A DNA stretch of 64,000 nt from Microbacterium soli (GTDB lineage: Bacteria; Actinomycetota; Actinomycetes; Actinomycetales; Microbacteriaceae): NCBI RefSeq assembly GCF_039539005.1, contig NZ_BAABCP010000001.1, forward strand, positions 558,001 through 622,000, given 5' to 3'. Below, in pieces: positions 1-64,000 of this stretch; the first letter of the stretch is position 1, and the number at the start of each line of letters is the position of its first letter. A program made the translations under genes and the position numbers. The notes under the pieces are model-generated. The model was not told where the DNA came from, searched no databases, and worked only from the letters and a program-made list of their open reading frames with translations.

Positions 1-12
1 GGCGAGGAGGAA

Positions 13-408
13 GTGCGGGCACGACTCGCAGCAGACGCCGCCTCGCGACACATGGGAGTCGAGATCACCAGCATCGGCGATGGATGCATAACCCTGCGCC
101 TCCCCCCGCAGCCGTGGATGATAAACGGCCATGGCATCCTCCACGGAGGTGCGATGTTCTGGCTCGGCGACACGGCGTTCGCGTTCCTGTCGGAGTCGCG
201 AGGTCGACCGGCTGTGACCCGCCAGGCGGGGATCACATACATCGCACCGCTGACCGTCGGGGATCAGCTTTACGCGACCGCACGGGAGAAAGCGCGATAT
301 GGGCGGAATTCCATCGTCGATGTCGACCTCCTGGATGCAGATGATGCCCTGATCGCCACGATGACGGTTCACGGCACCGATCTGCGGGAGCGACCGCCAC
401 AGGTGTGA
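13..408 (+). CDS. paaI: PaaI-type hotdog acyl-CoA thioesterase
   Basis: Encodes 131 residues with the hotdog-fold thioesterase pattern: a central helix segment reading GHGILHGGAMFWLGDTAFAF (residues 39-58) followed by antiparallel strands, the usual length for PaaI. PaaI hydrolyses hydroxyphenylacetyl-CoA and ring-opened CoA thioesters, freeing CoA when the phenylacetate pathway stalls. The GTG start at 13 is preceded by a good gaggagg ribosome site at 4-10. The gene lies at the left edge and is separated from paaABCDE by the helicase and toxin-like genes, so part of the paa regulon probably continues to the left. It converges with the helicase gene. The family call is firm; the substrate is inferred from sequence type and paa context. 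Confidence 0.8.
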   Translation: MRARLAADAASRHMGVEITSIGDGCITLRLPPQPWMINGHGILHGGAMFWLGDTAFAFLSESRGRPAVTRQAGITYIAPLTVGDQLYATAREKARYGRNSIVDVDLLDADDALIATMTVHGTDLRERPPQV

Positions 409-476
409 CTGGTCGTATGGCGCGGCCACGGGCAGCCCAGCCGGACAATGTATGCAAGCACCTGTTCGCGCCCGTG

Positions 477-2561
477 CTACCCCCGTAGACCCAGCACGAA
501 CGGGAGCACTGCCGTCGCTCCGGACTGCCGCAGCGTACGCGCAGCGATGGTGAGAGTCCAGCGGCTGTCAGCCAGGTCATCCACCAGCAGCACGGGGCCG
601 GCGGGCACCTGCAGCCCGTCGGCGGTGAACCGGTCCCACAGCCCCGCCACCCGGAACGCGCTGCTGCCACCGGGCGCGCCGGAGGGCCCGCCGCCCACGA
701 ACCCGAGTTCGCCCAGGTACGGCAGCCTGCCGACCTCGGCGAGGCCGCGCGCCAGTGAGCCGGTCAGCTGAGGCCGCGAGCGCGACGGCATCGCGACCAC
801 GGCGACGGGGCGCTCCTCCCAGCCCCAGCCGGCCAGCACGCGCACGCACGCGGCCAGCACCTGCGGCGCCACCGACCCGTCAGACGCCCCTGTCGCGAAC
901 AGCTCGCGCAGCGTGCCGCCCCACCCCAGGTCGGTCAGACGCGCCAGCGCACATCCCTCAGCAGCCTGCTCGTCCACGCCGATACGACCACGAACGGGGA
1001 TGCCGAGCCGATCCGCGCCGGTCGGCCACTGCCTGCGCGGCTCGACGGGCACACCCACACGGTCCAGCGACTCGGTGGCGATCGACGAGGCATCCGCCCC
1101 GACATCCGTCGGGAACCACTGGCCCGCGCAGTTGTCGCACCGCCCGCACGGCGCGGCCGTGGCGTCGTCCAGCGAGCGCTGCAGGAACTCCATGCGGCAT
1201 CCACCGGTCTGCTGGTACTCGATCATGTGCTGCTGCTCGGCCCGGCGCTCGGCGGCGATGCGCTCGTACCGCTCGGTATCGTATATCCAGGGCTCACCGG
1301 TGGCGATCCAGCCGCCCTGCACACGCTTCACAGCGCCGTCGACGTCGAGCACCTTCAGCAGCAGCTCGAGCGGCGTGCGGCGGATGTCGACCCTCGCCTC
1401 CAGCGCAGGCGTCGAGATCGGATCGCCGTCAAGAGCGGCGATCACCCGCTCGGCCCGCTCGCGGTCGGGCATGGATGCCGTGGCGAAGTAGCGCCAGATG
1501 TCCTTGTCCTCCGCGCCGGGCAGCAGCAGCACGTCGGCGCTCTCGGTGGCGCGACCCGCACGCCCGACCTGCTGGTAGTACGCCACCGGCGACGACGGCG
1601 CTCCCAGGTGCACCACGAACCCGAGGTCGGGCTTGTCGAAGCCCATGCCCAGCGCGCTGGTGGCGACGAGCGCCTTGACCTCGTTGCGCCCCAGCATCCC
1701 CTCGGACTCCTCGCGCTCATCGGCATCGGTCTGCCCGGTGTACGCGCGCACGTCGTGACCGTGCTCGCGCAGCAGCCGCGCCGTGTCGACGGCGGCCGCG
1801 ACCGTGAGCGTGTAGATGATTCCGGAACCGGGCAGGTCGTCCAGATGGCTGAGCAGCCAGGCCAGTCTGCTCGCCGAGTTCGGCAGCTGCAGCACCCCCA
1901 GCCGCAGGGATGCCCGTGCCAGAGGACCGCGGATCGTCAGCACGTCCGCACCGCCGAGCTGCTCGGCGACGTCCGCCACGACCCGGCTGTTGGCGGTGGC
2001 CGTGGTCGCGAGCACCGGCACGTCGGCGGGCATCTGCCCGATCAGATCGCGCAGGCGCCGGTAGTCGGGGCGGAAGTCGTGACCCCAGTCGCTGATGCAG
2101 TGCGCCTCGTCGACCACCAGCATCCCGATGCGCTGCACGAGCGTCGGCAGCCGCTGCTCGCGGAACGCCGGATTGTTCAGCCGCTCGGGTGAGACCAGCA
2201 GCACATCGACCTCGTCACGGTCGATCCGCTCAAGCACATCGGACCACTCGTGCGCATTGGTGGAGTTGATGGCCACCGCACGCACTCCCGCGCGTTCGGC
2301 CGCGCTGATCTGGTCTCGCATGAGCGCCAGCAGCGGCGAGACCAGCACCGTGGGCCCCGCTCCCTGCCGGCGCAGCAGCTGCGTTGCGACGAAGTACACC
2401 GCCGACTTGCCCCACCCGGTGCGCTGCACGACCAGCGCACGCCGCCGCTGCGCCACCAGCGCCTCGATGGCCTCGTACTGGCCGTCGTGGAAATCGGCAT
2501 CCGGGCGGCCGACGAGATCGCGGAGGGCGGCGAGCGCGGCGTCGCGGGTGGTGGAGGTCAC
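477..2561 (-). CDS. RecQ-family ATP-dependent DNA helicase with C-terminal phosphoribosyltransferase-like domain
   Basis: A 694-residue superfamily 2 helicase. Visible motifs are Walker A TGWGKS (48-53), the DEAH box (151-154), GMGFDKPD (near 305-312) and motif VI QVGRAGR (331-337). Four cysteines at about 455, 472, 475 and 478 form the RecQ zinc site. There is no clear HRDC domain. The last ~130 residues instead read like a type I phosphoribosyltransferase: a VVAMPSR strand, then VLLVDDLADSRWT near 657-669, which matches the PRPP loop except that the usual TG is SR. The role is inferred to be 3'-5' unwinding in repair or recombination. The start is GTG at 2561, divergent from the toxin-antitoxin-like pair. 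Confidence in the helicase is high; the function of the tail is unknown. Confidence 0.88.
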   Translation of the reverse strand: MTSTTRDAALAALRDLVGRPDADFHDGQYEAIEALVAQRRRALVVQRTGWGKSAVYFVATQLLRRQGAGPTVLVSPLLALMRDQISAAERAGVRAVAINSTNAHEWSDVLERIDRDEVDVLLVSPERLNNPAFREQRLPTLVQRIGMLVVDEAHCISDWGHDFRPDYRRLRDLIGQMPADVPVLATTATANSRVVADVAEQLGGADVLTIRGPLARASLRLGVLQLPNSASRLAWLLSHLDDLPGSGIIYTLTVAAAVDTARLLREHGHDVRAYTGQTDADEREESEGMLGRNEVKALVATSALGMGFDKPDLGFVVHLGAPSSPVAYYQQVGRAGRATESADVLLLPGAEDKDIWRYFATASMPDRERAERVIAALDGDPISTPALEARVDIRRTPLELLLKVLDVDGAVKRVQGGWIATGEPWIYDTERYERIAAERRAEQQHMIEYQQTGGCRMEFLQRSLDDATAAPCGRCDNCAGQWFPTDVGADASSIATESLDRVGVPVEPRRQWPTGADRLGIPVRGRIGVDEQAAEGCALARLTDLGWGGTLRELFATGASDGSVAPQVLAACVRVLAGWGWEERPVAVVAMPSRSRPQLTGSLARGLAEVGRLPYLGELGFVGGGPSGAPGGSSAFRVAGLWDRFTADGLQVPAGPVLLVDDLADSRWTLTIAARTLRQSGATAVLPFVLGLRG

Positions 2562-2603
2562 GCATCCACTCTGCCCGACGGCACCGACACGGCCAGACCT
2601 GCG

Positions 2604-2638
2604 TACAATAAACGTACGCGACGTACGTCACGTACGTC
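2604..2638 (+). promoter_or_regulatory. Promoter with three tandem 9-bp operator repeats before the Phd-like gene
   Basis: A good -10 (TACAAT, 2604-2609) is followed at once by three head-to-tail 9-bp units, acgtacgcg (2612-2620), acgtacgtc (2621-2629) and acgtacgtc (2630-2638). Each carries the self-complementary core CGTACG, and a further CGTAC lies at 2602-2606. No convincing -35 is visible. The array lies where the transcript would begin, 22 nt before the ATG, as expected for autorepression by a Phd/YefM-type antitoxin. The array is seen directly; its regulator is inferred. Confidence 0.6.
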
Positions 2639-2660
2639 ACACATCAGCTAAGAGGTCACC

Positions 2661-3086
2661 ATGAGCCAGCCCGCCATCGCCGACTATCCGTCGTACTCCA
2701 GCGCGCGCGCACACTTCAAGGATGTGCTCGACGCCACGGAGCGGGGCCGCTCCGTGACCGTGGCGCGCGAAGGACACGTCTCCGTGGTTGTCCAAGCCGA
2801 CCGTCTGCAGTCGTTCTTCTTCCACTCCGTGGCCCCTCGCGTCGAGCTGACCACGGAGGATGGCCGTGTGATCGCACTCATGTCGGGCCGCCCGTTCGCC
2901 TCCGAAGGTGCCACAGTCGATGATGCGCTCGACGACCTGATCCTGTCGCTTCGCGAGTACGCCGAGGACTGGGAGGCGCGGCTCCAGCAGGCCCCGAACC
3001 ACCGCGACAACTGGGCGCTGGTGCAGCTGATCAAGCTCTCCTCCGACGAGCAGCTCCTCAAGTGGTTCGAGCACGGCGGTGAGTGA
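2661..3086 (+). CDS. Phd/YefM-type antitoxin-like protein
   Basis: A 141-residue protein. Residues 10-55 match the prevent-host-death fold: [18 protein letters not shown], then [19 protein letters not shown]. The C-terminal half, with acidic helices around [18 protein letters not shown] and a [10 protein letters not shown] segment, is longer than in a minimal Phd and may hold the partner-binding region. The next gene starts inside it with an 8-nt overlap (GTG at 3079), the usual coupling of antitoxin and toxin. A tandem operator array lies just upstream, which fits autoregulation. The antitoxin role rests on fold pattern plus arrangement; no activity can be read from sequence. Confidence 0.72.
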
Positions 3087-3540
3087 GAAGCATCCCGTCG
3101 CGACCCGCGAGGATCACGACGACTTCTGCCTTCACGAGGAGTGGGCACTCGTCCGCGGCGCGCACGGCCAGCCCGTCCGCCACCACCGCACGTACGAACT
3201 CCCATTGTGGGACGGCCGCATCCTGCGCACGCGCATCTCGCGGCCGATCGATCGCACCGGCTACGCGGCGAGCATGTGGTCGCACATCCTGCGCGAACAG
3301 CTCGAGGTGTCTGCAGACGCGTTCTGGTTCTGCGTGCGAAAGCACATCAGACCCGAGCGCGGCGAGCCGAAGCCCACTCCCCCGCGCAAGTCGGTGCCGC
3401 TCCACCTCGTCAGGGAACTCTCAAGGCTCGGCATCCCCGAGACCGAGATCCTGGAGCTGGATGCCGCGGAAGCCGCTCAGCGGCATGCGCAGCTGCTGGC
3501 GGGCCAGCAGACTCCACCCGGGCATAGCCTGTCATCATGA
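3079..3540 (+). CDS. Putative toxin-like partner (cytotoxic translational repressor type)
   Basis: A 153-residue basic protein translationally coupled to the Phd-like gene by an 8-nt overlap, with a GTG start. The middle has a strand-rich stretch with [13 protein letters not shown] and a helical [20 protein letters not shown] segment. It resembles a group of actinobacterial proteins usually described as cytotoxic translational repressors of toxin-antitoxin systems. I cannot see canonical RelE catalytic residues with certainty. Partner position, size and operator context make it the likely toxin. If it is not toxic, the pair could be a small autoregulated DNA-binding module. The next gene overlaps its stop by 4 nt. 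Confidence 0.5.
3525..3536 (+). promoter_or_regulatory. Leaderless-type -10 element before 3537
   Basis: TAGCCT (3525-3530) lies exactly 6 nt before the ATG at 3537, the spacing that places the transcription start on the A of the start codon. It suggests that the small hypothetical gene can be transcribed on its own as a leaderless message as well as by read-through from the toxin-like gene. No -35 is evident. Confidence 0.45.
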
Positions 3541-3956
3541 TCAGTCGCGAGCTCGCCGTCGCCCTGCGCGACGCGGGTCTGGTGTGGCATCCGGCATCCG
3601 GCGACCGCTTCCAGCTCGATCTGCCCGAGGACGTCGAATCCGAGATCGAGGCCGAGACGTACACGGTCAGCGAGATGACCATCGAGGCGCGCTGCACGCC
3701 CAGCGGCACCGACCTCGCCTTCAACGGGACGACGGAGTGGGCACTGGATGCCGTGGAGCTGGCCGACGCCGTCTGGATGCCGTCCGAGCACCAGCTGCGC
3801 GACCTGCTGCGCGGCACCTTCCGCAGCCTCACACGACTGCAGGACACGTTCGAGGTCGAGATCGAGATCAACGACGAGCGGCTGCGCTTCCAGCATCCGG
3901 ATCCCGCCGAGGCATACGGTCTGGCGCTGCGGGAGCTCATCTCCCGCTCGTCGTGA
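3537..3956 (+). CDS. Conserved hypothetical protein
   Basis: A 139-residue acidic, soluble protein that I cannot assign. It starts [17 protein letters not shown] and alternates strands and helices, with no membrane segment, signal peptide or cysteine pair. [15 protein letters not shown] followed by [10 protein letters not shown] looks like a strand-helix unit. The ATG overlaps the toxin-like stop as ATGA. A TAGCCT -10 sits 6 nt upstream, so it may be expressed separately as a leaderless mRNA. Nothing ties it functionally to the toxin-antitoxin-like pair or to the paa operon that follows. It could be a small stand-alone protein of Microbacteriaceae. Confidence 0.6.
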
Positions 3957-3961
3957 CCCGC

Positions 3962-3990
3962 TTGCACGTACTCCACGACCGTGCGACAAT
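3962..3990 (+). promoter_or_regulatory. Promoter of the paa operon
   Basis: TTGCAC (3962-3967) and GACAAT (3985-3990) are separated by exactly 17 nt and form a plausible housekeeping-sigma promoter. The start point would fall near 3997, inside the palindromic operator at 3995-4011 and about 37 nt before the paaA ATG. Confidence 0.6.
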
Positions 3991-3994
3991 TACC

Positions 3995-4011
3995 TTACGA
4001 TCGGTCAGTAA
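3995..4011. promoter_or_regulatory. Probable PaaR-type (TetR family) operator
   Basis: TTACGATCGGTCAGTAA is an imperfect palindrome (TTAC...GTAA arms with a gatcggtc core) over the predicted start of transcription of paaA. Actinobacterial and other Gram-positive paa operons are controlled by a TetR-type PaaR released by phenylacetyl-CoA, and this site has the right form and position. No paaR gene is in the window, so the regulator must lie elsewhere, perhaps left of paaI. Confidence 0.5.
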
Positions 4012-4033
4012 AGCAAACGCCGAGGAGTCGAAG

Positions 4034-5008
4034 ATGACCGCACCCGCAGATCTCTCCATAGTGGACGATGCCGATGCGCTGGCGCGCTTCGACGACCACG
4101 TCGCGCACGAGCAACGCATCGAGCCCCGCGACTGGATGCCGGAGGCGTACCGCAGGACGCTGATCCGGCAGATCTCGCAGCACGCGCACTCCGAGATCAT
4201 CGGCATGCAGCCCGAGGGCAACTGGATCACCCGCGCCCCGAGCCTGAAGCGCAAAGCCATCCTCATGGCCAAGGTGCAGGACGAGGCCGGTCACGGCCTG
4301 TACCTGTACTCCGCCGCGCAGACGCTCGGGATCACGCGCGATGAGATGACGCGGCAGCTCATCGAGGGCAGGGCCAAGTACTCCTCGATCTTCAACTATC
4401 CCACCCCCACCTGGGCCGACATGGGGGCGATCGGCTGGCTGGTCGACGGTGCGGCCATCGTCAACCAGGTGCCGCTGTGCCGCTGCTCCTACGGCCCCTA
4501 CGGGCGGGCGATGGTGCGCATCTGCAAAGAGGAGTCCTTCCATCAGCGCCAGGGGTTCGAGATCCTGCTGACCCTCATGCAGGGCACGCAGGAGCAGCGC
4601 GAGATGGCGCAGGATGCCGTGAACCGCTGGTACTGGCCGTCGCTCATGATGTTCGGACCGCCGGACGACCAGTCGCCCAACTCCGCGCAGTCGATGGCCT
4701 GGCGGATCAAGCGCTTCTCCAACGATGAGCTGCGCCAGCGCTTCGTCGGCATGCTCGTGCCGCAGGCCGAGATCCTGGGTATCACGCTGCCGGACCCCGA
4801 CCTGCGCTGGGACGAGGAGACGCAGCGCTATGAGATGGGCGAGATCGACTGGGACGAGTTCTTCCAGGTGCTGAGGGGCAACGGCCCGTGCAATGCGGAG
4901 CGCATCGAGCGCCGCCGCACCGCGCATGAAGAAGGCGCATGGGTGCGCGAGGCCGCCGCCGAGTACGCCCGGAAGCAGGCGCAGCGCGCAGAAGGGCGGG
5001 TGGCATGA
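4034..5008 (+). CDS. paaA: 1,2-phenylacetyl-CoA epoxidase, catalytic subunit A
   Basis: A 324-residue subunit A of the soluble diiron monooxygenase that converts phenylacetyl-CoA to its ring 1,2-epoxide with O2 and electrons from PaaE. Diiron ligands are visible in two ExxH pairs: [16 protein letters not shown] and [12 protein letters not shown]. The family start pattern ([21 protein letters not shown]) is complete. The ATG at 4034 follows a cgaggag ribosome site and the promoter/operator at 3962-4011. It is the first gene of a run in which paaA, B, C, D and E overlap by 1 to 4 nt, ensuring coupled translation. Assignment is firm. Confidence 0.96.
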
Positions 5009-5313
5009 TGGTCGCGCCCGGCGGATCCCCCGAGGAGACCTGGCCGCTGTGGGAGGTGTTCGTGAGAGCCAACCGGGGCCTGAACCATGTGCACGTCGGC
5101 TCGCTGCACGCACCGGATGCGAGCATGGCCGTGCGCAACGCCCGTGACCTGTACACGCGTCGCAACGAGGGCGTGTCCATCTGGGTGGTGCCCGCGGATG
5201 CCATCACCACGAGCGACCCCGACGACAAGGGCGCGTTCTTCGAGAGCCCGGCGGGGAAGAACTATCGTCACGCCGTGTACTACACGGCATCCGAGGGGGT
5301 GCCGCACCTGTGA
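5005..5313 (+). CDS. paaB: 1,2-phenylacetyl-CoA epoxidase, subunit B
   Basis: A 102-residue small structural subunit with the conserved pattern [20 protein letters not shown] followed by [16 protein letters not shown] and IWVVPADAI. PaaB bridges PaaA-PaaC units in the epoxidase complex. Its start overlaps the paaA stop: ATGATG at 5005-5010 offers two adjacent methionines, and the first overlaps the TGA by 3 nt. It overlaps paaC by 4 nt (GTGA). The length matches E. coli PaaB closely. Confidence 0.95.
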
Positions 5314-6131
5314 CCGCCTCCCCCGACGTCCACGTCTCCGTCGACGAGCTGCAGCTGGCGTCCGAACTCGCCGGCGGGCAGGCCCGCGCGGCATCCGCCG
5401 ATATCGCCGAATACGCCCTGTGGCTGGGCGACGACGCGCTGATCCTCTCCCAGCAGCTGGGCGCGTGGATCTCCCGCGCCCCCGAGCTGGAGGAGGACGT
5501 GGCGCTGACCAACATCGCCCTGGACCTGCTGGGGCACGCCCGCTCCCTGCTGCGGTACGCCGGTTCCTGGGACGGCCGCAGCGAGGACGATCTGGCGTAC
5601 TTCCGCGACGAGCCGGAGTTCCGCAGCGCCTGGATCATGGAGCAGCCCAACGGGGACTTCGCCCAGACCATCGCCCGCCAGCTGATCGCATCCGTCTACA
5701 TGTACGAGCTGTACACGGCGCTGCGCGCCTCGACCGACGACACCTTCGCCGCGATCGCGGAGAAGGCCGTCAAAGAGGTCGACTACCACCGCGACCACGC
5801 CGTGCAGTGGGTGCTGCGCCTGGCCGACGGCACCGACGTCTCGCGCGAGAAGATCATCCGGGCCCTGCGGGACGTCTGGCCGTACGCGGACGAGCTGTTC
5901 CGCGACGAGCCGCTCATCGACCGCCTGGGCGACGCCGCCGCGCGTCCGTCGGCGCTGCGCGCCGGCTTCGACGCCGTCATCGACGAGGTCCTCGCCGAGG
6001 CGCGGCTCGCACGCCCCGACATCGCCGCCTCCCGTGCGGGCGGACGCCACGGCGCGCATGCCACGCCGATGGGGCATCTGCTGGCCGAGATGCAGGTGCT
6101 GGCCCGACGGCATCCGGGAGCGACGTGGTGA
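5310..6131 (+). CDS. paaC: 1,2-phenylacetyl-CoA epoxidase, structural subunit C
   Basis: A 273-residue helical subunit of the ferritin-like fold that pairs with PaaA but carries no functional diiron centre. Conserved features include DDALILSQQLGAWISRAPELEED near residues 33-55 and EVDYHRDHAVQWVLRLADGT near 155-175. The GTG start overlaps the paaB stop (GTGA at 5310-5313). Family assignment is secure from sequence and operon position. The C-terminal region is a little longer than in enterobacterial PaaC. Confidence 0.95.
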   Translation: MTASPDVHVSVDELQLASELAGGQARAASADIAEYALWLGDDALILSQQLGAWISRAPELEEDVALTNIALDLLGHARSLLRYAGSWDGRSEDDLAYFRDEPEFRSAWIMEQPNGDFAQTIARQLIASVYMYELYTALRASTDDTFAAIAEKAVKEVDYHRDHAVQWVLRLADGTDVSREKIIRALRDVWPYADELFRDEPLIDRLGDAAARPSALRAGFDAVIDEVLAEARLARPDIAASRAGGRHGAHATPMGHLLAEMQVLARRHPGATW

Positions 6132-6649
6132 CCCCCATGGCCGCCGCCCGTCTCGACACCGCAGCGCTCGCGAGCCGCGCGCGCGAGGTCGCCGCGCGCG
6201 TGACCGACCCCGAGATCCCCGTGCTGACCATCGCGGACCTCGGCGTCCTGCGGGAGGTCACCGCGGACGACACCGGCCGCGTGACCGTCGACATCACCCC
6301 CACCTACAGCGGATGCCCGGCCATGGACGCCATCCGCGACGACGTGGTCCTCGCGCTCACCGCGGAGGGCTTCGACGACGTCGAGGTGCGCCTGGTGCTC
6401 TCGCCCGCCTGGACCACCGACTGGATGAGCGAGGAGGGCAGACGCAAGCTCACCGAGTTCGGCATCGCCCCGCCCACCGGCAGAGCCGCCCACCGGCAGG
6501 GTCCGATCCGGCTCACGCTCGCGGTCAAGTGCCCGCACTGCGGTTCGCCGAGCACTCGCGAAGTGTCCCACTTCGGCTCCACGTCCTGCAAGGCGCTCTA
6601 CGAGTGCCGGGAGTGCCTGGAACCGTTCGACCATTTCAAGGCGATCTGA
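6128..6649 (+). CDS. paaD: PaaD, Fe-S/metal-centre maturation factor for phenylacetyl-CoA epoxidase
   Basis: A 173-residue protein with an N-terminal DUF59/MIP18 domain (VTDPEIPVLTIADLGVLREV; the single Cys lies in TYSGCPAMDA) and a C-terminal zinc-ribbon-like motif of CPHCGS followed by CKALYECREC. DUF59 proteins assist assembly or repair of iron centres, and PaaD is needed for an active PaaABCE complex in vivo. The GTG start at 6128 overlaps the paaC stop by 4 nt. A later in-frame ATG (6137) is possible, but the GTGA overlap matches the rest of the operon. Confidence 0.93.
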   Translation: MTPMAAARLDTAALASRAREVAARVTDPEIPVLTIADLGVLREVTADDTGRVTVDITPTYSGCPAMDAIRDDVVLALTAEGFDDVEVRLVLSPAWTTDWMSEEGRRKLTEFGIAPPTGRAAHRQGPIRLTLAVKCPHCGSPSTREVSHFGSTSCKALYECRECLEPFDHFKAI

Positions 6650-7812
6650 TGTCCCTGTTCCGCTTCCCCCCCACGACCGCCCCGGACCGCCCGGCCGCAC
6701 GCCCGGTCGGCGACCGGCATCGCGCGCGCTTCCACACGCTCACCGTCTCCGAGGTGCGCCGGCTCACCGACGACGCCGTCGAAGTCGGCTTCACGGTGCC
6801 CGCCGAGCTCGCCGATGACTACGCGTACCTCCCCGGTCAGTACGTCGCTCTGCGGGTGCACCTCGACGGCGCCGAGGTGCGCCGGTCGTACTCGCTGTGC
6901 CGACCGCCCGCACCCGTGCGCGACGGCGCGACCAGCCTGGCCGTGGCCGTCAAGCGCGACGAGGGCGGGCTGTTCTCCACCTGGGCGCAGACCGAACTGC
7001 ATCCGGGCTTCGAGATCGACGTGATGAGCCCGCAGGGCACCTTCACCTCCGACCTCGACGAGCTGGCGGGCGCGCACGTCGTCGGCATCGCGGCCGGCTC
7101 GGGCATCACGCCCATGATGGCGCTGGCGCGCAACCTGCTCGCGGCATCCGACAGCACCCGGTTCACGCTGCTGTACACCAACAAGTCCACGAGCGACGTG
7201 ATGTTCCTCGAGGACCTCGCAGACCTGAAGGACCGCCACCCCACCCGACTGGTGCTGCACCACGTGCTCTCCCGCGAACAGCGCACGGCACCGCTGCTGT
7301 CGGGACGCATCGACGAGAAGCGGCTGCGCACCATCCTGGACGCCCTGATCCTCCCCGCCACCGTCGACGAGTGGTTCCTGTGCGGCCCTCTGGCCCTGGT
7401 GGATCTGTGCCGGGAGGTGCTCGCCGACATCGACGTGCCGCGCGAGCGCATCCGCTTCGAGCTGTTCACCACCGGCGACACCCCCGCCGAACGCGGCCCG
7501 CGCCGCGTCGAAGTCAAGGCGGGTCAGAAGACGCACCGGATCGAGATCAACCTGGACGGCGTGTCCTCGACCGTGGAGAGCCCCGTCGACGCGCACGAGT
7601 CCGTGCTCAACGCCGCGCTGCGCGTACGGCCGGACACGCCGTTCGCGTGCTCGGGGGGTGTGTGCGGCACGTGCCGCGCCCGCGTGCTGGAGGGCAGCGT
7701 GACCATGACGGAGAACTACGCGCTGGAGCCCGACGAGCTCGAACGCGGCTACGTGCTCACCTGTCAATCCCACCCCACCAGCGACAGACTCGTCGTCGAC
7801 TACGACGTGTGA
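6649..7812 (+). CDS. paaE: 1,2-phenylacetyl-CoA epoxidase reductase subunit E
   Basis: A 387-residue electron-transfer subunit. The N-terminal ferredoxin-NADP reductase half shows the FAD motif RRSYSLC and the nucleotide-binding GIAAGSGITPMMALARN. The C-terminal plant-type 2Fe-2S domain has CSGGVCGTCRARVLEG, with the fourth cysteine in LTCQSHP. It passes electrons from NADPH to the PaaA diiron site. The ATG at 6649 shares one base with the paaD stop (TGATG). Followed after 44 nt by paaG. Confidence 0.95.
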   Translation: MSLFRFPPTTAPDRPAARPVGDRHRARFHTLTVSEVRRLTDDAVEVGFTVPAELADDYAYLPGQYVALRVHLDGAEVRRSYSLCRPPAPVRDGATSLAVAVKRDEGGLFSTWAQTELHPGFEIDVMSPQGTFTSDLDELAGAHVVGIAAGSGITPMMALARNLLAASDSTRFTLLYTNKSTSDVMFLEDLADLKDRHPTRLVLHHVLSREQRTAPLLSGRIDEKRLRTILDALILPATVDEWFLCGPLALVDLCREVLADIDVPRERIRFELFTTGDTPAERGPRRVEVKAGQKTHRIEINLDGVSSTVESPVDAHESVLNAALRVRPDTPFACSGGVCGTCRARVLEGSVTMTENYALEPDELERGYVLTCQSHPTSDRLVVDYDV

Positions 7813-7856
7813 CCCGTACCCGCCGGTACGCACCGGCCGGTCCGAGAGGAGCATCC

Positions 7857-8627
7857 ATGATCGATCTGACCGTCGCGGACGACGTCGCGCACATCACGCT
7901 CAACTCGCCCTCCCGGCGCAATGCCCTCGACGAGCAGGCGCTGCGCGACCTGGGCGATGCCTACGACGAGGCCGAACGGGCCGGGGTCCGCGCGCTCGTG
8001 CTGAGCGGGGAGGGCCGCGCCTTCTGCGCCGGCCGCGACATCTCCGACGTCGATCCGCGCGACGACGACGTGCTCGGCTACCTGGACGGGCTGCTCACGC
8101 CGCTGCTGCGGCGCATGTCGGCCTTCCCCGCCCCGACGTTCGCGGCCGCGCACGGCGGATGCCTGGGAGTGGGCCTGGGACTGCTCATCGCGACGGATGT
8201 CGTGTACGTCGCCGAGACCGCACGGATCGGCTCCCCGTTCGCCGCCCTGGGCGCGCTGCTGGACTCCGGTGGGCACGCGCTGTTCCTGGATCGGCTCGGC
8301 GCGCACCGCACGCTCGACCTCATCTACACGGGGCGGCTGATGACGGGGGCGGAGGCCGTGGCCGCCGGCCTGTTCTCGCGGGTGCTTCCCGACAGCGAGG
8401 TGCTGCACGCGACGATGGATGCCGCCGCGGCGGCCGCACGAGGCGCGACGGCGGCCTTCCTGGCCAGCAAGCGGCTGATCGCGCGCATCCGTGATGAGCG
8501 CCTGGCGCTGTGGGACGCGATACGGCTCGAGAGCGCCGCGCAGGCCGAGCTGCGCGACACCTCCGACTACCGGGAGGGCTTCGCCGCGTTCCAGCAGAAG
8601 CGCCCGCCGGTGTTCACCGGGCGCTGA
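7857..8627 (+). CDS. paaG: PaaG-type 1,2-epoxyphenylacetyl-CoA isomerase (crotonase fold)
   Basis: A 256-residue crotonase. Both catalytic glutamates of a true hydratase are absent (the GVGLGLLIATD segment has Gly where hydratases have Glu). The isomerase aspartate is present in GALLDSGG, the position of Asp136 in E. coli PaaG, and the C-terminus DYREGFAAFQQKRPPVFTGR is nearly the PaaG signature. It should convert the epoxide to the seven-membered oxepin-CoA and shift double bonds later in the pathway. The ATG at 7857 has an agagga ribosome site. It sits directly behind paaE, so it is probably co-transcribed. Confidence 0.87.
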   Translation: MIDLTVADDVAHITLNSPSRRNALDEQALRDLGDAYDEAERAGVRALVLSGEGRAFCAGRDISDVDPRDDDVLGYLDGLLTPLLRRMSAFPAPTFAAAHGGCLGVGLGLLIATDVVYVAETARIGSPFAALGALLDSGGHALFLDRLGAHRTLDLIYTGRLMTGAEAVAAGLFSRVLPDSEVLHATMDAAAAAARGATAAFLASKRLIARIRDERLALWDAIRLESAAQAELRDTSDYREGFAAFQQKRPPVFTGR

Positions 8628-8672
8628 GGGTCCCTGCCCTTCCCCGGGTGCCGCGGGCGGTGGCGTTCCCGG

Positions 8673-8718
8673 TACAATCGGAGTGTCCGGCCATTGCCGG
8701 TGCCCGAAAAAGGGGCAC
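8673..8718 (+). promoter_or_regulatory. Possible -10 and leader hairpin before the ThDP enzyme
   Basis: TACAAT (8673-8678) is a good -10 without a clear -35. About 22 nt downstream, GTGCCC (8700-8705) and GGGCAC (8713-8718) form a 6-bp stem with an A-rich loop, leaving a further 75-nt leader before the ATG at 8794. There is no T run, so it is not a classical terminator. It suggests that the gene has its own promoter rather than relying only on read-through. Confidence 0.35.
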
Positions 8719-8793
8719 GAAGCGCGCGAAGCGACGATGCATGAGCGGCGAGACATATACGGACCCCTCCGTTCCGTCTCGAAAGGCTCTGTC

Positions 8794-10476
8794 ATGCCCT
8801 CTGTCTCCGCCCACGTCGCCCTCACCCTCGCCCAGCACGTCGACCACGTCTTCGGTGTGATGGGCAACGGCAACGCGTACTTCCTCGACGCCATCGACAC
8901 GCAGACGGACGCCGGCTTCACCGCCGTCCGCCATGAGCAGGGCGCTGTCGTCGCCGCCGACGCGCACTTCCGGGCATCCGGGCGGATCGCCGCGGCCACC
9001 ACCACCTACGGCGCGGGCTTCACGAACACGATCACCGCCCTCGCCGAATCCGTGCAGGCGCACGTGCCGCTCGTGCTGGTCGTCGGCGACGAGCCGACCT
9101 CCGGCCCGCGTCCCTGGGACGTCGACCAGATCGCGCTGGCGTCGGGTGTCGGCGCGCGCACCTACACCACGGGGAGGACGGATGCCGCGGCCACCACCGT
9201 CATCGCCGTCGAGCACGCCCTCACCTACCGGGTTCCGGTCGTGCTGGCCATCCCCTACGACGTCGCGGCTCTCGAGGCCGGGCCCGTGCCGCAGGCCCCC
9301 TCCCCTCGCCTGCCCGATCCGCTGCCCCCTCGCGGCGCGTTCGCAGAGGGGATGCTCGATGAGATCGCCGACGCGCTGCGCTCCGCCGAACGTCCTTTCC
9401 TGCTGGCGGGGCGCGGCGCCTGGCTGGCCGGCGCGGGCCCGGCGCTCGGTGCGCTGGCCGAAGCCACCGGAGCGCTGACGGCGTCGAGCGCCCTGGGGCG
9501 CGGGATCTTCCCCGATTCCCGCCACGACCTCGGGGTGGCAGGCGGATTCGGCGCCGACGGCGCCATGTCGCTCGTGCGGCAGGCCGATGTCGCCGTGGTG
9601 TTCGGCGCGGCGCTCAACCAGTTCACGATGCGCTTCGGCGAGCTGTTCGCGCCCGGCACCCGGGTGTTCCAGGTCGATGTGGCGCCGGCTGCGACGCATC
9701 CGAACGTCGGAGGCTTCGTGCGCGCCGACGCCCGCCTCGCCGCCGAGTCGCTCCTGCAGCGGCTCGGATCCACGGCATCCGTCCGCGCGAAGCGCATTCT
9801 TCCGCACGAAGCGCACGCACCGTGGCGGGAGACCGTCGACGTCGCGGCGGCCCGCGCGTATCCCGCCGGCGACGAGATCGCCCCCGACGGCCGGCTGGAT
9901 CCGCGATCGGCCGCGCGACGGATCGCCGAGCTGCTGCCCGAGGACCGGGTGGTCGTGTCCGACGGCGGGCACTTCATCGGCTGGGCCAACATGTACTGGC
10001 CCGTCGCCGCGCCGGACCGGATGATGATGGTGGGCACCGCGTTCCAGTCGATCGGCCAGGGCTGGCCGAGCGTGGTCGGCGCGACCCGCGCGCGCCCGGA
10101 CAGCACGGTCGTGCTGACCTCCGGTGACGGGGGCGGGCTGATGGCGATCGCCGACCTGGAGTCCGCCGTGCGGGCCGCCGGCGGTCATGGCTGCGCGGTG
10201 ATCTGGAACGACGCCGCCTACGGCGCCGAGATCAACCTCTACGGGCTGAAGGGCCTCGCCGAGGCGCCCATGCGGATCCCCGAGGTCGACTTCGCCGCTC
10301 TCAGCGCGGCCGTCGGCGCGGAGGGCGTCGTCGTGCGCAGCCTCGCCGACCTCGAACGGCTGGGATCCTGGGCCGGAGAGGACCCGGAGGCGCGCCGATT
10401 CCTCGTCCTCGATCTGCGCATCTCGGGCCGGATCATCGCCCCGTACCAGCAGGAGATCATCCGCGTGAACTCCTGA
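8794..10476 (+). CDS. Thiamine diphosphate-dependent enzyme (acetolactate synthase-like)
   Basis: A 560-residue ThDP enzyme in the pyruvate-oxidase/acetolactate-synthase fold. The N-terminal catalytic glutamate lies in VRHEQGAVVAADAHFR. The C-terminal ThDP/Mg motif is SGDGGGLMAI, followed by IWNDAAYG. The exact reaction cannot be read. Acetolactate synthase-like, benzoylformate or phenylpyruvate decarboxylase, or oxalyl-CoA decarboxylase-like activity are all possible. Position after the paa genes makes a 2-oxo aryl acid decarboxylase feeding phenylacetate attractive, but that is inference. The ATG at 8794 has gaaagg 7 nt upstream, and a -10 near 8673 suggests its own promoter. There is no adjacent small regulatory subunit, arguing against a biosynthetic IlvB. 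Confidence 0.8.
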   Translation: MPSVSAHVALTLAQHVDHVFGVMGNGNAYFLDAIDTQTDAGFTAVRHEQGAVVAADAHFRASGRIAAATTTYGAGFTNTITALAESVQAHVPLVLVVGDEPTSGPRPWDVDQIALASGVGARTYTTGRTDAAATTVIAVEHALTYRVPVVLAIPYDVAALEAGPVPQAPSPRLPDPLPPRGAFAEGMLDEIADALRSAERPFLLAGRGAWLAGAGPALGALAEATGALTASSALGRGIFPDSRHDLGVAGGFGADGAMSLVRQADVAVVFGAALNQFTMRFGELFAPGTRVFQVDVAPAATHPNVGGFVRADARLAAESLLQRLGSTASVRAKRILPHEAHAPWRETVDVAAARAYPAGDEIAPDGRLDPRSAARRIAELLPEDRVVVSDGGHFIGWANMYWPVAAPDRMMMVGTAFQSIGQGWPSVVGATRARPDSTVVLTSGDGGGLMAIADLESAVRAAGGHGCAVIWNDAAYGAEINLYGLKGLAEAPMRIPEVDFAALSAAVGAEGVVVRSLADLERLGSWAGEDPEARRFLVLDLRISGRIIAPYQQEIIRVNS

Positions 10477-10511
10477 CCCGCCTCGTCCCACTCTCCCCTG
10501 TTTCACGCGGT

Positions 10512-10524
10512 TTCTCGGCGAGAA
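10512..10524. terminator. Small hairpin between convergent genes
   Basis: TTCTC-GGC-GAGAA forms a 5-bp stem inside a larger imperfect CCCCT/AGGGG pairing, in the 78-nt gap between the convergent ThDP-enzyme and response-regulator genes. It may be a weak bidirectional terminator; no T run is present. Confidence 0.3.
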
Positions 10525-10554
10525 GAGGGGACGGGGGACGTCAGGGACACACGG

Positions 10555-11163
10555 TCAGACCCAGCCCTTGTCCTGGGCGATGCGGACGGCCTGGGCGCGA
10601 TTGGACGCGCCGGTCTTGCCGATCGCCGACGACAGGTGGTTGCGCACGGTGCCGGCGGAGAGGAAGACCTCGGATGCGATGGCCGCGGCGCTCCTGCCGT
10701 CCGCAGCCAGGCGCAGCACCTGCCGCTCCCTCTCGCTGAGCGGATTGGTGCCCTCGAACAGGCTCGCCTCGGCGAGTTCGGGATCGACGACACGCAGCCC
10801 GGAATGCAGGCGGCGCACGGCATCCGCCAGCTGCTCGGCCGGGGCGTCCTTGGCCATGAAGCCGGCGGCCCCCGCGTCCAGCGCCGAACGCAGGTATCCC
10901 GGGCGGGCGAACGTCGTCACCACCAGCACCCGGGTGCCGGGGCTCGCCTCGTGAAGTCGCCGGGTCGCCTCGATGCCGTCCAGGCCCGGCATCTGGATGT
11001 CCATCAGGCAGACGTCCGGGGCGAGCTCGGCGACCAGCCTGGTGGCCTCGGCCCCGTCGGCGGCGACGCCGACCACCTCGATGTCGTCCTCCAGTTCCAG
11101 CAGCGCCGCCAGAGCGCCGCGCACGAGCGCCTGGTCGTCGGCGATGACGATGCGGATGCTCAC
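10555..11163 (-). CDS. LuxR/NarL-type response regulator
   Basis: A 202-residue regulator with an N-terminal receiver domain (acidic pair in IVIADDQALVRG, phospho-acceptor Asp in DVCLMDIQMPGLDG, Lys in FMAKDAPAE) and a C-terminal LuxR helix-turn-helix (LSERERQVLRLAADGRSAAA, then SAGTVRNHLSSAIGKTGASN). It is the partner of the kinase just upstream: the GTG start overlaps the kinase stop as GTGA. The likely target is the ABC exporter operon on the same strand, which has a perfect inverted repeat upstream at 14150-14165. The signal is unknown. Confidence 0.92.
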   Translation of the reverse strand: MSIRIVIADDQALVRGALAALLELEDDIEVVGVAADGAEATRLVAELAPDVCLMDIQMPGLDGIEATRRLHEASPGTRVLVVTTFARPGYLRSALDAGAAGFMAKDAPAEQLADAVRRLHSGLRVVDPELAEASLFEGTNPLSERERQVLRLAADGRSAAAIASEVFLSAGTVRNHLSSAIGKTGASNRAQAVRIAQDKGWV

Positions 11164-12278
11164 CACATCACCTCCACGAGAGTGCCGCCGGACTCCCCGC
11201 CGGTCAGCTGAAAGCGCGCCCCGGCCGCCGCCGCCCGCTCGCGCATGCCGCGCACGCCGTTGCCCTCCGAGGATCCGGCGCCGCGACCGTCGTCCTGCAC
11301 GGCCAGCAGCCCCGGGCGCAGGCGCACGGTCACGGTCGACGCCGCCGCGTGCCGCAGGATGTTCGTCGTGGCCTCGCGCAGGATCCACCCGGCGGTCAGG
11401 CCCTGTGCGGGCGAGAGCATCGCGGGGTCCCCATCGACGACGGGCTCGATCCCTCCCGCGCGCAGCGCCGCCGTGCTCGCGGTGAGCTGGTCGGCTAGGG
11501 TCGCGGCACGCGCGCCCGTGACGGTCGCCCGCACGCCGCTGATGGCCTCCGCCGTGAGCGCCTCGATGTCGGCCAGCTCCGTCTTGGCCCGCTCGGGATC
11601 GGTGTCGATGAGCCGGTGCGCCAGCTGCGCCTTCAGCCGCACGACCGTCAGCGAATGCCCGATGAGATCGTGCACGTCGCGGGCGACGGCCTCACGCCCC
11701 TGGCTGGTGGCCAGCTCCAGCCCCAGCTGTTCGGCGATGGCGGAGCGGATGATCAACCAGGTCGACACCGTGTTCACGACGCCGAGGATGACGATGATGA
11801 TGAGCACCGCCGAGTAGTCCCAGCCGTCCGGCAGCAGGAGCACGCTCAGGCCCGTCACGAGCACGGCGCCGGTCGTCGTCAGCCAGTGCGCGGGCCTGGT
11901 GAGGCCGTAGGACGCGAAGGACATGATGAACGGCAGGAAGCTGAGCGCATTCCCGCCGACAGCGGGGATCGTCGCCGCGGCGCAGACCATGAGGGCCCCG
12001 AACACGATCCACTGACCGTGGTCCACGGGCCTGCCCAGCCCGCTCTGCGTGCGCAGCCCGCGGGCGAAGCCGCCCACGTACAGCACGACGAACAGCGCGA
12101 GTGCGGCCCAGCCGACGACGACCCAGCCGAGCGGCGCCGGTGTGCGCAGCAGCTCGATCACCGGGTAGACGAGGAACACCAGCCACACCACGGCCATCAG
12201 CCAGCCGAAGCGGTCCCAGGGATTCTTCGGTGCCGGATCGAGCACGTCCGTCCCGCTCATCGTCTCCTCCTCGGCCAT
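11160..12278 (-). CDS. DesK-type sensor histidine kinase
   Basis: A 372-residue kinase with about five membrane segments in the first ~180 residues and no large extracellular domain. The HisKA_3 box is ARDVHDLIGHSLTVV, and the HATPase segments are LREATTNILRH and VQDDGRGAG...GNGVRGMRERA. Start choice is ambiguous. The ATG at 12278 lies 6 nt behind a TAGGTT -10, suggesting a leaderless mRNA. The ATG at 12260 has a strong gaggaggag ribosome site that would also encode the EEE of the longer form. The membrane-embedded sensor next to an ABC exporter suggests sensing of an exported or membrane-active compound. Confidence 0.9.
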   Translation of the reverse strand: MAEEETMSGTDVLDPAPKNPWDRFGWLMAVVWLVFLVYPVIELLRTPAPLGWVVVGWAALALFVVLYVGGFARGLRTQSGLGRPVDHGQWIVFGALMVCAAATIPAVGGNALSFLPFIMSFASYGLTRPAHWLTTTGAVLVTGLSVLLLPDGWDYSAVLIIIVILGVVNTVSTWLIIRSAIAEQLGLELATSQGREAVARDVHDLIGHSLTVVRLKAQLAHRLIDTDPERAKTELADIEALTAEAISGVRATVTGARAATLADQLTASTAALRAGGIEPVVDGDPAMLSPAQGLTAGWILREATTNILRHAAASTVTVRLRPGLLAVQDDGRGAGSSEGNGVRGMRERAAAAGARFQLTGGESGGTLVEVMW

Positions 12279-12284
12279 CCGTCC

Positions 12285-12290
12285 AACCTA
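12285..12290 (-). promoter_or_regulatory. Leaderless-type -10 before the histidine kinase
   Basis: On the minus strand TAGGTT (12290 to 12285) lies 6 nt before the ATG at 12278. Together with the 49-nt gap after the ABC permease, this suggests that the kinase-regulator pair can be transcribed apart from the exporter genes. Confidence 0.4.
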
Positions 12291-12327
12291 CTGAATCCGG
12301 ATGCCGCCCGCCCGGCCGCCCGGACCG

Positions 12328-13128
12328 TCAGCGGCGGGCGCGCGAGCGCCTGGCACCCACGTACACGAGCACCATGAACACGGCCAGCCACGCCACCACG
12401 TTCAGCAGCAGCATCCACAGCGGGTCGGTCTGCCCGGTGGTCAGGGTGCCCTCGGTGAGCGGCCAGCGGCTCAGCGCCACGAACCCGTACAGCGGGGTGA
12501 ACCGGGCGATGTCGAGCATGACGCCGTCCAGCGGCATGAAGACGTTCCCGAAGAAGGCGAAGAAGACCAAGGAGATGGAGGCCAGCGCGGCCGCCGAGTC
12601 CGAGTTGAAGACCAGTCCCACTCCGAGGCCGTACAGTCCGAACATGAGCCCCACCCCGAGGATGATCCCCGCGGCGGCGACCCACCGCCACACGCTGTCG
12701 GCCTCGGCGCCGGTGAGGGCGCCGGCGATGTACACGACCGCCAGCGCGAACGCGGCGAAGGCGACGGCGGTGAGGAGCTTCGTCAGCGCGTACCCGGCGG
12801 TGCTCAGCGGCGTCATGGCGAGTTGTCGCCCCCAGCCCTGCTGCGCCTCCGCGGCGGCCAGGGAGGTCAGGGAGCTCATGGCGACGGCGGTGCCGTACGC
12901 CGCCATGGAGATCATCACGTAGAACGCCACATTCCCGTTCCCGGCGGACAGGGCGCCGTAGGCGGGTCCGGCGCCGAAGAGCAGGTACATGACGACGGGC
13001 ATGGCCAGCGTGAAGGCGAGCGTGTACGGATTGCGCAGCTGGCGGAGCGCCTCGATGCGCAGCATGGTCATCGACATGCCGCCGGAGGAGCGACCGGTGG
13101 CGAGAGGGGTGAGCGTCGTGGTGGTCAT
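12328..13128 (-). CDS. ABC-2 type exporter permease
   Basis: A 266-residue integral membrane protein with about six hydrophobic segments, typical of ABC-2/DrrB permeases. The N-terminal cytosolic stretch LRIEALRQLRNPYTLAFTLA is followed by MPVVMYLLFGAG. The gene starts 1 nt after the ATPase stop, with the gaggac ribosome site inside the end of the ATPase gene. With the ATPase it should form an exporter, and the adjacent kinase-regulator pair is in the same orientation. The substrate (drug, peptide or lipid) cannot be told. Confidence 0.88.
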   Translation of the reverse strand: MTTTTLTPLATGRSSGGMSMTMLRIEALRQLRNPYTLAFTLAMPVVMYLLFGAGPAYGALSAGNGNVAFYVMISMAAYGTAVAMSSLTSLAAAEAQQGWGRQLAMTPLSTAGYALTKLLTAVAFAAFALAVVYIAGALTGAEADSVWRWVAAAGIILGVGLMFGLYGLGVGLVFNSDSAAALASISLVFFAFFGNVFMPLDGVMLDIARFTPLYGFVALSRWPLTEGTLTTGQTDPLWMLLLNVVAWLAVFMVLVYVGARRSRARR

Positions 13129-13129
13129 G

Positions 13130-14092
13130 TCAGTCCTCCGTCAGGGCGGTGAAGGCGGTCTCGAGGGTGGGGGCGGTGATCTCCAGGTCGCGCGCGCCGG
13201 ATGCCAGCAGAGCGGATGCCAGAGCGTCGGAGTCCTGGGCCCGCACGGTCAGCCGCCCCGCGTCCACGCGCAGGTCGGCGATGTCGTCGCGGTCGCGCAG
13301 GCGGGTGAGGATGTCGTCGCGTCCGGTCTCCGGGAGGGTCGCGGCGATCACGCGGGCTCCCAGCCCCGCGCGCAGCTGCGCGGTGGGGGCGTCGGCGACG
13401 ATGCGTCCGTGGTTCATCACCACGGTGCGGCGTGCGAACTGCTCGGCCTCCTCCAGATAGTGCGTGGCGAAGAGGATGGTGCGGCCGGCATCGGCATCCG
13501 CCCGCATGACGTCCCAGAAGTGCCGGCGGGCGGTGACGTCCATGCCCGCGGTCGGCTCGTCGAGGACGAGGATGTCGGGGTCGGCGACCAGCGCGAGTGC
13601 GAAGCGCACCCGCTGCTGCTCGCCCCCGGAGCACTTGGACACCCGACGTCCGATGAGCCCCGACAGGTCCGCGCGCGCCAGAACATCGGGCACGCGGGAG
13701 AGGGCGTCCCGGCCGTGCAGGGACGCGACCAGGCGCACGGTCTCCCCGACGGTCAGATCGGCCAGCAGCCCGCCGGTCTGGAGTACGGCCGAGATGGAGC
13801 CGGCGGCGGTGGCGCGGGCGGGGCGAGCCCCGAAGACCCGCGCCGTGCCCTCGTCGGGCTCGGACAACCCCAGCAGGATGTCGAGCGTGGTCGTCTTCCC
13901 CGCGCCGTTGGGGCCCAGCAGGGCGACGATCTCCCCGGCGCGGACGGTGAGATCGACATCGTCGACGGCCTGCACGCGCTTCGCTCCGCTGCCGAAGCCG
14001 CGGCGTATGCCGCGCAGCTCGATGACGACGTCGCGCAGGCCGCCCTGCTGCGCCGTCGCGGTCGCGGTCCGTGGTTGTTCCGTGATCTGCAT
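13130..14092 (-). CDS. ABC exporter ATP-binding protein (DrrA-like)
   Basis: A 320-residue ATPase. Walker A is GPNGAGKTTT, the signature is KCSGGEQQRVRFA, Walker B is ILVLDEPTAGMD, and the switch histidine lies in LFATHYLEEAEQ. The C-terminal ~80 residues form the DUF4162-like extension of DrrA-type multidrug or antibiotic exporters. It is the first gene of the exporter pair. An exact 7-bp inverted repeat, 58 nt upstream of the start, may be its operator. Two-component control is inferred from the neighbouring genes. Confidence 0.93.
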   Translation of the reverse strand: MQITEQPRTATATAQQGGLRDVVIELRGIRRGFGSGAKRVQAVDDVDLTVRAGEIVALLGPNGAGKTTTLDILLGLSEPDEGTARVFGARPARATAAGSISAVLQTGGLLADLTVGETVRLVASLHGRDALSRVPDVLARADLSGLIGRRVSKCSGGEQQRVRFALALVADPDILVLDEPTAGMDVTARRHFWDVMRADADAGRTILFATHYLEEAEQFARRTVVMNHGRIVADAPTAQLRAGLGARVIAATLPETGRDDILTRLRDRDDIADLRVDAGRLTVRAQDSDALASALLASGARDLEITAPTLETAFTALTED

Positions 14093-14149
14093 GTCTCCAG
14101 CGTCGTCGCACCGGCGCGCGGATGCCGGAGGGCGGTGTCACGTCTTCGG

Positions 14150-14165
14150 CATGACACCTGTCATG
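14150..14165. promoter_or_regulatory. Perfect inverted repeat upstream of the ABC exporter
   Basis: CATGACA-cc-TGTCATG is a perfect 7-bp inverted repeat with a 2-nt centre, between the 3' end of the hydroxylase gene and the ATPase start at 14092. ATGACA...TGTCAT dyads are typical of sites for NarL/DesR-type regulators, and such a regulator is encoded at 10555-11163. The link is an inference. Confidence 0.5.
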
Positions 14166-14169
14166 TCGT

Positions 14170-16020
14170 TCACGCCGGCAGCAGCGCCCCCTCCAGGAAC
14201 GCCGCCAGCCGATCCGGCGCATCCAGCGGATGGATCGCCGCCACGTACTGGTCGGGGCGCACCACGACCACCACACCGTCGCGGGACAGCTCGCGCACGG
14301 CGAAGATGTCGTCCTCGCACCAGACGGTCGGCGCTGCCGCGTACACCTTCTCCCAGTCGGTCAGGCCGAAGGGGCCCGTCCTCGGCAGGAACAGCGCGGG
14401 CGCGTCGGTGATCTGGAACTCGTCGAAGCGCTGCTGGTAGATCGCCTTGACGTCGAAGACGGCGTCCACGTCGCCGTCCTGCGGCGTGTGGCGCGCGAAC
14501 ACGGGGCCCATGGCATCCGCCCAGGTCGCCAGCTTCGAGGCATCCGCATCGGCGAAGGCGTACACCCGCCAGCGCCCATCGGCGGTCGCGTGGTGGCCGA
14601 GGTGCACGACGTTGCCGTCGCCGACCCGGGTGACCTCGGCGGACTGGAAGCGCCTGCCGAGCGGGAACCCGATCGCCAGCTCCTGCCGCGAGGAGCCGTC
14701 GACGATCATCGACGGCTCGTACTGCGTCATGAACCCGGAGGGGAACTCGGCCGTGGCCAGATAGTAGGTGGCCAGCTCCTGCGGATCGGAGATCTCCTCG
14801 GGCTTGCGGGCCATGAGGCTCGACCACTCCCGGTCGAAGTCGATCAGCTGCTGGGCGACCGGGCGGCGCTCGGCGGCGTAGGTGGACAGCAGCTCGGCGG
14901 GCGCACGGCCCGTGAGCACGTGCCCGAGCTTCCAGCCCAGGTTGAAGCCGTCCTGCATGGACACGTTCATGCCCTGGCCGGCCTTGGCGCTGTGCGTGTG
15001 GCAGGCGTCGCCGGTGAGGAACACTCTGGGGTGGCGCTCGCCGTCCAGCGCATCGTCGAAGCCGTCGGTGACGCGGTGTCCGACCTCGTAGACGCTGTGC
15101 CAGGCGACCTCCTTCACGTCCAGCGCGTAGGGGTGCAGGATCTCATTGGCCTTGGCGATGATCTCCTCGATCGAGGTGGAGCGCACCTGATGGTTGTCGC
15201 CTTCGGCGACGGCGCCCAGGTCGATGTACATCCGGCTGAGGTAGCCGCCCTCGCGCGGGATGTGCAGGATGTTCCCCGCCTCCGCGTTGATCGCGCACTT
15301 GGTGCGCCAATCCGGGAAGTCGGTGTTGACGAGCACGTCCATCACGCCCCAGGCGTGTGCGGAGACACTGCCGACATGCTTGCGGCCGATGGCCTCGCGC
15401 ACCGCGCTGCGTGCACCGTCGCAGCCGGCGACGTACGTCGCGCGGACGGTGCGCTCGGTGCCGTGGTCGTTCACCCGCACCTCGACCGGGTACTCCCCCT
15501 CCTCGTGCACGGTGAGGCCGAGGAACTCCACGCCGTAGTCCGGGACGATACGGCCCGGACCGTGCAGTGCCGCCTCCGCGAAGTAGTCCAGCACCCGCGC
15601 CTGGTTCACGATCAGGTGCGGGAACTCGCTGATCTTCAGACCGTAGTCCTCCGTGCGGGAGGTGCGGATGATGTTCGCGGGGTTCGCGGGGTCGGGTCCC
15701 CAGAAGTTCATCCAGCCGATGTTGTAGGCCTCGGCGATGATGCGCGGCGCGAAGCCGAAGGCCTGGAACGTCTCGACACTGCGCGGCTGGATGCCGTCGG
15801 CCTGGCCGAGCACGAGGCGTCCGTCGCGCTTCTCGATGATGCGCGTGCTCACGTCGGGGAACTGCGACATCTGCGCGGCCAGCAGCATGCCGGCGGGCCC
15901 GGAGCCGACGATGAGCACATCCATCTCGTCGGGGAGCTCCGCGGGCCTGTCGAGTCCGATCCCCGCGGCGGGGAGCACACGCGGATCGTGGGAGACATAG
16001 CCGTGGTGGTGGAACTGCAT
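14170..16020 (-). CDS. Phenol hydroxylase-like FAD monooxygenase (MobA, 3-hydroxybenzoate 4-monooxygenase type)
   Basis: A 616-residue class A flavoprotein hydroxylase. The FAD dinucleotide motif VLIVGSGPAGMLL is at 35-47. The DG motif AGCDGARSAVREAIG and the GD motif FLTGDACHTHSAKAGQGMN follow, and a C-terminal thioredoxin-like domain ends with VVVRPDQYVA. The N-terminus MQFH, the LGQADGI segment and the C-terminal pattern closely resemble MobA of Comamonas. It hydroxylates a phenolic acid ortho to the OH with NADPH and O2. Next to a homoprotocatechuate pathway without HpaBC, the substrate may be 3- or 4-hydroxyphenylacetate rather than 3-hydroxybenzoate. Divergent IclR gene with shared operators. 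Confidence 0.85.
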   Translation of the reverse strand: MQFHHHGYVSHDPRVLPAAGIGLDRPAELPDEMDVLIVGSGPAGMLLAAQMSQFPDVSTRIIEKRDGRLVLGQADGIQPRSVETFQAFGFAPRIIAEAYNIGWMNFWGPDPANPANIIRTSRTEDYGLKISEFPHLIVNQARVLDYFAEAALHGPGRIVPDYGVEFLGLTVHEEGEYPVEVRVNDHGTERTVRATYVAGCDGARSAVREAIGRKHVGSVSAHAWGVMDVLVNTDFPDWRTKCAINAEAGNILHIPREGGYLSRMYIDLGAVAEGDNHQVRSTSIEEIIAKANEILHPYALDVKEVAWHSVYEVGHRVTDGFDDALDGERHPRVFLTGDACHTHSAKAGQGMNVSMQDGFNLGWKLGHVLTGRAPAELLSTYAAERRPVAQQLIDFDREWSSLMARKPEEISDPQELATYYLATAEFPSGFMTQYEPSMIVDGSSRQELAIGFPLGRRFQSAEVTRVGDGNVVHLGHHATADGRWRVYAFADADASKLATWADAMGPVFARHTPQDGDVDAVFDVKAIYQQRFDEFQITDAPALFLPRTGPFGLTDWEKVYAAAPTVWCEDDIFAVRELSRDGVVVVVRPDQYVAAIHPLDAPDRLAAFLEGALLPA

Positions 16021-16073
16021 CGTCTGGTCCTTCCCCGGACACCGTCGTCAGGTCTTGCATGGCGAGGAGACTT

Positions 16074-16108
16074 GTTCTATATTCGAACGCAACGTTCTAC
16101 TATTGAAC
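16074..16108. promoter_or_regulatory. Twin 15-bp IclR-type operators
   Basis: Two copies of an inverted repeat with arms GTTC and GAAC lie in the divergent intergenic region: GTTCTATATTCGAAC (16074-16088) and GTTCTACTATTGAAC (16094-16108). Their starts are exactly 20 bp apart, two helical turns, so two dimers would bind on the same face. A TACTAT -10 for the iclR gene (16098-16103) lies inside the second copy. Control of both the hydroxylase and the regulator by the IclR protein is inferred. Confidence 0.7.
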
Positions 16109-16166
16109 AGATAGTACGTGATGGTCGGACGCCCGCACAAGGCCGTCCGCATCCCGAAGGAGTCCC

Positions 16167-16853
16167 ATGCCCGCACCCGCCTCGCAGACGCTGAGCCGCG
16201 GCATCCGGATCCTGGAGATCCTCGCCGACGGACCGCTCTCGATCGACGAGATCGCCACCTCGCTGAGCGTGCACCGGTCGATCGCCTACCGACTGCTGCG
16301 GACTCTCGAGGATCACCGTCTGGTCGCCCGCGATGCCGCCGGGCGTGCGTCCCTCGGCCCGCGCATGGCGGCGCTGGCCGCCGGCGTCGCGCACGACGTG
16401 CAGGCGGAGGCTCTGCCCGAGCTGACCGCGGTCGCCAACGATCTGGGGCTGACCGCGTTCCTCGCCGTCCTGGACGGTGACGAGTGCATCACGCTCACGA
16501 GCGTCGAGCCCCGCCACACCGTGGCCAACGTCGCGCAGCGACCCGGCACCCGGCATCCGGTCACCGCGGGAGCGCCCGGCAAGGCGATCCTCTCCCAGCT
16601 GAGCGACCACGAGTGGCCGGCGATCGACGAGACGCTGCGGGCCCAGGTGCTCGCCGTCCGCGAGCGCGGCTACGCCACCAGCCACGACGAGGTCATCCCG
16701 AACCTGAGGTCCGTGGCGGTGCCGCTCCCCCTGCGCGGGCACCGCCCCGCCGCTCTGGCGGTCGTGCACGTCGCCGCCCGGCATCCGGATGCCGAGATCG
16801 CCGCGCGCCTGCAGCGCTCCGCCGCCGCGATCCGCGAGGCGCTGGACGGCTGA
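16167..16853 (+). CDS. IclR-family transcriptional regulator
   Basis: A 228-residue regulator. The N-terminal winged helix (SRGIRILEILADGPLSIDEI, with recognition helix VHRSIAYRLLRTLEDHRLV) precedes a ligand-binding domain with RHPVTAGAPGKAILS and RERGYATSHDEV. It is divergent from the MobA-like hydroxylase and reads the twin GTTC/GAAC sites at 16074-16108. IclR proteins of this class usually respond to an aromatic acid or ring-cleavage intermediate. The ligand is probably the hydroxylase substrate or product, which is inference. The ATG has gaagga about 6 nt upstream. Confidence 0.92.
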   Translation: MPAPASQTLSRGIRILEILADGPLSIDEIATSLSVHRSIAYRLLRTLEDHRLVARDAAGRASLGPRMAALAAGVAHDVQAEALPELTAVANDLGLTAFLAVLDGDECITLTSVEPRHTVANVAQRPGTRHPVTAGAPGKAILSQLSDHEWPAIDETLRAQVLAVRERGYATSHDEVIPNLRSVAVPLPLRGHRPAALAVVHVAARHPDAEIAARLQRSAAAIREALDG

Positions 16854-16891
16854 GCGGCCACCGAGGACCCGTGCGGCCATCGGGCCCCGCC

Positions 16892-18307
16892 TCAGGCGCT
16901 CCGCGCCCCGTGGATCGGCGACGCCGCCTGTTCCGCCTCGTGCTCCGGTCCCAGCGGGATGCCGGTGCGGTCGCGCAGCAGCAGGGTGGCGATCAGCCCG
17001 ATCACGGTCATCCCCGCCAGGTACCAGGTGATGCCCTGCGTGGAGCCGGTGTTCTGGAAGATCGCCTGCGCGATCATCGGAGAGAACGCGCCGCCCACGA
17101 TCGCCCCGATCGCGTAGGAGATCGAGACGCCGGAGAACCGGATCGATGCCGGGAACAGCTCCGAGTACAGCGCGGCCTGCGGCCCGTACGTCAGCCCCAG
17201 GCCGACGGTGAGGATCACCAGCGCCGCGGTGAGGGAGCCGATCGAGCCGAGGTCGGTGAGGAAGAACAGCAGGAACACGCCCACCAGCTGCAGGATCCAG
17301 CCGACGATGTACGTGGTGCGACGACCGATCCGATCCGAGATCCACCCGCCGAACCAGGTGAAGATCAGCCAGGTGACGCCGGAGAGCGCGACGACCCAGA
17401 ACACCGCCGAGGTGTCCAGTGCGACGGGGCCCGCGGGATCGGTGGCGTAGCGCTGCACATAGCCGCCGGTGGTCATGTAGCCGACGGCGTTGTTGCCGGC
17501 GAACACCAGCGCGGCGATGAGCACGAGCGGAGCGTGATGCCGGAACAGCTGCACGATCGGCATCCGGGTCTTCTCCCTGCGCTCGGTGATCTCGGCGAAC
17601 ACGGGGCTCTCCTCCACCCGGCGACGCACCCAGTAGCCGACGGCGATGAGCACGATCGAGAGCAGGAACGGCACCCGCCAGCCCCACTGGCCGAACGCGG
17701 TGTCCTGCAGGTGGACGTCGGAGCCCGCCGGGACGCCGGGGGCGATCTGCGCCATGAGCGCGAGCATCATCGACGCCAGCAGCAGCCCGATCGGCACGCC
17801 GATCTGCGGCGAGGCGCCGAACAGCCCCCGCTTGCCCCTGGGCGCGTGCTCGACGGCCATGAGGACGGCGCCGCCCCACTCGCCGCCCGTGGAGATGCCC
17901 TGGATGACACGCAGGAGGATCAGCAGGATCGGCGCCCAGACGCCGATCAGCGCATGAGTGGGCAGGAGCCCGACGAGGGTGGTCGCGCCGCCCATCAGCA
18001 GCAGGGTGAGCACGAGCATCGGGCGGCGTCCGATCCTGTCGCCGAAGTGCCCGGCGAGGAAGGCGCCCAACGGACGGAACAGGAAGCTGACGCCCACCGT
18101 GAAGAACGACACGATCTGGGCGAACTCCGCACCCATCGGCTCGAAGAACAGTGCCGCGAACACCGTCGCGGCGGCGAACGCGTAGATGAAGAAGTCGTAC
18201 CACTCGACGGTGGTGCCGACGACGGTCGCGACCACGACCCGGCGACGATCGCGTGCTGACGCGATGGTGCCCGTCGGCGTGAGCCCGTCCTGCGATTGCC
18301 CGCTCAT
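16892..18307 (-). CDS. MHS-family (major facilitator) aromatic acid/metabolite:H+ symporter
   Basis: A 471-residue, 12-helix transporter. It opens with VVGTTVEWYDFFIYAFAAAT, the MHS family signature, followed by RPLGAFLAGHFGDRIGRRPM and RVIQGISTGGEWGGA. Relatives carry shikimate, alpha-ketoglutarate, protocatechuate or 4-hydroxybenzoate with protons. Its place between the hydroxylase-IclR pair and the hpa-type operon suggests uptake of a hydroxyphenylacetate or hydroxybenzoate. The start at 18307 is chosen for the gaggagg site 5 nt upstream; a longer frame exists but would run into the divergent operon's leader. Confidence 0.9.
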   Translation of the reverse strand: MSGQSQDGLTPTGTIASARDRRRVVVATVVGTTVEWYDFFIYAFAAATVFAALFFEPMGAEFAQIVSFFTVGVSFLFRPLGAFLAGHFGDRIGRRPMLVLTLLLMGGATTLVGLLPTHALIGVWAPILLILLRVIQGISTGGEWGGAVLMAVEHAPRGKRGLFGASPQIGVPIGLLLASMMLALMAQIAPGVPAGSDVHLQDTAFGQWGWRVPFLLSIVLIAVGYWVRRRVEESPVFAEITERREKTRMPIVQLFRHHAPLVLIAALVFAGNNAVGYMTTGGYVQRYATDPAGPVALDTSAVFWVVALSGVTWLIFTWFGGWISDRIGRRTTYIVGWILQLVGVFLLFFLTDLGSIGSLTAALVILTVGLGLTYGPQAALYSELFPASIRFSGVSISYAIGAIVGGAFSPMIAQAIFQNTGSTQGITWYLAGMTVIGLIATLLLRDRTGIPLGPEHEAEQAASPIHGARSA

Positions 18308-18357
18308 GAGTCCCTCCTCGGGATCGACGCCCTTGTCACCGGCATACGTCGATGTGC

Positions 18358-18391
18358 TTGCCGGAATGCGACTGAGAATATACGATTTCAG
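18358..18391 (+). promoter_or_regulatory. Promoter and candidate GntR operator of the homoprotocatechuate operon
   Basis: TTGCCG (18358-18363) and TACGAT (18381-18386) are 17 nt apart and give a plausible promoter. The AT-rich stretch 18372-18391 begins CTGA and ends TCAG around a TATA centre, an imperfect dyad over the -10, and may be the site of the operon's GntR protein. The promoter is moderately supported, the operator weakly. Confidence 0.45.
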
Positions 18392-18457
18392 ATACAACGC
18401 ACAAGAGGTTCTCCTGAGCCCCGTGAGACCCCGTGCGCGAACGCAAGGAGGCGCTTC

Positions 18458-20032
18458 ATGCCGGTCATCCCCCGCCCGGGCAAGATCATCGCGATCCATC
18501 TCAACTACGTCTCGCGCGCCGACCAGCGCGGTCGGCGTCCCGCAGCCCCCTCGTACTTCTTCAAGCCCTCCAGCTCCGTCGGCGTCAGCGGCGGCACGGT
18601 CGAGCGGCCGGCGGGCACCGAGCTGCTCGCGTTCGAGGGCGAGATCGCCCTGGTCATCGGCGCACCCGCCCGCCGCGTCGGCATCGCGGACGCCTGGTCG
18701 CACGTGGCATCCGTCACGGCCGCGAACGATCTGGGGCTGTACGACCTCCGCGCGAACGACAAGGGCTCCAACGTGCGCTCGAAGGGCGGAGACGGCTACA
18801 CCCCGCTCGGCCCCGGCCTCATCGACGCATCGCACGTGGACCCTGCCGCGCTGCGCGTGCGCGCCTGGGTCAACGGCGAGCTGCGTCAGGACGACAGCAC
18901 CTCGGGGCTCCTGTTCCCACTCCCCCGGCTCATCGCCGACCTCTCCCAGCACTTCACGCTCGAGACCGGCGACGTCATCCTCACCGGCACGCCGGCGGGT
19001 TCGTCCGTGATCGTGCCGGGCGACGTCGTCGAGATCGAGGTGGACGCCCCGGATGCCGAGGGCGCGCCGACCTCCGGGCGGCTGGCCACCACGGTCACGC
19101 AGGGCGATGTCCCCTTCGACGCGGCGCTCGGCTCGCTGCCCGCCGTGGACGATCTGCAGCGCTCCGAGGCCTGGGGCTCGCGCGAGGCCGCGGGCCTGCC
19201 CCCGGCCCCCGCCGCATCACCGGCATCCGCCGCATCCCCGGCATCCGCTTCTCCGAGAACAGGAGATTCACTCGGAACAGGACGATCCGGCGAGAATCCT
19301 CCTGTCTCCGGAGAATCTCCTGTTCCGGCGGGTGCACGGATGCTGTCGCCCGAGCTGCGCGCCAAGCTCGAGGCCGCACCGACGGCGAGCCTGTCCAGCC
19401 AGCTGCGCAAGCGCGGGCTGCGCTCCTGCTTCATCGACGGCGTGCACGCGAACCTGCCCGGCAGCAGGATCGTCGGCCCCGCACGAACTCTGCGCTTCAT
19501 CCCGGCCCGGGAGGACCTGTTCGCGGCGCACGGCGGCGGGTACAACGCGCAGAAGCGCACCTTCGACGCGGTGGCGGAGGGCGAGGTCGTCGTCATCGAG
19601 GCGCGCGGAGACTGCGGCGCCGGCACGCTGGGCGACATCCTCGCACTGCGGGCGAAGACCCGCGGGGCGGCGGGCGTGGTCACCGACGGTGCCGTGCGCG
19701 ATTTCGCCGCGGTGGCCGAGATGGGTCTGCCGGTGTTCTCGAAGGGCCCGCACCCCTCGGTGCTGGGGCGCCTCCATGTGCCGTGGGAGTCCGATGTGAC
19801 CATCGCCTGCGGCGGGGCGGCCGTCCAGCCCGGGGACATCATCGTCGGCGACGGGGACGGCGTGCTCGTCATTCCTCCGGGGATCGCGGAGGAGGTGGCC
19901 GATGCCGCCCTCGCGCAGGAGGAGGAGGACGCGTGGGTCGCCGAGCAGGTGGCGGACGGCAACGCACTGGAGGGCCTGTTCCCGATGAACGCCGAATGGC
20001 GCGCCGCCTACGACGCCCGGGAGCGGTCATGA
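18458..20032 (+). CDS. Fusion of fumarylacetoacetate hydrolase-family (HpaG-like) and RraA-like aldolase/decarboxylase domains
   Basis: A 524-residue fusion. Residues 1-230 are an FAH-fold domain with the metal motif E-G-E (LAFEGEIALVIG), the third ligand Asp about 29 residues on (TAAND), and the LTGTPAGSSVIVPGD signature. Residues 295-524 are an RraA-like domain. Its D-X20-R-D metal/pyruvate motif (Asp of LGDIL, Arg-Asp of DGAVRD) is intact, so it is probably a catalytic HMG/CHA-aldolase or oxaloacetate-decarboxylase relative, not an RNase inhibitor. An Ala/Ser/Pro-rich linker joins them. HpaG of E. coli has two FAH halves for decarboxylation and isomerisation; here RraA may replace one. An internal ATG at 19340 could start RraA alone. 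Confidence 0.85.
   Translation: MPVIPRPGKIIAIHLNYVSRADQRGRRPAAPSYFFKPSSSVGVSGGTVERPAGTELLAFEGEIALVIGAPARRVGIADAWSHVASVTAANDLGLYDLRANDKGSNVRSKGGDGYTPLGPGLIDASHVDPAALRVRAWVNGELRQDDSTSGLLFPLPRLIADLSQHFTLETGDVILTGTPAGSSVIVPGDVVEIEVDAPDAEGAPTSGRLATTVTQGDVPFDAALGSLPAVDDLQRSEAWGSREAAGLPPAPAASPASAASPASASPRTGDSLGTGRSGENPPVSGESPVPAGARMLSPELRAKLEAAPTASLSSQLRKRGLRSCFIDGVHANLPGSRIVGPARTLRFIPAREDLFAAHGGGYNAQKRTFDAVAEGEVVVIEARGDCGAGTLGDILALRAKTRGAAGVVTDGAVRDFAAVAEMGLPVFSKGPHPSVLGRLHVPWESDVTIACGGAAVQPGDIIVGDGDGVLVIPPGIAEEVADAALAQEEEDAWVAEQVADGNALEGLFPMNAEWRAAYDARERS
19257..19325. repeat. Four-copy inverted/direct repeat cluster in the linker of the FAH-RraA gene
   Basis: GAACAGGAGATTC (19257-19269) recurs as its exact reverse complement at 19313-19325. 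Between them lie a degenerate forward copy, GGAACAGGACGATCC (19274-19288), and a degenerate reverse copy, GAATCCTCCTGTCTCC (19294-19309). The cluster encodes residues 267-290 in frame. It looks like a small REP-like element captured in the linker; no transposase is nearby. Confidence 0.75.
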
Positions 20033-20705
20033 CCGAGGCAAGGCGCCAGGGCAGCAAGTCGGAGCAGGCCTACGACTGGATCCGTGCGCACATCACCTCG
20101 CACGCCTTCGTCCCCGGGTACCGGCTGGTGCTGGGGACCATCGCCGACGAGCTCGGCATGAGCGTGGTCCCGGTGCGCGAGGCGATCCGGCGACTGGAGG
20201 CCGAAGGGCTCGTGACCTTCGAGCGCAACGTCGGCGCGCACGTGTCCCTGATCGACGAGAGCGAGTACGCCCACACCATGCAGACCCTCGGCCTCATCGA
20301 GGGCTCGGCGACGGCGCTGTCGGCGCCGCTGCTGGACGAGGCGGCGCTGCGGCGCGCCGAGGAGATCAACGACCGGATGCGCCTGCTGCTCGGCCATTTC
20401 GACGCGCACATGTTCACCGTCCTCAACCAGGACTTCCACTCCGTGCTGTACGAGCCGTGCCCGAACCCGCACATCCTCGACCTCGTGCATCGCGGCTGGA
20501 GCAGGCTCTCGGGCATCCGGGACAGCTCCTTCGCCTTCGTCCCCCGCCGTGCACGTCACTCCGTCGAGGAGCACACCGAGATCCTCGAGCTCATCCGCCG
20601 CGGCGCGGATCCGCTGGAGATCGAGCTCGCCGCCCGCAACCACCGATGGCGCACGATGGACGCGTTCCTCGATGCCCACCGCCACCTCACCGAGGAAGGA
20701 CGATC

Positions 20706-20709
<4 letters not shown>
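20029..20709 (+). CDS. GntR-family (FCD subfamily) transcriptional regulator
   Basis: A 226-residue regulator with an N-terminal winged helix (KSEQAYDWIRAHITS, then GTIADELGMSVVPVREAIRRLEAEGLV) and a helical FCD effector domain with metal-ligand-like histidines (NQDFHSVLYEPC, RHSVEEHTEILELI). It is embedded in the operon, overlapping the FAH-RraA stop and the aldehyde dehydrogenase start by 4 nt each (ATGA). This implies feedback on its own operon, probably by a pathway intermediate. The operator is likely in 18308-18457. The ligand is inferred. Confidence 0.92.
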
Positions 20710-22249
<1,540 letters not shown>

Positions 22250-22253
<4 letters not shown>

Positions 22254-23413
22254 GCAACCACGAAGGAAAGACCCTCACCTCCTCCGGCTTCTACGTGAGC
22301 CAGGAGGCCCCCATCGACACGGCGAACCCCGTCGCGACCCCGCAGGCCGCTCCGCCGGACATCCTGCGCTGCGCGTACATGGAGCTCGTCGTGACCGACC
22401 TCGCGGCGTCCCGCGAGTTCTACGTCGACGTCCTCGGCCTGTACGTCACGGAGGAGGATGAGGACGCGATCCACCTGCGCTCCACCGAGGAGTTCATCCA
22501 CCACAACCTGGTGCTGCGCCGGGGACCGGTCGCGGCGGTGGCCGTGCTGTCGTATCGGGTGCGATCGGCGGCCGATCTGGACCGCGCCGAGGCGTTCTAC
22601 CGTGAGCTGGGATGCGACGTGCGCCGCAACCGCGACGGCTTCACGAAGGGCATCGGCGATTCGGTGCGCGTGGTGGACCCGCTCGGCTTCCCGTACGAGT
22701 TCTTCTTCGAGACCCAGCACGTGGAGCGCCTCTCCTGGCGTTACGACCTGCACACGCCCGGGGAGCTCGTGCGACTGGACCACTTCAACCAGGTCGTCCC
22801 CGATGTGCCCCGGGCCGTGCGCCACTACCAGGACCTCGGCTTCCGCGTCACCGAGGACATCCAGGACGAGGACGGCACGGTCTACGCCGCATGGATGCGC
22901 CGCAAGCCGACCGTGCACGACACCGCCGCGACCGGTGGCGACGGCCCCCGCCTGCACCACATCGCCTTCTCCACGCATGAGAAGCACAACATCCTCGCCA
23001 TCTGCGACAAGCTGGGCGCACTGCGCCGGTCGGATGCCATCGAGCGGGGCCCCGGACGCCACGGCGTCAGCAACGCCTTCTACCTGTACCTGCGCGACCC
23101 CGACGGGCACCGGGTGGAGATCTACACGCAGGACTACTACACCGGCGACCCCGACAATCCCGTGGTCACCTGGGATGTGCACGACAACCAGCGCCGCGAC
23201 TGGTGGGGCAACCCGGTCGTGCCGAGCTGGTACACCGACGCGTCGCTCGTGCTCGATCTGGACGGCAACCCGCAGCCGGTGCACGCCCGCACCGAGACCA
23301 GCGAGATGGCCGTGACGATCGGCGCGGACGGGTTCTCCTACACGCGCGCGAACGACGAGTCGGAGATGCCGGAGTGGAAGCAGGGCGAGTACAAGCTGGG
23401 ACACCAGCTGTGA
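22250..23413 (+). CDS. hpaD: 3,4-dihydroxyphenylacetate (homoprotocatechuate) 2,3-dioxygenase
   Basis: A 387-residue extradiol dioxygenase of the vicinal oxygen chelate family with two paired domains, like the Brevibacterium/Arthrobacter homoprotocatechuate enzymes. The metal triad is visible as His in LDHFNQVVPDV, His in LHHIAFSTHE and Glu in HRVEIYTQDYY. It opens the catechol ring next to the hydroxyl to give the muconate semialdehyde. The first ~35 residues form a flexible N-terminus longer than usual. Its start overlaps the hpaE stop (ATGA) and its stop overlaps hpaH (GTGA). Assignment is strong. Confidence 0.92.
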
Positions 23414-24198
23414 CCCTGCCCGCCGACACCATCGCGGCGCTCGCGGCCGAGCTCGCCGAGGCCGAGCGCACCCGCGGCACGATCCCTCGTATCACCGCCC
23501 GGCATCCGGAGGCGACGATCGAGGACTCCTACGCCATCCAGGGCGTCTGGCGGGACTCGCAGCTCGCCGCCGGGCGCACACTCGTGGGTCGCAAGATCGG
23601 ACTGACCTCGAAGGCCATGCAGCAGGCGACGGGGATCGCCGAGCCCGACTACGGCGTGATGTTCGACGACACGGTGTACGTCACCGGGTCGGAGATCCCC
23701 TTCGACGACTTCTCGAACGTGCGCATCGAGGTGGAGCTGGCCTTCGCCCTGAAGGCGCCGCTGGAGGGTCCGGACTGCACCCTCGAGGACGCCCTGGCCG
23801 CGATCGACTACGTCGTGCCGGCGCTGGAGGTGCTCAATTCGCACATCGAGCTGGAGGGCCGCACGATCGTGGACACCATCAGCGACAACGCCGCCTACGG
23901 CGCGATGGTGCTGGGCGATGTGCGCATGCGTCCCGACGAGATCGACCTGCGCTGGGTCCCCGGCGTCCTCTCCCGCAACGGGGAGATCGAGGAGACCGGT
24001 GTCGCGGCGGGCGTCCTGGGCCACCCCGCGAGGGGCGTGGCCTGGCTGGCGGACAAGTTCCATCAGCACGGGCAGCGTCTGCAGGCCGGGGAGCTGATCC
24101 TGGCAGGATCGTTCACGAGGCCGATGTGGGTCTCACGCGGTGACGCCGTGCTGTGCGATTATCACGAGATGGGAACCATCGAATGCCGCTTCGTCTAG
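23410..24198 (+). CDS. hpaH: 2-oxo-hept-4-ene-1,7-dioate hydratase
   Basis: A 262-residue member of the HpaH/MhpD hydratase family (FAH superfamily). Conserved stretches are [17 protein letters not shown], the metal pair region [10 protein letters not shown], and [23 protein letters not shown]. It adds water to the dienoate, producing the substrate of the HpaI aldolase. The GTG start at 23410 overlaps the hpaD stop by 4 nt. The stop is TAG, and the hpaI ATG lies 16 nt inside the 3' end. The family is certain; the exact chain length of the substrate is inferred from hpaD and hpaI. Confidence 0.9.
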
Positions 24199-24998
24199 AC
24201 CCGACCTTCCGCGACGCCCTGACGGACGCCGACCGCCCGCTGATCGGGATGTGGCTGAGCACGGGTTCGCCCCTGCTGGCGGAGATCTGCGCCGGCAGCG
24301 GAATCGACTGGCTCCTCATCGACATGGAGCACGGGCCCAACACGCTCACGACCGTGCAGCAGCAGCTGCAGGTGATCGCCGCCTACCCGGTGACCGCGGT
24401 CGTGCGGGTGCCGTTCAATGATCCGGTGATCATCAAGCAGGTGCTGGACACCGGCGCGCAGAACCTGCTCGTCCCGATGGTGGCATCCGCCGCCGAGGCA
24501 CGGGCGGCCGTCGCCGCCGTCCGGTATCCGCCGGAGGGCGTCCGCGGGGTCGGCTCGGCCCTCGCCCGCAGTTCGCGCTGGGCGCGCGTGGCCCGTTATG
24601 TGCAGGATGCCGCCACGACGGTCTCCCTGATCGTGCAGATCGAGTCGACGGATGCCGTGGAGCACGCCGCCGAGATCGCAGCCGTCGACGGTGTCGACGG
24701 CGTGCTGGTGGGCCCCGCCGACCTGTCGGCCTCCATGGGGCTGCCGGGGCAGCAGGACCACCCGGAGGTCGTCGCCGCGGTGCACCGCGTGTTCGAGGCG
24801 GCGCACGCCGCCGGCAAGCGGGCCGGTGTGAACGCCTTCGATCCCGCCGCCGCGGACGCCTACCTGGCCGCCGGCGCGGATTTCCTCTCGGCGAGCGCGG
24901 ATGTGACCCTGCTCGCCCGCGGCTCGGAGGCGCTCGCGGCGCGGTTCATCCCGGCCTCGGGGGCCACGGGTTCCGGCGGAGCCACGGACACGTACTGA
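24183..24998 (+). CDS. hpaI: HpcH/HpaI class II pyruvate aldolase
   Basis: A 271-residue metal-dependent aldolase with the HpcH/HpaI barrel. It shows WLLIDMEHGPN (catalytic His), VRVPFNDPVIIKQVLDTGAQ (Arg for pyruvate) and the metal Glu/Asp in QIESTDAVEH and GPADLSASMG. It cleaves 4-hydroxy-2-oxoheptanedioate to pyruvate and succinate semialdehyde. The ATG at 24183 overlaps hpaH by 16 nt; a longer frame from 24153 lacks support. It is the last gene of the operon. The following 64 nt show no strong hairpin before the MFS gene. Confidence 0.92.
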   Translation: MPLRLDPTFRDALTDADRPLIGMWLSTGSPLLAEICAGSGIDWLLIDMEHGPNTLTTVQQQLQVIAAYPVTAVVRVPFNDPVIIKQVLDTGAQNLLVPMVASAAEARAAVAAVRYPPEGVRGVGSALARSSRWARVARYVQDAATTVSLIVQIESTDAVEHAAEIAAVDGVDGVLVGPADLSASMGLPGQQDHPEVVAAVHRVFEAAHAAGKRAGVNAFDPAAADAYLAAGADFLSASADVTLLARGSEALAARFIPASGATGSGGATDTY

Positions 24999-25062
24999 TC
25001 GGAGTGCGGCGACGGCCGTCGACGTGCTTGGATGATCGGATGCACAGCGCCGGATCCGACCG

Positions 25063-26292
25063 ATGACGCGCGGCCTCGCGGCGCTGGGGGACCGCAACTT
25101 CCGGTGGTTCTTCCTCGCCCGTGTGGTGACCATGATCACCGGCTCGATGTCATCGATCGCCCTGGCCTTCGCGGTGCTGGAGATCGACAACGACGCCCGC
25201 TCGCTGGCGGTGGTGCTCACGGTCTCGACGGTCTCGAACGTGGTGTTCCTGCTCTTCGGCGGCGTCGTGGCCGATCGCCTGCCCCGAGCGCTGGTGATCC
25301 AGGCGTGCTACGTCGTCGACATCCTCTCCATCGGGACGATGGCGCTGCTGCTGCTGACGGGAGCCGCGACGGTCCCGCGCTTCGCACTGCTGGCGGCCGT
25401 CAACGGTGCGTCCTCCGCGTTCGTGATGCCGGCGATGCAGGGCCTCATCCCGCAGCTGACGACGCCCGCGCATCTGCAGCAGGCCAACGCGATGCTGTCC
25501 TTCGTGCGCTCGGCCGTCACGATCGGCGGACCGGTGATCGCCGGCATCATCGTCGCGACGGTCGGTCCGGCATGGGCGATGGTCGTGCAGGCCTGCGGCT
25601 GGCTGGCCGCGATACCCCTGCTGGCGATGGTGCGGCTGCCTCGGCCGTCGCACGATCCGGACGGCTCGATGCTGCGCGACCTGCGCACCGGGTGGGGCGA
25701 GTTCTGGTCCCGCACCTGGATGTGGGCGATCTGCCTGTCGTTCATGGTGCTCAACGCGATCCACATCGGCGCGTGGCAGGTCGCCGGGCCGTTCATCGCC
25801 AACAACGATCCGCGCCTGGGCATCGCCGGCTGGGGGTGGGTGCTCAGCGCCGAGGGTCTGGGAGTGCTGGTGATGACCCTGCTGCTCATGTGGCTGCCGC
25901 TGCGCCGCCCGCTGCGGTGGGGGATGCTGGCGGTGTCCGCCATCGCCGTGCCGCTGGCCGTCCTGGGCGCGTCGCCGCACGCGGTGCCGCTGGCCGTCGC
26001 CGCGTTCATCGGCGGCGCCGGCATGGAGATCTTCAACACCGGATGGAACGTCACCGAGATGGAGCAGATCCCCGGCGACAAGCTGTCCCGCGTGGCCAGC
26101 TACGACATGCTCGCCAGCTTCGTCGCGCTGCCGATGGGGACCATGGTCTACGGCTGGCTGATCGTCGCCGTCGACGTCCCGTCGCTGCTGATCGTCTCCG
26201 CGGCGATCTACGCCGCGGGCTCGATCGGCACCGCCCTGATCCCCAGCGTGTGGCGGATGGGACGAGCGGATGCCGCCGTGCCGCCCGATTGA
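25063..26292 (+). CDS. MFS transporter (EntS-like exporter)
   Basis: A 409-residue major facilitator protein with 12 predicted helices. Features are NFRWFFLARVVTMITGSMSS at the N-terminus, GGVVADRLPRALVIQ (MFS motif A-like) and LQQANAMLSFVRSAVTIGGP, typical of the EntS/YfiS exporter subgroup that releases drugs or siderophores. It follows hpaI on the same strand with a 64-nt gap. It could be read through from the hpa operon, but nothing in it suggests an aromatic-acid substrate. The start at ATG 25063 lacks a strong ribosome site. The substrate is unknown. Confidence 0.82.
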   Translation: MTRGLAALGDRNFRWFFLARVVTMITGSMSSIALAFAVLEIDNDARSLAVVLTVSTVSNVVFLLFGGVVADRLPRALVIQACYVVDILSIGTMALLLLTGAATVPRFALLAAVNGASSAFVMPAMQGLIPQLTTPAHLQQANAMLSFVRSAVTIGGPVIAGIIVATVGPAWAMVVQACGWLAAIPLLAMVRLPRPSHDPDGSMLRDLRTGWGEFWSRTWMWAICLSFMVLNAIHIGAWQVAGPFIANNDPRLGIAGWGWVLSAEGLGVLVMTLLLMWLPLRRPLRWGMLAVSAIAVPLAVLGASPHAVPLAVAAFIGGAGMEIFNTGWNVTEMEQIPGDKLSRVASYDMLASFVALPMGTMVYGWLIVAVDVPSLLIVSAAIYAAGSIGTALIPSVWRMGRADAAVPPD

Positions 26293-26337
26293 ATCCGCAC
26301 GAGCGGGCTCACAGCATCCGGGTCCAGACTTGAAGGC

Positions 26338-27069
26338 ATGACCTTCGAGACACTGCGAGCCCTCGCCGATCGCGCCGCGCTGTTCACCGCCCTCCGCCAG
26401 GATCAGCTGCGCACCGCGACGGACGCGCTCGGCGAGCACCGGTGGGACGTGGACCTCCTCGCGGGCGCGTTCACGTGCACGTCGATCGACGACCCACGAC
26501 GGACGGTGTCGGCCGTCCCGCACCTGCTGGCGTCGATCGCGCCCGGCCCGCGTTCGCTGATGTGGTCGTGGGCGCTTCCGCAGGGCGACCGCGCGGGTGT
26601 CGCGGAGCAGCTGCGCGCGTACGGGCACCAGCACGGCATCGCCGAGCTGACCGAGGGCGAGGTGCCCTTCCCCGACGACGCCGGTGACGACCTCGAGGCC
26701 TGGATGACCGAACTCGGCCACGTCATCGGCGGCGCGGCGACGGAGATCACGGGCCGTTCGCCGTACTACACCGCCTCGGTCGACGGCGCCAGGGCGGTGC
26801 TGCTGCTGGACGGCGCGATCGCGCCCCTCACCGTCGAGTCCGCGCTCACCGCGCTCCCCCGCCTCCTCTCCGGTCTCGCCCTGCGCGACCCGCGCGCATC
26901 GGTGTGGGACCTCGGGCGGCTGGCGGGCTGGCAGCTGGAGTGGGGCGATGACGCGTTCACGGCGGCGGTGCTGACGGATGCCACGGGGTCGGCGACGTTC
27001 CGCTTCGATGCGTTCGCGCGGATCACCGACGTCTCGGGCACGCTCGCACAGGTGCATCCCGTCGGCTGA
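26338..27069 (+). CDS. DUF6882-like hypothetical protein
   Basis: A 243-residue soluble protein with the look of the DUF6882 family of unknown function: an N-terminal helix ALADRAALFTALRQDQLRTA, then strands with FTCTSIDDPRRTVSAVPHLLASIAPG and SLMWSWALP. The middle carries GGAATEITGRSPYYTASVDGARAVLLLDG, given here only as landmarks GRSPYYTA and AVLLLDG. There is no signal peptide or membrane helix. A CAGACT element 7 nt before the ATG resembles the leaderless -10 elements seen elsewhere in the window but lacks the first T. No functional clue comes from the neighbours. Confidence 0.6.
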   Translation: MTFETLRALADRAALFTALRQDQLRTATDALGEHRWDVDLLAGAFTCTSIDDPRRTVSAVPHLLASIAPGPRSLMWSWALPQGDRAGVAEQLRAYGHQHGIAELTEGEVPFPDDAGDDLEAWMTELGHVIGGAATEITGRSPYYTASVDGARAVLLLDGAIAPLTVESALTALPRLLSGLALRDPRASVWDLGRLAGWQLEWGDDAFTAAVLTDATGSATFRFDAFARITDVSGTLAQVHPVG

Positions 27070-27128
27070 CGGGCCGCACGACACCGCGTTTTCCCCCCCC
27101 CCGTGCCGTCACCCGGGGCGCGCACGGC

Positions 27129-28307
27129 TCAGCGCCGACCCGCGGCCTCCTTCGAACCGTCCGTCCCGAAGGGCGTGCTTCCCAGCAGCGGCTGCGTTCC
27201 GACGGCGTCGCGCAAGCGCCACACGGTCTCGGTGAAATAGCTGTCGCCCACGATCACGGCGCTGTTCTCCCCGACCCCGTGGCCGTGGGGCACATCCAGT
27301 GCGGCACCGCGCAGGATGCCCAGTCCCCCATGGCCGACGACGTAGCCCGCTGCCAGCGCACCGGCCATGTCCGCGGTGTACCGACGCAGGCTGTCCGCGC
27401 GCTCCGGCGAGCTCCAGGCGGCCAGTTCCAGCAGACCGGCGTGCGCGAGGCTCGCCGCGAACGAGTCGCGGATCAGCGGCTCCCCCTCGGGCAGCGAGAA
27501 ATCCCAGACGGGAGACGGATCGTCCTGCACATGATCGATCCAGAAATCCGCCATGGCGTCCGCCCGCTCCCGGTGCGCGGCATCGCCGGTGAGCGCGTGC
27601 AGCATGGCGTAACCGTAGATGCCCCAGGCCAGGCCACGCGACCAGCATCCGTCCTCGGCGCGGCCCTGGTAGGTTCCCGTGCCCGCGACGGTGCCGTCCG
27701 ACGCGAACCGCAGCACCTGCGAGGTCGACCCGTCGGCGCGGATGAGCCGGTCCGCGATGACGGCGGCGGCGTCGCGCACGGCCTGGGCGAGCCGATCGTC
27801 TCCGGTCCGTGCGGCGTACCAGAAGGGGATGCAGAGATTGATCACATCGTCGATGGTCGTGAACGGGAAGCGCATGTCCTCCTGCTCGCCGAAGGACTTC
27901 ATGTATCCGATCCGGAGGAACCGCTGCGAGATCGTCGCGGCAGCCGCCTCCAGCATCGGCAGGAGCTCGGCGGCGCCGTGCGCGCGCAGCGGCACGAGAG
28001 CACCGCGGAAGAACATGTGCGATACGGAGGCGAAGCTGGTGATGTCGGTGCGGTTCTCCAGGCGCCGACTCCACCGCAGCGCCCGCTCCCGTGCAGAGGG
28101 GTCGTCGTCGTGCGCGACGAACCAGGTGATGGACGGCAGATCCCCCGCCATCCAGGACCCGTCATGAGGCATGATGCCGCGGTCGCCCCGATCCAGAGGG
28201 GCTGTCACCCATGCCTCGCCGTCTGTCCACAGCGGGAAGGCCGCCGAGTCCGCCATGACCCGGGTCTTCGCGACCACGCACTGCCATGCTTCATCCAAGA
28301 TCGTCAC
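27129..28307 (-). CDS. GH88-like unsaturated glycoside hydrolase
   Basis: A 392-residue (alpha/alpha)6-barrel protein of the unsaturated glucuronyl hydrolase family (GH88). Landmarks are DGSWMAGDLPSITWF near the N-terminus, DDVINLCIPFWYA, the GTYQGRAEDGCWSRGLAWG active-site segment, and RDSFAASLAHAGLLELA. Such enzymes hydrate the 4,5-double bond of unsaturated uronyl residues, so the sugar falls apart. There is no signal peptide, so it acts in the cytosol on imported material. The GTG start at 28307 overlaps the CoA-transferase stop (GTGA), making it the last gene of the ten-gene unit. No polysaccharide lyase is nearby, so the real substrate may be another unsaturated glycoside. Confidence 0.78.
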   Translation of the reverse strand: MTILDEAWQCVVAKTRVMADSAAFPLWTDGEAWVTAPLDRGDRGIMPHDGSWMAGDLPSITWFVAHDDDPSARERALRWSRRLENRTDITSFASVSHMFFRGALVPLRAHGAAELLPMLEAAAATISQRFLRIGYMKSFGEQEDMRFPFTTIDDVINLCIPFWYAARTGDDRLAQAVRDAAAVIADRLIRADGSTSQVLRFASDGTVAGTGTYQGRAEDGCWSRGLAWGIYGYAMLHALTGDAAHRERADAMADFWIDHVQDDPSPVWDFSLPEGEPLIRDSFAASLAHAGLLELAAWSSPERADSLRRYTADMAGALAAGYVVGHGGLGILRGAALDVPHGHGVGENSAVIVGDSYFTETVWRLRDAVGTQPLLGSTPFGTDGSKEAAGRR

Positions 28308-29476
28308 TTGTTCTGCTTTCTGATTCGGTGGGTGATGAGTTCCGTGTGCTCGCCCAGGCGGGGGGCCGGTCCGCTCGGCCCGACGCGGGATCGGGACATC
28401 CTGAAGGGCGTGTTCACGATGCGCAGCCCTCCGATCTCCGGATCGGGGACTTCCGGGAACGAGTTCCTGGAGCGGGCGGGTTCGCTGTCGGCGACGTCCC
28501 GCACGGCGCGCACCGGGCCGGTCGGGATGCCCGCGGACTCCAGCCTTCGCACGGCTTCGTCGCGACCGCCGACGCTCCGCGCCCACCGCTCGATGGCATC
28601 CTTCACCCGGTCCCGCTGCGCGAGCCGTCCGTCGTTCGTGGCGAGATCCGGCGCGCCGGCCGTCTCCGGTCCGAGCAGCGCCGCCAGCCGTGCCCACAGC
28701 CGATCCGTCCCTGCGGCGAGGACGAAGTACCCGTCGCCGGCGTTGTACACGCCGTAGGGCTCGACGGCACGGTGCTCCAGACCGTTGCGCGTCGGATCGA
28801 CCTGACCGCCCCCGACCTCCACCTCGAGGAAGGCCGTCTCGTGGAAGGGAAGCGCTGCATCGAACAGCGCGATGTCGAGGTGCTCACCGACACCGTCTCC
28901 GCGATCCCGCCGGTACAGCGAGGTGAGGATCGCCGCATAGGCGTGGATCCCGGCCGAGACGTCGGCGACGGAGATCCCGAGAGGCACGGGCGGTCCGTCG
29001 GAGAAGCCGGTCATGTCGATCGCCCCCGAGTACCCCTCGGCGACGATGCCCTGGCCGGGCCGGCCGGCGAAGACGCCGGTCGCTCCGAAGGCGGAGATCG
29101 ACGCCATGATCAGCCGCGGATTCTCTGCTGACAGGTCGCCGTAGCCCAAGCCCTTCGCCGTCAGTGATCCGGGGCGCATGTTCTCCACGAGCACGTCGGC
29201 GTCCCGCACGAGGTCGCGTACCAGGGCGACGCCGTCCGCGGTGCGCAGATCGGCGACGACGCTGAGCTTGCCCGCGTTCAGATTGATGAAGTAGCCGCTG
29301 CGGTCCCGTGAGATCACCGGTGGCAGCCCGCGCGAGGGGTCGCCCCCGGGCGGTTCGATCTTGACGACCTCCGCCCCCGCGTCGGCCAGCAGCCGAGTGC
29401 AATAGGGCCCCGCGAGGATCTGTGTCAGATCCACGACCCTCACGCCGGCCAGGGGCGCACGATCCCCGCCTGCCAT
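28304..29476 (-). CDS. CaiB/BaiF-type (class III) CoA-transferase
   Basis: A 390-residue family III CoA-transferase. It shows VRVVDLTQILAGPYCTRLLADAGAEVVK at the N-terminus (landmarks DLTQILAGP and GAEVVKIE), ENMRPGSLTAKGLGY, and the catalytic Asp in ISVADVSAGIHAYAAI. It moves CoA between carboxylic acids without ATP. The start at 29476 is preferred because gaggagg then sits 6 nt upstream; from the ATG at 29482 the spacing would be zero. It lies between the aldehyde dehydrogenase and GH88 genes. The substrate acid is unknown; a hydroxycinnamate or other enoic acid would make sense with the hydratase of the same unit. Confidence 0.88.
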   Translation of the reverse strand: MAGGDRAPLAGVRVVDLTQILAGPYCTRLLADAGAEVVKIEPPGGDPSRGLPPVISRDRSGYFINLNAGKLSVVADLRTADGVALVRDLVRDADVLVENMRPGSLTAKGLGYGDLSAENPRLIMASISAFGATGVFAGRPGQGIVAEGYSGAIDMTGFSDGPPVPLGISVADVSAGIHAYAAILTSLYRRDRGDGVGEHLDIALFDAALPFHETAFLEVEVGGGQVDPTRNGLEHRAVEPYGVYNAGDGYFVLAAGTDRLWARLAALLGPETAGAPDLATNDGRLAQRDRVKDAIERWARSVGGRDEAVRRLESAGIPTGPVRAVRDVADSEPARSRNSFPEVPDPEIGGLRIVNTPFRMSRSRVGPSGPAPRLGEHTELITHRIRKQNK

Positions 29477-29551
29477 TCGCATCCTCCTCGTCGATCCGGT
29501 GGCACGTTCCTGTGCCGCGTCCGCATGCAGCGGTCGGCTGCCTGCTGCTCT

Positions 29552-31051
29552 TCAGTCGCGCAGTCCGAACGTTCCGGAGCGATCGCCCGTCCGGATCTGC
29601 ACCGCCTTCAGCTGCGTGAACTCCTCGAACCCGGCGCGACCCATCTCCCGGCCGTGGCCCGACGCCTTGTATCCCCCGAAGGACAGCTGCGGCGACCCGT
29701 CGATCGTGGTGTTGACGTAGACGGTGCCGCTGCGCAGTCGGCGCATGACCGTGAGGGCCCTGCCGAGGTCGGAGGTCCAGATGGTGTTGGCGAGGCCGTA
29801 GGCGACTCCGTTGGCCAGCTGCACCGCCTCCTCGGCGGTGTCGAAGGTCGTGACGGTCAGGACCGGCCCGAAGATCTCCTTCTGAAAGGCATCCGTCTCC
29901 GGTGCGACATCGGCCAGCACCGTCGGCGAGAGGAAGAGTCCCCCGGCATGCGCCGGGTCCTCGAGACGCGTGCCACCGGTCAGCAGCACGGCGCCGTCCT
30001 CCCGAGCATGCTCCACCGCCTGCAGGACGTTCTCGAGATGACGTTCGTGGATCATCGCCCCGTAGTCGGCATCGATCTCGGCCCCGCCGACGCGCAGTCG
30101 CCGAGTGCGTTCGACCAGACGCCGATCGAACTCCTCGGCGATGGTGGACTGCACCAGCAGTCGGGCGCCCGCGACGCAGCATTCGCCCTGGTTGTGGGTG
30201 GCCCCGAAGACCACGCCCTCGACCGCCGCATCGAGATCGGCATCGGCGAAGACGATCTGCGAGGCCTTGCCGCCCAGTTCCAGCGACGTCTTCTTCAGGT
30301 TCGTCTTGGAGGCCTCCAGCACGCGCCTGCCCGTGGCGGTCGACCCGGTGAACGTGATCATGTCCACATCGAGATGCTCGGCCAGCGCCTGACCGGTCTC
30401 GCCCTCCCCGGTCACCACGTTGAACACCCCAACGGGCACGCCGGCATCGAGGGCGAGCTCGGCCAGTCGCAGCGCGGATCCCGATGTGAACTCGGAGGGC
30501 TTGACGACGACCGCGCATCCGGCCGCCAGCGCGAACGCGACCTTCTGGCAGAGGATCAGCAGGGGGAAGTTCCACGGCACGATGGCGCCGACCACGCCGA
30601 TCGGCTCGCGAACCAGGAGTCCGGTGAAGTCCGTGCCGAGGTTCGTGTGGATGTCGCCGTGATCCGTCGATGCGAGGCCGGCGGCGAACTCCATCAGGGC
30701 GATCGCGGTACCGGTGTCGTTCATCGCGACGCGCAGCGGTTTGCCGCCCTCGTCCGCGTCGAGTCGCGCCAGTTCCTCACGGTGCTCGGTCATCAGATTC
30801 GCGAGACGGGTGAGGATGCGCATCCGGCCCATGCCGTCCATGTCTGACCAGACCCCGGAGTCGAAGGCACGGCGCGCTGCGGCGACCGCGTCATCGACAT
30901 CGTCACGCGTCCCCCTGGCGTACCGGGCGATGAGGACCCCGGATGCGGGATTCCACCGCTCGAACGTCTCCGCCTCATCACCGGGCACGATGCGACCGTC
31001 GATGAGATGGCCTCGACGTACCGGAGTGCGGGTGTCGGATGTGTTCATCAT
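29552..31051 (-). CDS. NAD(P)-dependent aldehyde dehydrogenase
   Basis: A 499-residue aldehyde dehydrogenase superfamily enzyme. The oxyanion-hole Asn lies in VPWNFPLLILCQKVA, the NAD-binding segment is FTGSTATGRRV, the general base is in SLELGGKA, and the nucleophilic cysteine pair is in NQGECCVAGARL. It resembles betaine-aldehyde/phenylacetaldehyde-type dehydrogenases more than HpaE. It starts at ATGATG (31051) 5 nt after the enoyl-CoA hydratase stop. In the unit it would oxidise an aldehyde released by the hydratase or by sugar oxidation; the substrate is inferred. Confidence 0.88.
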   Translation of the reverse strand: MMNTSDTRTPVRRGHLIDGRIVPGDEAETFERWNPASGVLIARYARGTRDDVDDAVAAARRAFDSGVWSDMDGMGRMRILTRLANLMTEHREELARLDADEGGKPLRVAMNDTGTAIALMEFAAGLASTDHGDIHTNLGTDFTGLLVREPIGVVGAIVPWNFPLLILCQKVAFALAAGCAVVVKPSEFTSGSALRLAELALDAGVPVGVFNVVTGEGETGQALAEHLDVDMITFTGSTATGRRVLEASKTNLKKTSLELGGKASQIVFADADLDAAVEGVVFGATHNQGECCVAGARLLVQSTIAEEFDRRLVERTRRLRVGGAEIDADYGAMIHERHLENVLQAVEHAREDGAVLLTGGTRLEDPAHAGGLFLSPTVLADVAPETDAFQKEIFGPVLTVTTFDTAEEAVQLANGVAYGLANTIWTSDLGRALTVMRRLRSGTVYVNTTIDGSPQLSFGGYKASGHGREMGRAGFEEFTQLKAVQIRTGDRSGTFGLRD

Positions 31052-31056
31052 GCTGT

Positions 31057-31869
31057 TCAGCCCTTCTGCCGGGTGGATGCGTCCGGCCTGTGCCGCGCGA
31101 GGAAGGAGCGGACGGCCTCCCGCTGCGGACCGCTGCCGCAGCAGGCCTGCACGCCCAGCCGCTCGGCGCGCTGCCCGGCATCGGCTCCGGCGGACTGCCC
31201 GATGCGGACCGCCTGCTTGATCGCCGAGACGGCCCGCGGTGATCGCGTGGCCAGCAGCCGGGCGAGTTCTTCTGCGCGTCCGATCAGCGCACCTTCGGGG
31301 ACGACCTCCGTGATCAGCCCGTAGTCCAATGCGGTCGCGGCGTCGATCGGCAGCCCGGTGAGCATCATCGCCATGGCCCGGCCCATGCCGATCGTGCGCG
31401 GCAGCCGCTGAGTGCCTCCCCAGCCCGGCGTGTTGGCGAGGGTGATCTCCGGCTGGCCGAAGCGCGCGCCCTCTGAGGCGATGCGCAGGTCGCAGGCGAG
31501 TGCGAGCTCCAGGCCGCCGCCGAGAGCGGCGCCGTTGATCGCCGCGATCACCGGCACGGGCAGATCCGCCAGCTGATCGAAGACGAACTGACCCGCGGCG
31601 GCGAATTCGTACGCCGCCGGGCCCTCCAGGTTCTCGAGTTCGGCCACATCCGCCCCCGCGCTGAACGTGCGTCCTGCGCCCGTGACGATCACACAGCGCA
31701 CGGAATCGTCGCTGTGCGCGGCGGAGACGGCGGCGTTCAGGTCGCGGAACACCGCCGCGCTGAGCGCATTGGCCTTGTGCGGACGGTTGACGGTCAATGT
31801 CAGGATGCCATCCTCGGCATCGGCGTCGACGAGTGCGCTCGTCGGGCCCGTGGTCGGATTCCAGCTCAT
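31057..31869 (-). CDS. Enoyl-CoA hydratase/aldolase-type crotonase
   Basis: A 270-residue crotonase. Both hydratase glutamates are present (GGGLELALACDL and FGQPEITLANTPG), so a real hydration step is expected, in contrast to the PaaG-like protein at 7857. The oxyanion loop is SAGADVAELEN. The start ATG overlaps the upstream small-subunit stop (ATGA). Co-operonic CoA-transferase and aldehyde dehydrogenase make a ferulate-like side-chain cleavage (hydration plus retro-aldol to an aryl aldehyde and acetyl-CoA) or a beta-oxidation step plausible. Sequence alone does not decide between them. Confidence 0.87.
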   Translation of the reverse strand: MSWNPTTGPTSALVDADAEDGILTLTVNRPHKANALSAAVFRDLNAAVSAAHSDDSVRCVIVTGAGRTFSAGADVAELENLEGPAAYEFAAAGQFVFDQLADLPVPVIAAINGAALGGGLELALACDLRIASEGARFGQPEITLANTPGWGGTQRLPRTIGMGRAMAMMLTGLPIDAATALDYGLITEVVPEGALIGRAEELARLLATRSPRAVSAIKQAVRIGQSAGADAGQRAERLGVQACCGSGPQREAVRSFLARHRPDASTRQKG

Positions 31870-32351
31870 CGTGTCGTCCTTCCCCGGGAGGGCTCGTCCT
31901 GTCCGGAGTCGGCGACGGAGGAAGACGCGGCCCCGATCGGACGGTAGCGAGGCCCGGCCGAGATCACGGCGTCCAGCAGGTCGGCGTAGTCGGGAGCGAC
32001 CTGGGCGGACAGCGGATGCGGGGTCGCGCCGTCATAGCCCAGTTGCGCCGTGACGGCCGGGTTGAGGAAGTATGCGCCACGGATGAGCAGATAGAGTCGG
32101 TCGAAGCGCGCGGGTGCGGTCCGCTCCCAGTCCGCGAGCACCGTCCCGGCCGGGGTGCCGTCGGCGACCGCCTCCGCCGCCGCCTCCAGCACCGGAGCCA
32201 GATCCGGGCGAAGGCCGATCGCCCGGTCCAGGAAGACGCCGGGAACCCCCGCCTGGGACGCGGCGAGCGCCCCGTCCGCCGCCGGGATCATGGCGTCGGC
32301 GATCCGCGCGATCCGCGCATCGCGCTCGGCGGCCGACCGCTCGTCACTCAT
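31866..32351 (-). CDS. Small subunit of the GMC dehydrogenase (gluconate 2-dehydrogenase subunit 3-like)
   Basis: A 161-residue helical protein with RIARIADAMIPAADGALAAS at the start, the pattern of the small partner subunits of sugar dehydrogenases of the GMC type, and a mid-protein FDRLYLLIRGAYFLNPAV segment. Many such subunits carry a Tat signal; this one has none, so the complex should be cytosolic. It overlaps the GMC gene end by 8 nt and the hydratase start by 4 nt. The partner role is inferred from position and helical pattern. The last 30 residues are low complexity. Confidence 0.65.
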   Translation of the reverse strand: MSDERSAAERDARIARIADAMIPAADGALAASQAGVPGVFLDRAIGLRPDLAPVLEAAAEAVADGTPAGTVLADWERTAPARFDRLYLLIRGAYFLNPAVTAQLGYDGATPHPLSAQVAPDYADLLDAVISAGPRYRPIGAASSSVADSGQDEPSRGRTTR

Positions 32352-33999
32352 CGCGCGCCCCCTTCGTCATGCGGGCCGCGAGGTGGTCCGCGCATCGCAG
32401 CGCGAGGGCGGCGATCGTGGCCGTGGGGTTCATTCCGGATGAGGTGGGCCAGATGCTTCCGTCGAAGATGTGAAGTCCCCGTACGTCATGCGCCTGTCCC
32501 CAGGGGTCGACGACGGACCGACGGGCGTCGGTGCCCATCACCGCCGTGCCCAGCAGGTGCCACCCGCTCTCCCTGATCTGCGGCGCGATGATGATCTCCG
32601 TGGCCCCCGCCGCGCGCAGCGCCTCCGACATCCTCTCGTTGTGCCAGTCGAGCATCCTGTGCGAGTTCTCGCTGGTACGGTAGACGAGTCTCGCGGCGGG
32701 CAGGCCGTCGTCGTCCGTGGCGTTCGGGTCCAGCTCCACCCGATTGGACTCCTCCGGCAGGTCCTCCCCGCAGCTGACCCAGAGCATCGAGCGGCCGAGT
32801 CGTCGTCGCAGCTGCCGATGGAAATCCTCACCCCAGATCGACGTCATGGTCCACGGATATGCGCCGGTGACCCGTTGCGGTCCGCCCGTGGGCTGCAGGC
32901 CCCACTTCGCCCCGCGGATGAACCCGCGGCTCGGGTCGGACTCGTAGAACTCCAACGAGTACAGGCACTGGCCCCATGAGCCGCGCTCCGTGCCGAGGTC
33001 CTCGTCGAAGAGGCCGATCACGGCACTGGCCGGGTGCATCATCAGGCGTCTTCCGACCAGTCCCGATGAGTTCGCCAGACCGTCCGGATGCTCTGCAGAA
33101 GCCGACATCAGCAGGAGCCGCGGTGTGCCGACTCCGTTGGCGCAGAGGATGACGGCGCGAGCGGGCTGCGCATGGAGCGCCCCGTCTCGAGCGATGTACT
33201 CGACGCCGGATGCGGCGCCGTCCCCATCCGTCATCACTCGGGTCGCACGGGCCCGGGTGCGCAGCTGCACGCCGGCGGCGACGAGATCCGGCCAGTGCGT
33301 GACATCGACCGTGCATTTGGAATTGTCCGCACTGCCCCACATGCAGTCGCCGCGCTGCACGGAGGGGGACAGGTGCCGGTACGGACGTGTGGCGATGGCG
33401 TTGGTCCCCGGCCACCAGTGCCAGCCGAGGCCGTTCATGGCCTCGGCGACCTTGCGTCCGCCCGGCCCCAGGGGCACGGGGGGCATCGGATATCCCCGCG
33501 CATCCGGATACGCGGGGTCGCCGTCCAGACCGGAGATGCCGAAATCCGCCTCGACCTGCTCGTAGAAGGGCACCAGATCCTCGTAGGTCATCGGCCAGTC
33601 GTCCCCGACTCCGTCGAGGCTGCGGACACGGAAATCGGACGGGGCGTTGCGCATCCACTGGGAGGCGTACACGACGGCGCTCCCGCCCACGCCGTTCCAC
33701 ATCAGCGCGGCGACGTCGGAGTCCGCATCATCGATCGGATAGTCGGCGGCACTGCGCCTGAGGTTCGGATTCCACTGCCAGTCCTTGTCCTGACGCAGTT
33801 CGAAGTCGTCGTGGCCGCCGCGGGAGTTGCTCCGATCGGGCCAATCCCCGCGCTCGAGCACACAGGCGCGCAATCCCGCCTCGTGCAGGCGCTTCGCGGT
33901 CACCGCCCCCGAGGGCCCTGCACCGACGATGCAGACGTCGACGGGCGGATCGACCGTCACCGGACGAGTCGCTGCGGTGGGGTGCGACATCGATGTCAT
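32344..33999 (-). CDS. GMC-family FAD-dependent sugar/alcohol oxidoreductase
   Basis: A 551-residue GMC flavoprotein. The FAD Rossmann motif is VCIVGAGPSGAVTAKRL near residue 22, the second GMC signature is MWNGVGGSAVVYASQW, and the catalytic His lies in ESGWHLLGTAVMG with Asn in SSGMNPTATIAAL. There is no signal peptide. Relatives with a small subunit oxidise sugars, for example glycosides at C3. In this unit it would act on the imported glycoside. The start at 33999 overlaps the permease stop as ATGA. A second ATG at 33990 has better ribosome-site spacing (gaaggg, 9 nt) and is a real alternative. Confidence 0.88.
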   Translation of the reverse strand: MTSMSHPTAATRPVTVDPPVDVCIVGAGPSGAVTAKRLHEAGLRACVLERGDWPDRSNSRGGHDDFELRQDKDWQWNPNLRRSAADYPIDDADSDVAALMWNGVGGSAVVYASQWMRNAPSDFRVRSLDGVGDDWPMTYEDLVPFYEQVEADFGISGLDGDPAYPDARGYPMPPVPLGPGGRKVAEAMNGLGWHWWPGTNAIATRPYRHLSPSVQRGDCMWGSADNSKCTVDVTHWPDLVAAGVQLRTRARATRVMTDGDGAASGVEYIARDGALHAQPARAVILCANGVGTPRLLLMSASAEHPDGLANSSGLVGRRLMMHPASAVIGLFDEDLGTERGSWGQCLYSLEFYESDPSRGFIRGAKWGLQPTGGPQRVTGAYPWTMTSIWGEDFHRQLRRRLGRSMLWVSCGEDLPEESNRVELDPNATDDDGLPAARLVYRTSENSHRMLDWHNERMSEALRAAGATEIIIAPQIRESGWHLLGTAVMGTDARRSVVDPWGQAHDVRGLHIFDGSIWPTSSGMNPTATIAALALRCADHLAARMTKGARDE

Positions 34000-34937
34000 C
34001 CCTTCGTGGATCCGAGAGTCAGTCCTGCCACGAACTGCTTCTGCAGCAGGATGAAGATGACGAGTGTGGGCAGCGCCGCCAGCAGTGCGGCGGCCGCGAT
34101 CATGTTCTGGTTCGCGACGAACTCGCCCTTCAGGTCCGTGAGCGCGGAGGTGATGGGGCGCAGTCTGCCCGTGGAGATCAGGCTGATGGCCCAGAAGAAG
34201 TCGTTGTAGATCCAGGTGGTCAGCAGCGTCGCCAGTGCGGCGAGTGCGGGTCGGATGGTCGGGAGTGTGAGGCTCCAGTAGCGCGTCCACAGTGAGGCGC
34301 CGTCGACGATCGCGGCCTCGTACATCTCCTGGGGCACCGTCTTCATGTAGTTGCTGAGCACGAACACGCAGAAGCCCATCTGGAAGATCACGTTGATGAC
34401 GATCAGGCCGAAGATCGAGTTGTACATGTACCCGCTGGGGCTGAGGAACGCCGGCAGCGGGATCATCAGATACAGCCGATACAGCGGTGTGATGATCACC
34501 TGCTGAGGGAGCAGGTTCCCCGCCGTGAAGAGGATCAGCAGCGCCAGATTGAGCTTTGAGCTGCGCCTGCTCACCACGAAGGCGATGGCCGATGCGAAGA
34601 AGAGCGTCACGACCACTGCCGGGGCGGTGATGACGAACGAGTTCCAGAAGTAGCCCAGGATGTTCGACTGCCGCCAGGCCTCGATGAAGTTCGTCAGGGT
34701 GAGGCTGTGCGCGATGGAGACATAGCCGTACTTGTTCGTCTCCTCGATCGGGCGCAGACCGACGTAGAGCGCGAAGACGACGGGAAGCAGCCAGATCAGC
34801 GCGACGCTCAGCATGAACAGCTCGGCGACGATCTGCCAAGGACGCCGGCGTCGCCGACGTCGTGGTCGCTGCTCCGCCCGGACGTCGTTCGAGGGCCGGG
34901 CGGCGTGGCGAGGGGCGTGCAGGGTCGGCGTCGTCAT
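33996..34937 (-). CDS. Sugar ABC importer permease, MalG type
   Basis: A 313-residue inner-membrane protein with six helices. The EAA loop that contacts the ATPase reads EMYEAAIVDGASLWTRYWSL. The N-terminus has an unusually basic run (eight Arg in PRRRRRRRPWQ), giving a positive-inside anchor. It overlaps both the partner permease (ATGA) and the GMC gene (ATGA), so transport and oxidation are translationally linked. No ATPase gene is present in the unit. CUT1-family assignment is firm; the sugar is unknown. Confidence 0.9.
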   Translation of the reverse strand: MTTPTLHAPRHAARPSNDVRAEQRPRRRRRRRPWQIVAELFMLSVALIWLLPVVFALYVGLRPIEETNKYGYVSIAHSLTLTNFIEAWRQSNILGYFWNSFVITAPAVVVTLFFASAIAFVVSRRSSKLNLALLILFTAGNLLPQQVIITPLYRLYLMIPLPAFLSPSGYMYNSIFGLIVINVIFQMGFCVFVLSNYMKTVPQEMYEAAIVDGASLWTRYWSLTLPTIRPALAALATLLTTWIYNDFFWAISLISTGRLRPITSALTDLKGEFVANQNMIAAAALLAALPTLVIFILLQKQFVAGLTLGSTKG

Positions 34938-35917
34938 CGCTGTCCCGCTCTCTCGGTCCGGAAGGTCTGCCAGAGGAAGATCGTGATCGGCACCAGGGAG
35001 ATGACCAGGAGGACGACTCCCATCGCCGATCCGAAGCCGATCCTCTTGATCTCCCCGACGATGTTGTTGGTGATGAGCACGGACAGCAGTTCCAGCCCGT
35101 TGTGACCGCGGTTGGTGATGTAGACCAGATCGAAGGCGCGGAGGGATTCGATCACGGTGACGATGAGCACGACGATGTTGATCGGGCGCATCGTGGGGAA
35201 GGTCACATGCCAGAACCGCTGCCACGAGTTCACGCCGTCCAGGGATGCCGCCTCTTTCAGGGCGGGGTCGACGGACTTCAGCCCGGCCAGGTACAGCACC
35301 ATCACATAGCCCGCCTGCCGCCAGCTGGCCTCGATCAGGACCGCCCAGAGGTTGATCTTCGGATTCCCGAGCCAGTCGATCAGGTCGCTGTCCGAGGAAC
35401 GGTCCAGCACGGCATTGACCAGTCCGTAGTTCGACGAGTACATGAATTCCCAGATGATGCCGATGAGCGCCAGCGACAGCAGCACCGGCAGGAACAGGGC
35501 GCTCTGATAGAAGCGACTGCCGCGCACGCCGCTGTCGATGATGAGGGCGAAGAACATCCCGAGCGGCGTCGCGATTCCCATGAAGACGACCAGCCAGATG
35601 AGGTTGTGCCAGACCGCCGGCCAGAACTCCGGGTAGACGGTGGCCGCCTGAACGTAGTTCTGCACTCCGTGGAGACAGCCGTTGCTCAGTCCCGCAGTCA
35701 TCGAGGTGCCCTGGCAGGGGGCCGCCTGCAGCGGTCCGATGCCGTTCCACTTGGTGAAGGACAGCAGGACCGATGCCAGGGCGGGCCCCCAGATGAAGAG
35801 GAACAGGGCGAGCGTCGGAACACCGACGAGTGCTCCGGCCACCCACTTGTCCGTCCGCGTCAGGCGTGACAGCCGATGTCGGCGATGCCTCTTCCCGATC
35901 TGCAGAGTCGACATCAT
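34934..35917 (-). CDS. Sugar ABC importer permease, MalF type
   Basis: A 327-residue permease with an EAA loop (KEAASLDGVNSWQRFWHVTFP, landmark EAASLDG) and six or more helices. A periplasmic-side insertion between helices 1 and 2 carries two cysteines (APCQGTSM and NGCLHG), unusual for this family and possibly disulfide-linked. It starts with ATGATG 6 nt after the binding-protein stop. With the partner permease and Tat lipoprotein it forms a CUT1 importer. Confidence 0.9.
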   Translation of the reverse strand: MMSTLQIGKRHRRHRLSRLTRTDKWVAGALVGVPTLALFLFIWGPALASVLLSFTKWNGIGPLQAAPCQGTSMTAGLSNGCLHGVQNYVQAATVYPEFWPAVWHNLIWLVVFMGIATPLGMFFALIIDSGVRGSRFYQSALFLPVLLSLALIGIIWEFMYSSNYGLVNAVLDRSSDSDLIDWLGNPKINLWAVLIEASWRQAGYVMVLYLAGLKSVDPALKEAASLDGVNSWQRFWHVTFPTMRPINIVVLIVTVIESLRAFDLVYITNRGHNGLELLSVLITNNIVGEIKRIGFGSAMGVVLLVISLVPITIFLWQTFRTERAGQR

Positions 35918-35923
35918 GACGGA

Positions 35924-37261
35924 TCAGGAGAAGATCGTCTTGGCCTGCGCCTCGAGACGCTTCTGGATCGCCAGGATGTTCGAACTGCTGGAGTCCTGGA
36001 TGAAGTCCTGGATACCGGAGAACGCCGCATCCGCCATCGCCGGATCCGTGTCGCGGTCGAGGAACTGCGAGACCGCCTTCTTCGACGCGATCAGTTCGGT
36101 CGACTTCTTCTGGATCGCGTTGTACTGCGCCGTGTCGATGCCCGTGGCCATGCCGACGTCCCACTGATCGGTCTTCAGGTAGGTGGCTTCGGCCTGTGCC
36201 GTGCCGAGGTACTCCAGCACCTTCTTCGCACCCGTCACGTTCTTGGCCTTGGCCGCGCACATGTAGCCATCCGCCGGAGCCTCCATGAAATCCGTCCCGT
36301 ACTGGGAGTTCACGGTCGGGAATTCGAAGAAGTCCAGGTCGGGCAGGTTGTCCGGCGAGTAGTTCGCACCGACCTGGTTCGACCCCTGGAACATCATCCC
36401 GGCGTTGCCGTTCTCCAGGTCCTTCGCCGCGTCCTGCCAGATGCGGCCGTTCGCCCCGTTCTGGCAGTACGGCAGCAGCTCGGCGTAGTGGTCGAAGACA
36501 TCGGTGACGCCCTTGTCCGTCCACGGGATCTCGTGCCGCATGAGCTGCATGTGGTAGTCGTATCCGTTGATGCGCAGGTCGAGCGTGTCGAAGAACCCGC
36601 ACCCCGGCCACAGATCCTTGTCGGCGAAGGCGATGGGCACCAGGCCGTCCGCCTTCATCTTCTTGGCGAGCGCGATCAGCTCGTCCCATGTCGTCGGGTC
36701 GGTGTAGCCCCGCTCCGTGAAGACGCTCTGATTGTGGAAGAACACCCACGGGTAGTTGTACATCGGCACGAAGTAGTAGTGCCCGTCGAGGCCCTTCGAC
36801 AGAGCGTGGGCGGCGGAACCGAAGTTGTCTCCGATGGCGTCCCAGACGTCGTCGATCGGCGTGGCGAGGCCCTGGTTGGCGAAGAAGGCCATGCGGAAGC
36901 CCGCGAACCAGGTGAACAGGTCGTCGGGGGTGGCCTGCAGGTAGTCGCTGATGCTGCTCTTGAAGGTCTCATGATCGACGAGATTGAGGGAGATGTCGAG
37001 CCCGGTCTTCTGCGCCGCCTCGTCGATGAGCGACTTCTGCGACTCCTTCACACCGGGGTTCGAGTTGTAGGAGCCGACCGTCACCTTCGTGTCGCCGTCG
37101 GCGCTTCCGCTGCGTCCGGAACCGCCGGCACCGGGGCTGCTGCAGGATGCCAGGGCCATGCTCGCCGCGCCGAAGAGCGTCGTCGCGGCGAAGCCGCCGA
37201 GCAGGGTCCTCCTCGTCATCAGATGGCGTTGAGAGTATGCGCGCAATTCCGAGTCGTTCAT
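35924..37261 (-). CDS. Tat-exported sugar ABC binding lipoprotein
   Basis: A 445-residue extracellular solute-binding protein. The N-terminus carries a twin-arginine motif (LMTRRTLLGGF) followed by a hydrophobic stretch and a lipobox (ALASC), so it is exported folded and lipid-anchored. The body has the CUT1 binding-protein layout (VGSYNSNPGVKESQ; FTWFAGFRMAFFANQG; TWDELIALAKKMKADG). It is the first structural gene of the ten-gene unit. A gaaagg site precedes the ATG at 37261. Palindromic TTTGGC/GCCAAA operators lie upstream at 37322-37356. Confidence 0.92.
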   Translation of the reverse strand: MNDSELRAYSQRHLMTRRTLLGGFAATTLFGAASMALASCSSPGAGGSGRSGSADGDTKVTVGSYNSNPGVKESQKSLIDEAAQKTGLDISLNLVDHETFKSSISDYLQATPDDLFTWFAGFRMAFFANQGLATPIDDVWDAIGDNFGSAAHALSKGLDGHYYFVPMYNYPWVFFHNQSVFTERGYTDPTTWDELIALAKKMKADGLVPIAFADKDLWPGCGFFDTLDLRINGYDYHMQLMRHEIPWTDKGVTDVFDHYAELLPYCQNGANGRIWQDAAKDLENGNAGMMFQGSNQVGANYSPDNLPDLDFFEFPTVNSQYGTDFMEAPADGYMCAAKAKNVTGAKKVLEYLGTAQAEATYLKTDQWDVGMATGIDTAQYNAIQKKSTELIASKKAVSQFLDRDTDPAMADAAFSGIQDFIQDSSSSNILAIQKRLEAQAKTIFS

Positions 37262-37321
37262 GCTCAACCTTTCAGGACGTCGTCGTCGAACTGCCTCTTG
37301 GTTGCGACCATGCCCGAAATG

Positions 37322-37356
37322 TTTGGCAGACATTACTGCCGTTTGGCTGGGCCAAA
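37322..37356. promoter_or_regulatory. Paired palindromic operators before the importer/GMC unit
   Basis: TTTGGC-tgg-GCCAAA (37342-37356) is a perfect 6-bp inverted repeat. Exactly 20 bp upstream another TTTGGC begins (37322), overlapped by GGCAG (37325-37329) and CTGCC (37336-37340) as a second dyad. Two sites two helical turns apart, in the gap between the IclR gene and the binding-protein gene, mirror the arrangement at 16074-16108. They are probably bound by the IclR protein encoded at 37443-38312. Confidence 0.6.
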
Positions 37357-37442
37357 TCAGCGTTACATCATCGTTATCGACGGTGCGGCCTGCGCTGGAA
37401 CCCGATGCGCTGCCTGCCCGCGCCGTCTTCTCGACGCCGACG

Positions 37443-38312
37443 TCAGATCGACCGGTGCGCTCCCCCGCGACGGCTCTCCCAGTCGCGGCGGGCCGTCGGC
37501 TGATACCCCAGGCGCTCCTCGATCGCGTGCACGGCCGCGGTGAGCGGAGGCAGATGCTGCTGCACGGTCTGCTGATTGAGGCGGGTCGACATGCCGACGA
37601 TGGTGAGCGCCGCCACGGCACGCCCACGATAGTCGTGCACCGGCATGGCGACCGAGCAGAGGCCGACCTCGCCCTCCTGCCAGCACGTGGCGAATCCTCG
37701 GCGCCTGGACCTGTCGAGCTCGTGCCGCAGCAGTTCGGGGTCCGTGATCGTCGCCGAGGTCAGCGCCGGCAGGCGCTCATGCAGCACCCGATCGTAGAAC
37801 ACGGGGTCAGCCCCGAACGCCAGCAGCACTTTCCCCGATGCCGTGGCGTGCAGAGGGAACCGGCGACCCGTGTTCGCCGTCACTCGGAACGGCGATGGCG
37901 CCTCACCGCGGTCCAGGTAGAGCACCGAGTCCTCGTCGAGGATGCCCAGCAGCACGAACTCCGAGGTCTCCGACGCGAGGCCGTCGAGGTAGTGCCGCGC
38001 GACGCGGGTGACCTCGACGCTGTTGGCGACCGAGGATCCCAGTTCGTACAGTCCCCAATCCAGCCGGTACGCACCGGTCACCGGATCCCGTGTCACGAAT
38101 CGCCGGGTCTCGAGCGTGGCCAGCAGGTGATACACCGCGGCTTTGCTCATCCCGCTCCGGCCGGCGATATCGGCCAGGCCGAGCCCGCGGGGCGCGGCCG
38201 CGATCACCTGCATGACGTCGATGGCGTGGTCGACCGACCTGACTCTGCGGGACCGTGGTCCCGGAGTGGCCGCCGCCGAGGCATCCTGCTCGTCCGCGTC
38301 GGGACTGATCAT
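37443..38312 (-). CDS. IclR-family transcriptional regulator
   Basis: A 289-residue regulator with a ~25-residue Ala/Ser-rich N-terminal tail. The winged helix follows (VDHAIDVMQVIAAAPRGLGL, recognition region MSKAAVYHLLATLETRRFV), then an IclR ligand domain (RFPLHATASGKVLLAF; RRRGFATCWQEGEVGLCSVA). It lies immediately upstream of, and in line with, the importer/GMC unit, from which it is separated by 181 nt with paired palindromes. The start at 38312 is preferred because the longer frame (38381) has no conserved sequence. The inducer is probably a metabolite of the imported compound. Confidence 0.88.
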   Translation of the reverse strand: MISPDADEQDASAAATPGPRSRRVRSVDHAIDVMQVIAAAPRGLGLADIAGRSGMSKAAVYHLLATLETRRFVTRDPVTGAYRLDWGLYELGSSVANSVEVTRVARHYLDGLASETSEFVLLGILDEDSVLYLDRGEAPSPFRVTANTGRRFPLHATASGKVLLAFGADPVFYDRVLHERLPALTSATITDPELLRHELDRSRRRGFATCWQEGEVGLCSVAMPVHDYRGRAVAALTIVGMSTRLNQQTVQQHLPPLTAAVHAIEERLGYQPTARRDWESRRGGAHRSI

Positions 38313-38441
38313 GGCTGTTCCCGTCTGGTGCACCACTCGCTTCGCGTCAAGTGTCGCACAGACTCGTCGTCGCCGGTCCATGGGCGGAGCGCGACCGGGA
38401 TCCCCCGTCGGTGCGCGGAGACCCCAGTCCGTCGCCCCCGG

Positions 38442-39326
38442 CTACGAGCGCAGCGTGCGCTCCGCGGCCTCCACGACGTTCGTCATGAGCAGGGCGACCG
38501 TCATGGGGCCCACGCCGCCGGGATTCGGCGAGAGGAAGCCCGCGACGTCTGCGACGTCCGGGTGCACGTCGCCGTAGACCTTGTTCTTCCCCGTCTCCGG
38601 GTCCGTCTCCCGCGTGACACCGACATCCAGCACCGCGGCACCGGGCTTCACGTCCGAGGCCCTGATGAGGTGCTTCACGCCGGCGCCGGCGACGATGACG
38701 TCGGCCTCACGCAGATACGGCGTCATGTCCGGCGTGCCGGTGTGCACCTGCGTGACGGTGGCGTTGACGGCCCGCCGGGTCAGCAGCAGACCCATCGGTC
38801 GCCCGATGGTCACACCGCGGCCGACGACGACGACGTGCTTGCCGTTCAGGTCGTAGTCGTTGCGCAGCAGCAGCTCGATCACTCCGCGCGGGGTGCACGG
38901 CAGCGGGGTGCGGATGGGGCCGTTGACGTTGAGCACCAGACGACCGAGGTTGGTGGGGTGCAGTCCGTCGGCGTCCTTCGCCGGATCGATGCGCTCGAGG
39001 ATGGCGTGCGTGTCGAGATGCTTCGGCAGCGGGAGCTGCACGATGTAGCCATGGCAGCTCGGATCGGCGTTGAGCTCATCGATGAGAGCCTCGACGTCCT
39101 CCTGCGTCGCGTCGCCGGGCAGCTCGCGCTGGATCGAGTTCATGCCGATGGCCTCGGACTGGCGGTGCTTCATGCCGACGTACAGCTGGGATGCGGGGTC
39201 GGCGCCCACCAGCACGGTGGCGATACCGGGGACGACGCCGCGCTCGCGCAGCGCCGCCACTCGCTCGGCCAGCTCGCTCTTGATCGCCGCCGCAGCGGCC
39301 TTCCCGTCGAGGAGCTTCGCGGTCAC
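38442..39326 (-). CDS. folD: Methylenetetrahydrofolate dehydrogenase/cyclohydrolase
   Basis: A 294-residue bifunctional FolD that interconverts 5,10-methylene- and 10-formyl-tetrahydrofolate. Landmarks are the catalytic [14 protein letters not shown] (Tyr and Lys), [32 protein letters not shown] and the C-terminal [15 protein letters not shown]. The GTG start overlaps the glyA stop (GTGA at 39323-39326), so it is expressed with glyA under the ZTP riboswitch. Confidence 0.97.
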
Positions 39327-40597
39327 TGCTGCAGCCCGGGGTACAGCGGGAACGCCTCGGCCAGCGTTGCGACGCGGGCACGCAGCGCCTCCACGTCGGC
39401 ACCGGGCTGGAGCGCGAGGGCGATGACGTCGGCGACCTCGGTGAACTCCGCGTCTCCGAAGCCGCGGGTGGCGAGTGCCGGCGTGCCGATGCGCAGGCCC
39501 GAGGTGATCATCGGCGGGCGCGGGTCGTTGGGGACCGCGTTGCGGTTCACGGTGATGTGGATCTCGTGCAGCAGGTCCTCTGCCTGCTTGCCGTCGATCT
39601 CGGCGTCACGCAGGTCCACGAGCACGAGGTGCACATCCGTGCCGCCGGAGCGCACGGCGATGCCCGCGTCCTTCACGTCCTGCTGCGAGAGACGCTCGGC
39701 GATGATCTTCGCGCCCGACAGCACGCGCTGCTGGCGCTCGGCGAACTCGGGGGTCGCGGCGAGCTTGAACGCCGTGGCCTTGGCCGCGACGACGTGCATG
39801 AGCGGGCCGCCCTGCTGCCCCGGGAACACGGCCGAGTTGATCTTCTTGGCGATGTCGGCGTCGTTGGTGAGGATGAAGCCCGAGCGCGGTCCGCCGATGG
39901 TCTTGTGCACGGTCGAGGAGACGACGTGCGCGTGCGGCACGGGACTCGGGTGCAGGCCCGCGGCGACGAGCCCGGCGAAGTGCGCCATGTCGACCCACAG
40001 CAGCGCGCCGACCTCATCGGCGATGGCGCGGAACGCGGCGAAGTCCAGCTGGCGGGGGTACGCCGACCAGCCGGCGATGATGACCTTCGGCTTGTGCTCG
40101 ATGGCCAGCGCGCGGACCTCGTCCATGTCGATGACGGAGGTCTCCGGGTTCACCCCGTACGCGACGATGTTGTACAGCCGGCCGGAGAAGTTGATCTTCA
40201 TGCCGTGGGTGAGGTGCCCGCCCTGGTCGAGCGAGAGTCCCAGGAGGGTGTCGCCCGGGCGCGCGATGGCGTGCAGCACGGCGGCGTTGGCCGATGCGCC
40301 GGAGTGCGGCTGAACGTTCGCGAACTCGGAGCCGAACAGCGCCTTGGCGCGCTCGATCGCCAGGGATTCGGCGACATCGACCTCCTCGCAACCGCCGTAG
40401 TAGCGACGGCCGGGGTAGCCCTCGGCGTACTTGTTGGTGAGCACCGAACCCTGCGACTGCAGCACGGAGACGGGCACGAAGTTCTCGGACGCGATCATCT
40501 CGAGGTAGGTGCGCTGCCGGTTCAGCTCGCGCTCGAGCACCTCGGCGATCTCCGGGTCGACCTCGGCGAGCGGCGCGTTGAAGTATCGGTCGGTCAT
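39323..40597 (-). CDS. glyA: Serine hydroxymethyltransferase
   Basis: A 424-residue PLP enzyme converting serine and tetrahydrofolate to glycine and methylene-tetrahydrofolate. Visible are [13 protein letters not shown], the PLP lysine region [15 protein letters not shown], and [11 protein letters not shown] near the C-terminus. The start at 40597 gives the standard [15 protein letters not shown]-terminus and has aggag 8 nt upstream. It is preceded by a ZTP riboswitch at 40641-40712 and coupled to folD, a common actinobacterial one-carbon unit. Confidence 0.97.
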
Positions 40598-40640
40598 GGC
40601 AATCTCCTGTTCACATGGGAAAGGGGTGTGTTCCTCATCG

Positions 40641-40712
40641 GCCCAGGCGCGCGGTCGAACTCCTCGAGGTCGCTCCCCGGTGGTCACACCCACCCAGACG
40701 CCAGTCGCGACC
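40641..40712 (-). ncRNA. ZTP (pfl) riboswitch
   Basis: Reading the minus strand from 40712, GGTCGCGACTGGCG opens the element and GACCACCGGGGAGCGACC follows, closing a GGTCGC/GCGACC outer helix. The trailing CGCGCCTGGGC (around 40651-40641) supplies the pseudoknot strand. These are the conserved blocks of the pfl motif that binds ZTP/ZMP, signals of folate shortage, and it lies 43 nt before glyA. Family and context match very well; the expression platform is not resolved. Confidence 0.92.
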
Positions 40713-40717
40713 ACATG

Positions 40718-40747
40718 AGTTTACCGGATGCCGATGCCGTGTGTCCG
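40718..40747 (-). promoter_or_regulatory. Promoter of the riboswitch-glyA-folD unit
   Basis: On the minus strand CGGACA (40747-40742) and TAAACT (40723-40718) are 18 nt apart. Transcription would start at about 40711, precisely at the 5' edge of the riboswitch fold. Confidence 0.55.
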
Positions 40748-40852
40748 GCGCGTCCGCACGGCGCGTCCGCGCTCCCGACGGTTTCGCGAGAGACTGGAGC
40801 GCGACGGCGCGCGCACCGCGTCCGCCGCACCGCACACCCCCTGGAGCGCACG

Positions 40853-42043
40853 ATGACACCGACCACCCCCTCCCGCGGCTCGCGGCTCATCCATTCCGTC
40901 CGGATCGTCGACGGCGACGGCTCGATCACGGAGGACGGCTGGGTGCGCTTCGAGGCCGGCATCGTGTCCGCGCGCGGCACGGGGTCGGACAGACCGGATG
41001 CCGACGAGGTCGTCGACGCCGCCGCCGTCGCCGGACCGGCGGCCGTCCTCACTCCCGGCTTCGTCGACATCCACGGGCACGGTGGCGCGGGAGCCGCGTA
41101 CGACTCCGGCGCGGATGCCATCCGCACCGGCCGGGACATGCATCGCGAGCACGGTACGACGCGCGCGGTCATCTCCCTCGTCACCGCCACGATCGACCAG
41201 CTCGCCGAGCAGGTGGCGACGATCGCCGACCTGGTGCAGACGGATGCCGGGGTGCTCGGCAGTCACCTCGAGGGCCCGTTCCTCGACCCCGGCCACCACG
41301 GCGCACACGAGCCGTCGCTGCTGCGCGATCCCGATGCCGACGCCATCGCGCGCCTGCTGGAGGCGGGGCGCGGGACGGTGCGGCAGGTGACGCTGGCACC
41401 GGAGCTGCCCGGCGGCATCGACGCGGTGCGCCAGATCACGGCGGCGGGTGCGGCTGTGGCCGTGGGGCACACGAACGCGGATGCCGGGATGGCCCGCGCC
41501 GCCTTCGAGGCCGGCGCCTCGATCCTCACCCACGCCTTCAACGCGATGAACGGCATCCATCACCGCGCGCCCGGCCCCGTGCTCATCGCCGCGGCCGATC
41601 ACAGGGTCGTCCTGGAGGGCATCGCCGACAACATCCATCTCGACCCGCACATCATCAAACTGCTCTTCGATGCGGCACCGGGCCGGGTGGCGCTCATCAC
41701 GGATGCGATGGCGGCGGCGGGCAGCGCGGACGGCCACTACGACCTGGGCGCGGTGAAGGTGACCGTCACCGACGGGGTGGCGCGCACCGACGCCGACGGG
41801 GCGATCGCCGGATCCACGCTCAGACAGGATGCCGCGCTGCGCAACGCGGTCGACGCGGGCGTCGCCCTCGGCGAGGCCGTGCGGGCGCTGACGGCGACAC
41901 CGGCGTCCGCGGTGGGCTTCGGCGGCTCGCTGGGTCTGCTGCACCCGGGTTTCACGGCGGATGCCGTGCTGCTGGACGCCGACCTCGCCGTCCGCGGCGT
42001 ATGGACGGGCGCCGCGCCGGTGCACCGTTCCGCGGTGAGCTGA
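40853..42043 (+). CDS. nagA: N-acetylglucosamine-6-phosphate deacetylase
   Basis: A 396-residue amidohydrolase. The metal region is PGFVDIHGHGGAG, the substrate-side glutamate is in LGSHLEGPFLDPGHHGAH, metal histidines are in VGHTNAD and THAFNAMN, and the catalytic Asp is in VALITDAMAAAG. It removes the acetyl group from GlcNAc-6-P during recycling or chitin use. It is divergent from the riboswitch-glyA unit. nagB, which takes the next step, lies 4.4 kb away on the opposite strand. The ATG at 40853 has a weak ggagcg ribosome site. Confidence 0.93.
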   Translation: MTPTTPSRGSRLIHSVRIVDGDGSITEDGWVRFEAGIVSARGTGSDRPDADEVVDAAAVAGPAAVLTPGFVDIHGHGGAGAAYDSGADAIRTGRDMHREHGTTRAVISLVTATIDQLAEQVATIADLVQTDAGVLGSHLEGPFLDPGHHGAHEPSLLRDPDADAIARLLEAGRGTVRQVTLAPELPGGIDAVRQITAAGAAVAVGHTNADAGMARAAFEAGASILTHAFNAMNGIHHRAPGPVLIAAADHRVVLEGIADNIHLDPHIIKLLFDAAPGRVALITDAMAAAGSADGHYDLGAVKVTVTDGVARTDADGAIAGSTLRQDAALRNAVDAGVALGEAVRALTATPASAVGFGGSLGLLHPGFTADAVLLDADLAVRGVWTGAAPVHRSAVS

Positions 42044-42451
42044 TCCCGCCGGCGCCGCGCACACGCGCGGGCATCGGCGAGGCGGGACCACCGGTCTCCC
42101 CAGCTCGGCGGCCCCGCCTCTCCTCGAGCCGATCAGGTCGGAGTCTCCTCCCCCGAGGACTCCGTCCCGACCACGTTCTCCGCCGCGACGCTGTCGCGAC
42201 GACTCCATCCGCACCGCCCCCCGGTGGTGGCATCAGGAGTGCTCTACGAGAAGAGACGGCGCAGGACGGGTTTCATTACGCCGGTTCGTGAAAATCTTCC
42301 GAACGGATTCTGGGAGCGCTCCTGAAGGTTGTGGACAGGGGTGGCCTTCGCGCGCGTTTCAGGGGAGAATGTCGAAGACGCGTGATGAATGAGCCATCCA
42401 CGCGTCTCTTGTTGTGAACGCGTTCCGGGGAGCGCGCGAGCGAAGGACCAC
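42044..42451. other. 408-nt intergenic region with leader hairpin before the sigma-factor gene
   Basis: No gene is supportable here. The only clear structure is a 9-bp perfect inverted repeat AGACGCGTG (42376-42384)/CACGCGTCT (42399-42407) with a 14-nt loop, 44 nt before the sigma start. It is followed by ctcttgttgtg, so it could be an attenuator-like hairpin or an operator. TTCAGG/CCTGAA words flank 42320-42362. Whether the sigma factor drives its own promoter here cannot be told. Confidence 0.45.
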
Positions 42452-44272
42452 GTGGAAGACCAGAGTTCAAGGACATCAGCTGCCGCTGACGCCGATCTCG
42501 TGCTGCGCACGCGATCGGGCGACGCGGAAGCCTTCGGCGAACTCTGGCGTCGGCATTACCGCTCGGGGATCACCGTGGCGCGCTCGGTCACCTCCTCGAT
42601 CGATCCCGATGATCTCGTGCAGGAGTCGTACGCGCGGATCTACCAGGCCATCCTCAAGGGCGGAGGGCCCAACGGCTCGTTCCGCGCCTACCTGTTCACG
42701 AGCATCCGCAACACGGCTGCGGCCTGGGGACGCGCCCGCCACGAGAGCACGATCGAGGAGCTCGAGGTCGTCGATCCCGCCAGCACGGATGCCGCGGTGA
42801 ACGAGGAGCTCGATCGCGGGCTGACCGCCCAGGCGTTCCGATCCCTGCCCTCGCGCTGGCAGGAGGTGCTCTGGTACTCGGAGATCGAGCAGATGAAGCC
42901 GGCGGCGATCGGCACGCTGCTGGGCATGAGCGCCGGCGCGGTCTCACAGCTCGCGTTCCGTGCCCGCGAGGGTCTGCGAGAGGCCTGGGTCCAGGCCCAC
43001 CTGCGCAGCGTCGGCGAGGGATCCGAGTGCCGGTGGACGATCGAGCATCTCGGCGCCTACTCCCGCGGCAATCTCGGCTCTCGATCCCAGCAGCGCGCCG
43101 ACAGGCATCTGGAGTCGTGCACGCGCTGCATGATCGTTGCGGCGGAGGCGAAGGACGTCTCCAGCAGGCTCGCACTCGTGCTCCTCCCCCTCGTGCTGGG
43201 CGTCACCGGCGCGTCCGCGTACCTCGCGACGCTGCAGGGCGCGGGCGCCCCCGTCGTCGCTCTGGCCGCCATGCCGTCGAGCGTCGTCGAGGGCGCCGTC
43301 GTCGCAGGGTCGGGCGCAGCCACAGGCTCCGCGTCCGCCGTGTCGGGCTCCGCGACCTCGGGCTCCGGAGCGTCTTCGGGTTCCGCGGCGGCGGGGTCGG
43401 CCACGGCAGGGTCGAGTTCCGTCGGCGGGCTCGGGGCCCTGGTCGGCGTGGGTTCGGCCGCACTCATCGTGGCGGGTGTCGTGGCCGCAGCAGCGGTGCT
43501 CCCGGGCATGCTCAGCTCCGCTCCGGCGACCTCGCAGCCGAGTGCCACCGACCGTGAGCAGTCCGGCCTCTCCTCGGAGGTCGTCCCGGACCCGGCGATG
43601 GAGGCCGACGATCCGCTGGTGATCGAACTGGAGGAGCAGACTCCGCCAGAACCGGAGCCGGAACCCGAGCCGTCGGAGCCCGAGGTCGCACCGCAGCTCG
43701 ACACCGTTCCCGCTCGACAGCACCCGGATGTCGCGGATCCCCCCGCGGAGCCGGAGGCTCAGCCAGAACCGGAAACCGAGCCGGAACCCGAACCCGAGCC
43801 GGAACCCGAACCCGAGCCGGAACCCGAACCCGAGCCGGAACCCGAACCCGAGCCGGAACCCGAACCCGAGCCGGAACCCGAGCCCGACCCTCAGCCGGAG
43901 CCGTCACCCGACCCGGAGACCGAGGTGCCGGGGTCGCCGGAGGATCGACCCGGGCTGCCGGTGGGCGTGCCCGGGCTCGGCAAGGGGATGGTCGCCTGGA
44001 GCATCCCGGATCACACGGTGCACTACCTGGTCCTCTTCACCGGTGAGCCCGGTGTGACGGTGCGCGCGACGCTGGGCGACAGCGTGCAGGAGATCACGAT
44101 CCGCAAGCGCGGCAGGGCCCTGCTGAATCTCGATCCGACCTGGCAGCAGGTGTGCGAGGACGCTCCACTGTCGTACGGGTATGCGGACGGCGACGAAGTC
44201 GGCGAGGTGGCGGTCGTGCGGCTCTCCGAGCTCAGCCGGTTCGCGCCGCCGCCGGGACAGTGCAAGCTCTGA
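42452..44272 (+). CDS. Membrane-anchored ECF-type sigma factor fused to a zinc anti-sigma-like domain and Glu-Pro repeat
   Basis: A 606-residue multidomain protein. Residues ~10-75 are sigma region 2 ([28 protein letters not shown]). Region 4 follows near 125-180 ([35 protein letters not shown]). A zinc anti-sigma-like motif (RHLESCTRC) is near 217-226. Two hydrophobic segments (about 237-256 and 328-354) flank a Gly/Ser/Ala-rich stretch. Then comes a Glu-Pro tract (to ~480) and a ~120-residue C-terminal domain of unknown fold with two cysteines (VCEDAP, GQCKL). The GTG start is chosen for gaagga 4 nt upstream; the ATG at 42389 lacks one. Release from the membrane may activate it (inference). 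Confidence 0.8.
43781..43882 (+). repeat. Tandem 18-bp repeat encoding Glu-Pro
   Basis: Five perfect head-to-tail copies of ccggaacccgaacccgag (43781-43870) plus a 12-nt partial copy. Each encodes three Glu-Pro pairs in frame. Exact DNA identity between copies, with mixed CCG/CCC and GAA/GAG codons kept in register, points to recent slippage expansion, so copy number may vary between strains. The Glu-Pro rod would span the cell wall if the following domain is outside. Confidence 0.95.
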
Positions 44273-44310
44273 GAGCGGGTCGGCCGACCCGGCTGTTCGG
44301 CCCCGCCGCC

Positions 44311-44323
44311 TAGACTTGAACGC
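44311..44323 (+). promoter_or_regulatory. Leaderless-type -10 before 44324
   Basis: TAGACT (44311-44316) ends 7 nt before the ATG at 44324, fitting a transcript that begins at or next to the start codon. No recognisable -35 is present. Confidence 0.45.
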
Positions 44324-44689
44324 ATGCCCGAGGATTCCGCCGCCGACCTGAACCGCCCCGCGCCGAACGCCCTGGATCTCATCCGCGTGGTGGTGCTGCT
44401 GGTCGCTCTGATCTCCCTCGCGCTGTGGGGCTTCGGCAGTTGGTCCATGCCCTGGAGCATCGTGATCGGCATCGGCACCCCCGTCGTGACCCTCCTGGTG
44501 TGGGCGCTGTTCCTCTCCCCGCGCGCGGTGCTGCACCTGCATCCGTTCCTGCGCGCACTCGTGGAGCTGCTCGTCTACGCCGCCGTGACGCTGGCGTGGT
44601 GGTCGCTCGGGCAGGCCTGGATCGGCATCGCCTTCGCCGTGGTGGCCGTCGCCGCGGGCGTCATCGCCGGCCGGCGAGCGCTGGCATGA
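44324..44689 (+). CDS. YrdB-type (DUF2568) small membrane protein
   Basis: A 121-residue protein with four hydrophobic helices: ALDLIRVVVLLVALISLALW, IVIGIGTPVVTLLVWALF, ALVELLVYAAVTLAWWSLG and IAFAVVAVAAGVIAG. The SPRAVLHLHPFLRALVEL loop is the mark of the DUF2568/YrdB family of unknown function. The next gene overlaps its stop by 4 nt, so the two are co-translated, though no functional link is known. Likely transcribed as a leaderless message. Confidence 0.8.
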   Translation: MPEDSAADLNRPAPNALDLIRVVVLLVALISLALWGFGSWSMPWSIVIGIGTPVVTLLVWALFLSPRAVLHLHPFLRALVELLVYAAVTLAWWSLGQAWIGIAFAVVAVAAGVIAGRRALA

Positions 44690-46047
44690 CAGCGCTCGCT
44701 CGTCTGAGAGACGAACTCGGCGAGGCGGTGGACACCACCGCCGAATCGCTGGAGGCCGCTCGTGCCGACCGCAGCGGGCATCGTTCGCCCGGCAGGCCGC
44801 TTGCCGTCGTGCACGCCCGCAGCGTGGATGACGTGCAGCGCACACTGCGGATCGCGTCGGCCACGGGAACCGGTGTCGTCGTGCGCGGAGCCGGCACCGG
44901 CCTGGCCGGCGGTGCGAATGCGGGACCGGGCGAGATCGTGCTCTCGACCGCGCTCATGAACCGTCTCGTCGAGGTGCGCCCCGATGACCTGCTCGCCGTG
45001 GTCGAGCCGGGCATCCTGAACGCCGATCTGAATGCGCGGCTGGCCGAGCACGGCGTGTGGTGGGCGCCCGACCCCGCCAGCCGTGACATCTCCACGGTCG
45101 GCGGCAACATCGCCACCGGCGCCGGCGGACTGCTGTGTGCGAAGTACGGCGTCGTCCGCGACGCGGTACTGGGCGTCGACCTCGTCCTCGCCGACGGACG
45201 GATGCTGCGCCTGGGCCATCGCACCGTCAAGGGCGTCACCGGTCTCGACCTCACGTCCCTCGTGATCGGTTCCGAGGGCCGGCTGGGCGTCGTCGTGGGT
45301 GCGACGCTCAAGCTGCGGCGCCTGGTGAAGGGCGACGCCTGCACCATCACGGCGTCCTTCAGCGCCGTGGGCGCAGCGGCCTCCGCAGCCTCATCGGTCA
45401 CGGCCGCCGGCATCCAGCCCGCGATCATGGAGCTCATGGACGCCCGCTCGCTGCGCGCCGTGCACGATCTGCTGGGTCTGGCCGCACCGCCGGCGGGAAC
45501 CGTCCAGCTGACCGTCAGGACCGACGGCCCGGCCGCCCGGGAGGACGCCGGCCGCATCGCCGCCGTGCTGACGGCGAACGGAGGCGATGTCACGATGACC
45601 GAAGACCCCGTCGAGGGCGAGCGCCTGCTCAGCATCCGCCGTTCCGTGCACCCCGCGCTGGCGGCGCTGGGGACGACACTCATCGAGGACGTCGCCGTTC
45701 CCCGCAGCGCGATGCCGGCGATGTTCGAGGAGATCGCCCGCATCGAGCGGGTCCACGGGCTGCAGATCCCCACGGTCGCGCACGCCGGGGACGGCAATCT
45801 GCATCCGAACTTCATCTTCGAGGGCGAGGAGGTCCCCGAGTCGATCTGGGCCGCCGCGGACGAGCTGTTCCGCGCCGCGATCCGGCTGGGCGGAACGCTC
45901 ACCGGCGAACACGGGGTCGGCGAGCTGAAGAGCCGATGGCTGGCGGAGGAGCTCGGAGACGACCAGTGGGAGCTGCAGCGGCGGATCACGCGCGTGTTCG
46001 ACCCGCAGGGCATCCTCAATCGGGGGAAGGTGTTCGCCGATGCCTGA
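44686..46047 (+). CDS. GlcD-like FAD-binding 2-hydroxyacid dehydrogenase
   Basis: A 453-residue vanillyl-alcohol-oxidase-fold flavoprotein. The FAD domain shows VVVRGAGTGLAGGANAG, STVGGNIATGAGGLLCAKYG and LVIGSEGRLGVVV. The C-terminal cap ends with AHAGDGNLHPNFIF and TGEHGVGELKSRWL, the GlcD/D-lactate dehydrogenase signature. It should oxidise glycolate or another D-2-hydroxyacid and pass electrons to an acceptor. No GlcE/GlcF partners are present, so it may work alone. ATGA overlap with the YrdB-like gene; the NUDIX gene begins 8 nt inside its end. Confidence 0.88.
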   Translation: MTALARLRDELGEAVDTTAESLEAARADRSGHRSPGRPLAVVHARSVDDVQRTLRIASATGTGVVVRGAGTGLAGGANAGPGEIVLSTALMNRLVEVRPDDLLAVVEPGILNADLNARLAEHGVWWAPDPASRDISTVGGNIATGAGGLLCAKYGVVRDAVLGVDLVLADGRMLRLGHRTVKGVTGLDLTSLVIGSEGRLGVVVGATLKLRRLVKGDACTITASFSAVGAAASAASSVTAAGIQPAIMELMDARSLRAVHDLLGLAAPPAGTVQLTVRTDGPAAREDAGRIAAVLTANGGDVTMTEDPVEGERLLSIRRSVHPALAALGTTLIEDVAVPRSAMPAMFEEIARIERVHGLQIPTVAHAGDGNLHPNFIFEGEEVPESIWAAADELFRAAIRLGGTLTGEHGVGELKSRWLAEELGDDQWELQRRITRVFDPQGILNRGKVFADA

Positions 46048-46435
46048 CATCCGCGTCAGCGCGGCGGTGATCGTCGATCGCGCGGGCCGCGCGCTCGTCG
46101 TCCGCAAGCAGGGCACGACACGCTTCATGCAGCCCGGCGGCAAGCCCGAGCCCGGCGAGACGCCCGCCCAGACCCTCATCCGCGAACTGGATGAGGAGCT
46201 CGCGCTGCACGTCGAGGAGTCCGATCTCGAGCCGCTCGGCACGTTCGTCTCCGCCGCCGCGAACGAGCCGGGCCACCGCGTGATCGCCGACGCGTTCGCG
46301 CTGCGCGCCGAGGCCGAGGACGTGGTCGTGCGCGCCGAGCTCGCCGAGCTGCGCTGGCTGGAGCGCGGCGACCGCACGAGCGTGCCGCTCGCGCCGCTCA
46401 GTCAGGAGCACCTGCTGGCGTTCGCCTGGCAGTGA
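46040..46435 (+). CDS. NUDIX hydrolase
   Basis: A 131-residue protein with the NUDIX box in GGKPEPGETPAQTLIRELDEEL (landmarks GGKPEPGE and RELDEEL), which fits Gx5Ex5UAxREx2EExGU except that the glycine after the EE pair is replaced, a tolerated change. It hydrolyses a nucleoside diphosphate linked to another moiety; (deoxy)nucleotide sanitation or an NDP-sugar are possible. It overlaps the GlcD-like gene by 8 nt and converges with nagB. Confidence 0.88.
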   Translation: MPDIRVSAAVIVDRAGRALVVRKQGTTRFMQPGGKPEPGETPAQTLIRELDEELALHVEESDLEPLGTFVSAAANEPGHRVIADAFALRAEAEDVVVRAELAELRWLERGDRTSVPLAPLSQEHLLAFAWQ

Positions 46436-46448
46436 CGTCGGCGCGGGA

Positions 46449-47228
46449 TCAGAGACCCTGCCAGGCCGGCTTGTTGGCGTAGGAGCGGCGGTAGTAGTCG
46501 GCGAGCTTCAGCTGCGATGCGGCTTCCTCGTCGACGACCACCGTGACGTGCGGATGCAGCTGCACGGCCGACCCGGGGACCATGGCGCTGACGGGCCCCT
46601 CAACCGCGGCCGCGACCGCGTGCGCCTTGCCCTCGCCGAACGCGAGCATCACGAGGTGCCGCGCCCGCAGGATCGTCCCCAGACCCTGGGTGATGCAGTG
46701 CTGCGGGACATCGTGCACGGAGTCGAAGAAGCGCGCGTTGTCCTGGCGGGTCTGCTCGGTGAGCGTCTTGATGCGCGTGGTGGAGGCGAACGAGGAGCCC
46801 GGCTCGTTGAAGCCGATGTGGCCGTCGGTGCCGATCCCGAGGAGCTGCAGGTCGATGCCTCCCGCGGCGACGATGGCCGCGTCGTAGTCGTCGCCGGCAT
46901 GCTGGATCGTCTCGATCGCGCCGTCGGGGACACGGATCAGCTTCGGGTCCAGCCCCAGGGGCTCGATGACCTCACGCGTGATGACGGAGCGGTAGCTCTG
47001 GGGATGCGCGGGGTCGATGCCGACGTACTCGTCCAGCGCGAACCCGCGGACGTGCGACAGATCGCGGCCGGCCAGGCGTGTGCGGAGGGCATCGTAGACC
47101 GGCAGCGGGGTGGATCCCGTCGCGAGCCCCAGGACGGGTTCGGGGACGGTGTCGATGAGCCGGACGATCTCATCGGCGACGAGCGCGCCGCCGACGTTCC
47201 GGTTCTCCACGATGACGACTTCAGCCAT
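46449..47228 (-). CDS. nagB: Glucosamine-6-phosphate deaminase
   Basis: A 259-residue NagB. Motifs are LGLATGSTPLPVYDAL, the GFALDEYVGID loop (catalytic Asp), LLGIGTDGHIGFNEPGS, and the C-terminal VVVDEEAASQL. It converts glucosamine-6-P to fructose-6-P and ammonia, following NagA. An aaggag ribosome site precedes the ATG at 47228. Unlike the hexameric E. coli enzyme, the short C-terminus suggests the non-allosteric form. Confidence 0.95.
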   Translation of the reverse strand: MAEVVIVENRNVGGALVADEIVRLIDTVPEPVLGLATGSTPLPVYDALRTRLAGRDLSHVRGFALDEYVGIDPAHPQSYRSVITREVIEPLGLDPKLIRVPDGAIETIQHAGDDYDAAIVAAGGIDLQLLGIGTDGHIGFNEPGSSFASTTRIKTLTEQTRQDNARFFDSVHDVPQHCITQGLGTILRARHLVMLAFGEGKAHAVAAAVEGPVSAMVPGSAVQLHPHVTVVVDEEAASQLKLADYYRRSYANKPAWQGL

Positions 47229-47525
47229 GAACGATTCTCTCCTTGTCGAGGGCGACGGTGCCGGGTTCCCGCAGAGCTGCTCCGCCGCCGCCTGTGGCGG
47301 CGAGTCGATCGGAGCACCCCGATTCTCTCATCGACGCGGAGAACTCGCGCATCCGCCCGGACCGGCGGCGGCGCGAAGCGGCCTGCAGGACGGAGAGGAC
47401 CTCCGCAGGTTATCGAAATGTTACCGGTCCGGGCGTTCCCGAGGCGCACGGGGCGTTTCACGGACCCGCCCGTCGCTTAACATGGGAGGGTCAGCCGAAT
47501 CGTGTGCCATGGGGGGGGTGAGCGG

Positions 47526-48974
47526 GTGACCGATCTGATCTCCGATCCCGGAACAGGAGAGGTCCGCACCTCAGCGCCCGACGCGCTGACGCAGGAGAGC
47601 GGGCAACCCGTGCAGTGGGCTCCGACCGAGGCGCCGGCCAAGAAGAAGAGGCACATCGGCCTGTGGGTCGGACTCGGTGCGGGCGCACTGGTGCTCGTCG
47701 GCGCGGCCGCATCGCTGATCCTCATCGCCCCCGGCACCACGATCGCCGGCGTCCCCGTCGGCGGCATGACCCCGGGCATCGCGGCCGAGGCGATCAGCTC
47801 CCGCCTGGCCACCACGGAGATCGAGCTGACCGGCGCGGGCGACGGAACGACGCTCACCGGCGCCGACCTGGGTGCGCACGTCGACGCCGAGGGCCTGGCG
47901 GAGCAGGCGTTCGCCGATCGCCCCCTGTGGAACATCTCGGCGTGGATGGGCGAGCCGATCCACGCCGACGTGCTCCTCGACCCTGAGATCGCGGAGCACG
48001 CGCTGCACGCAGCCGTCCCCACCAGCTACGTCGACCCCGTCAGCGCCGACGTCGTCTTCGATGCGGACGCGTCCGCGTACACCTTCACGCCCGCCGAGAC
48101 CGGTACCGGCATCTCCGTGCCCGACCTCGCCGATGCGTTCACCGCGGCCGCGTCGGACGGCGAGCGCGCGTTCCGCTTCTCCGCCGATGCGACGGAGGTC
48201 ACCGCCACCATCACCGACGAGAAGGCCGCCGCCACCGTCGAGAAGCTCAACGACATGCTCGCCACCATCGGCTTCTATGTCGGCGACGAGCGCACCGTGC
48301 CCGTCGCCGCGGACGTGGCGGCGTCCTGGCTGAGCATCGACGAGGTCGACGGCGAGCTGACGATCACCGCCGACCAGTCCGCGATCCAGACCATGGTGGC
48401 GTCGCTGCCCGACCTGGTGAACCGCGACGTCGTCACGCAGCAGAACATCGTCGATTCGACGGGCAAGGTGCTGCGCACCCTCACGGAGGGCAAGGACGGC
48501 CGCGTCCTCGGGGACACCACGGGCATCGCCTCCGCCTTCGCGACGGATCTCACGCAGGGCGAGGCGGCCTTCCAGCTCCCCGTCACCTCGACGCCGTTCG
48601 AGACGACGACGCTGTTCCGCCGCATCGAGGTGGACATCAGCGAGCAGCGGACGTACCTCTTCGAGAACGAGAAACTCGTCGAGTCCTGGGCGATCTCCAG
48701 CGGTCTGCCGGAGACCCCGACTCCGCTGGGACGCTTCCGCGTGTTCGGCCACACGGCCAAGCAGAGCATGGGCTGCGGACCGGACTCCCCGTACTGCACA
48801 CCGAACGTGCCGTGGAACACCTGGTTCGCCCCGGACATCGCCTTCCACGGCGCGTACTGGCACAACAACTTCGGCCACCGCATGAGCCACGGCTGCGTGA
48901 ACCTGCCGCCGTCGATCGCCAAGCAGGTCTACGATTGGTCTCCGGTGGGCCTCGAGGTGTGGGTGCACGCCTGA
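47526..48974 (+). CDS. L,D-transpeptidase with peptidoglycan-binding-type domain
   Basis: A 482-residue cell-wall enzyme. A basic cytosolic N-terminus (AKKKRHIG) is followed by one membrane helix (about 44-68). Two repeats of the PG_binding_4/VanW-associated type start at TTIAGVPVGGMTPGIAAEAI. A C-terminal YkuD domain follows (RRIEVDISEQRTYLFEN), with the catalytic HGAYWHNN and SHGCVNL (Cys nucleophile). It makes 3-3 cross-links or attaches proteins to peptidoglycan outside the membrane. The GTG at 47526 was chosen for the G-rich ribosome site just upstream. It converges with icd at a strong hairpin. Confidence 0.93.
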   Translation: MTDLISDPGTGEVRTSAPDALTQESGQPVQWAPTEAPAKKKRHIGLWVGLGAGALVLVGAAASLILIAPGTTIAGVPVGGMTPGIAAEAISSRLATTEIELTGAGDGTTLTGADLGAHVDAEGLAEQAFADRPLWNISAWMGEPIHADVLLDPEIAEHALHAAVPTSYVDPVSADVVFDADASAYTFTPAETGTGISVPDLADAFTAAASDGERAFRFSADATEVTATITDEKAAATVEKLNDMLATIGFYVGDERTVPVAADVAASWLSIDEVDGELTITADQSAIQTMVASLPDLVNRDVVTQQNIVDSTGKVLRTLTEGKDGRVLGDTTGIASAFATDLTQGEAAFQLPVTSTPFETTTLFRRIEVDISEQRTYLFENEKLVESWAISSGLPETPTPLGRFRVFGHTAKQSMGCGPDSPYCTPNVPWNTWFAPDIAFHGAYWHNNFGHRMSHGCVNLPPSIAKQVYDWSPVGLEVWVHA

Positions 48975-49003
48975 CGAGTCTCCACGGTCGCCTCGTCGGC
49001 CGG

Positions 49004-49052
49004 GGACGGGAAACGGGCGGATGCCTGTGCCGCATCCGCCCGTTTCCCGTCC
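49004..49052. terminator. Strong bidirectional terminator hairpin
   Basis: A perfect 21-bp stem (49004-49024 pairing with 49032-49052) closes a 7-nt loop (ctgtgcc), exactly in the 82-nt gap between the convergent L,D-transpeptidase and isocitrate dehydrogenase genes. The stem is GC-rich with an AAA/TTT step in the middle. There is no long T run, common for actinobacterial terminators. Confidence 0.88.
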
Positions 49053-49056
49053 GGGC

Positions 49057-51276
<2,220 letters not shown>

Positions 51277-51303
51277 CGGATCTCCGTTCGCGAAGGCAGA
51301 TTT

Positions 51304-51321
51304 TATCTTGATACCAAGATA
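51304..51321. promoter_or_regulatory. Palindromic operator over the icd -10
   Basis: TATCTTG-atac-CAAGATA is a perfect 7-bp inverted repeat 28 nt before icd. On the minus strand TAAAAT, a good -10, overlaps its proximal arm. A TCTTGaTAtCAAGA-like dyad is the style of MarR/PadR-type repressors. The identity of the regulator is unknown and no such gene is in the window. Confidence 0.65.
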
Positions 51322-51399
51322 CCCGAGTCTGATCGGCGTCATGCGTGGCGCCTCTCGACTCCGGCGCCCGGTTTCCGCCACACGAGGTCGATCACACGC

Positions 51400-51411
51400 T
51401 AGCCTGGGTGC
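51400..51411 (+). promoter_or_regulatory. Leaderless-type -10 before the GNAT gene
   Basis: TAGCCT (51400-51405) lies 6 nt before the ATG at 51412, the same hexamer and spacing as at 3525-3536. It predicts transcription starting on the start codon. Confidence 0.5.
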
Positions 51412-51870
51412 ATGTCGGAACTGCGTGTGGTCGAACTGTCCGCGGCGACGATCGTCGCCGTCAACAACCTGTCCCTCAAGCCGGGGCAGGAGCAGTTCCT
51501 CGCGCCGGTGTCGTACGGCATCGCCGCGACGGTCGTGAACCCGCAGACCTCCTGGCAGCGCGTGGTTCTCGACGGGGACCAGGTGGTCGGGTTCGTGAGC
51601 GCGAGCTTCAACGCCGACGCGCCCGACGAGCATTTCCGAAGCGTGCTGTGGCGGATCAACGTCGATGCCGACGACCAGGGGCGGGGCATCGGCCGCTTCG
51701 CCGTCAAGACTCTGATCGACGAGGCCCGTGCGCGGGGCGTCGGTCACGTGAACGTGATCTACGAGGCCGGTGAGGACGGGCCCGAGGCCTTCTTCCGGCG
51801 AGTGGGCTTCGAGCCCGTCGGCGAGACCGAGTACTCCGAGGTCATCGCCCAGATCCGCGTCACGGACTGA
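51412..51870 (+). CDS. GNAT-family N-acetyltransferase (polyamine acetyltransferase-like)
   Basis: A 152-residue GNAT protein. The acetyl-CoA site is [20 protein letters not shown] (Q/RxxGxG/A), followed by [26 protein letters not shown] (landmark [12 protein letters not shown]). It resembles spermine/spermidine acetyltransferases of the BltD/PaiA group. It has no apparent ribosome site but has a leaderless-type -10. It is divergent from icd. The substrate is inferred only at subgroup level. Confidence 0.85.
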
Positions 51871-51920
51871 ACCGGCGGCGGGGCCTCGGATCCCCTCCCC
51901 CACCGAGACCCCGTCGCCGT

Positions 51921-51946
51921 CCTCGGCTCTCCCCGGCGAGCCGAGG
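51921..51946 (+). terminator. Probable terminator after the GNAT gene
   Basis: CCTCGGCTC (51921-51929) and GAGCCGAGG (51938-51946) form a perfect 9-bp GC-rich stem with an 8-nt loop, 51 nt after the GNAT stop. No T run follows. Confidence 0.5.
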
Positions 51947-52026
51947 ATCGACCCGGGAGCGCCCGCGCCGCGCACGGAGCCCCGAGCGCGCGCACCCCGG
52001 ACGCTCGTCGTGACCCCGACGCTCCC

Positions 52027-52074
52027 GACTTTACGTATCGCAATGCAACAAAATGCATGATCCCTCATTAGGCT
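52027..52074 (+). promoter_or_regulatory. ROK operator copy 1 and leaderless -10
   Basis: A 29-nt element (52027-52055) starting gactttacgtat and ending acaaaatg matches one at 53493-53521 at 20 of 29 positions. TAGGCT (52069-52074) lies 7 nt before the ROK ATG at 52082, indicating a leaderless transcript. The element covers the -35 area. Autoregulation by the ROK protein is inferred. Confidence 0.65.
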
Positions 52075-52081
52075 CGGCCCC

Positions 52082-53212
52082 ATGGCCGAACCCTCCTGGT
52101 CGTGGCCCGACCTGCATGATGCGCAGCGCTCCGTCCTGCTCGAGCTCCTCGTTCATGGGTCGCATTCCCGCGCCGAGCTGACGCGCCGCACAGGACTGTC
52201 TCGGGCGTCATTGATGCGTCTGGCCCGGAACCTCGTCGACCTGGGCCTCGCCAGTGAGGGCGGCACCGAGACGCGCAGGAGTCGCGGACGCCCTTCGGGG
52301 ACTCTCCATCTGCGCGGTGAGGCCGCGCACTTCATCGGCATCAAACTCACCGGGGACGCCCTGTACTGCGCCGTCACCGATCTGTCGGCCCGCGTCGTGA
52401 GCACCTCCGAGAAGAAGTTCCGCTCGAGATCCGTCGACGACGTCGTCGATCTCATCGGACACGTGGTGGATGAGATGCGCCGAGACCACCCCAGGATCGC
52501 CGCCATCGGGGTGTGCCTCGCCGGGGACATCACGGGCGCAGACGGTGAACGGGAGGTGGTCGGCTCGCACTTCCTCGGCTGGGACGCCGTGCCTCTCGTG
52601 CGCCTGGTCGCCGAGCGCACCGGTCTGCCCACCGAGATCGCGAACGATGTCCAGGCGCTCACCACGGCGCATCACTGGTTCGGTGCAGGACGCGGCAGTC
52701 GTTCCATGGCGCTGATCGGACTGGGCGCGGGCATCGGCGCGGGCATCGTCGTCGATGACGACCTCATCCGAGGCGCCGGGGGGCGCCCGGGCAAAGTGGG
52801 GCATCTCCGCGTGCACGACTCCGGGCCGGAATGCGATCGCGGGCACGTCGGATGCGTTTCGGCGTACGTCACCGGACCCGCCATCGAGCGCCGCGCCGGC
52901 GCTCCCGTCAGGGCCGTCGTGGCGCGCGCCGCCGACGGGGACGCCGGATGCACGAGCATCCTCGATGACGCCGTCCGTGCCCTGGGCGTGGTGATCGGAA
53001 CCCTGGTCAGCATCACGGATGTGGAGAAGGTGATCGTCACCGGCGAGGGCCTTCCGATCATCGCGCGGAACCCCGCGCTGCTGTTCGCCTCAACGGCCGC
53101 GGCCCTCGACCCCGCGTCCGCACCGCCCCGCGTCGAGATGCATCCGTTCGAGTTCTCCGACTACGCCTGGGCGGCCGCCGTCTGCGCCACGCGACTGCTC
53201 CTTTCCAGCTGA
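52082..53212 (+). CDS. ROK-family transcriptional regulator
   Basis: A 376-residue regulator with an N-terminal MarR-like helix-turn-helix ([27 protein letters not shown], landmark [20 protein letters not shown]) and a C-terminal ROK sugar-kinase-like fold. The fold shows [25 protein letters not shown] and [10 protein letters not shown]. The usual zinc-cysteine cluster is reduced to [15 protein letters not shown]. It probably represses its own gene and the downstream ABC-GH95 operon through two similar 29-nt elements, with release by an imported sugar. Likely leaderless. Confidence 0.92.
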
Positions 53213-53594
53213 CGAGCCGCCGACCGGCGCCGGTTCGTCTCCGGACGCCGAAGAAGTCGGATCTCCGATCCTACGTTCCCCGCTCGGCGTGCCGACTGAC
53301 GCGATCATGACCACCTCCGCAATCATGCGGACTTTTGGGGTCATGTGCGCCAGAAAACACCGTATTCCTGGGGTTCACCGGTCCTGGGGAGACGCCCGTG
53401 AGACGCCCCGAACGGCGGATCGTTCCGCGGCACTCATCCTCCCTCGCTTCTCGATCCAACCCAGACATCGGATCAATTTGTGAAATCTCCTTGACTTTAT
53501 GTATTGGCGAAACACAAAATGGGGTCCGGAGGTTCCCCGTGGAACTCCTCTTCCGCCCCGAAGCCAGACAGCGTCGTCCGAAAGGAATCAGCAC
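53213..53594. other. 382-nt intergenic region with operon promoter, otherwise featureless
   Basis: I see no gene in 53213-53490; short frames there have no ribosome site or conserved look. The functional part is the last ~105 nt: promoter and ROK element at 53491-53521, and an aaagga ribosome site at 53581-53586. The AT content rises locally around 53270-53360 (aaaacaccgtatt), the least GC-rich part of the gap, without recognisable structure. Confidence 0.5.
53491..53521 (+). promoter_or_regulatory. Promoter and ROK operator copy 2 before the ABC-GH95 operon
   Basis: TTGACT (53491-53496) and CAAAAT (53515-53520), 18 nt apart, form the promoter. The 29-nt element 53493-53521, similar to the one at 52027-52055, spans it from -35 to -10, an ideal position for repression. 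Its two halves (TTTATGTATT and the reverse of AAACACAAAA) form an imperfect dyad around GCG. Confidence 0.65.
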
Positions 53595-54917
53595 ATGAAA
53601 TCTCCCCGAGCATCCTCCCGCGTTCCCCTCCGATGGACCGCGATCGCCCTCGCACCGGCCCTTGCCGCACTGGCTCTGGCCGCGTGCTCCTCCTCTTCCG
53701 ACCCCGCTCCGGGCACGGGCACCGCCGATGAGCCGGTCACCGTCGACTTCTGGGGCTGGGTCCCCGGTCTGGAAGATCTCGTCGCGCAGTGGAACGAGCA
53801 GAACGACCACATCCACGTGGAGTTCCACCGCATGACCGGAGACGACGGCCAGAAGGTGGAGGCCGCCGTCGACGCCGGTAAAGGACCCGACCTCGTGCAG
53901 CTGTCCACCCATGATCTCCCCGACTACGTGATCAGCGAGCGCGTCGTCGACATCACCGAGTACGTCTCCAAACACGAGGACAACTACACGCCCGCATCCT
54001 GGGCCGCCGTGTCCTTCGACGGACAGGTCTACGGCGTCCCCCAGGGCATCGGTCCGGCGGCGACGATGTACCGCACCGACATCTTCGAGGATCTCGGTCT
54101 CGAGATGCCCGAGACGTGGGACGAGTATCTCGAGACGGCTCGAGCCCTGAAGGCCGCCGACCCCGAGGTGCGGATCGCCAACCTCTCCCCCTCGGAGATC
54201 GGGCAATGGGCCCAGGAGATCCAGCAGGCGGAGAGCAGCTGGTACGGCATCGACGGCGACGCCTGGACGGTCGGCGTGAACGACGCGGGAAGCAGGCTCG
54301 TCGCCGAACGCTGGCAGACCCTGCTCGACGAGGACCTGGTCACCACCGAGCAGATGTGGACCCCGGAGTACTGGGCACTGGTGAACTCCGGCCGGATCGC
54401 CACGATCACCTATGCCGCGTGGTTCCCGACGTCCATCGTCGAGAACGCCGCCGACACCGCGGGGAAGTGGCGCGTGGCGCCGATGCCGAAGAACGCCGGC
54501 TCGGAGAACTCCGGCGACTCCGGCGGCGCGGCCGTGGTGGTGCTGAAGAACACGGAGAACGCCGCAGCGGCCGCGGAGTTCGCCGCGTGGCTGAACGGGT
54601 CCGACGACACGCAGGACGCCCTCATCACCGTGGGCGGCCTGTTCCCGTCGACGCTCAACGGACTGGCATCGGATGCCCTGACCGCGCCCTCGGACTTCTT
54701 CGGCGGTCAGGTCGTCAACGAGGTCTTCATCGAATCCGCGAAGCAGACTCCCGCGACCTGGGTGGAGGGCCCCAACTACGGTGCCATCCAGACCGTGCTG
54801 CTGGACGAGTTCGCGAAGGTCGTCGGCGGCGAGGGCACATTCCTGCAGGCTCTCGACACGGCGCAGCAGGCCGCCGTCGCAGACCTCGAATCCCGCGGCC
54901 TCAGTGTGAAGGGCTGA
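53595..54917 (+). CDS. Sugar ABC importer binding lipoprotein
   Basis: A 440-residue solute-binding protein of the CUT1 type. It has a lipoprotein signal with a hydrophobic stretch (LAPALAALALAACSS; lipid-modified Cys at 31), an N-domain with VDFWGWVPGLEDLVAQWN, then VQLSTHDLPDYVISE and MYRTDIFEDLGLEMPETWDE. It captures an oligosaccharide at the cell surface for the two permeases that follow. First gene of the ROK-controlled operon, with ribosome site aaagga 8 nt before the ATG. The substrate is suggested only by the GH95 gene at the operon end. Confidence 0.92.
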   Translation: MKSPRASSRVPLRWTAIALAPALAALALAACSSSSDPAPGTGTADEPVTVDFWGWVPGLEDLVAQWNEQNDHIHVEFHRMTGDDGQKVEAAVDAGKGPDLVQLSTHDLPDYVISERVVDITEYVSKHEDNYTPASWAAVSFDGQVYGVPQGIGPAATMYRTDIFEDLGLEMPETWDEYLETARALKAADPEVRIANLSPSEIGQWAQEIQQAESSWYGIDGDAWTVGVNDAGSRLVAERWQTLLDEDLVTTEQMWTPEYWALVNSGRIATITYAAWFPTSIVENAADTAGKWRVAPMPKNAGSENSGDSGGAAVVVLKNTENAAAAAEFAAWLNGSDDTQDALITVGGLFPSTLNGLASDALTAPSDFFGGQVVNEVFIESAKQTPATWVEGPNYGAIQTVLLDEFAKVVGGEGTFLQALDTAQQAAVADLESRGLSVKG

Positions 54918-54921
54918 CCCT

Positions 54922-55860
54922 GTGACCGCTCCACTGGCCACGGCCTCCCGGCGCCGGTTCTCCGGCGCCGGGAGGCCGTGGGTGCCCTACGCGTTCGTGG
55001 CGCCGTTCACCGTCCTCTTCCTCGTGTTCCTCGTGGCGCCGATCATCGTGGGAGTGCTCAACAGTCTGTTCTCCCGCAAGTCGAGCGGCCTGGGATTTGG
55101 CGGCACCTCGGTCGAATTCACCGGTCTCGAGAACTTCATCCGCGTGTTCGCGGACGAGGACTTCCTCCTGGGCTTCCCCCGGGTCATCCTCTACGGGCTG
55201 ATCCAGGTCCCGGTCATGATGATCATCGCCGCCGCGCTCGCGCTCCTGTTCGACTCCGCGCTGGTCAGGGCGAAGCGCTTCTTCCAATTCGCCGTGTTCC
55301 TCCCCTACGCGGTCCCCACGGTCATCGCCGCTCTGCTGTGGGGATTCCTCTATCAGCCCTCCGTGAGTCCGCTCCTGCAGTTCCTGTCCTCCTTCGGGGT
55401 CGACATCGACCTGCTCGGCCCCGGCACGGTCTGGTTCGCGATCGGGAACATCAACCTGTGGTCCTTGATCGGCATCAACATGATCATCCTGTTCTCCGCT
55501 CTGCAGTCCGTCCCCCGGGAGATGTACGAGGCGGCGAGGATCGACGGGGCCGGCGAGGTGCGCACCGCTCTCCAGGTCAAGCTGCCGATGATCACCCCGG
55601 CGGTGCTGCTGACGACCCTCTCGAGCGTGATCGGCACGCTGCAGCTGTTCAACGAGCCCCAGGTGCTGCAGAGCATCACCTCGAACATCCCGAGCGATTT
55701 CACACCGAACATGGCCATCTACGCGACCTCGACTCTCGGCAAGAACGCGAACCTGTCCTCCGCGATGGCGGTCGTCCTCGGTCTGGCGACGCTCATCGTC
55801 TCGCTCCTCCTGCTCGCCGCGAACAGGGCCAATGCAAAGGCGGCCACCGATGGCATCTGA
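54922..55860 (+). CDS. Sugar ABC importer permease, MalF type
   Basis: A 312-residue six-helix permease. The N-terminal helix is PYAFVAPFTVLFLVFLVAPI, and the EAA loop is EMYEAARIDGAGEVRTALQV. The GTG start lies 4 nt after the binding-protein stop. The end overlaps the second permease by 11 nt. Forms the channel with the next gene product; the ATPase is not encoded here. Confidence 0.92.
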   Translation: MTAPLATASRRRFSGAGRPWVPYAFVAPFTVLFLVFLVAPIIVGVLNSLFSRKSSGLGFGGTSVEFTGLENFIRVFADEDFLLGFPRVILYGLIQVPVMMIIAAALALLFDSALVRAKRFFQFAVFLPYAVPTVIAALLWGFLYQPSVSPLLQFLSSFGVDIDLLGPGTVWFAIGNINLWSLIGINMIILFSALQSVPREMYEAARIDGAGEVRTALQVKLPMITPAVLLTTLSSVIGTLQLFNEPQVLQSITSNIPSDFTPNMAIYATSTLGKNANLSSAMAVVLGLATLIVSLLLLAANRANAKAATDGI

Positions 55861-56776
55861 CCTCCTGACCCGCCCGAGCTCCCCCGTCGCACCACCGCTC
55901 GATGCGCGGACCCGGACGATCTTCGTCAACGGCGACCGCGTCAGCAGAGGATGGATGGCGATCGTCACGACGGTGATGGTCGTCGTCGCCGCGTATTTCC
56001 TCGTCCCTGTGCTGTGGCTGGTGATCGCGTCCACCAAATCGACGGGAGACCTGTTCTCCACTCCCGGATTCGCGTTCGCGGACTGGCATCTCTGGGACAA
56101 CCTCGTCGCGCTCAGCACTCACCAGGACGGCATCTTCTGGCGGTGGACGCTGAACTCGATCATCTACTCCGTGATCGGATCCGCGTTCACCACCCTCGTC
56201 TGCGCCATCACCGGATACGCGCTGGCCGTCTACCGCTTCCGCGGCAGATCCGCACTGATCGCCGTGGTGCTGGCGAGCCTGCTCGTGCCGGGGACGGTCA
56301 TCGCGCAGCCGACCTACGTGCTGCTCGTCCACCTCGGCCTGGACAACACCTACTTCGGCCTGCTGCTGCCCGCTCTGTGCTATCCGTTCGGCGTTCTGCT
56401 CTCCTTCATCTACGCGCAGGGCTCCGTGCCGATCTCCCTCATCGAAGCCGCCCGCCTCGATGGTGCCGGTGAGCTGCGGATCTTCACGACACTGGGGCTG
56501 CGGCTGATGTCATCCGGCATGGTCACGGTGCTGCTGTTCGCCTTCCTCGGCAGCTGGAACAGCTACATCCTCCCCCTGTTCGTCCTCACGGACTCCTCGC
56601 TGATGCCGCTCACGGTCGGACTGACGGGCTGGAGCCAGGCTTCGATCACGATCCCGGGGCTCCAGATCCTCACGGTGATCGGTTCGCTGGTCTCGATCAT
56701 CCCCATCGCCATCGTGTTCCTGTCGCTGCAGCGGTTCTGGCGAGCCGGCCTGAGCGCAGGCAGCATCAGAGGCTGA
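55850..56776 (+). CDS. Sugar ABC importer permease, MalG type
   Basis: A 308-residue permease with six helices and an EAA loop reading SLIEAARLDGAGELRIFTTL. The start at 55850 (MASDLLTRP) is chosen over 55832 because it gives a shorter overlap and has aaagg 9 nt upstream. The stop is 1 nt before the GH95 start, so translation is tightly coupled. CUT1-family assignment is clear. Confidence 0.9.
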   Translation: MASDLLTRPSSPVAPPLDARTRTIFVNGDRVSRGWMAIVTTVMVVVAAYFLVPVLWLVIASTKSTGDLFSTPGFAFADWHLWDNLVALSTHQDGIFWRWTLNSIIYSVIGSAFTTLVCAITGYALAVYRFRGRSALIAVVLASLLVPGTVIAQPTYVLLVHLGLDNTYFGLLLPALCYPFGVLLSFIYAQGSVPISLIEAARLDGAGELRIFTTLGLRLMSSGMVTVLLFAFLGSWNSYILPLFVLTDSSLMPLTVGLTGWSQASITIPGLQILTVIGSLVSIIPIAIVFLSLQRFWRAGLSAGSIRG

Positions 56777-56777
56777 G

Positions 56778-59096
56778 ATGCGTGCTCTTCGGTATCGGGG
56801 CAGGGCTCGGACGTGGCTGGAGTGCCTGCCGCTCGGTGACGGCCGCCTGGGGGCCATGACGGACGGAGGCGTGTCGTCGACCACGATCCATCTCAACGAT
56901 GCGACCGCATGGTCGGGATCCCCGCACTCCGAGGCGGCCCACCCCCTGCCGGATGCCGCACGGTGCTCCGAACTGCTCTCCGAGGCTCGCGCAGCCATCG
57001 CCGGGGGCGACCCCGTCGGAGCCGAGGCGCCGCTGCAGGCGATGCAGACGTCGTACGCCCAGTCATTCGTTCCCCTCGGTTCGGTCGTCATCACCACGGA
57101 AACGGCCCCGGACGATTCGCAGCTCACCCGCGAGCTCGACATCGGCACCGGACTGCACACGTCGACCACCTCCGCGCATCGGACGACCACCTTCATCGCG
57201 CCGGAGCAGAGCGTCCTCGTGCACACGATCGAACCGGCAGCGCCGGTGAGCGCCGTGCTGTCCTCGCCACTGCACGGTCCGGGAGCCGGAGACGCACCGC
57301 TTCCGGTCGACGTCGACACGCACACGAGTGCGCTACTGCTGCGGCTGCCCAGCGATGTCGCGCCGGGGCACGAACCCGATCTTCCCGGCGCCGTGTGGTC
57401 GACTCAGGAGGGTGCGGCGCTCCGAGCGGCGCTCGTGGCCCGGGTGCTGCACGCGCCGGAACGCACCGTCGTGATGGTCGCGGCAGCCACCACCTACACC
57501 GCGCCCGGTCGCCCGCCGACGGGCGACGCGCACGACGCCCTGCAGAGTGCTCTCGCCCGGCTCGACGCCGCGCAGTCGCAGGGCGCGGACGCCCTGCGGC
57601 AGCACGCACGCACGCGGATGCGCGACGCACTCGACGGGGTCGACCTCTCGTTCCGCCCGGATCACTCGGAGCTCGACACCGCCTCACGACTGGCGCGGGC
57701 GCGCACGGATCCGGCCGGCATGCTCGCACGCGACCCCGACCTCGCCGCCCTGCTGTTCCATTACGGGCGCTATCTGCTGGTCTCCTCCTCACGGCCCGGC
57801 GGCCTCCCCGCCACTCTCCAGGGCATCTGGAACGCCGAGATGCGCCCTCCCTGGGGCAGTGCCTACACCGTGAACATCAACACGCAGATGAACTACTGGG
57901 GTGCCCACGTCACCGGGCTCAGCGCGGCCGCCGAAGCGCTTTCGGACTTCACCCTCGCGCTCTCCGAAGCGGCGGCCGCGCACACCTCACGACTGTACGG
58001 TGCTCCGGGATGGACCGTCCACCACAACACGGATGCCTGGCTCTACTCGACATCGCCCGGGCGCGGGTCGGGCGATCCGCGCTGGGCGTTCTGGCCGATG
58101 GGCGGCGCATGGCTCGCGAGCATGCTCACGGAGCCGTGGGAGTTCGGCGCGGCGGGCGCCGCCGAGCTGGCGCGCATCTGGCCGGCGCTGCGCGGGGCCG
58201 CCACATTCGCCCTCTCCTGGCACCGGGACGGGCGCACCTCGCCATCGACCTCCCCGGAGAACGCCTACCTCCTGGACGACGGGCGGGCAGCATCCCTGGC
58301 GAGCACGAGCACAATGGACCTGTCCTTGGTGCGGATGGTCCTGGAGCGGACCGTGCGTGCCGCGCAGGCTCTCGAACTCGCCGACGACGAGGTCGCCGCT
58401 GCCGCCGCGGCCCGCCTGAGCGGACTCGCGCGGAGCCCCGCCGTCACCGCCGACGGGAGAATCGTGGAGTGGGACGTCGCCCGGACCGAGGAGGACCCGC
58501 ACCACCGTCACATGAGCCATCTTCTCGGGCTGTTCCCCGGGACCGAGGACTGGAGCCCGCGCGCGCGGGCAGCCGCCGCGGCCACGTTGGAGCGGCGGGG
58601 CGATGACTCCAGCGGCTGGTCGCTGGTGTGGAAGCTGGCCCTGTGGGCGCGTCTCGGAGATGAGGCCCGGACGGGTCGGCTGATCGAGATGCTCCTGCGC
58701 GACGCGCAGACGGTCTCCGGCCCGTGGGCGGGCGGGCTCTACCCCAACCTGTTCGCCGCGCACCCGCCGTTCCAGATCGACGCGAATCTGGGTTACGTCG
58801 GTGCGCTCGCCGAGTGCCTGCTGCAGTCGCACCGGGGCATCGTCCTGCTTCCTGCGCTTCCCCGGCAGTTGGGGGACGGATGCGTTCGCGGTCTGATCGC
58901 CAGACCGGGCATCATCGTCGATCTCGAATGGGCGGATGGAGAGCTCGTCGAAGCGCGGCTCCGAGCCCGACGCGCCGAGGCCGCAGGCGTGCATCGTGTT
59001 CTCTGGCGGGGACGAGCCGTGTCCGTGGAGATCGGCATGGAGGAGACCGTCCTGCTGCAGCCCGGAGACTTCCCGTCACGCACCCCAAGAGCTTGA
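56778..59096 (+). CDS. GH95-family glycosidase (alpha-L-fucosidase/galactosidase type)
   Basis: A 772-residue cytosolic enzyme with the GH95 (alpha/alpha)6 barrel. The N-terminal WLECLPLGDGRLGAM and LNDATAWSGSPH are followed by the core HYGRYLLVSSSRPGGLPATLQG, given as landmarks YGRYLLVSSSRPG and WNAEMRPPW. NINTQMNYWGA holds substrate-site Asn residues. There is no signal peptide. Family members cleave alpha-1,2-L-fucosyl or L-galactosyl residues, such as those on xyloglucan side chains. It starts 1 nt after the permease stop. The stop codon lies inside the -35 of the following lacI-type promoter. Confidence 0.85.
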   Translation: MRALRYRGRARTWLECLPLGDGRLGAMTDGGVSSTTIHLNDATAWSGSPHSEAAHPLPDAARCSELLSEARAAIAGGDPVGAEAPLQAMQTSYAQSFVPLGSVVITTETAPDDSQLTRELDIGTGLHTSTTSAHRTTTFIAPEQSVLVHTIEPAAPVSAVLSSPLHGPGAGDAPLPVDVDTHTSALLLRLPSDVAPGHEPDLPGAVWSTQEGAALRAALVARVLHAPERTVVMVAAATTYTAPGRPPTGDAHDALQSALARLDAAQSQGADALRQHARTRMRDALDGVDLSFRPDHSELDTASRLARARTDPAGMLARDPDLAALLFHYGRYLLVSSSRPGGLPATLQGIWNAEMRPPWGSAYTVNINTQMNYWGAHVTGLSAAAEALSDFTLALSEAAAAHTSRLYGAPGWTVHHNTDAWLYSTSPGRGSGDPRWAFWPMGGAWLASMLTEPWEFGAAGAAELARIWPALRGAATFALSWHRDGRTSPSTSPENAYLLDDGRAASLASTSTMDLSLVRMVLERTVRAAQALELADDEVAAAAAARLSGLARSPAVTADGRIVEWDVARTEEDPHHRHMSHLLGLFPGTEDWSPRARAAAAATLERRGDDSSGWSLVWKLALWARLGDEARTGRLIEMLLRDAQTVSGPWAGGLYPNLFAAHPPFQIDANLGYVGALAECLLQSHRGIVLLPALPRQLGDGCVRGLIARPGIIVDLEWADGELVEARLRARRAEAAGVHRVLWRGRAVSVEIGMEETVLLQPGDFPSRTPRA

Positions 59097-59121
59097 CATG
59101 ACACTCGACGAGCACTATATT
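59093..59121 (+). promoter_or_regulatory. Near-consensus promoter of the LacI-type regulator gene
   Basis: TTGACA (59093-59098, perfect consensus) and TATATT (59116-59121) are separated by exactly 17 nt, the best housekeeping promoter in the window. The -35 contains the TGA stop of the GH95 gene. The start would fall near 59128, just before the 24-bp palindrome. Confidence 0.85.
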
Positions 59122-59130
59122 CACTGTCAC

Positions 59131-59154
59131 GGTGATCGAAGCGCTTCGATCACC
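59131..59154. promoter_or_regulatory. Perfect 24-bp LacI-type operator
   Basis: GGTGATCGAAGC followed by its exact reverse complement GCTTCGATCACC makes a perfect 24-bp palindrome with the LacI-family central CG step. It begins about 3 nt after the predicted transcription start, so it should block the regulator's own promoter. A related weaker site occurs at 60232-60247. Confidence 0.9.
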
Positions 59155-59183
59155 CCTTCACACCCAGGAACGATGGAGTACCG

Positions 59184-60197
59184 ATGACGACGATCCACGA
59201 GGTGGCTCGAGCAGCCGGCGTCTCCATCAGCACCGTCTCCTACGCGCTGAGCGGCAAACGACCCGTCGCCGAGCAGACCCGTCGTCGCATCGAGGACGCC
59301 GCCGCCGCACTGGGGTACACGCCGGACGCCGGCGCCCGGATGCTGGCGGGACGACGCACGCACATCTTCGCGCTCACCGAGCCGCTGCGCGCCGACACGC
59401 ACGCCCCCACGCACATGGCCTTCGTGCTCGCCACGGCCGTCGCCGCCCGCCGGCACGACTACGACATCCTGCTCCTGACCGAGGAGCAGGCCTCGCAGGG
59501 CATGAGCCGGGTCACCTCCAGCCGTCTGGTCGATGCGACGCTCGTGCTCGACGTCGCCCCCGACGACGCCCGCGTCGAGATCGCCCGGTCGATCAGCACG
59601 CCGACGGTCTTCATCGGCATCCCCGACGACACCGAGGGACTCACGTGCGTCGATCTGGACTTCGAGGCCGCCGGCCGCATGGCCGTCGACCGACTCGCCG
59701 ACGCCGGGCACACGGCGATCACACTGCTGGGCCAGCCCGTCGTCGCGTACCGAACCTCGAATTTCGCGCGCCGCCTGCGTCGGGGCGTCGTCGATCGCGC
59801 CCGCACCCGCGGCGTGCAGCTGCAGACCACCTCCTCCGGCCGGGTCGCCACGGAGGAGGCGACGGTGCGATCCGCCGTCGAGAACGCCCTCGCACGCGGC
59901 GACCGCGCCTTCATCGTCCACGCCGTGGACGATGTCCATGAGGTGCTGCTGTCGGTGCTGGCGGAGCGCGGCCTCCGCGTCGGACAGGATGTGTCGGTGA
60001 TCTCCGCCGCGACGACGTTCGACACGGCCGCGCTCGGCGTTCCGATCGACGTCATCCCGCTCGATCCCGCACAATCCTGCACGCTCGCCGTCGAGACGGC
60101 CCTGCGCCATCTCGAGCACAGGGGCACCCCGCCCGAAGTGCATCTGATCCCACCCGTGTACCGCGCCGCCGGCTCCGTCCGCGCGCACGCGGACTGA
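59184..60197 (+). CDS. LacI-family transcriptional regulator
   Basis: A 337-residue repressor. The N-terminal headpiece TIHEVARAAGVSISTVSYALSGKRPV is followed by the hinge AALGYTPDAGARMLAGRRT, given as landmarks VSISTVSYALSG and LGYTPDAGARML. The periplasmic-binding-protein-like core shows DRLADAGHTAITLLG. The ATG at 59184 follows tggag 4 nt upstream and gives the standard MTTIHEVARAAG start. It likely represses itself through 59131-59154 and the ABC/GH31 operon through 60232-60247. Confidence 0.95.
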   Translation: MTTIHEVARAAGVSISTVSYALSGKRPVAEQTRRRIEDAAAALGYTPDAGARMLAGRRTHIFALTEPLRADTHAPTHMAFVLATAVAARRHDYDILLLTEEQASQGMSRVTSSRLVDATLVLDVAPDDARVEIARSISTPTVFIGIPDDTEGLTCVDLDFEAAGRMAVDRLADAGHTAITLLGQPVVAYRTSNFARRLRRGVVDRARTRGVQLQTTSSGRVATEEATVRSAVENALARGDRAFIVHAVDDVHEVLLSVLAERGLRVGQDVSVISAATTFDTAALGVPIDVIPLDPAQSCTLAVETALRHLEHRGTPPEVHLIPPVYRAAGSVRAHAD

Positions 60198-60231
60198 GCC
60201 CGGCCCGAAGCACCGCGATGACGCATGCGCG

Positions 60232-60247
60232 AGATCGAAACGCTTCG
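60232..60247. promoter_or_regulatory. Second LacI-type operator before the ABC/GH31 operon
   Basis: ATCGAAACGCTTCGAT is a 16-bp palindrome with a single mismatched pair and shares the TCGAA...TTCGA arms with the 24-bp site at 59131-59154. It lies 81 nt before the binding-protein ATG. The lower symmetry suggests weaker binding than at the regulator's own promoter. Confidence 0.8.
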
Positions 60248-60327
60248 ATTCCCCCTTCCCACAACTGAAGACCCGATGTAACAACTCGCGGCCCTCCCCG
60301 GGGCCCTGACGCAAAGGAGTGCCGACG

Positions 60328-61632
60328 ATGGCACGCACGAATCGCAGAACGAAGCTGCTGGCCGGACTGGCCGGCCTCACCGCCGCAGGAGTCGCCCTGG
60401 TCGGGTGCGCTCCGTCCGGAGGAGACGAGGAGGACGGGCAGTCGCTCCGCCTCTGGCACTACGAGGGCGCCGACAGCGCCATGGGCAAGGCCTGGGCCGA
60501 GGCCATCACGATCTTCGAGGAGGAGACCGGCGCGACCGTCGAGTTCGAGGAGAAGTCCTTCGAGCAGATCCAGAAGACCGCGAGCCAGGTGCTCGACACG
60601 GACGCGGCCCCCGATCTGATGGAGTTCAACAAGGGCAACGCCACGGCCGGCTTCCTCGCCTCCACCGGCCTGATCGCCGACATCTCGGATGCCGTGGACG
60701 AGTACGGCTGGGCCGACAAGCTCGCCCCGTCCCTCCAGACCACCGCGAAGTACAGCGACGACGGCGTGATGGGTGGCGACACCTGGTACGGGGTGCCGAA
60801 CTACGGCGAGTTCGTCGGTGTGTACTACAACAAGGACGCCTTCGCCGACGCCGGCCTGGAGATCCCCACCACCTACGACGAGTTCGTCGATGTGCTCGAC
60901 GCGTTCGTCGCGAAGGGCATCACCCCTCTCGCGGAGGCCGGCGCCGAGTACCCACTCGGCCAGCTGTGGTACCAGCTGGCGCTGCGGGAGGGCGATCGCG
61001 GCTTCGTCGACGACTACCAGCTGTACAAGAACCCCGTCGACTGGCAGGGCCCCGTGATCACCTCCGCGACCGAGACGCTCGCGGAATACGTCGACAAGGG
61101 CTACATCGCCGACGACGTCTCCTCCATCAAGGCGGAGGATGCCGGGGTGTCGTTCATCAACGGCACGGCGCCGATCTTCGTCTCCGGATCGTGGTGGTTC
61201 GGCCGATTCGTCGCCGAGGCCACCGGCTTCGACTGGACGATGACCGCGTTCCCCGGAGCCGATCTGTCGCTCGGCTCGTCCGGCAACCTGTGGGTCGTCC
61301 CGGAGAACGCGGCGAACAAGGAGCTGGCCTACGAGTTCATCGACATCACGATGCGCCCCGAGATCCAGGCCATCATCGGCAACAACGGCGGCCTGCCCGT
61401 CGCGGCCGACCCCGCCGACATCACGGATGAGAAGAGCTCCGAGCTCATCGGCACCTTCAACGGCATCCTCGAGAAGGACGGACTGGCCTTCTACCCGGAC
61501 TGGCCGGCACCCGGCTTCTACGACGTGATCGTCCAGCAGCTGCAGGGCCTGATCACCGGGGTCGAGGACGTCCAGGCCACCAACGAGGGCCTCGGCGAGG
61601 CCTACGACGAGGGAACCGCGGACTTCCGCTGA
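60328..61632 (+). CDS. Sugar ABC importer binding lipoprotein
   Basis: A 434-residue CUT1-type binding protein. A short basic N-terminus (RTNRRTKLLAG) precedes a lipobox (VALVGCAPS, Cys 27). Mature-part landmarks are LRLWHYEGADSAMGKAW, PDLMEFNKGNATAGFLA and YNKDAFADAGLEIPTTYDEF. An aaagga site is 8 nt before the ATG. It is the first gene of the LacI-controlled operon that leads into a GH31 alpha-xylosidase, so the ligand is plausibly a xylose-containing oligosaccharide (inference). Confidence 0.93.
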   Translation: MARTNRRTKLLAGLAGLTAAGVALVGCAPSGGDEEDGQSLRLWHYEGADSAMGKAWAEAITIFEEETGATVEFEEKSFEQIQKTASQVLDTDAAPDLMEFNKGNATAGFLASTGLIADISDAVDEYGWADKLAPSLQTTAKYSDDGVMGGDTWYGVPNYGEFVGVYYNKDAFADAGLEIPTTYDEFVDVLDAFVAKGITPLAEAGAEYPLGQLWYQLALREGDRGFVDDYQLYKNPVDWQGPVITSATETLAEYVDKGYIADDVSSIKAEDAGVSFINGTAPIFVSGSWWFGRFVAEATGFDWTMTAFPGADLSLGSSGNLWVVPENAANKELAYEFIDITMRPEIQAIIGNNGGLPVAADPADITDEKSSELIGTFNGILEKDGLAFYPDWPAPGFYDVIVQQLQGLITGVEDVQATNEGLGEAYDEGTADFR

Positions 61633-61691
61633 CCGACGGCGTCGGGGCGGCACCCCCTCTGCCGCCCCGGCCCGTCCGAGGAGCACTGGAC

Positions 61692-62654
61692 ATGACACTC
61701 ATCACTCGCGGAGAACGTACCGCCGTGCCGCGCGAACAGCCGGCGATCCCTCAGGGCCGTGGCGGCGCCGGCGCCTACTGGCTGTACCTGCTTCCCGGCT
61801 TCATCCTGCTGCTGGTCATCGTTCTCATCCCCCTGGGATGGAACGTCTTCCTGACGTTCCAGAAATGGCGCGGCGTGCGCGCACCCGAGTTCATCGGACT
61901 GGAGAACTGGCAGAAGCTGCTCACCGACGACGACTTCTGGACGTCGTTCACGAACTCGGTGTGGATGATCCTCGCCATGGTCGTCGTGCCGACGATCCTG
62001 GGTCTGCTCGTGGCCGCGCTGCTGTTCGACGTGATCGGCCGCAAGTTCGGCGGCAGAGTCGGCAGCTTCCTGCGCGCGACCTACTACCTCCCGCAGATCC
62101 TCCCCGTCGTGGTCGCCGGCATCGTCATCGGCTGGATCGTGCGCCCCGACAGCGACGGCGCACTCAACCAGATGCTCGGCTGGATCGGCATCCCCGCCGT
62201 CGACTGGCTCGGGCAGATGCCCTCGGCCCTGATCGTCCTCATGGTCGTCATGGTGTGGGTGCAGCTCGGCTACCCCGTCGTCATCTTCATGGCGGCGCTG
62301 CAGCGGGTGGACCCCGAGTTGTACGAAGCCGCCGAACTCGACGGCGCCAACTGGGTGCAGCGCTTCTCCGCCATCACCGTCAGCATCATCCGACCGGAGA
62401 TCTTCGTCGTGACCCTCACGTGCACGATCGCCGCGCTGAAGGTGTTCGGCCCCGTGTACGTCATCACCCGCGGCGGACCGGCGGGGGCGACGCTCGTGCC
62501 GGCCTACTACGCGTATCAGGAGTTCTTCACCAAGCGGAACATCGGCTACGGCGCGACCATCGCCACCGTGCTGACCATCGTCGTCGTCATCGTGTCGATC
62601 GTGTTCATCCGCGTGCAGAACTCCATGGAGCAGAAGGAGAGGGCGGGACTGTGA
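61692..62654 (+). CDS. Sugar ABC importer permease, MalF type
   Basis: A 320-residue permease with six helices. The first is WLYLLPGFILLLVIVLIPLG, and the EAA loop is ELYEAAELDGANWVQRFSAI. The ATG at 61692 has gagg about 10 nt upstream and follows the binding-protein gene after 59 nt. It overlaps the second permease by 4 nt (GTGA). CUT1-type import channel half. Confidence 0.93.
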   Translation: MTLITRGERTAVPREQPAIPQGRGGAGAYWLYLLPGFILLLVIVLIPLGWNVFLTFQKWRGVRAPEFIGLENWQKLLTDDDFWTSFTNSVWMILAMVVVPTILGLLVAALLFDVIGRKFGGRVGSFLRATYYLPQILPVVVAGIVIGWIVRPDSDGALNQMLGWIGIPAVDWLGQMPSALIVLMVVMVWVQLGYPVVIFMAALQRVDPELYEAAELDGANWVQRFSAITVSIIRPEIFVVTLTCTIAALKVFGPVYVITRGGPAGATLVPAYYAYQEFFTKRNIGYGATIATVLTIVVVIVSIVFIRVQNSMEQKERAGL

Positions 62655-63538
62655 CCACCACCACCGCGGTCGTGACCGGGGATCGCACCCGGCCGCGCGC
62701 ACGAGGCGGCATGACGCGCAGGCGGCCGGTCGACTGGCTCCTGCTGGCGCTGGTCGTCGTCGGCGGCGTCCTCGTGCTCGTGCCGTTCTATCTCGTGCTC
62801 GTCAACTCGTTCAAGTCACCCGTGGACTACGCGCTCTCGGGCCCGCTCGCCCTGCCCAGCGAACTCGACTTCACCGGCATCTCGAAGTTCTGGGAACGGG
62901 TGAACTTCCCCGAGAAGGTATGGAACTCGATCCTCATCTCGGGCGTCGTCTCCCTCCTCGCCGTGCTCATATCCGTGCTCAACGCCTTCGCGATCGGCAT
63001 CGGGCGAGTGCGCGGCAGAACCTGGATCGTGCTGCTGTTCCTGATGGCCAACCTGCTGCCGCAGGAGGCGCTCCTGTACCCGCTCTACTACATGTTCAAG
63101 AGCGTCGGCCTGTACGACAACGTCTGGTCGGTCATCATCGTGTTCACCGTCATCCAGGCCGCGTTCGGCACGTACCTGCTCTCCTCCGTGTACGGCACCT
63201 TCCCCAAGGAGGTGCTCGAGGCCGCTTCCATCGACGGGGCGAGCCGGTGGCAGATCCTGTGGCGCGTGGTCTTCCCGATCAGCCGTCCGACCCTGTCCGT
63301 ACTGCTCATCTTCTTCTTCATCTGGACGTGGAACGAGTTCCTCATCCCGCTGACGTTCCTCGCGTCCAACGCGAACCAGACGGTCCCCGTCGCCATCAGC
63401 GTGCTGCAGGGCGACCGGCTCATGGATGTGACCACCACGAGCGCATCGGCGCTGCTGGGCATCATCCCGACACTCATCTTCTTCCTCATCTTCCAACGCA
63501 CACTCACTCGCGGCATCACGGCAGGAGCGATCAAGTAA
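62651..63538 (+). CDS. Sugar ABC importer permease, MalG type
   Basis: A 295-residue permease with an N-terminal basic tail (RTRPRARGGMTRRRP), six helices and an EAA loop reading EVLEAASIDGASRWQILWRV. The GTG start overlaps the preceding stop. The TAA stop shares its last A with the GH31 ATG (TAATG), giving tight coupling. TAA is rare in this GC-rich window. No ATPase gene follows within the window. Confidence 0.93.
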   Translation: MTTTTAVVTGDRTRPRARGGMTRRRPVDWLLLALVVVGGVLVLVPFYLVLVNSFKSPVDYALSGPLALPSELDFTGISKFWERVNFPEKVWNSILISGVVSLLAVLISVLNAFAIGIGRVRGRTWIVLLFLMANLLPQEALLYPLYYMFKSVGLYDNVWSVIIVFTVIQAAFGTYLLSSVYGTFPKEVLEAASIDGASRWQILWRVVFPISRPTLSVLLIFFFIWTWNEFLIPLTFLASNANQTVPVAISVLQGDRLMDVTTTSASALLGIIPTLIFFLIFQRTLTRGITAGAIK

Positions 63539-64000
63539 TGAAATTCACCGACGGGTTCTGGCAGCTCCGACCGGGAGTCACCGCCCTGTACGCCCAGGAG
63601 GCGTACGACATCGACCGCACCGAGGACACCCCGGACGGGCCGGGGCTGGTCATCACCGCCCCGACGTCGGTCATCACCAAGCGCGGCGACGTGCTCAACC
63701 GGCCGGTGCTGACGACCACGCTGTCCTCGCCCGCCGAGGGCGTGATCCGGGTGCGCATCGCCCACCACGTCGGCCGCCCGTGGCACGGCGGGTTCGACCT
63801 GCCCGGCGCGGGAGGCGGTACGGCATCCGCGTCGATCGGCGAGGACGGCGGACGCCTGGACGCCGGCTCGCTCGTCGCGCGCATCGCCCCGGGCGCCCCC
63901 TGGGACCTGTCCTTCGAGATCGGCGGACGGCGGGTGACCGGCAGCGGGCACAAGGCGCAGGGCTGGATGACCCTCACCGCGGACGCCGAGGTGGATCCCG
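63538..64000 (+). CDS. GH31 alpha-xylosidase (YicI-like), 5' part only
   Basis: Only the first 154 codons are inside the window; the frame is open to the right edge. The N-terminus MKFTDGFWQLRPGVTALYAQ matches the start of YicI-type alpha-xylosidases (MK-x-x-DG-x-W-x-x-x-PG). The beta-sandwich region follows (TTTLSSPAEGVIRVRIAHHVG). The catalytic barrel lies beyond the edge, so activity cannot be checked. The full protein should be about 750 residues. There is no signal peptide, so it acts on imported isoprimeverose or xyloglucan oligosaccharides. Confidence 0.82.
   Translation, partial: MKFTDGFWQLRPGVTALYAQEAYDIDRTEDTPDGPGLVITAPTSVITKRGDVLNRPVLTTTLSSPAEGVIRVRIAHHVGRPWHGGFDLPGAGGGTASASIGEDGGRLDAGSLVARIAPGAPWDLSFEIGGRRVTGSGHKAQGWMTLTADAEVDP

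What the first reader, a model, noticed from the sequence alone, without database searches (positions are those of the whole stretch)
27129..38312. Ten-gene unit linking sugar-type import, GMC oxidation, CoA chemistry and a GH88 hydrolase: candidate undescribed pathway
Seen: an unbroken minus-strand run with mostly 4-8 nt overlaps holds an IclR regulator, a Tat binding lipoprotein, two permeases, a cytosolic GMC oxidoreductase, a small subunit, an enoyl-CoA hydratase with both catalytic Glu residues, an aldehyde dehydrogenase, a CaiB-type CoA-transferase and a GH88-like hydrolase. Known: GMC/small-subunit enzymes oxidise sugars, sometimes at C3 of glycosides. CoA activation, hydratase and aldehyde dehydrogenase shorten hydroxycinnamate side chains. 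GH88 opens unsaturated sugars by hydration. Inference: a glycosylated phenylpropanoid or similar conjugate is imported whole. The sugar is oxidised and eliminated, the unsaturated sugar hydrated, and the acyl part handled as a CoA ester. I know of no described pathway with this gene set.
Basis: partly seen in the sequence, partly recalled or inferred. Interest (0 to 1): 0.75.

Follow-up and report, generated by a model that had tools for sequence, protein, structure and literature searches.

The report
CoA-assisted sugar-cleaving operon with GH88 enzyme
A soil-type actinobacterium carries a conserved gene set that probably oxidises a sugar at its end carbon, activates it with coenzyme A, removes water and then cleaves it with a hydratase-type glycosidase, a route to break sugars that I found no description of.

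Summary
The ten-gene minus-strand unit is real and recurs in the same order in another genus (60-79% identity). Other clusters, one of them elsewhere in this genome, keep the same chemistry around a GH88 protein while swapping unrelated enzymes: alcohol oxidiser (GMC or Fe-ADH), aldehyde dehydrogenase, CoA-transferase (family III or I), enoyl-CoA hydratase, GH88. Two continue with a 2-keto-3-deoxy-sugar-acid kinase and aldolase. Proposed mechanism: C6-OH to aldehyde to uronide to uronyl-CoA; loss of the beta (C4) OH gives a 4,5-unsaturated uronyl unit, the kind of substrate GH88 hydrates. This would supply GH88 without a polysaccharide lyase. The window's binding protein is about 62% identical to the galactose binder AcbH. 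No step is shown biochemically. The GH88-like protein lacks one of two catalytic Asp; the "small subunit" is inferred from position; the reduction towards KDG has no assigned enzyme. "uronyl-CoA" occurs in none of the 5.39 million open papers searched.

The parts
37443..38381 (-). IclR-family regulator (start perhaps 38312)
   Evidence: PF01614/PF09339; 71% identical IclR at the same place in G069
35924..37345 (-). Sugar-binding lipoprotein of an ABC importer; about 62% identical to the galactose binder AcbH (start perhaps 37261)
   Evidence: PF01547; PDB 3oo6 E 1.6e-162; identity estimated
34934..35917 (-). ABC permease 1
   Evidence: PF00528; 78% in G069
33996..34937 (-). ABC permease 2 (searches used 33996-34910)
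   Evidence: PF00528; 79% in G069
32344..33990 (-). GMC oxidoreductase, no signal peptide seen by eye; proposed to oxidise a primary sugar alcohol (C6-OH) to the aldehyde
   Evidence: PF05199/PF00732; nearest solved: FAD glucose DH 6a2u E 2.1e-58; 77% in G069
31866..32351 (-). Small protein overlapping the GMC gene; possible small subunit (inferred from position only)
   Evidence: no Pfam, NCBIfam, PDB or good fold match; 62% over 115 aa in G069
31057..31869 (-). Enoyl-CoA hydratase; proposed to dehydrate uronyl-CoA (C4-OH is the beta-hydroxyl)
   Evidence: PF00378; both catalytic Glu in 9 of 9 cluster ECHs aligned; nearest solved: 3-hydroxypropionyl-CoA dehydratase 5zai
29552..31051 (-). Aldehyde dehydrogenase; proposed aldehyde to carboxylate (uronide)
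   Evidence: PF00171; Cys and Glu motifs kept in 6 of 6 aligned; 73% in G069
28304..29482 (-). Family III (CaiB) CoA-transferase; proposed to load and recycle CoA on the uronide
   Evidence: PF02515; Asp at the expected motif in 7 of 7 cluster CaiBs aligned
27129..28307 (-). GH88-like (alpha/alpha)6 protein of a distinct subfamily (GH88L); proposed to hydrate the 4,5-unsaturated uronyl unit

Best explanation
The unit encodes import and breakdown of a hexopyranose, most likely a small galactoside, by a CoA-assisted route to GH88. (1) The ABC importer brings in the neutral sugar. (2) GMC, perhaps with the small protein, oxidises C6-OH to the aldehyde. (3) ALDH makes the uronide. (4) CaiB makes uronyl-CoA. 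(5) ECH, acting as dehydratase, removes the C4-OH, the beta-hydroxyl of this acyl-CoA, giving a 4,5-unsaturated uronyl-CoA. (6) CaiB passes the CoA to the next uronide. (7) The GH88-like enzyme hydrates the enol ether, opens the ring and releases the aglycone; whether before or after step 6 is open. (8) The 4-deoxy-5-keto-uronate goes to a 2-keto-3-deoxy-sugar acid, then kinase and aldolase. Shown by sequence: families, catalytic residues (with one loss in GH88L), conservation, co-occurrence, enzyme swaps. Inferred: every reaction, the carbon oxidised, the substrate.
For: Whole unit conserved in another genus. In 8 of 126 fetched GH88 loci an ECH and a CoA-transferase lie within 8 kb of the GH88 (the window is a ninth). 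Unrelated enzymes swap at two steps: GMC for Fe-ADH and CoA-transferase III for I, around ALDH, ECH and GH88. Embleya L170 holds sugar ABC, ALDH, family I CoA-transferase, ECH, GH88, KDPG/KHG aldolase, PfkB kinase nearest KDG/KDGal kinases, and a GMC on one strand. L020 holds ECH, ABC, CaiB, GH88L, DgoK, KDPGal aldolase. In G069 a broken KDPG-aldolase remnant follows GH88L (23.9 bits, under the cut-off). Of 114 loci with neither ECH nor CoA-transferase nearby, 17 carry the same aldolase and/or kinase types, so the product type agrees with ordinary GH88 pathways. Clusters where the oxidation pair was not found include L163 with a TRAP and L166 with a Tct importer. ECHs keep both Glu in 9 of 9. 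This genome has 18 ECH and 10 CaiB matches in 3.1 Mb, yet both GH88 genes found in it have one of each nearby. It also has a PfkB kinase nearest KDG/KDGal kinases beside a KDPG aldolase.
Against: No biochemistry. GH88L lacks the Asp equivalent to UGL Asp88 (S94 in 34 of 34 aligned), and UGL His193 aligns with Gln197. No KduI in this genome and no reductase assigned for the step to KDG. L165 has ALDH but no GMC or Fe-ADH found. L169 and L021 have a CoA-transferase but no ECH found nearby. L020 and L169 lack the oxidation pair as far as seen, yet have sugar-type ABC importers; L020 starts at a contig end 1 kb before its ECH and L021 1.4 kb before its GH88, so missing genes there prove little. 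The kinases and the Embleya aldolase score under the NCBIfam curated cut-offs. Recalled: ECH eliminates syn, which suits gluco better than galacto configuration. Monosaccharide-type binding proteins allow a free sugar, for which GH88 would be less needed. The GH88L unit is rare: only the own genome among 198 of the genus.
Confidence: 0.6

Rival explanations
1. One reading: a glycosylated phenylpropanoid (or similar acyl conjugate) is imported; GMC oxidises the sugar at C3, the sugar is eliminated and GH88 hydrates it, while CaiB, ECH and ALDH shorten the acyl part as a CoA ester.
For: GMC enzymes do oxidise glycosides at C3 (abstract starts; passages); ECH plus ALDH occur in hydroxycinnamate pathways (recalled).
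Against: ECH/CoA-transferase/GH88 recur in L163 without ALDH, and in other clusters with changed importers. No acyl-CoA ligase or aromatic gene among the ten. ECH not above 152.5 bits for the hydratase-lyase model, cut-off 276. The GMC is nearest to FAD glucose DH, far from CarA 7dve (2.1e-58 against 9.3e-14; 7dve named as MtCarA). No CarB/C-type gene seen.
Confidence: 0.08
2. Same C6-oxidation and CoA-dehydration chemistry, but on a free monosaccharide (galactose for the window): a new galactose-to-KDG route in which the altered GH88L is a hydratase of unsaturated uronate or uronyl-CoA rather than a glycosidase.
For: Binding protein about 62% identical to AcbH, which has high affinity for galactose (PMC3364876 passage); the binding proteins of L129 and L170 are nearest to xylose/ChvE-type monosaccharide binders; active-site changes in GH88L.
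Against: Free uronates have simpler known routes (recalled); the second clusters keep both GH88 Asp residues, which suggests ordinary GH88 glycosidase chemistry there.
Confidence: 0.2
3. The genes serve two adjacent but separate functions (a sugar oxidation set and a short-chain acyl-CoA set) that happen to travel together.
For: ALDH-CaiB gap of 69 nt could hold a promoter; ECH and CaiB are common families in this genome.
Against: Conserved order in another genus and repeated association in separate GH88 lineages.
Confidence: 0.12

Closest known systems
GH88/GH105 unsaturated uronyl hydrolase pathways (lyase, then GH88, then KDG kinase and KDPG aldolase)
   Same: GH88 fold, hydration chemistry expected, KDG-type kinase and aldolase in two of the clusters
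   Different: No polysaccharide lyase found among the ten genes; the unsaturated uronyl unit would be made by oxidation, CoA loading and dehydration; GH88L has a changed active site
C-glycoside 3-oxidase / deglycosidase pathway (CarA, CarB/C; Microbacterium, Pseudarthrobacter)
   Same: A GMC enzyme starts the attack on a glycoside in actinobacteria
   Different: GMC is of the FAD glucose-DH/fructose-DH type; no CarB/C found; CoA enzymes and GH88 instead
Carnitine-type CaiB/CaiD chemistry (recalled) and 3-hydroxyacyl-CoA dehydratases
   Same: CoA-transferase loading plus crotonase-fold dehydration of a beta-hydroxyacyl-CoA
   Different: Proposed acyl group is a sugar acid; coupled to sugar import and GH88
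Polyethylene glycol oxidation (GMC, ALDH, CoA activation; recalled)
   Same: Terminal alcohol to aldehyde to acid to CoA ester
   Different: Followed by ECH and GH88 rather than ether cleavage

Membership tests
GH88 | (alpha/alpha)6 UGL fold | tested here: met
GH88 | Catalytic Asp equivalent to UGL Asp149 | tested here: met
   D153 invariant in 34 of 34 aligned (34 of the 54 database hits); alignment; UGL residues named in PMC4528949 passages
GH88 | Asp equivalent to UGL Asp88 | tested here: not met
   S94 in 34 of 34. PMC4528949 says the equivalent in the GH105 enzymes YesR and RhiN is Asn, so the residue is not absolute there. I call the protein GH88-like, not a GH88 member
GH88 | Hydrolysis of unsaturated uronides | not testable with these tools
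   needs an assay
GH88 | Pfam PF07470 match | tested here: not met
   no family at E 0.001; the paralogues in L129 and L130 match PF07470 just over cut-off
FAD glucose/fructose dehydrogenase complex | GMC catalytic subunit | tested here: met
   6a2u E 2.1e-58
FAD glucose/fructose dehydrogenase complex | Homologous small subunit | tested here: inconclusive
   no sequence or fold match; model only pLDDT 73
FAD glucose/fructose dehydrogenase complex | Cytochrome c subunit | tested here: not met
   no such domain among the ten proteins, two of which have no Pfam match
Family III CoA-transferase | CoA_transf_3 domain and catalytic Asp | tested here: met
   (motif position recalled)
Enoyl-CoA hydratase | Both catalytic Glu | tested here: met
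   (motif positions recalled)
Hydroxycinnamate CoA pathway | Hydroxycinnamoyl-CoA hydratase-lyase (NF006588, cut-off 276 bits) | tested here: not met
   not among the best 25 of 73 families for the window ECH, whose lowest row has 152.5 bits; model and cut-off seen
C-glycoside 3-oxidation pathway | CarB/C deglycosidase beside GMC | tested here: not met
   no such protein among the ten by Pfam or NCBIfam

The most novel reading that the evidence does not exclude
A new kind of glycoside (or hexose) cleavage: instead of a lyase, or a glycosidase attacking C1, the cell oxidises C6, makes a uronyl-CoA, lets a crotonase-fold dehydratase eliminate the C4 hydroxyl, and lets a GH88 enzyme hydrate the resulting enol ether, so that cleavage may not depend strongly on anomeric form or leaving group. 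Uronyl-CoA would be a new class of metabolite, and the route would exist in modules with and without the oxidation step, for neutral sugars and for uronides.
Probability: 0.55. Interest if true: 0.85.

Novelty: new variant of a known kind. Interest (0 to 1): 0.72.

Why it matters
It would explain how bacteria can make unsaturated uronides without polysaccharide lyases, give a role to GH88 genes that sit beside CoA genes, and offer a cleavage method for glycosides that resist ordinary glycosidases. It also predicts a metabolite class, uronyl-CoA, that occurs in no paper of the open library searched and that can be looked for directly.

Tried and rejected

Literature: searches. One search was swamped by 'hyaluronic acid coated' (12 of 1,698 seen, uronoyl-CoA 0 in those) and decides nothing.

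The GH88 tree (quick method) used 50 rows (49 of the 122 extracted proteins, plus L170). It warns that the long branches of L165/L166 and of the window clade may join falsely, so separate lineages rest on the starred sub-branches; the label needed 3 changes, at least 2 forced by starred branches.
Full report

Conservation. In G069, a different genus of the family, all ten genes recur in the same order at 60-79% identity. The GH88L subfamily is rare in the genome samples: 2 of 299 in the family sample (own and G069), 1 of 396 in the order sample (own), 1 of 298 relatives of G069 (G069 itself) and 1 of 198 in the genus (own). Yet 52 of 54 hits in the protein database are at least 50% identical, many from unnamed or metagenome sources. 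Sporadic presence suggests horizontal spread (inference).

The other clusters. The only other GH88 match in this genome (C1:1.08 Mb, 30% identical) lies in another set: GH88, Fe-ADH, ALDH, ECH and CaiB, with two IclR genes and a sugar ABC importer. G069 has its own second set with Fe-ADH, ALDH, ECH, GH88 and a family I CoA-transferase. A plasmid of Embleya sp. NBC_00888 (L170; no annotation in the record) has, on one strand, sugar ABC, ALDH, family I CoA-transferase, ECH, GH88, KDPG/KHG aldolase (PF01081, 122.5 bits), a PfkB kinase nearest to KDG/KDGal kinases (175-206 bits, under the curated cut-offs) and a choline-DH-like GMC. L163 (G578) has GH88, family I CoA-transferase, ECH and a TRAP transporter; ADH and ALDH were not found. 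L020 (a Candidimonas-labelled MAG) has ECH, ABC, CaiB, GH88L, DgoK and KDPGal aldolase; its contig begins 1 kb before the ECH, so an oxidation pair could lie beyond. L165 and L166 have a divergent GH88 between two CaiB matches, ECH and Tct importers. L169 and L021 have GH88 and CaiB but no ECH found; L021 also sits near a contig end.

Counts. Of 126 long GH88 loci examined, 8 have ECH and a CoA-transferase within 8 kb, 3 have a CoA-transferase only (L021, and L169/L176, one place fetched twice) and 1 has ECH only. These loci were chosen as GH88 relatives and are not a random sample; G000 and G069 contribute two clusters each, counting the window. This genome has 18 ECH and 10 CaiB matches (fragments included) in 3.1 Mb, so finding one of each within 8 kb of both of its GH88 genes is unlikely by chance (my rough density estimate: about 0.005 per GH88). 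Alcohol oxidiser and ALDH are together in window, L019, L129, L130 and L170; both were not found in L020, L163, L166, L169 and L021; L165 has ALDH alone. Other ADH families would have been missed by my tblastn queries. The five with the pair have sugar ABC importers. Of the five without it, L163 has TRAP, L166 has Tct, L020 and L169 have sugar-type ABC, L021 none identified; L165 has Tct.

Why this gene set makes sense as one route. Oxidising C6 of a pyranose gives a uronide. Its CoA ester has C5 as alpha carbon and the C4-OH as beta-hydroxyl, so it is a 3-hydroxyacyl-CoA, the normal substrate type of an ECH run as dehydratase. The product, a 4,5-ene with the ring oxygen on C5, is the enol ether that GH88 enzymes hydrate (mechanism: PMC4528949 passages). 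ECHs keep both Glu in 9 of 9, CaiBs the expected Asp in 7 of 7 and ALDHs their Cys and Glu in 6 of 6 aligned; motif positions are recalled. The nearest solved ECH is 3-hydroxypropionyl-CoA dehydratase. The kinase and aldolase in L170 and L020, and the broken aldolase remnant after GH88L in G069 (23.9 bits, under the cut-off, plus my reading of the frames), fit a 2-keto-3-deoxy-sugar-acid product. Of the 114 GH88 loci with neither ECH nor CoA-transferase nearby, 17 carry the same aldolase and/or kinase types. This genome holds a PfkB kinase (178 bits to a KDG/KDGal kinase model, cut-off 440) with a KDPG aldolase at C1:1.16 Mb, but no KduI.

Substrate. The window's binding protein is about 62% identical to AcbH over 326 aligned residues. 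AcbH has high affinity for galactose rather than acarbose (PMC3364876 passage; the title of Licht et al. 2011 was seen only in reference lists). So galactose or a small galactoside is the best guess. Recalled ECH stereochemistry (syn) sits less well with the galacto configuration.

What is odd about GH88L. Against UGL, Asp149 is kept (D153), but Asp88 aligns with an invariant Ser94, Phe46 with an invariant Asp56 and His193 with an invariant Gln197 (UGL residues named; positions counted by me on the printed alignment). The second clusters L129, L130, L163 and L169 keep the His-Asp motif. So the window subfamily has a reworked active site; it may act on the CoA ester, or D56 or D154 may stand in for Asp88. 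This is inference.

Print search. GMC oxidoreductase with GH88, ECH and CoA-transferase: 0 papers. GH88 with CoA transferase, gene cluster and aldehyde dehydrogenase: 0. 'uronyl-CoA' anywhere in a word: 0. GH88 with ECH: 3, off-topic by title and abstract start. UGL, ECH, CoA transferase, iron ADH, any two: 253, of which 12 were seen and none named UGL. Most subscription papers and all bioRxiv preprints are outside this library. Related GMC work (PMC10807413, PMC10646112; passages only) concerns C3 oxidation, with no CoA step in the passages found.

Verdict. A single CoA-assisted route to GH88 explains most of the conserved pattern and is testable with purified enzymes.

Noticed in passing
L129:4910-10887 (G000:C1:1077910-1083887): Second GH88 / Fe-ADH / ALDH / ECH / CaiB cluster in the same genome, outside the window.
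   Followed up: yes
L019 about 5480-5630: Broken remnant of a KDPG aldolase right downstream of GH88L in G069.
   Followed up: partly
L165:5707-14874, L166:8341-13518: Divergent GH88 flanked by two CaiB matches with Tct-type importers, and in L165 an acyl-CoA dehydrogenase and a 2-hydroxyacid dehydrogenase: possibly a related carboxylate pathway.
   Followed up: partly
L021:1364-4129: Chloroflexota GH88 beside a CaiB (48% to the second cluster's CaiB), with pheST further along and no other pathway gene identified on the contig.
   Followed up: partly
L026:51-2031: Chloroflexi GH88 directly followed by a KduI-family gene.
   Followed up: no
L163:6360-7922: Sulfatase-family gene two genes upstream of GH88 in the TRAP-type cluster; may point to a sulfated uronide.
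   Followed up: no
G000:C2:217121-270152: Several ECH and CaiB matches close together on contig 2, perhaps another acyl-CoA catabolic island.
   Followed up: no
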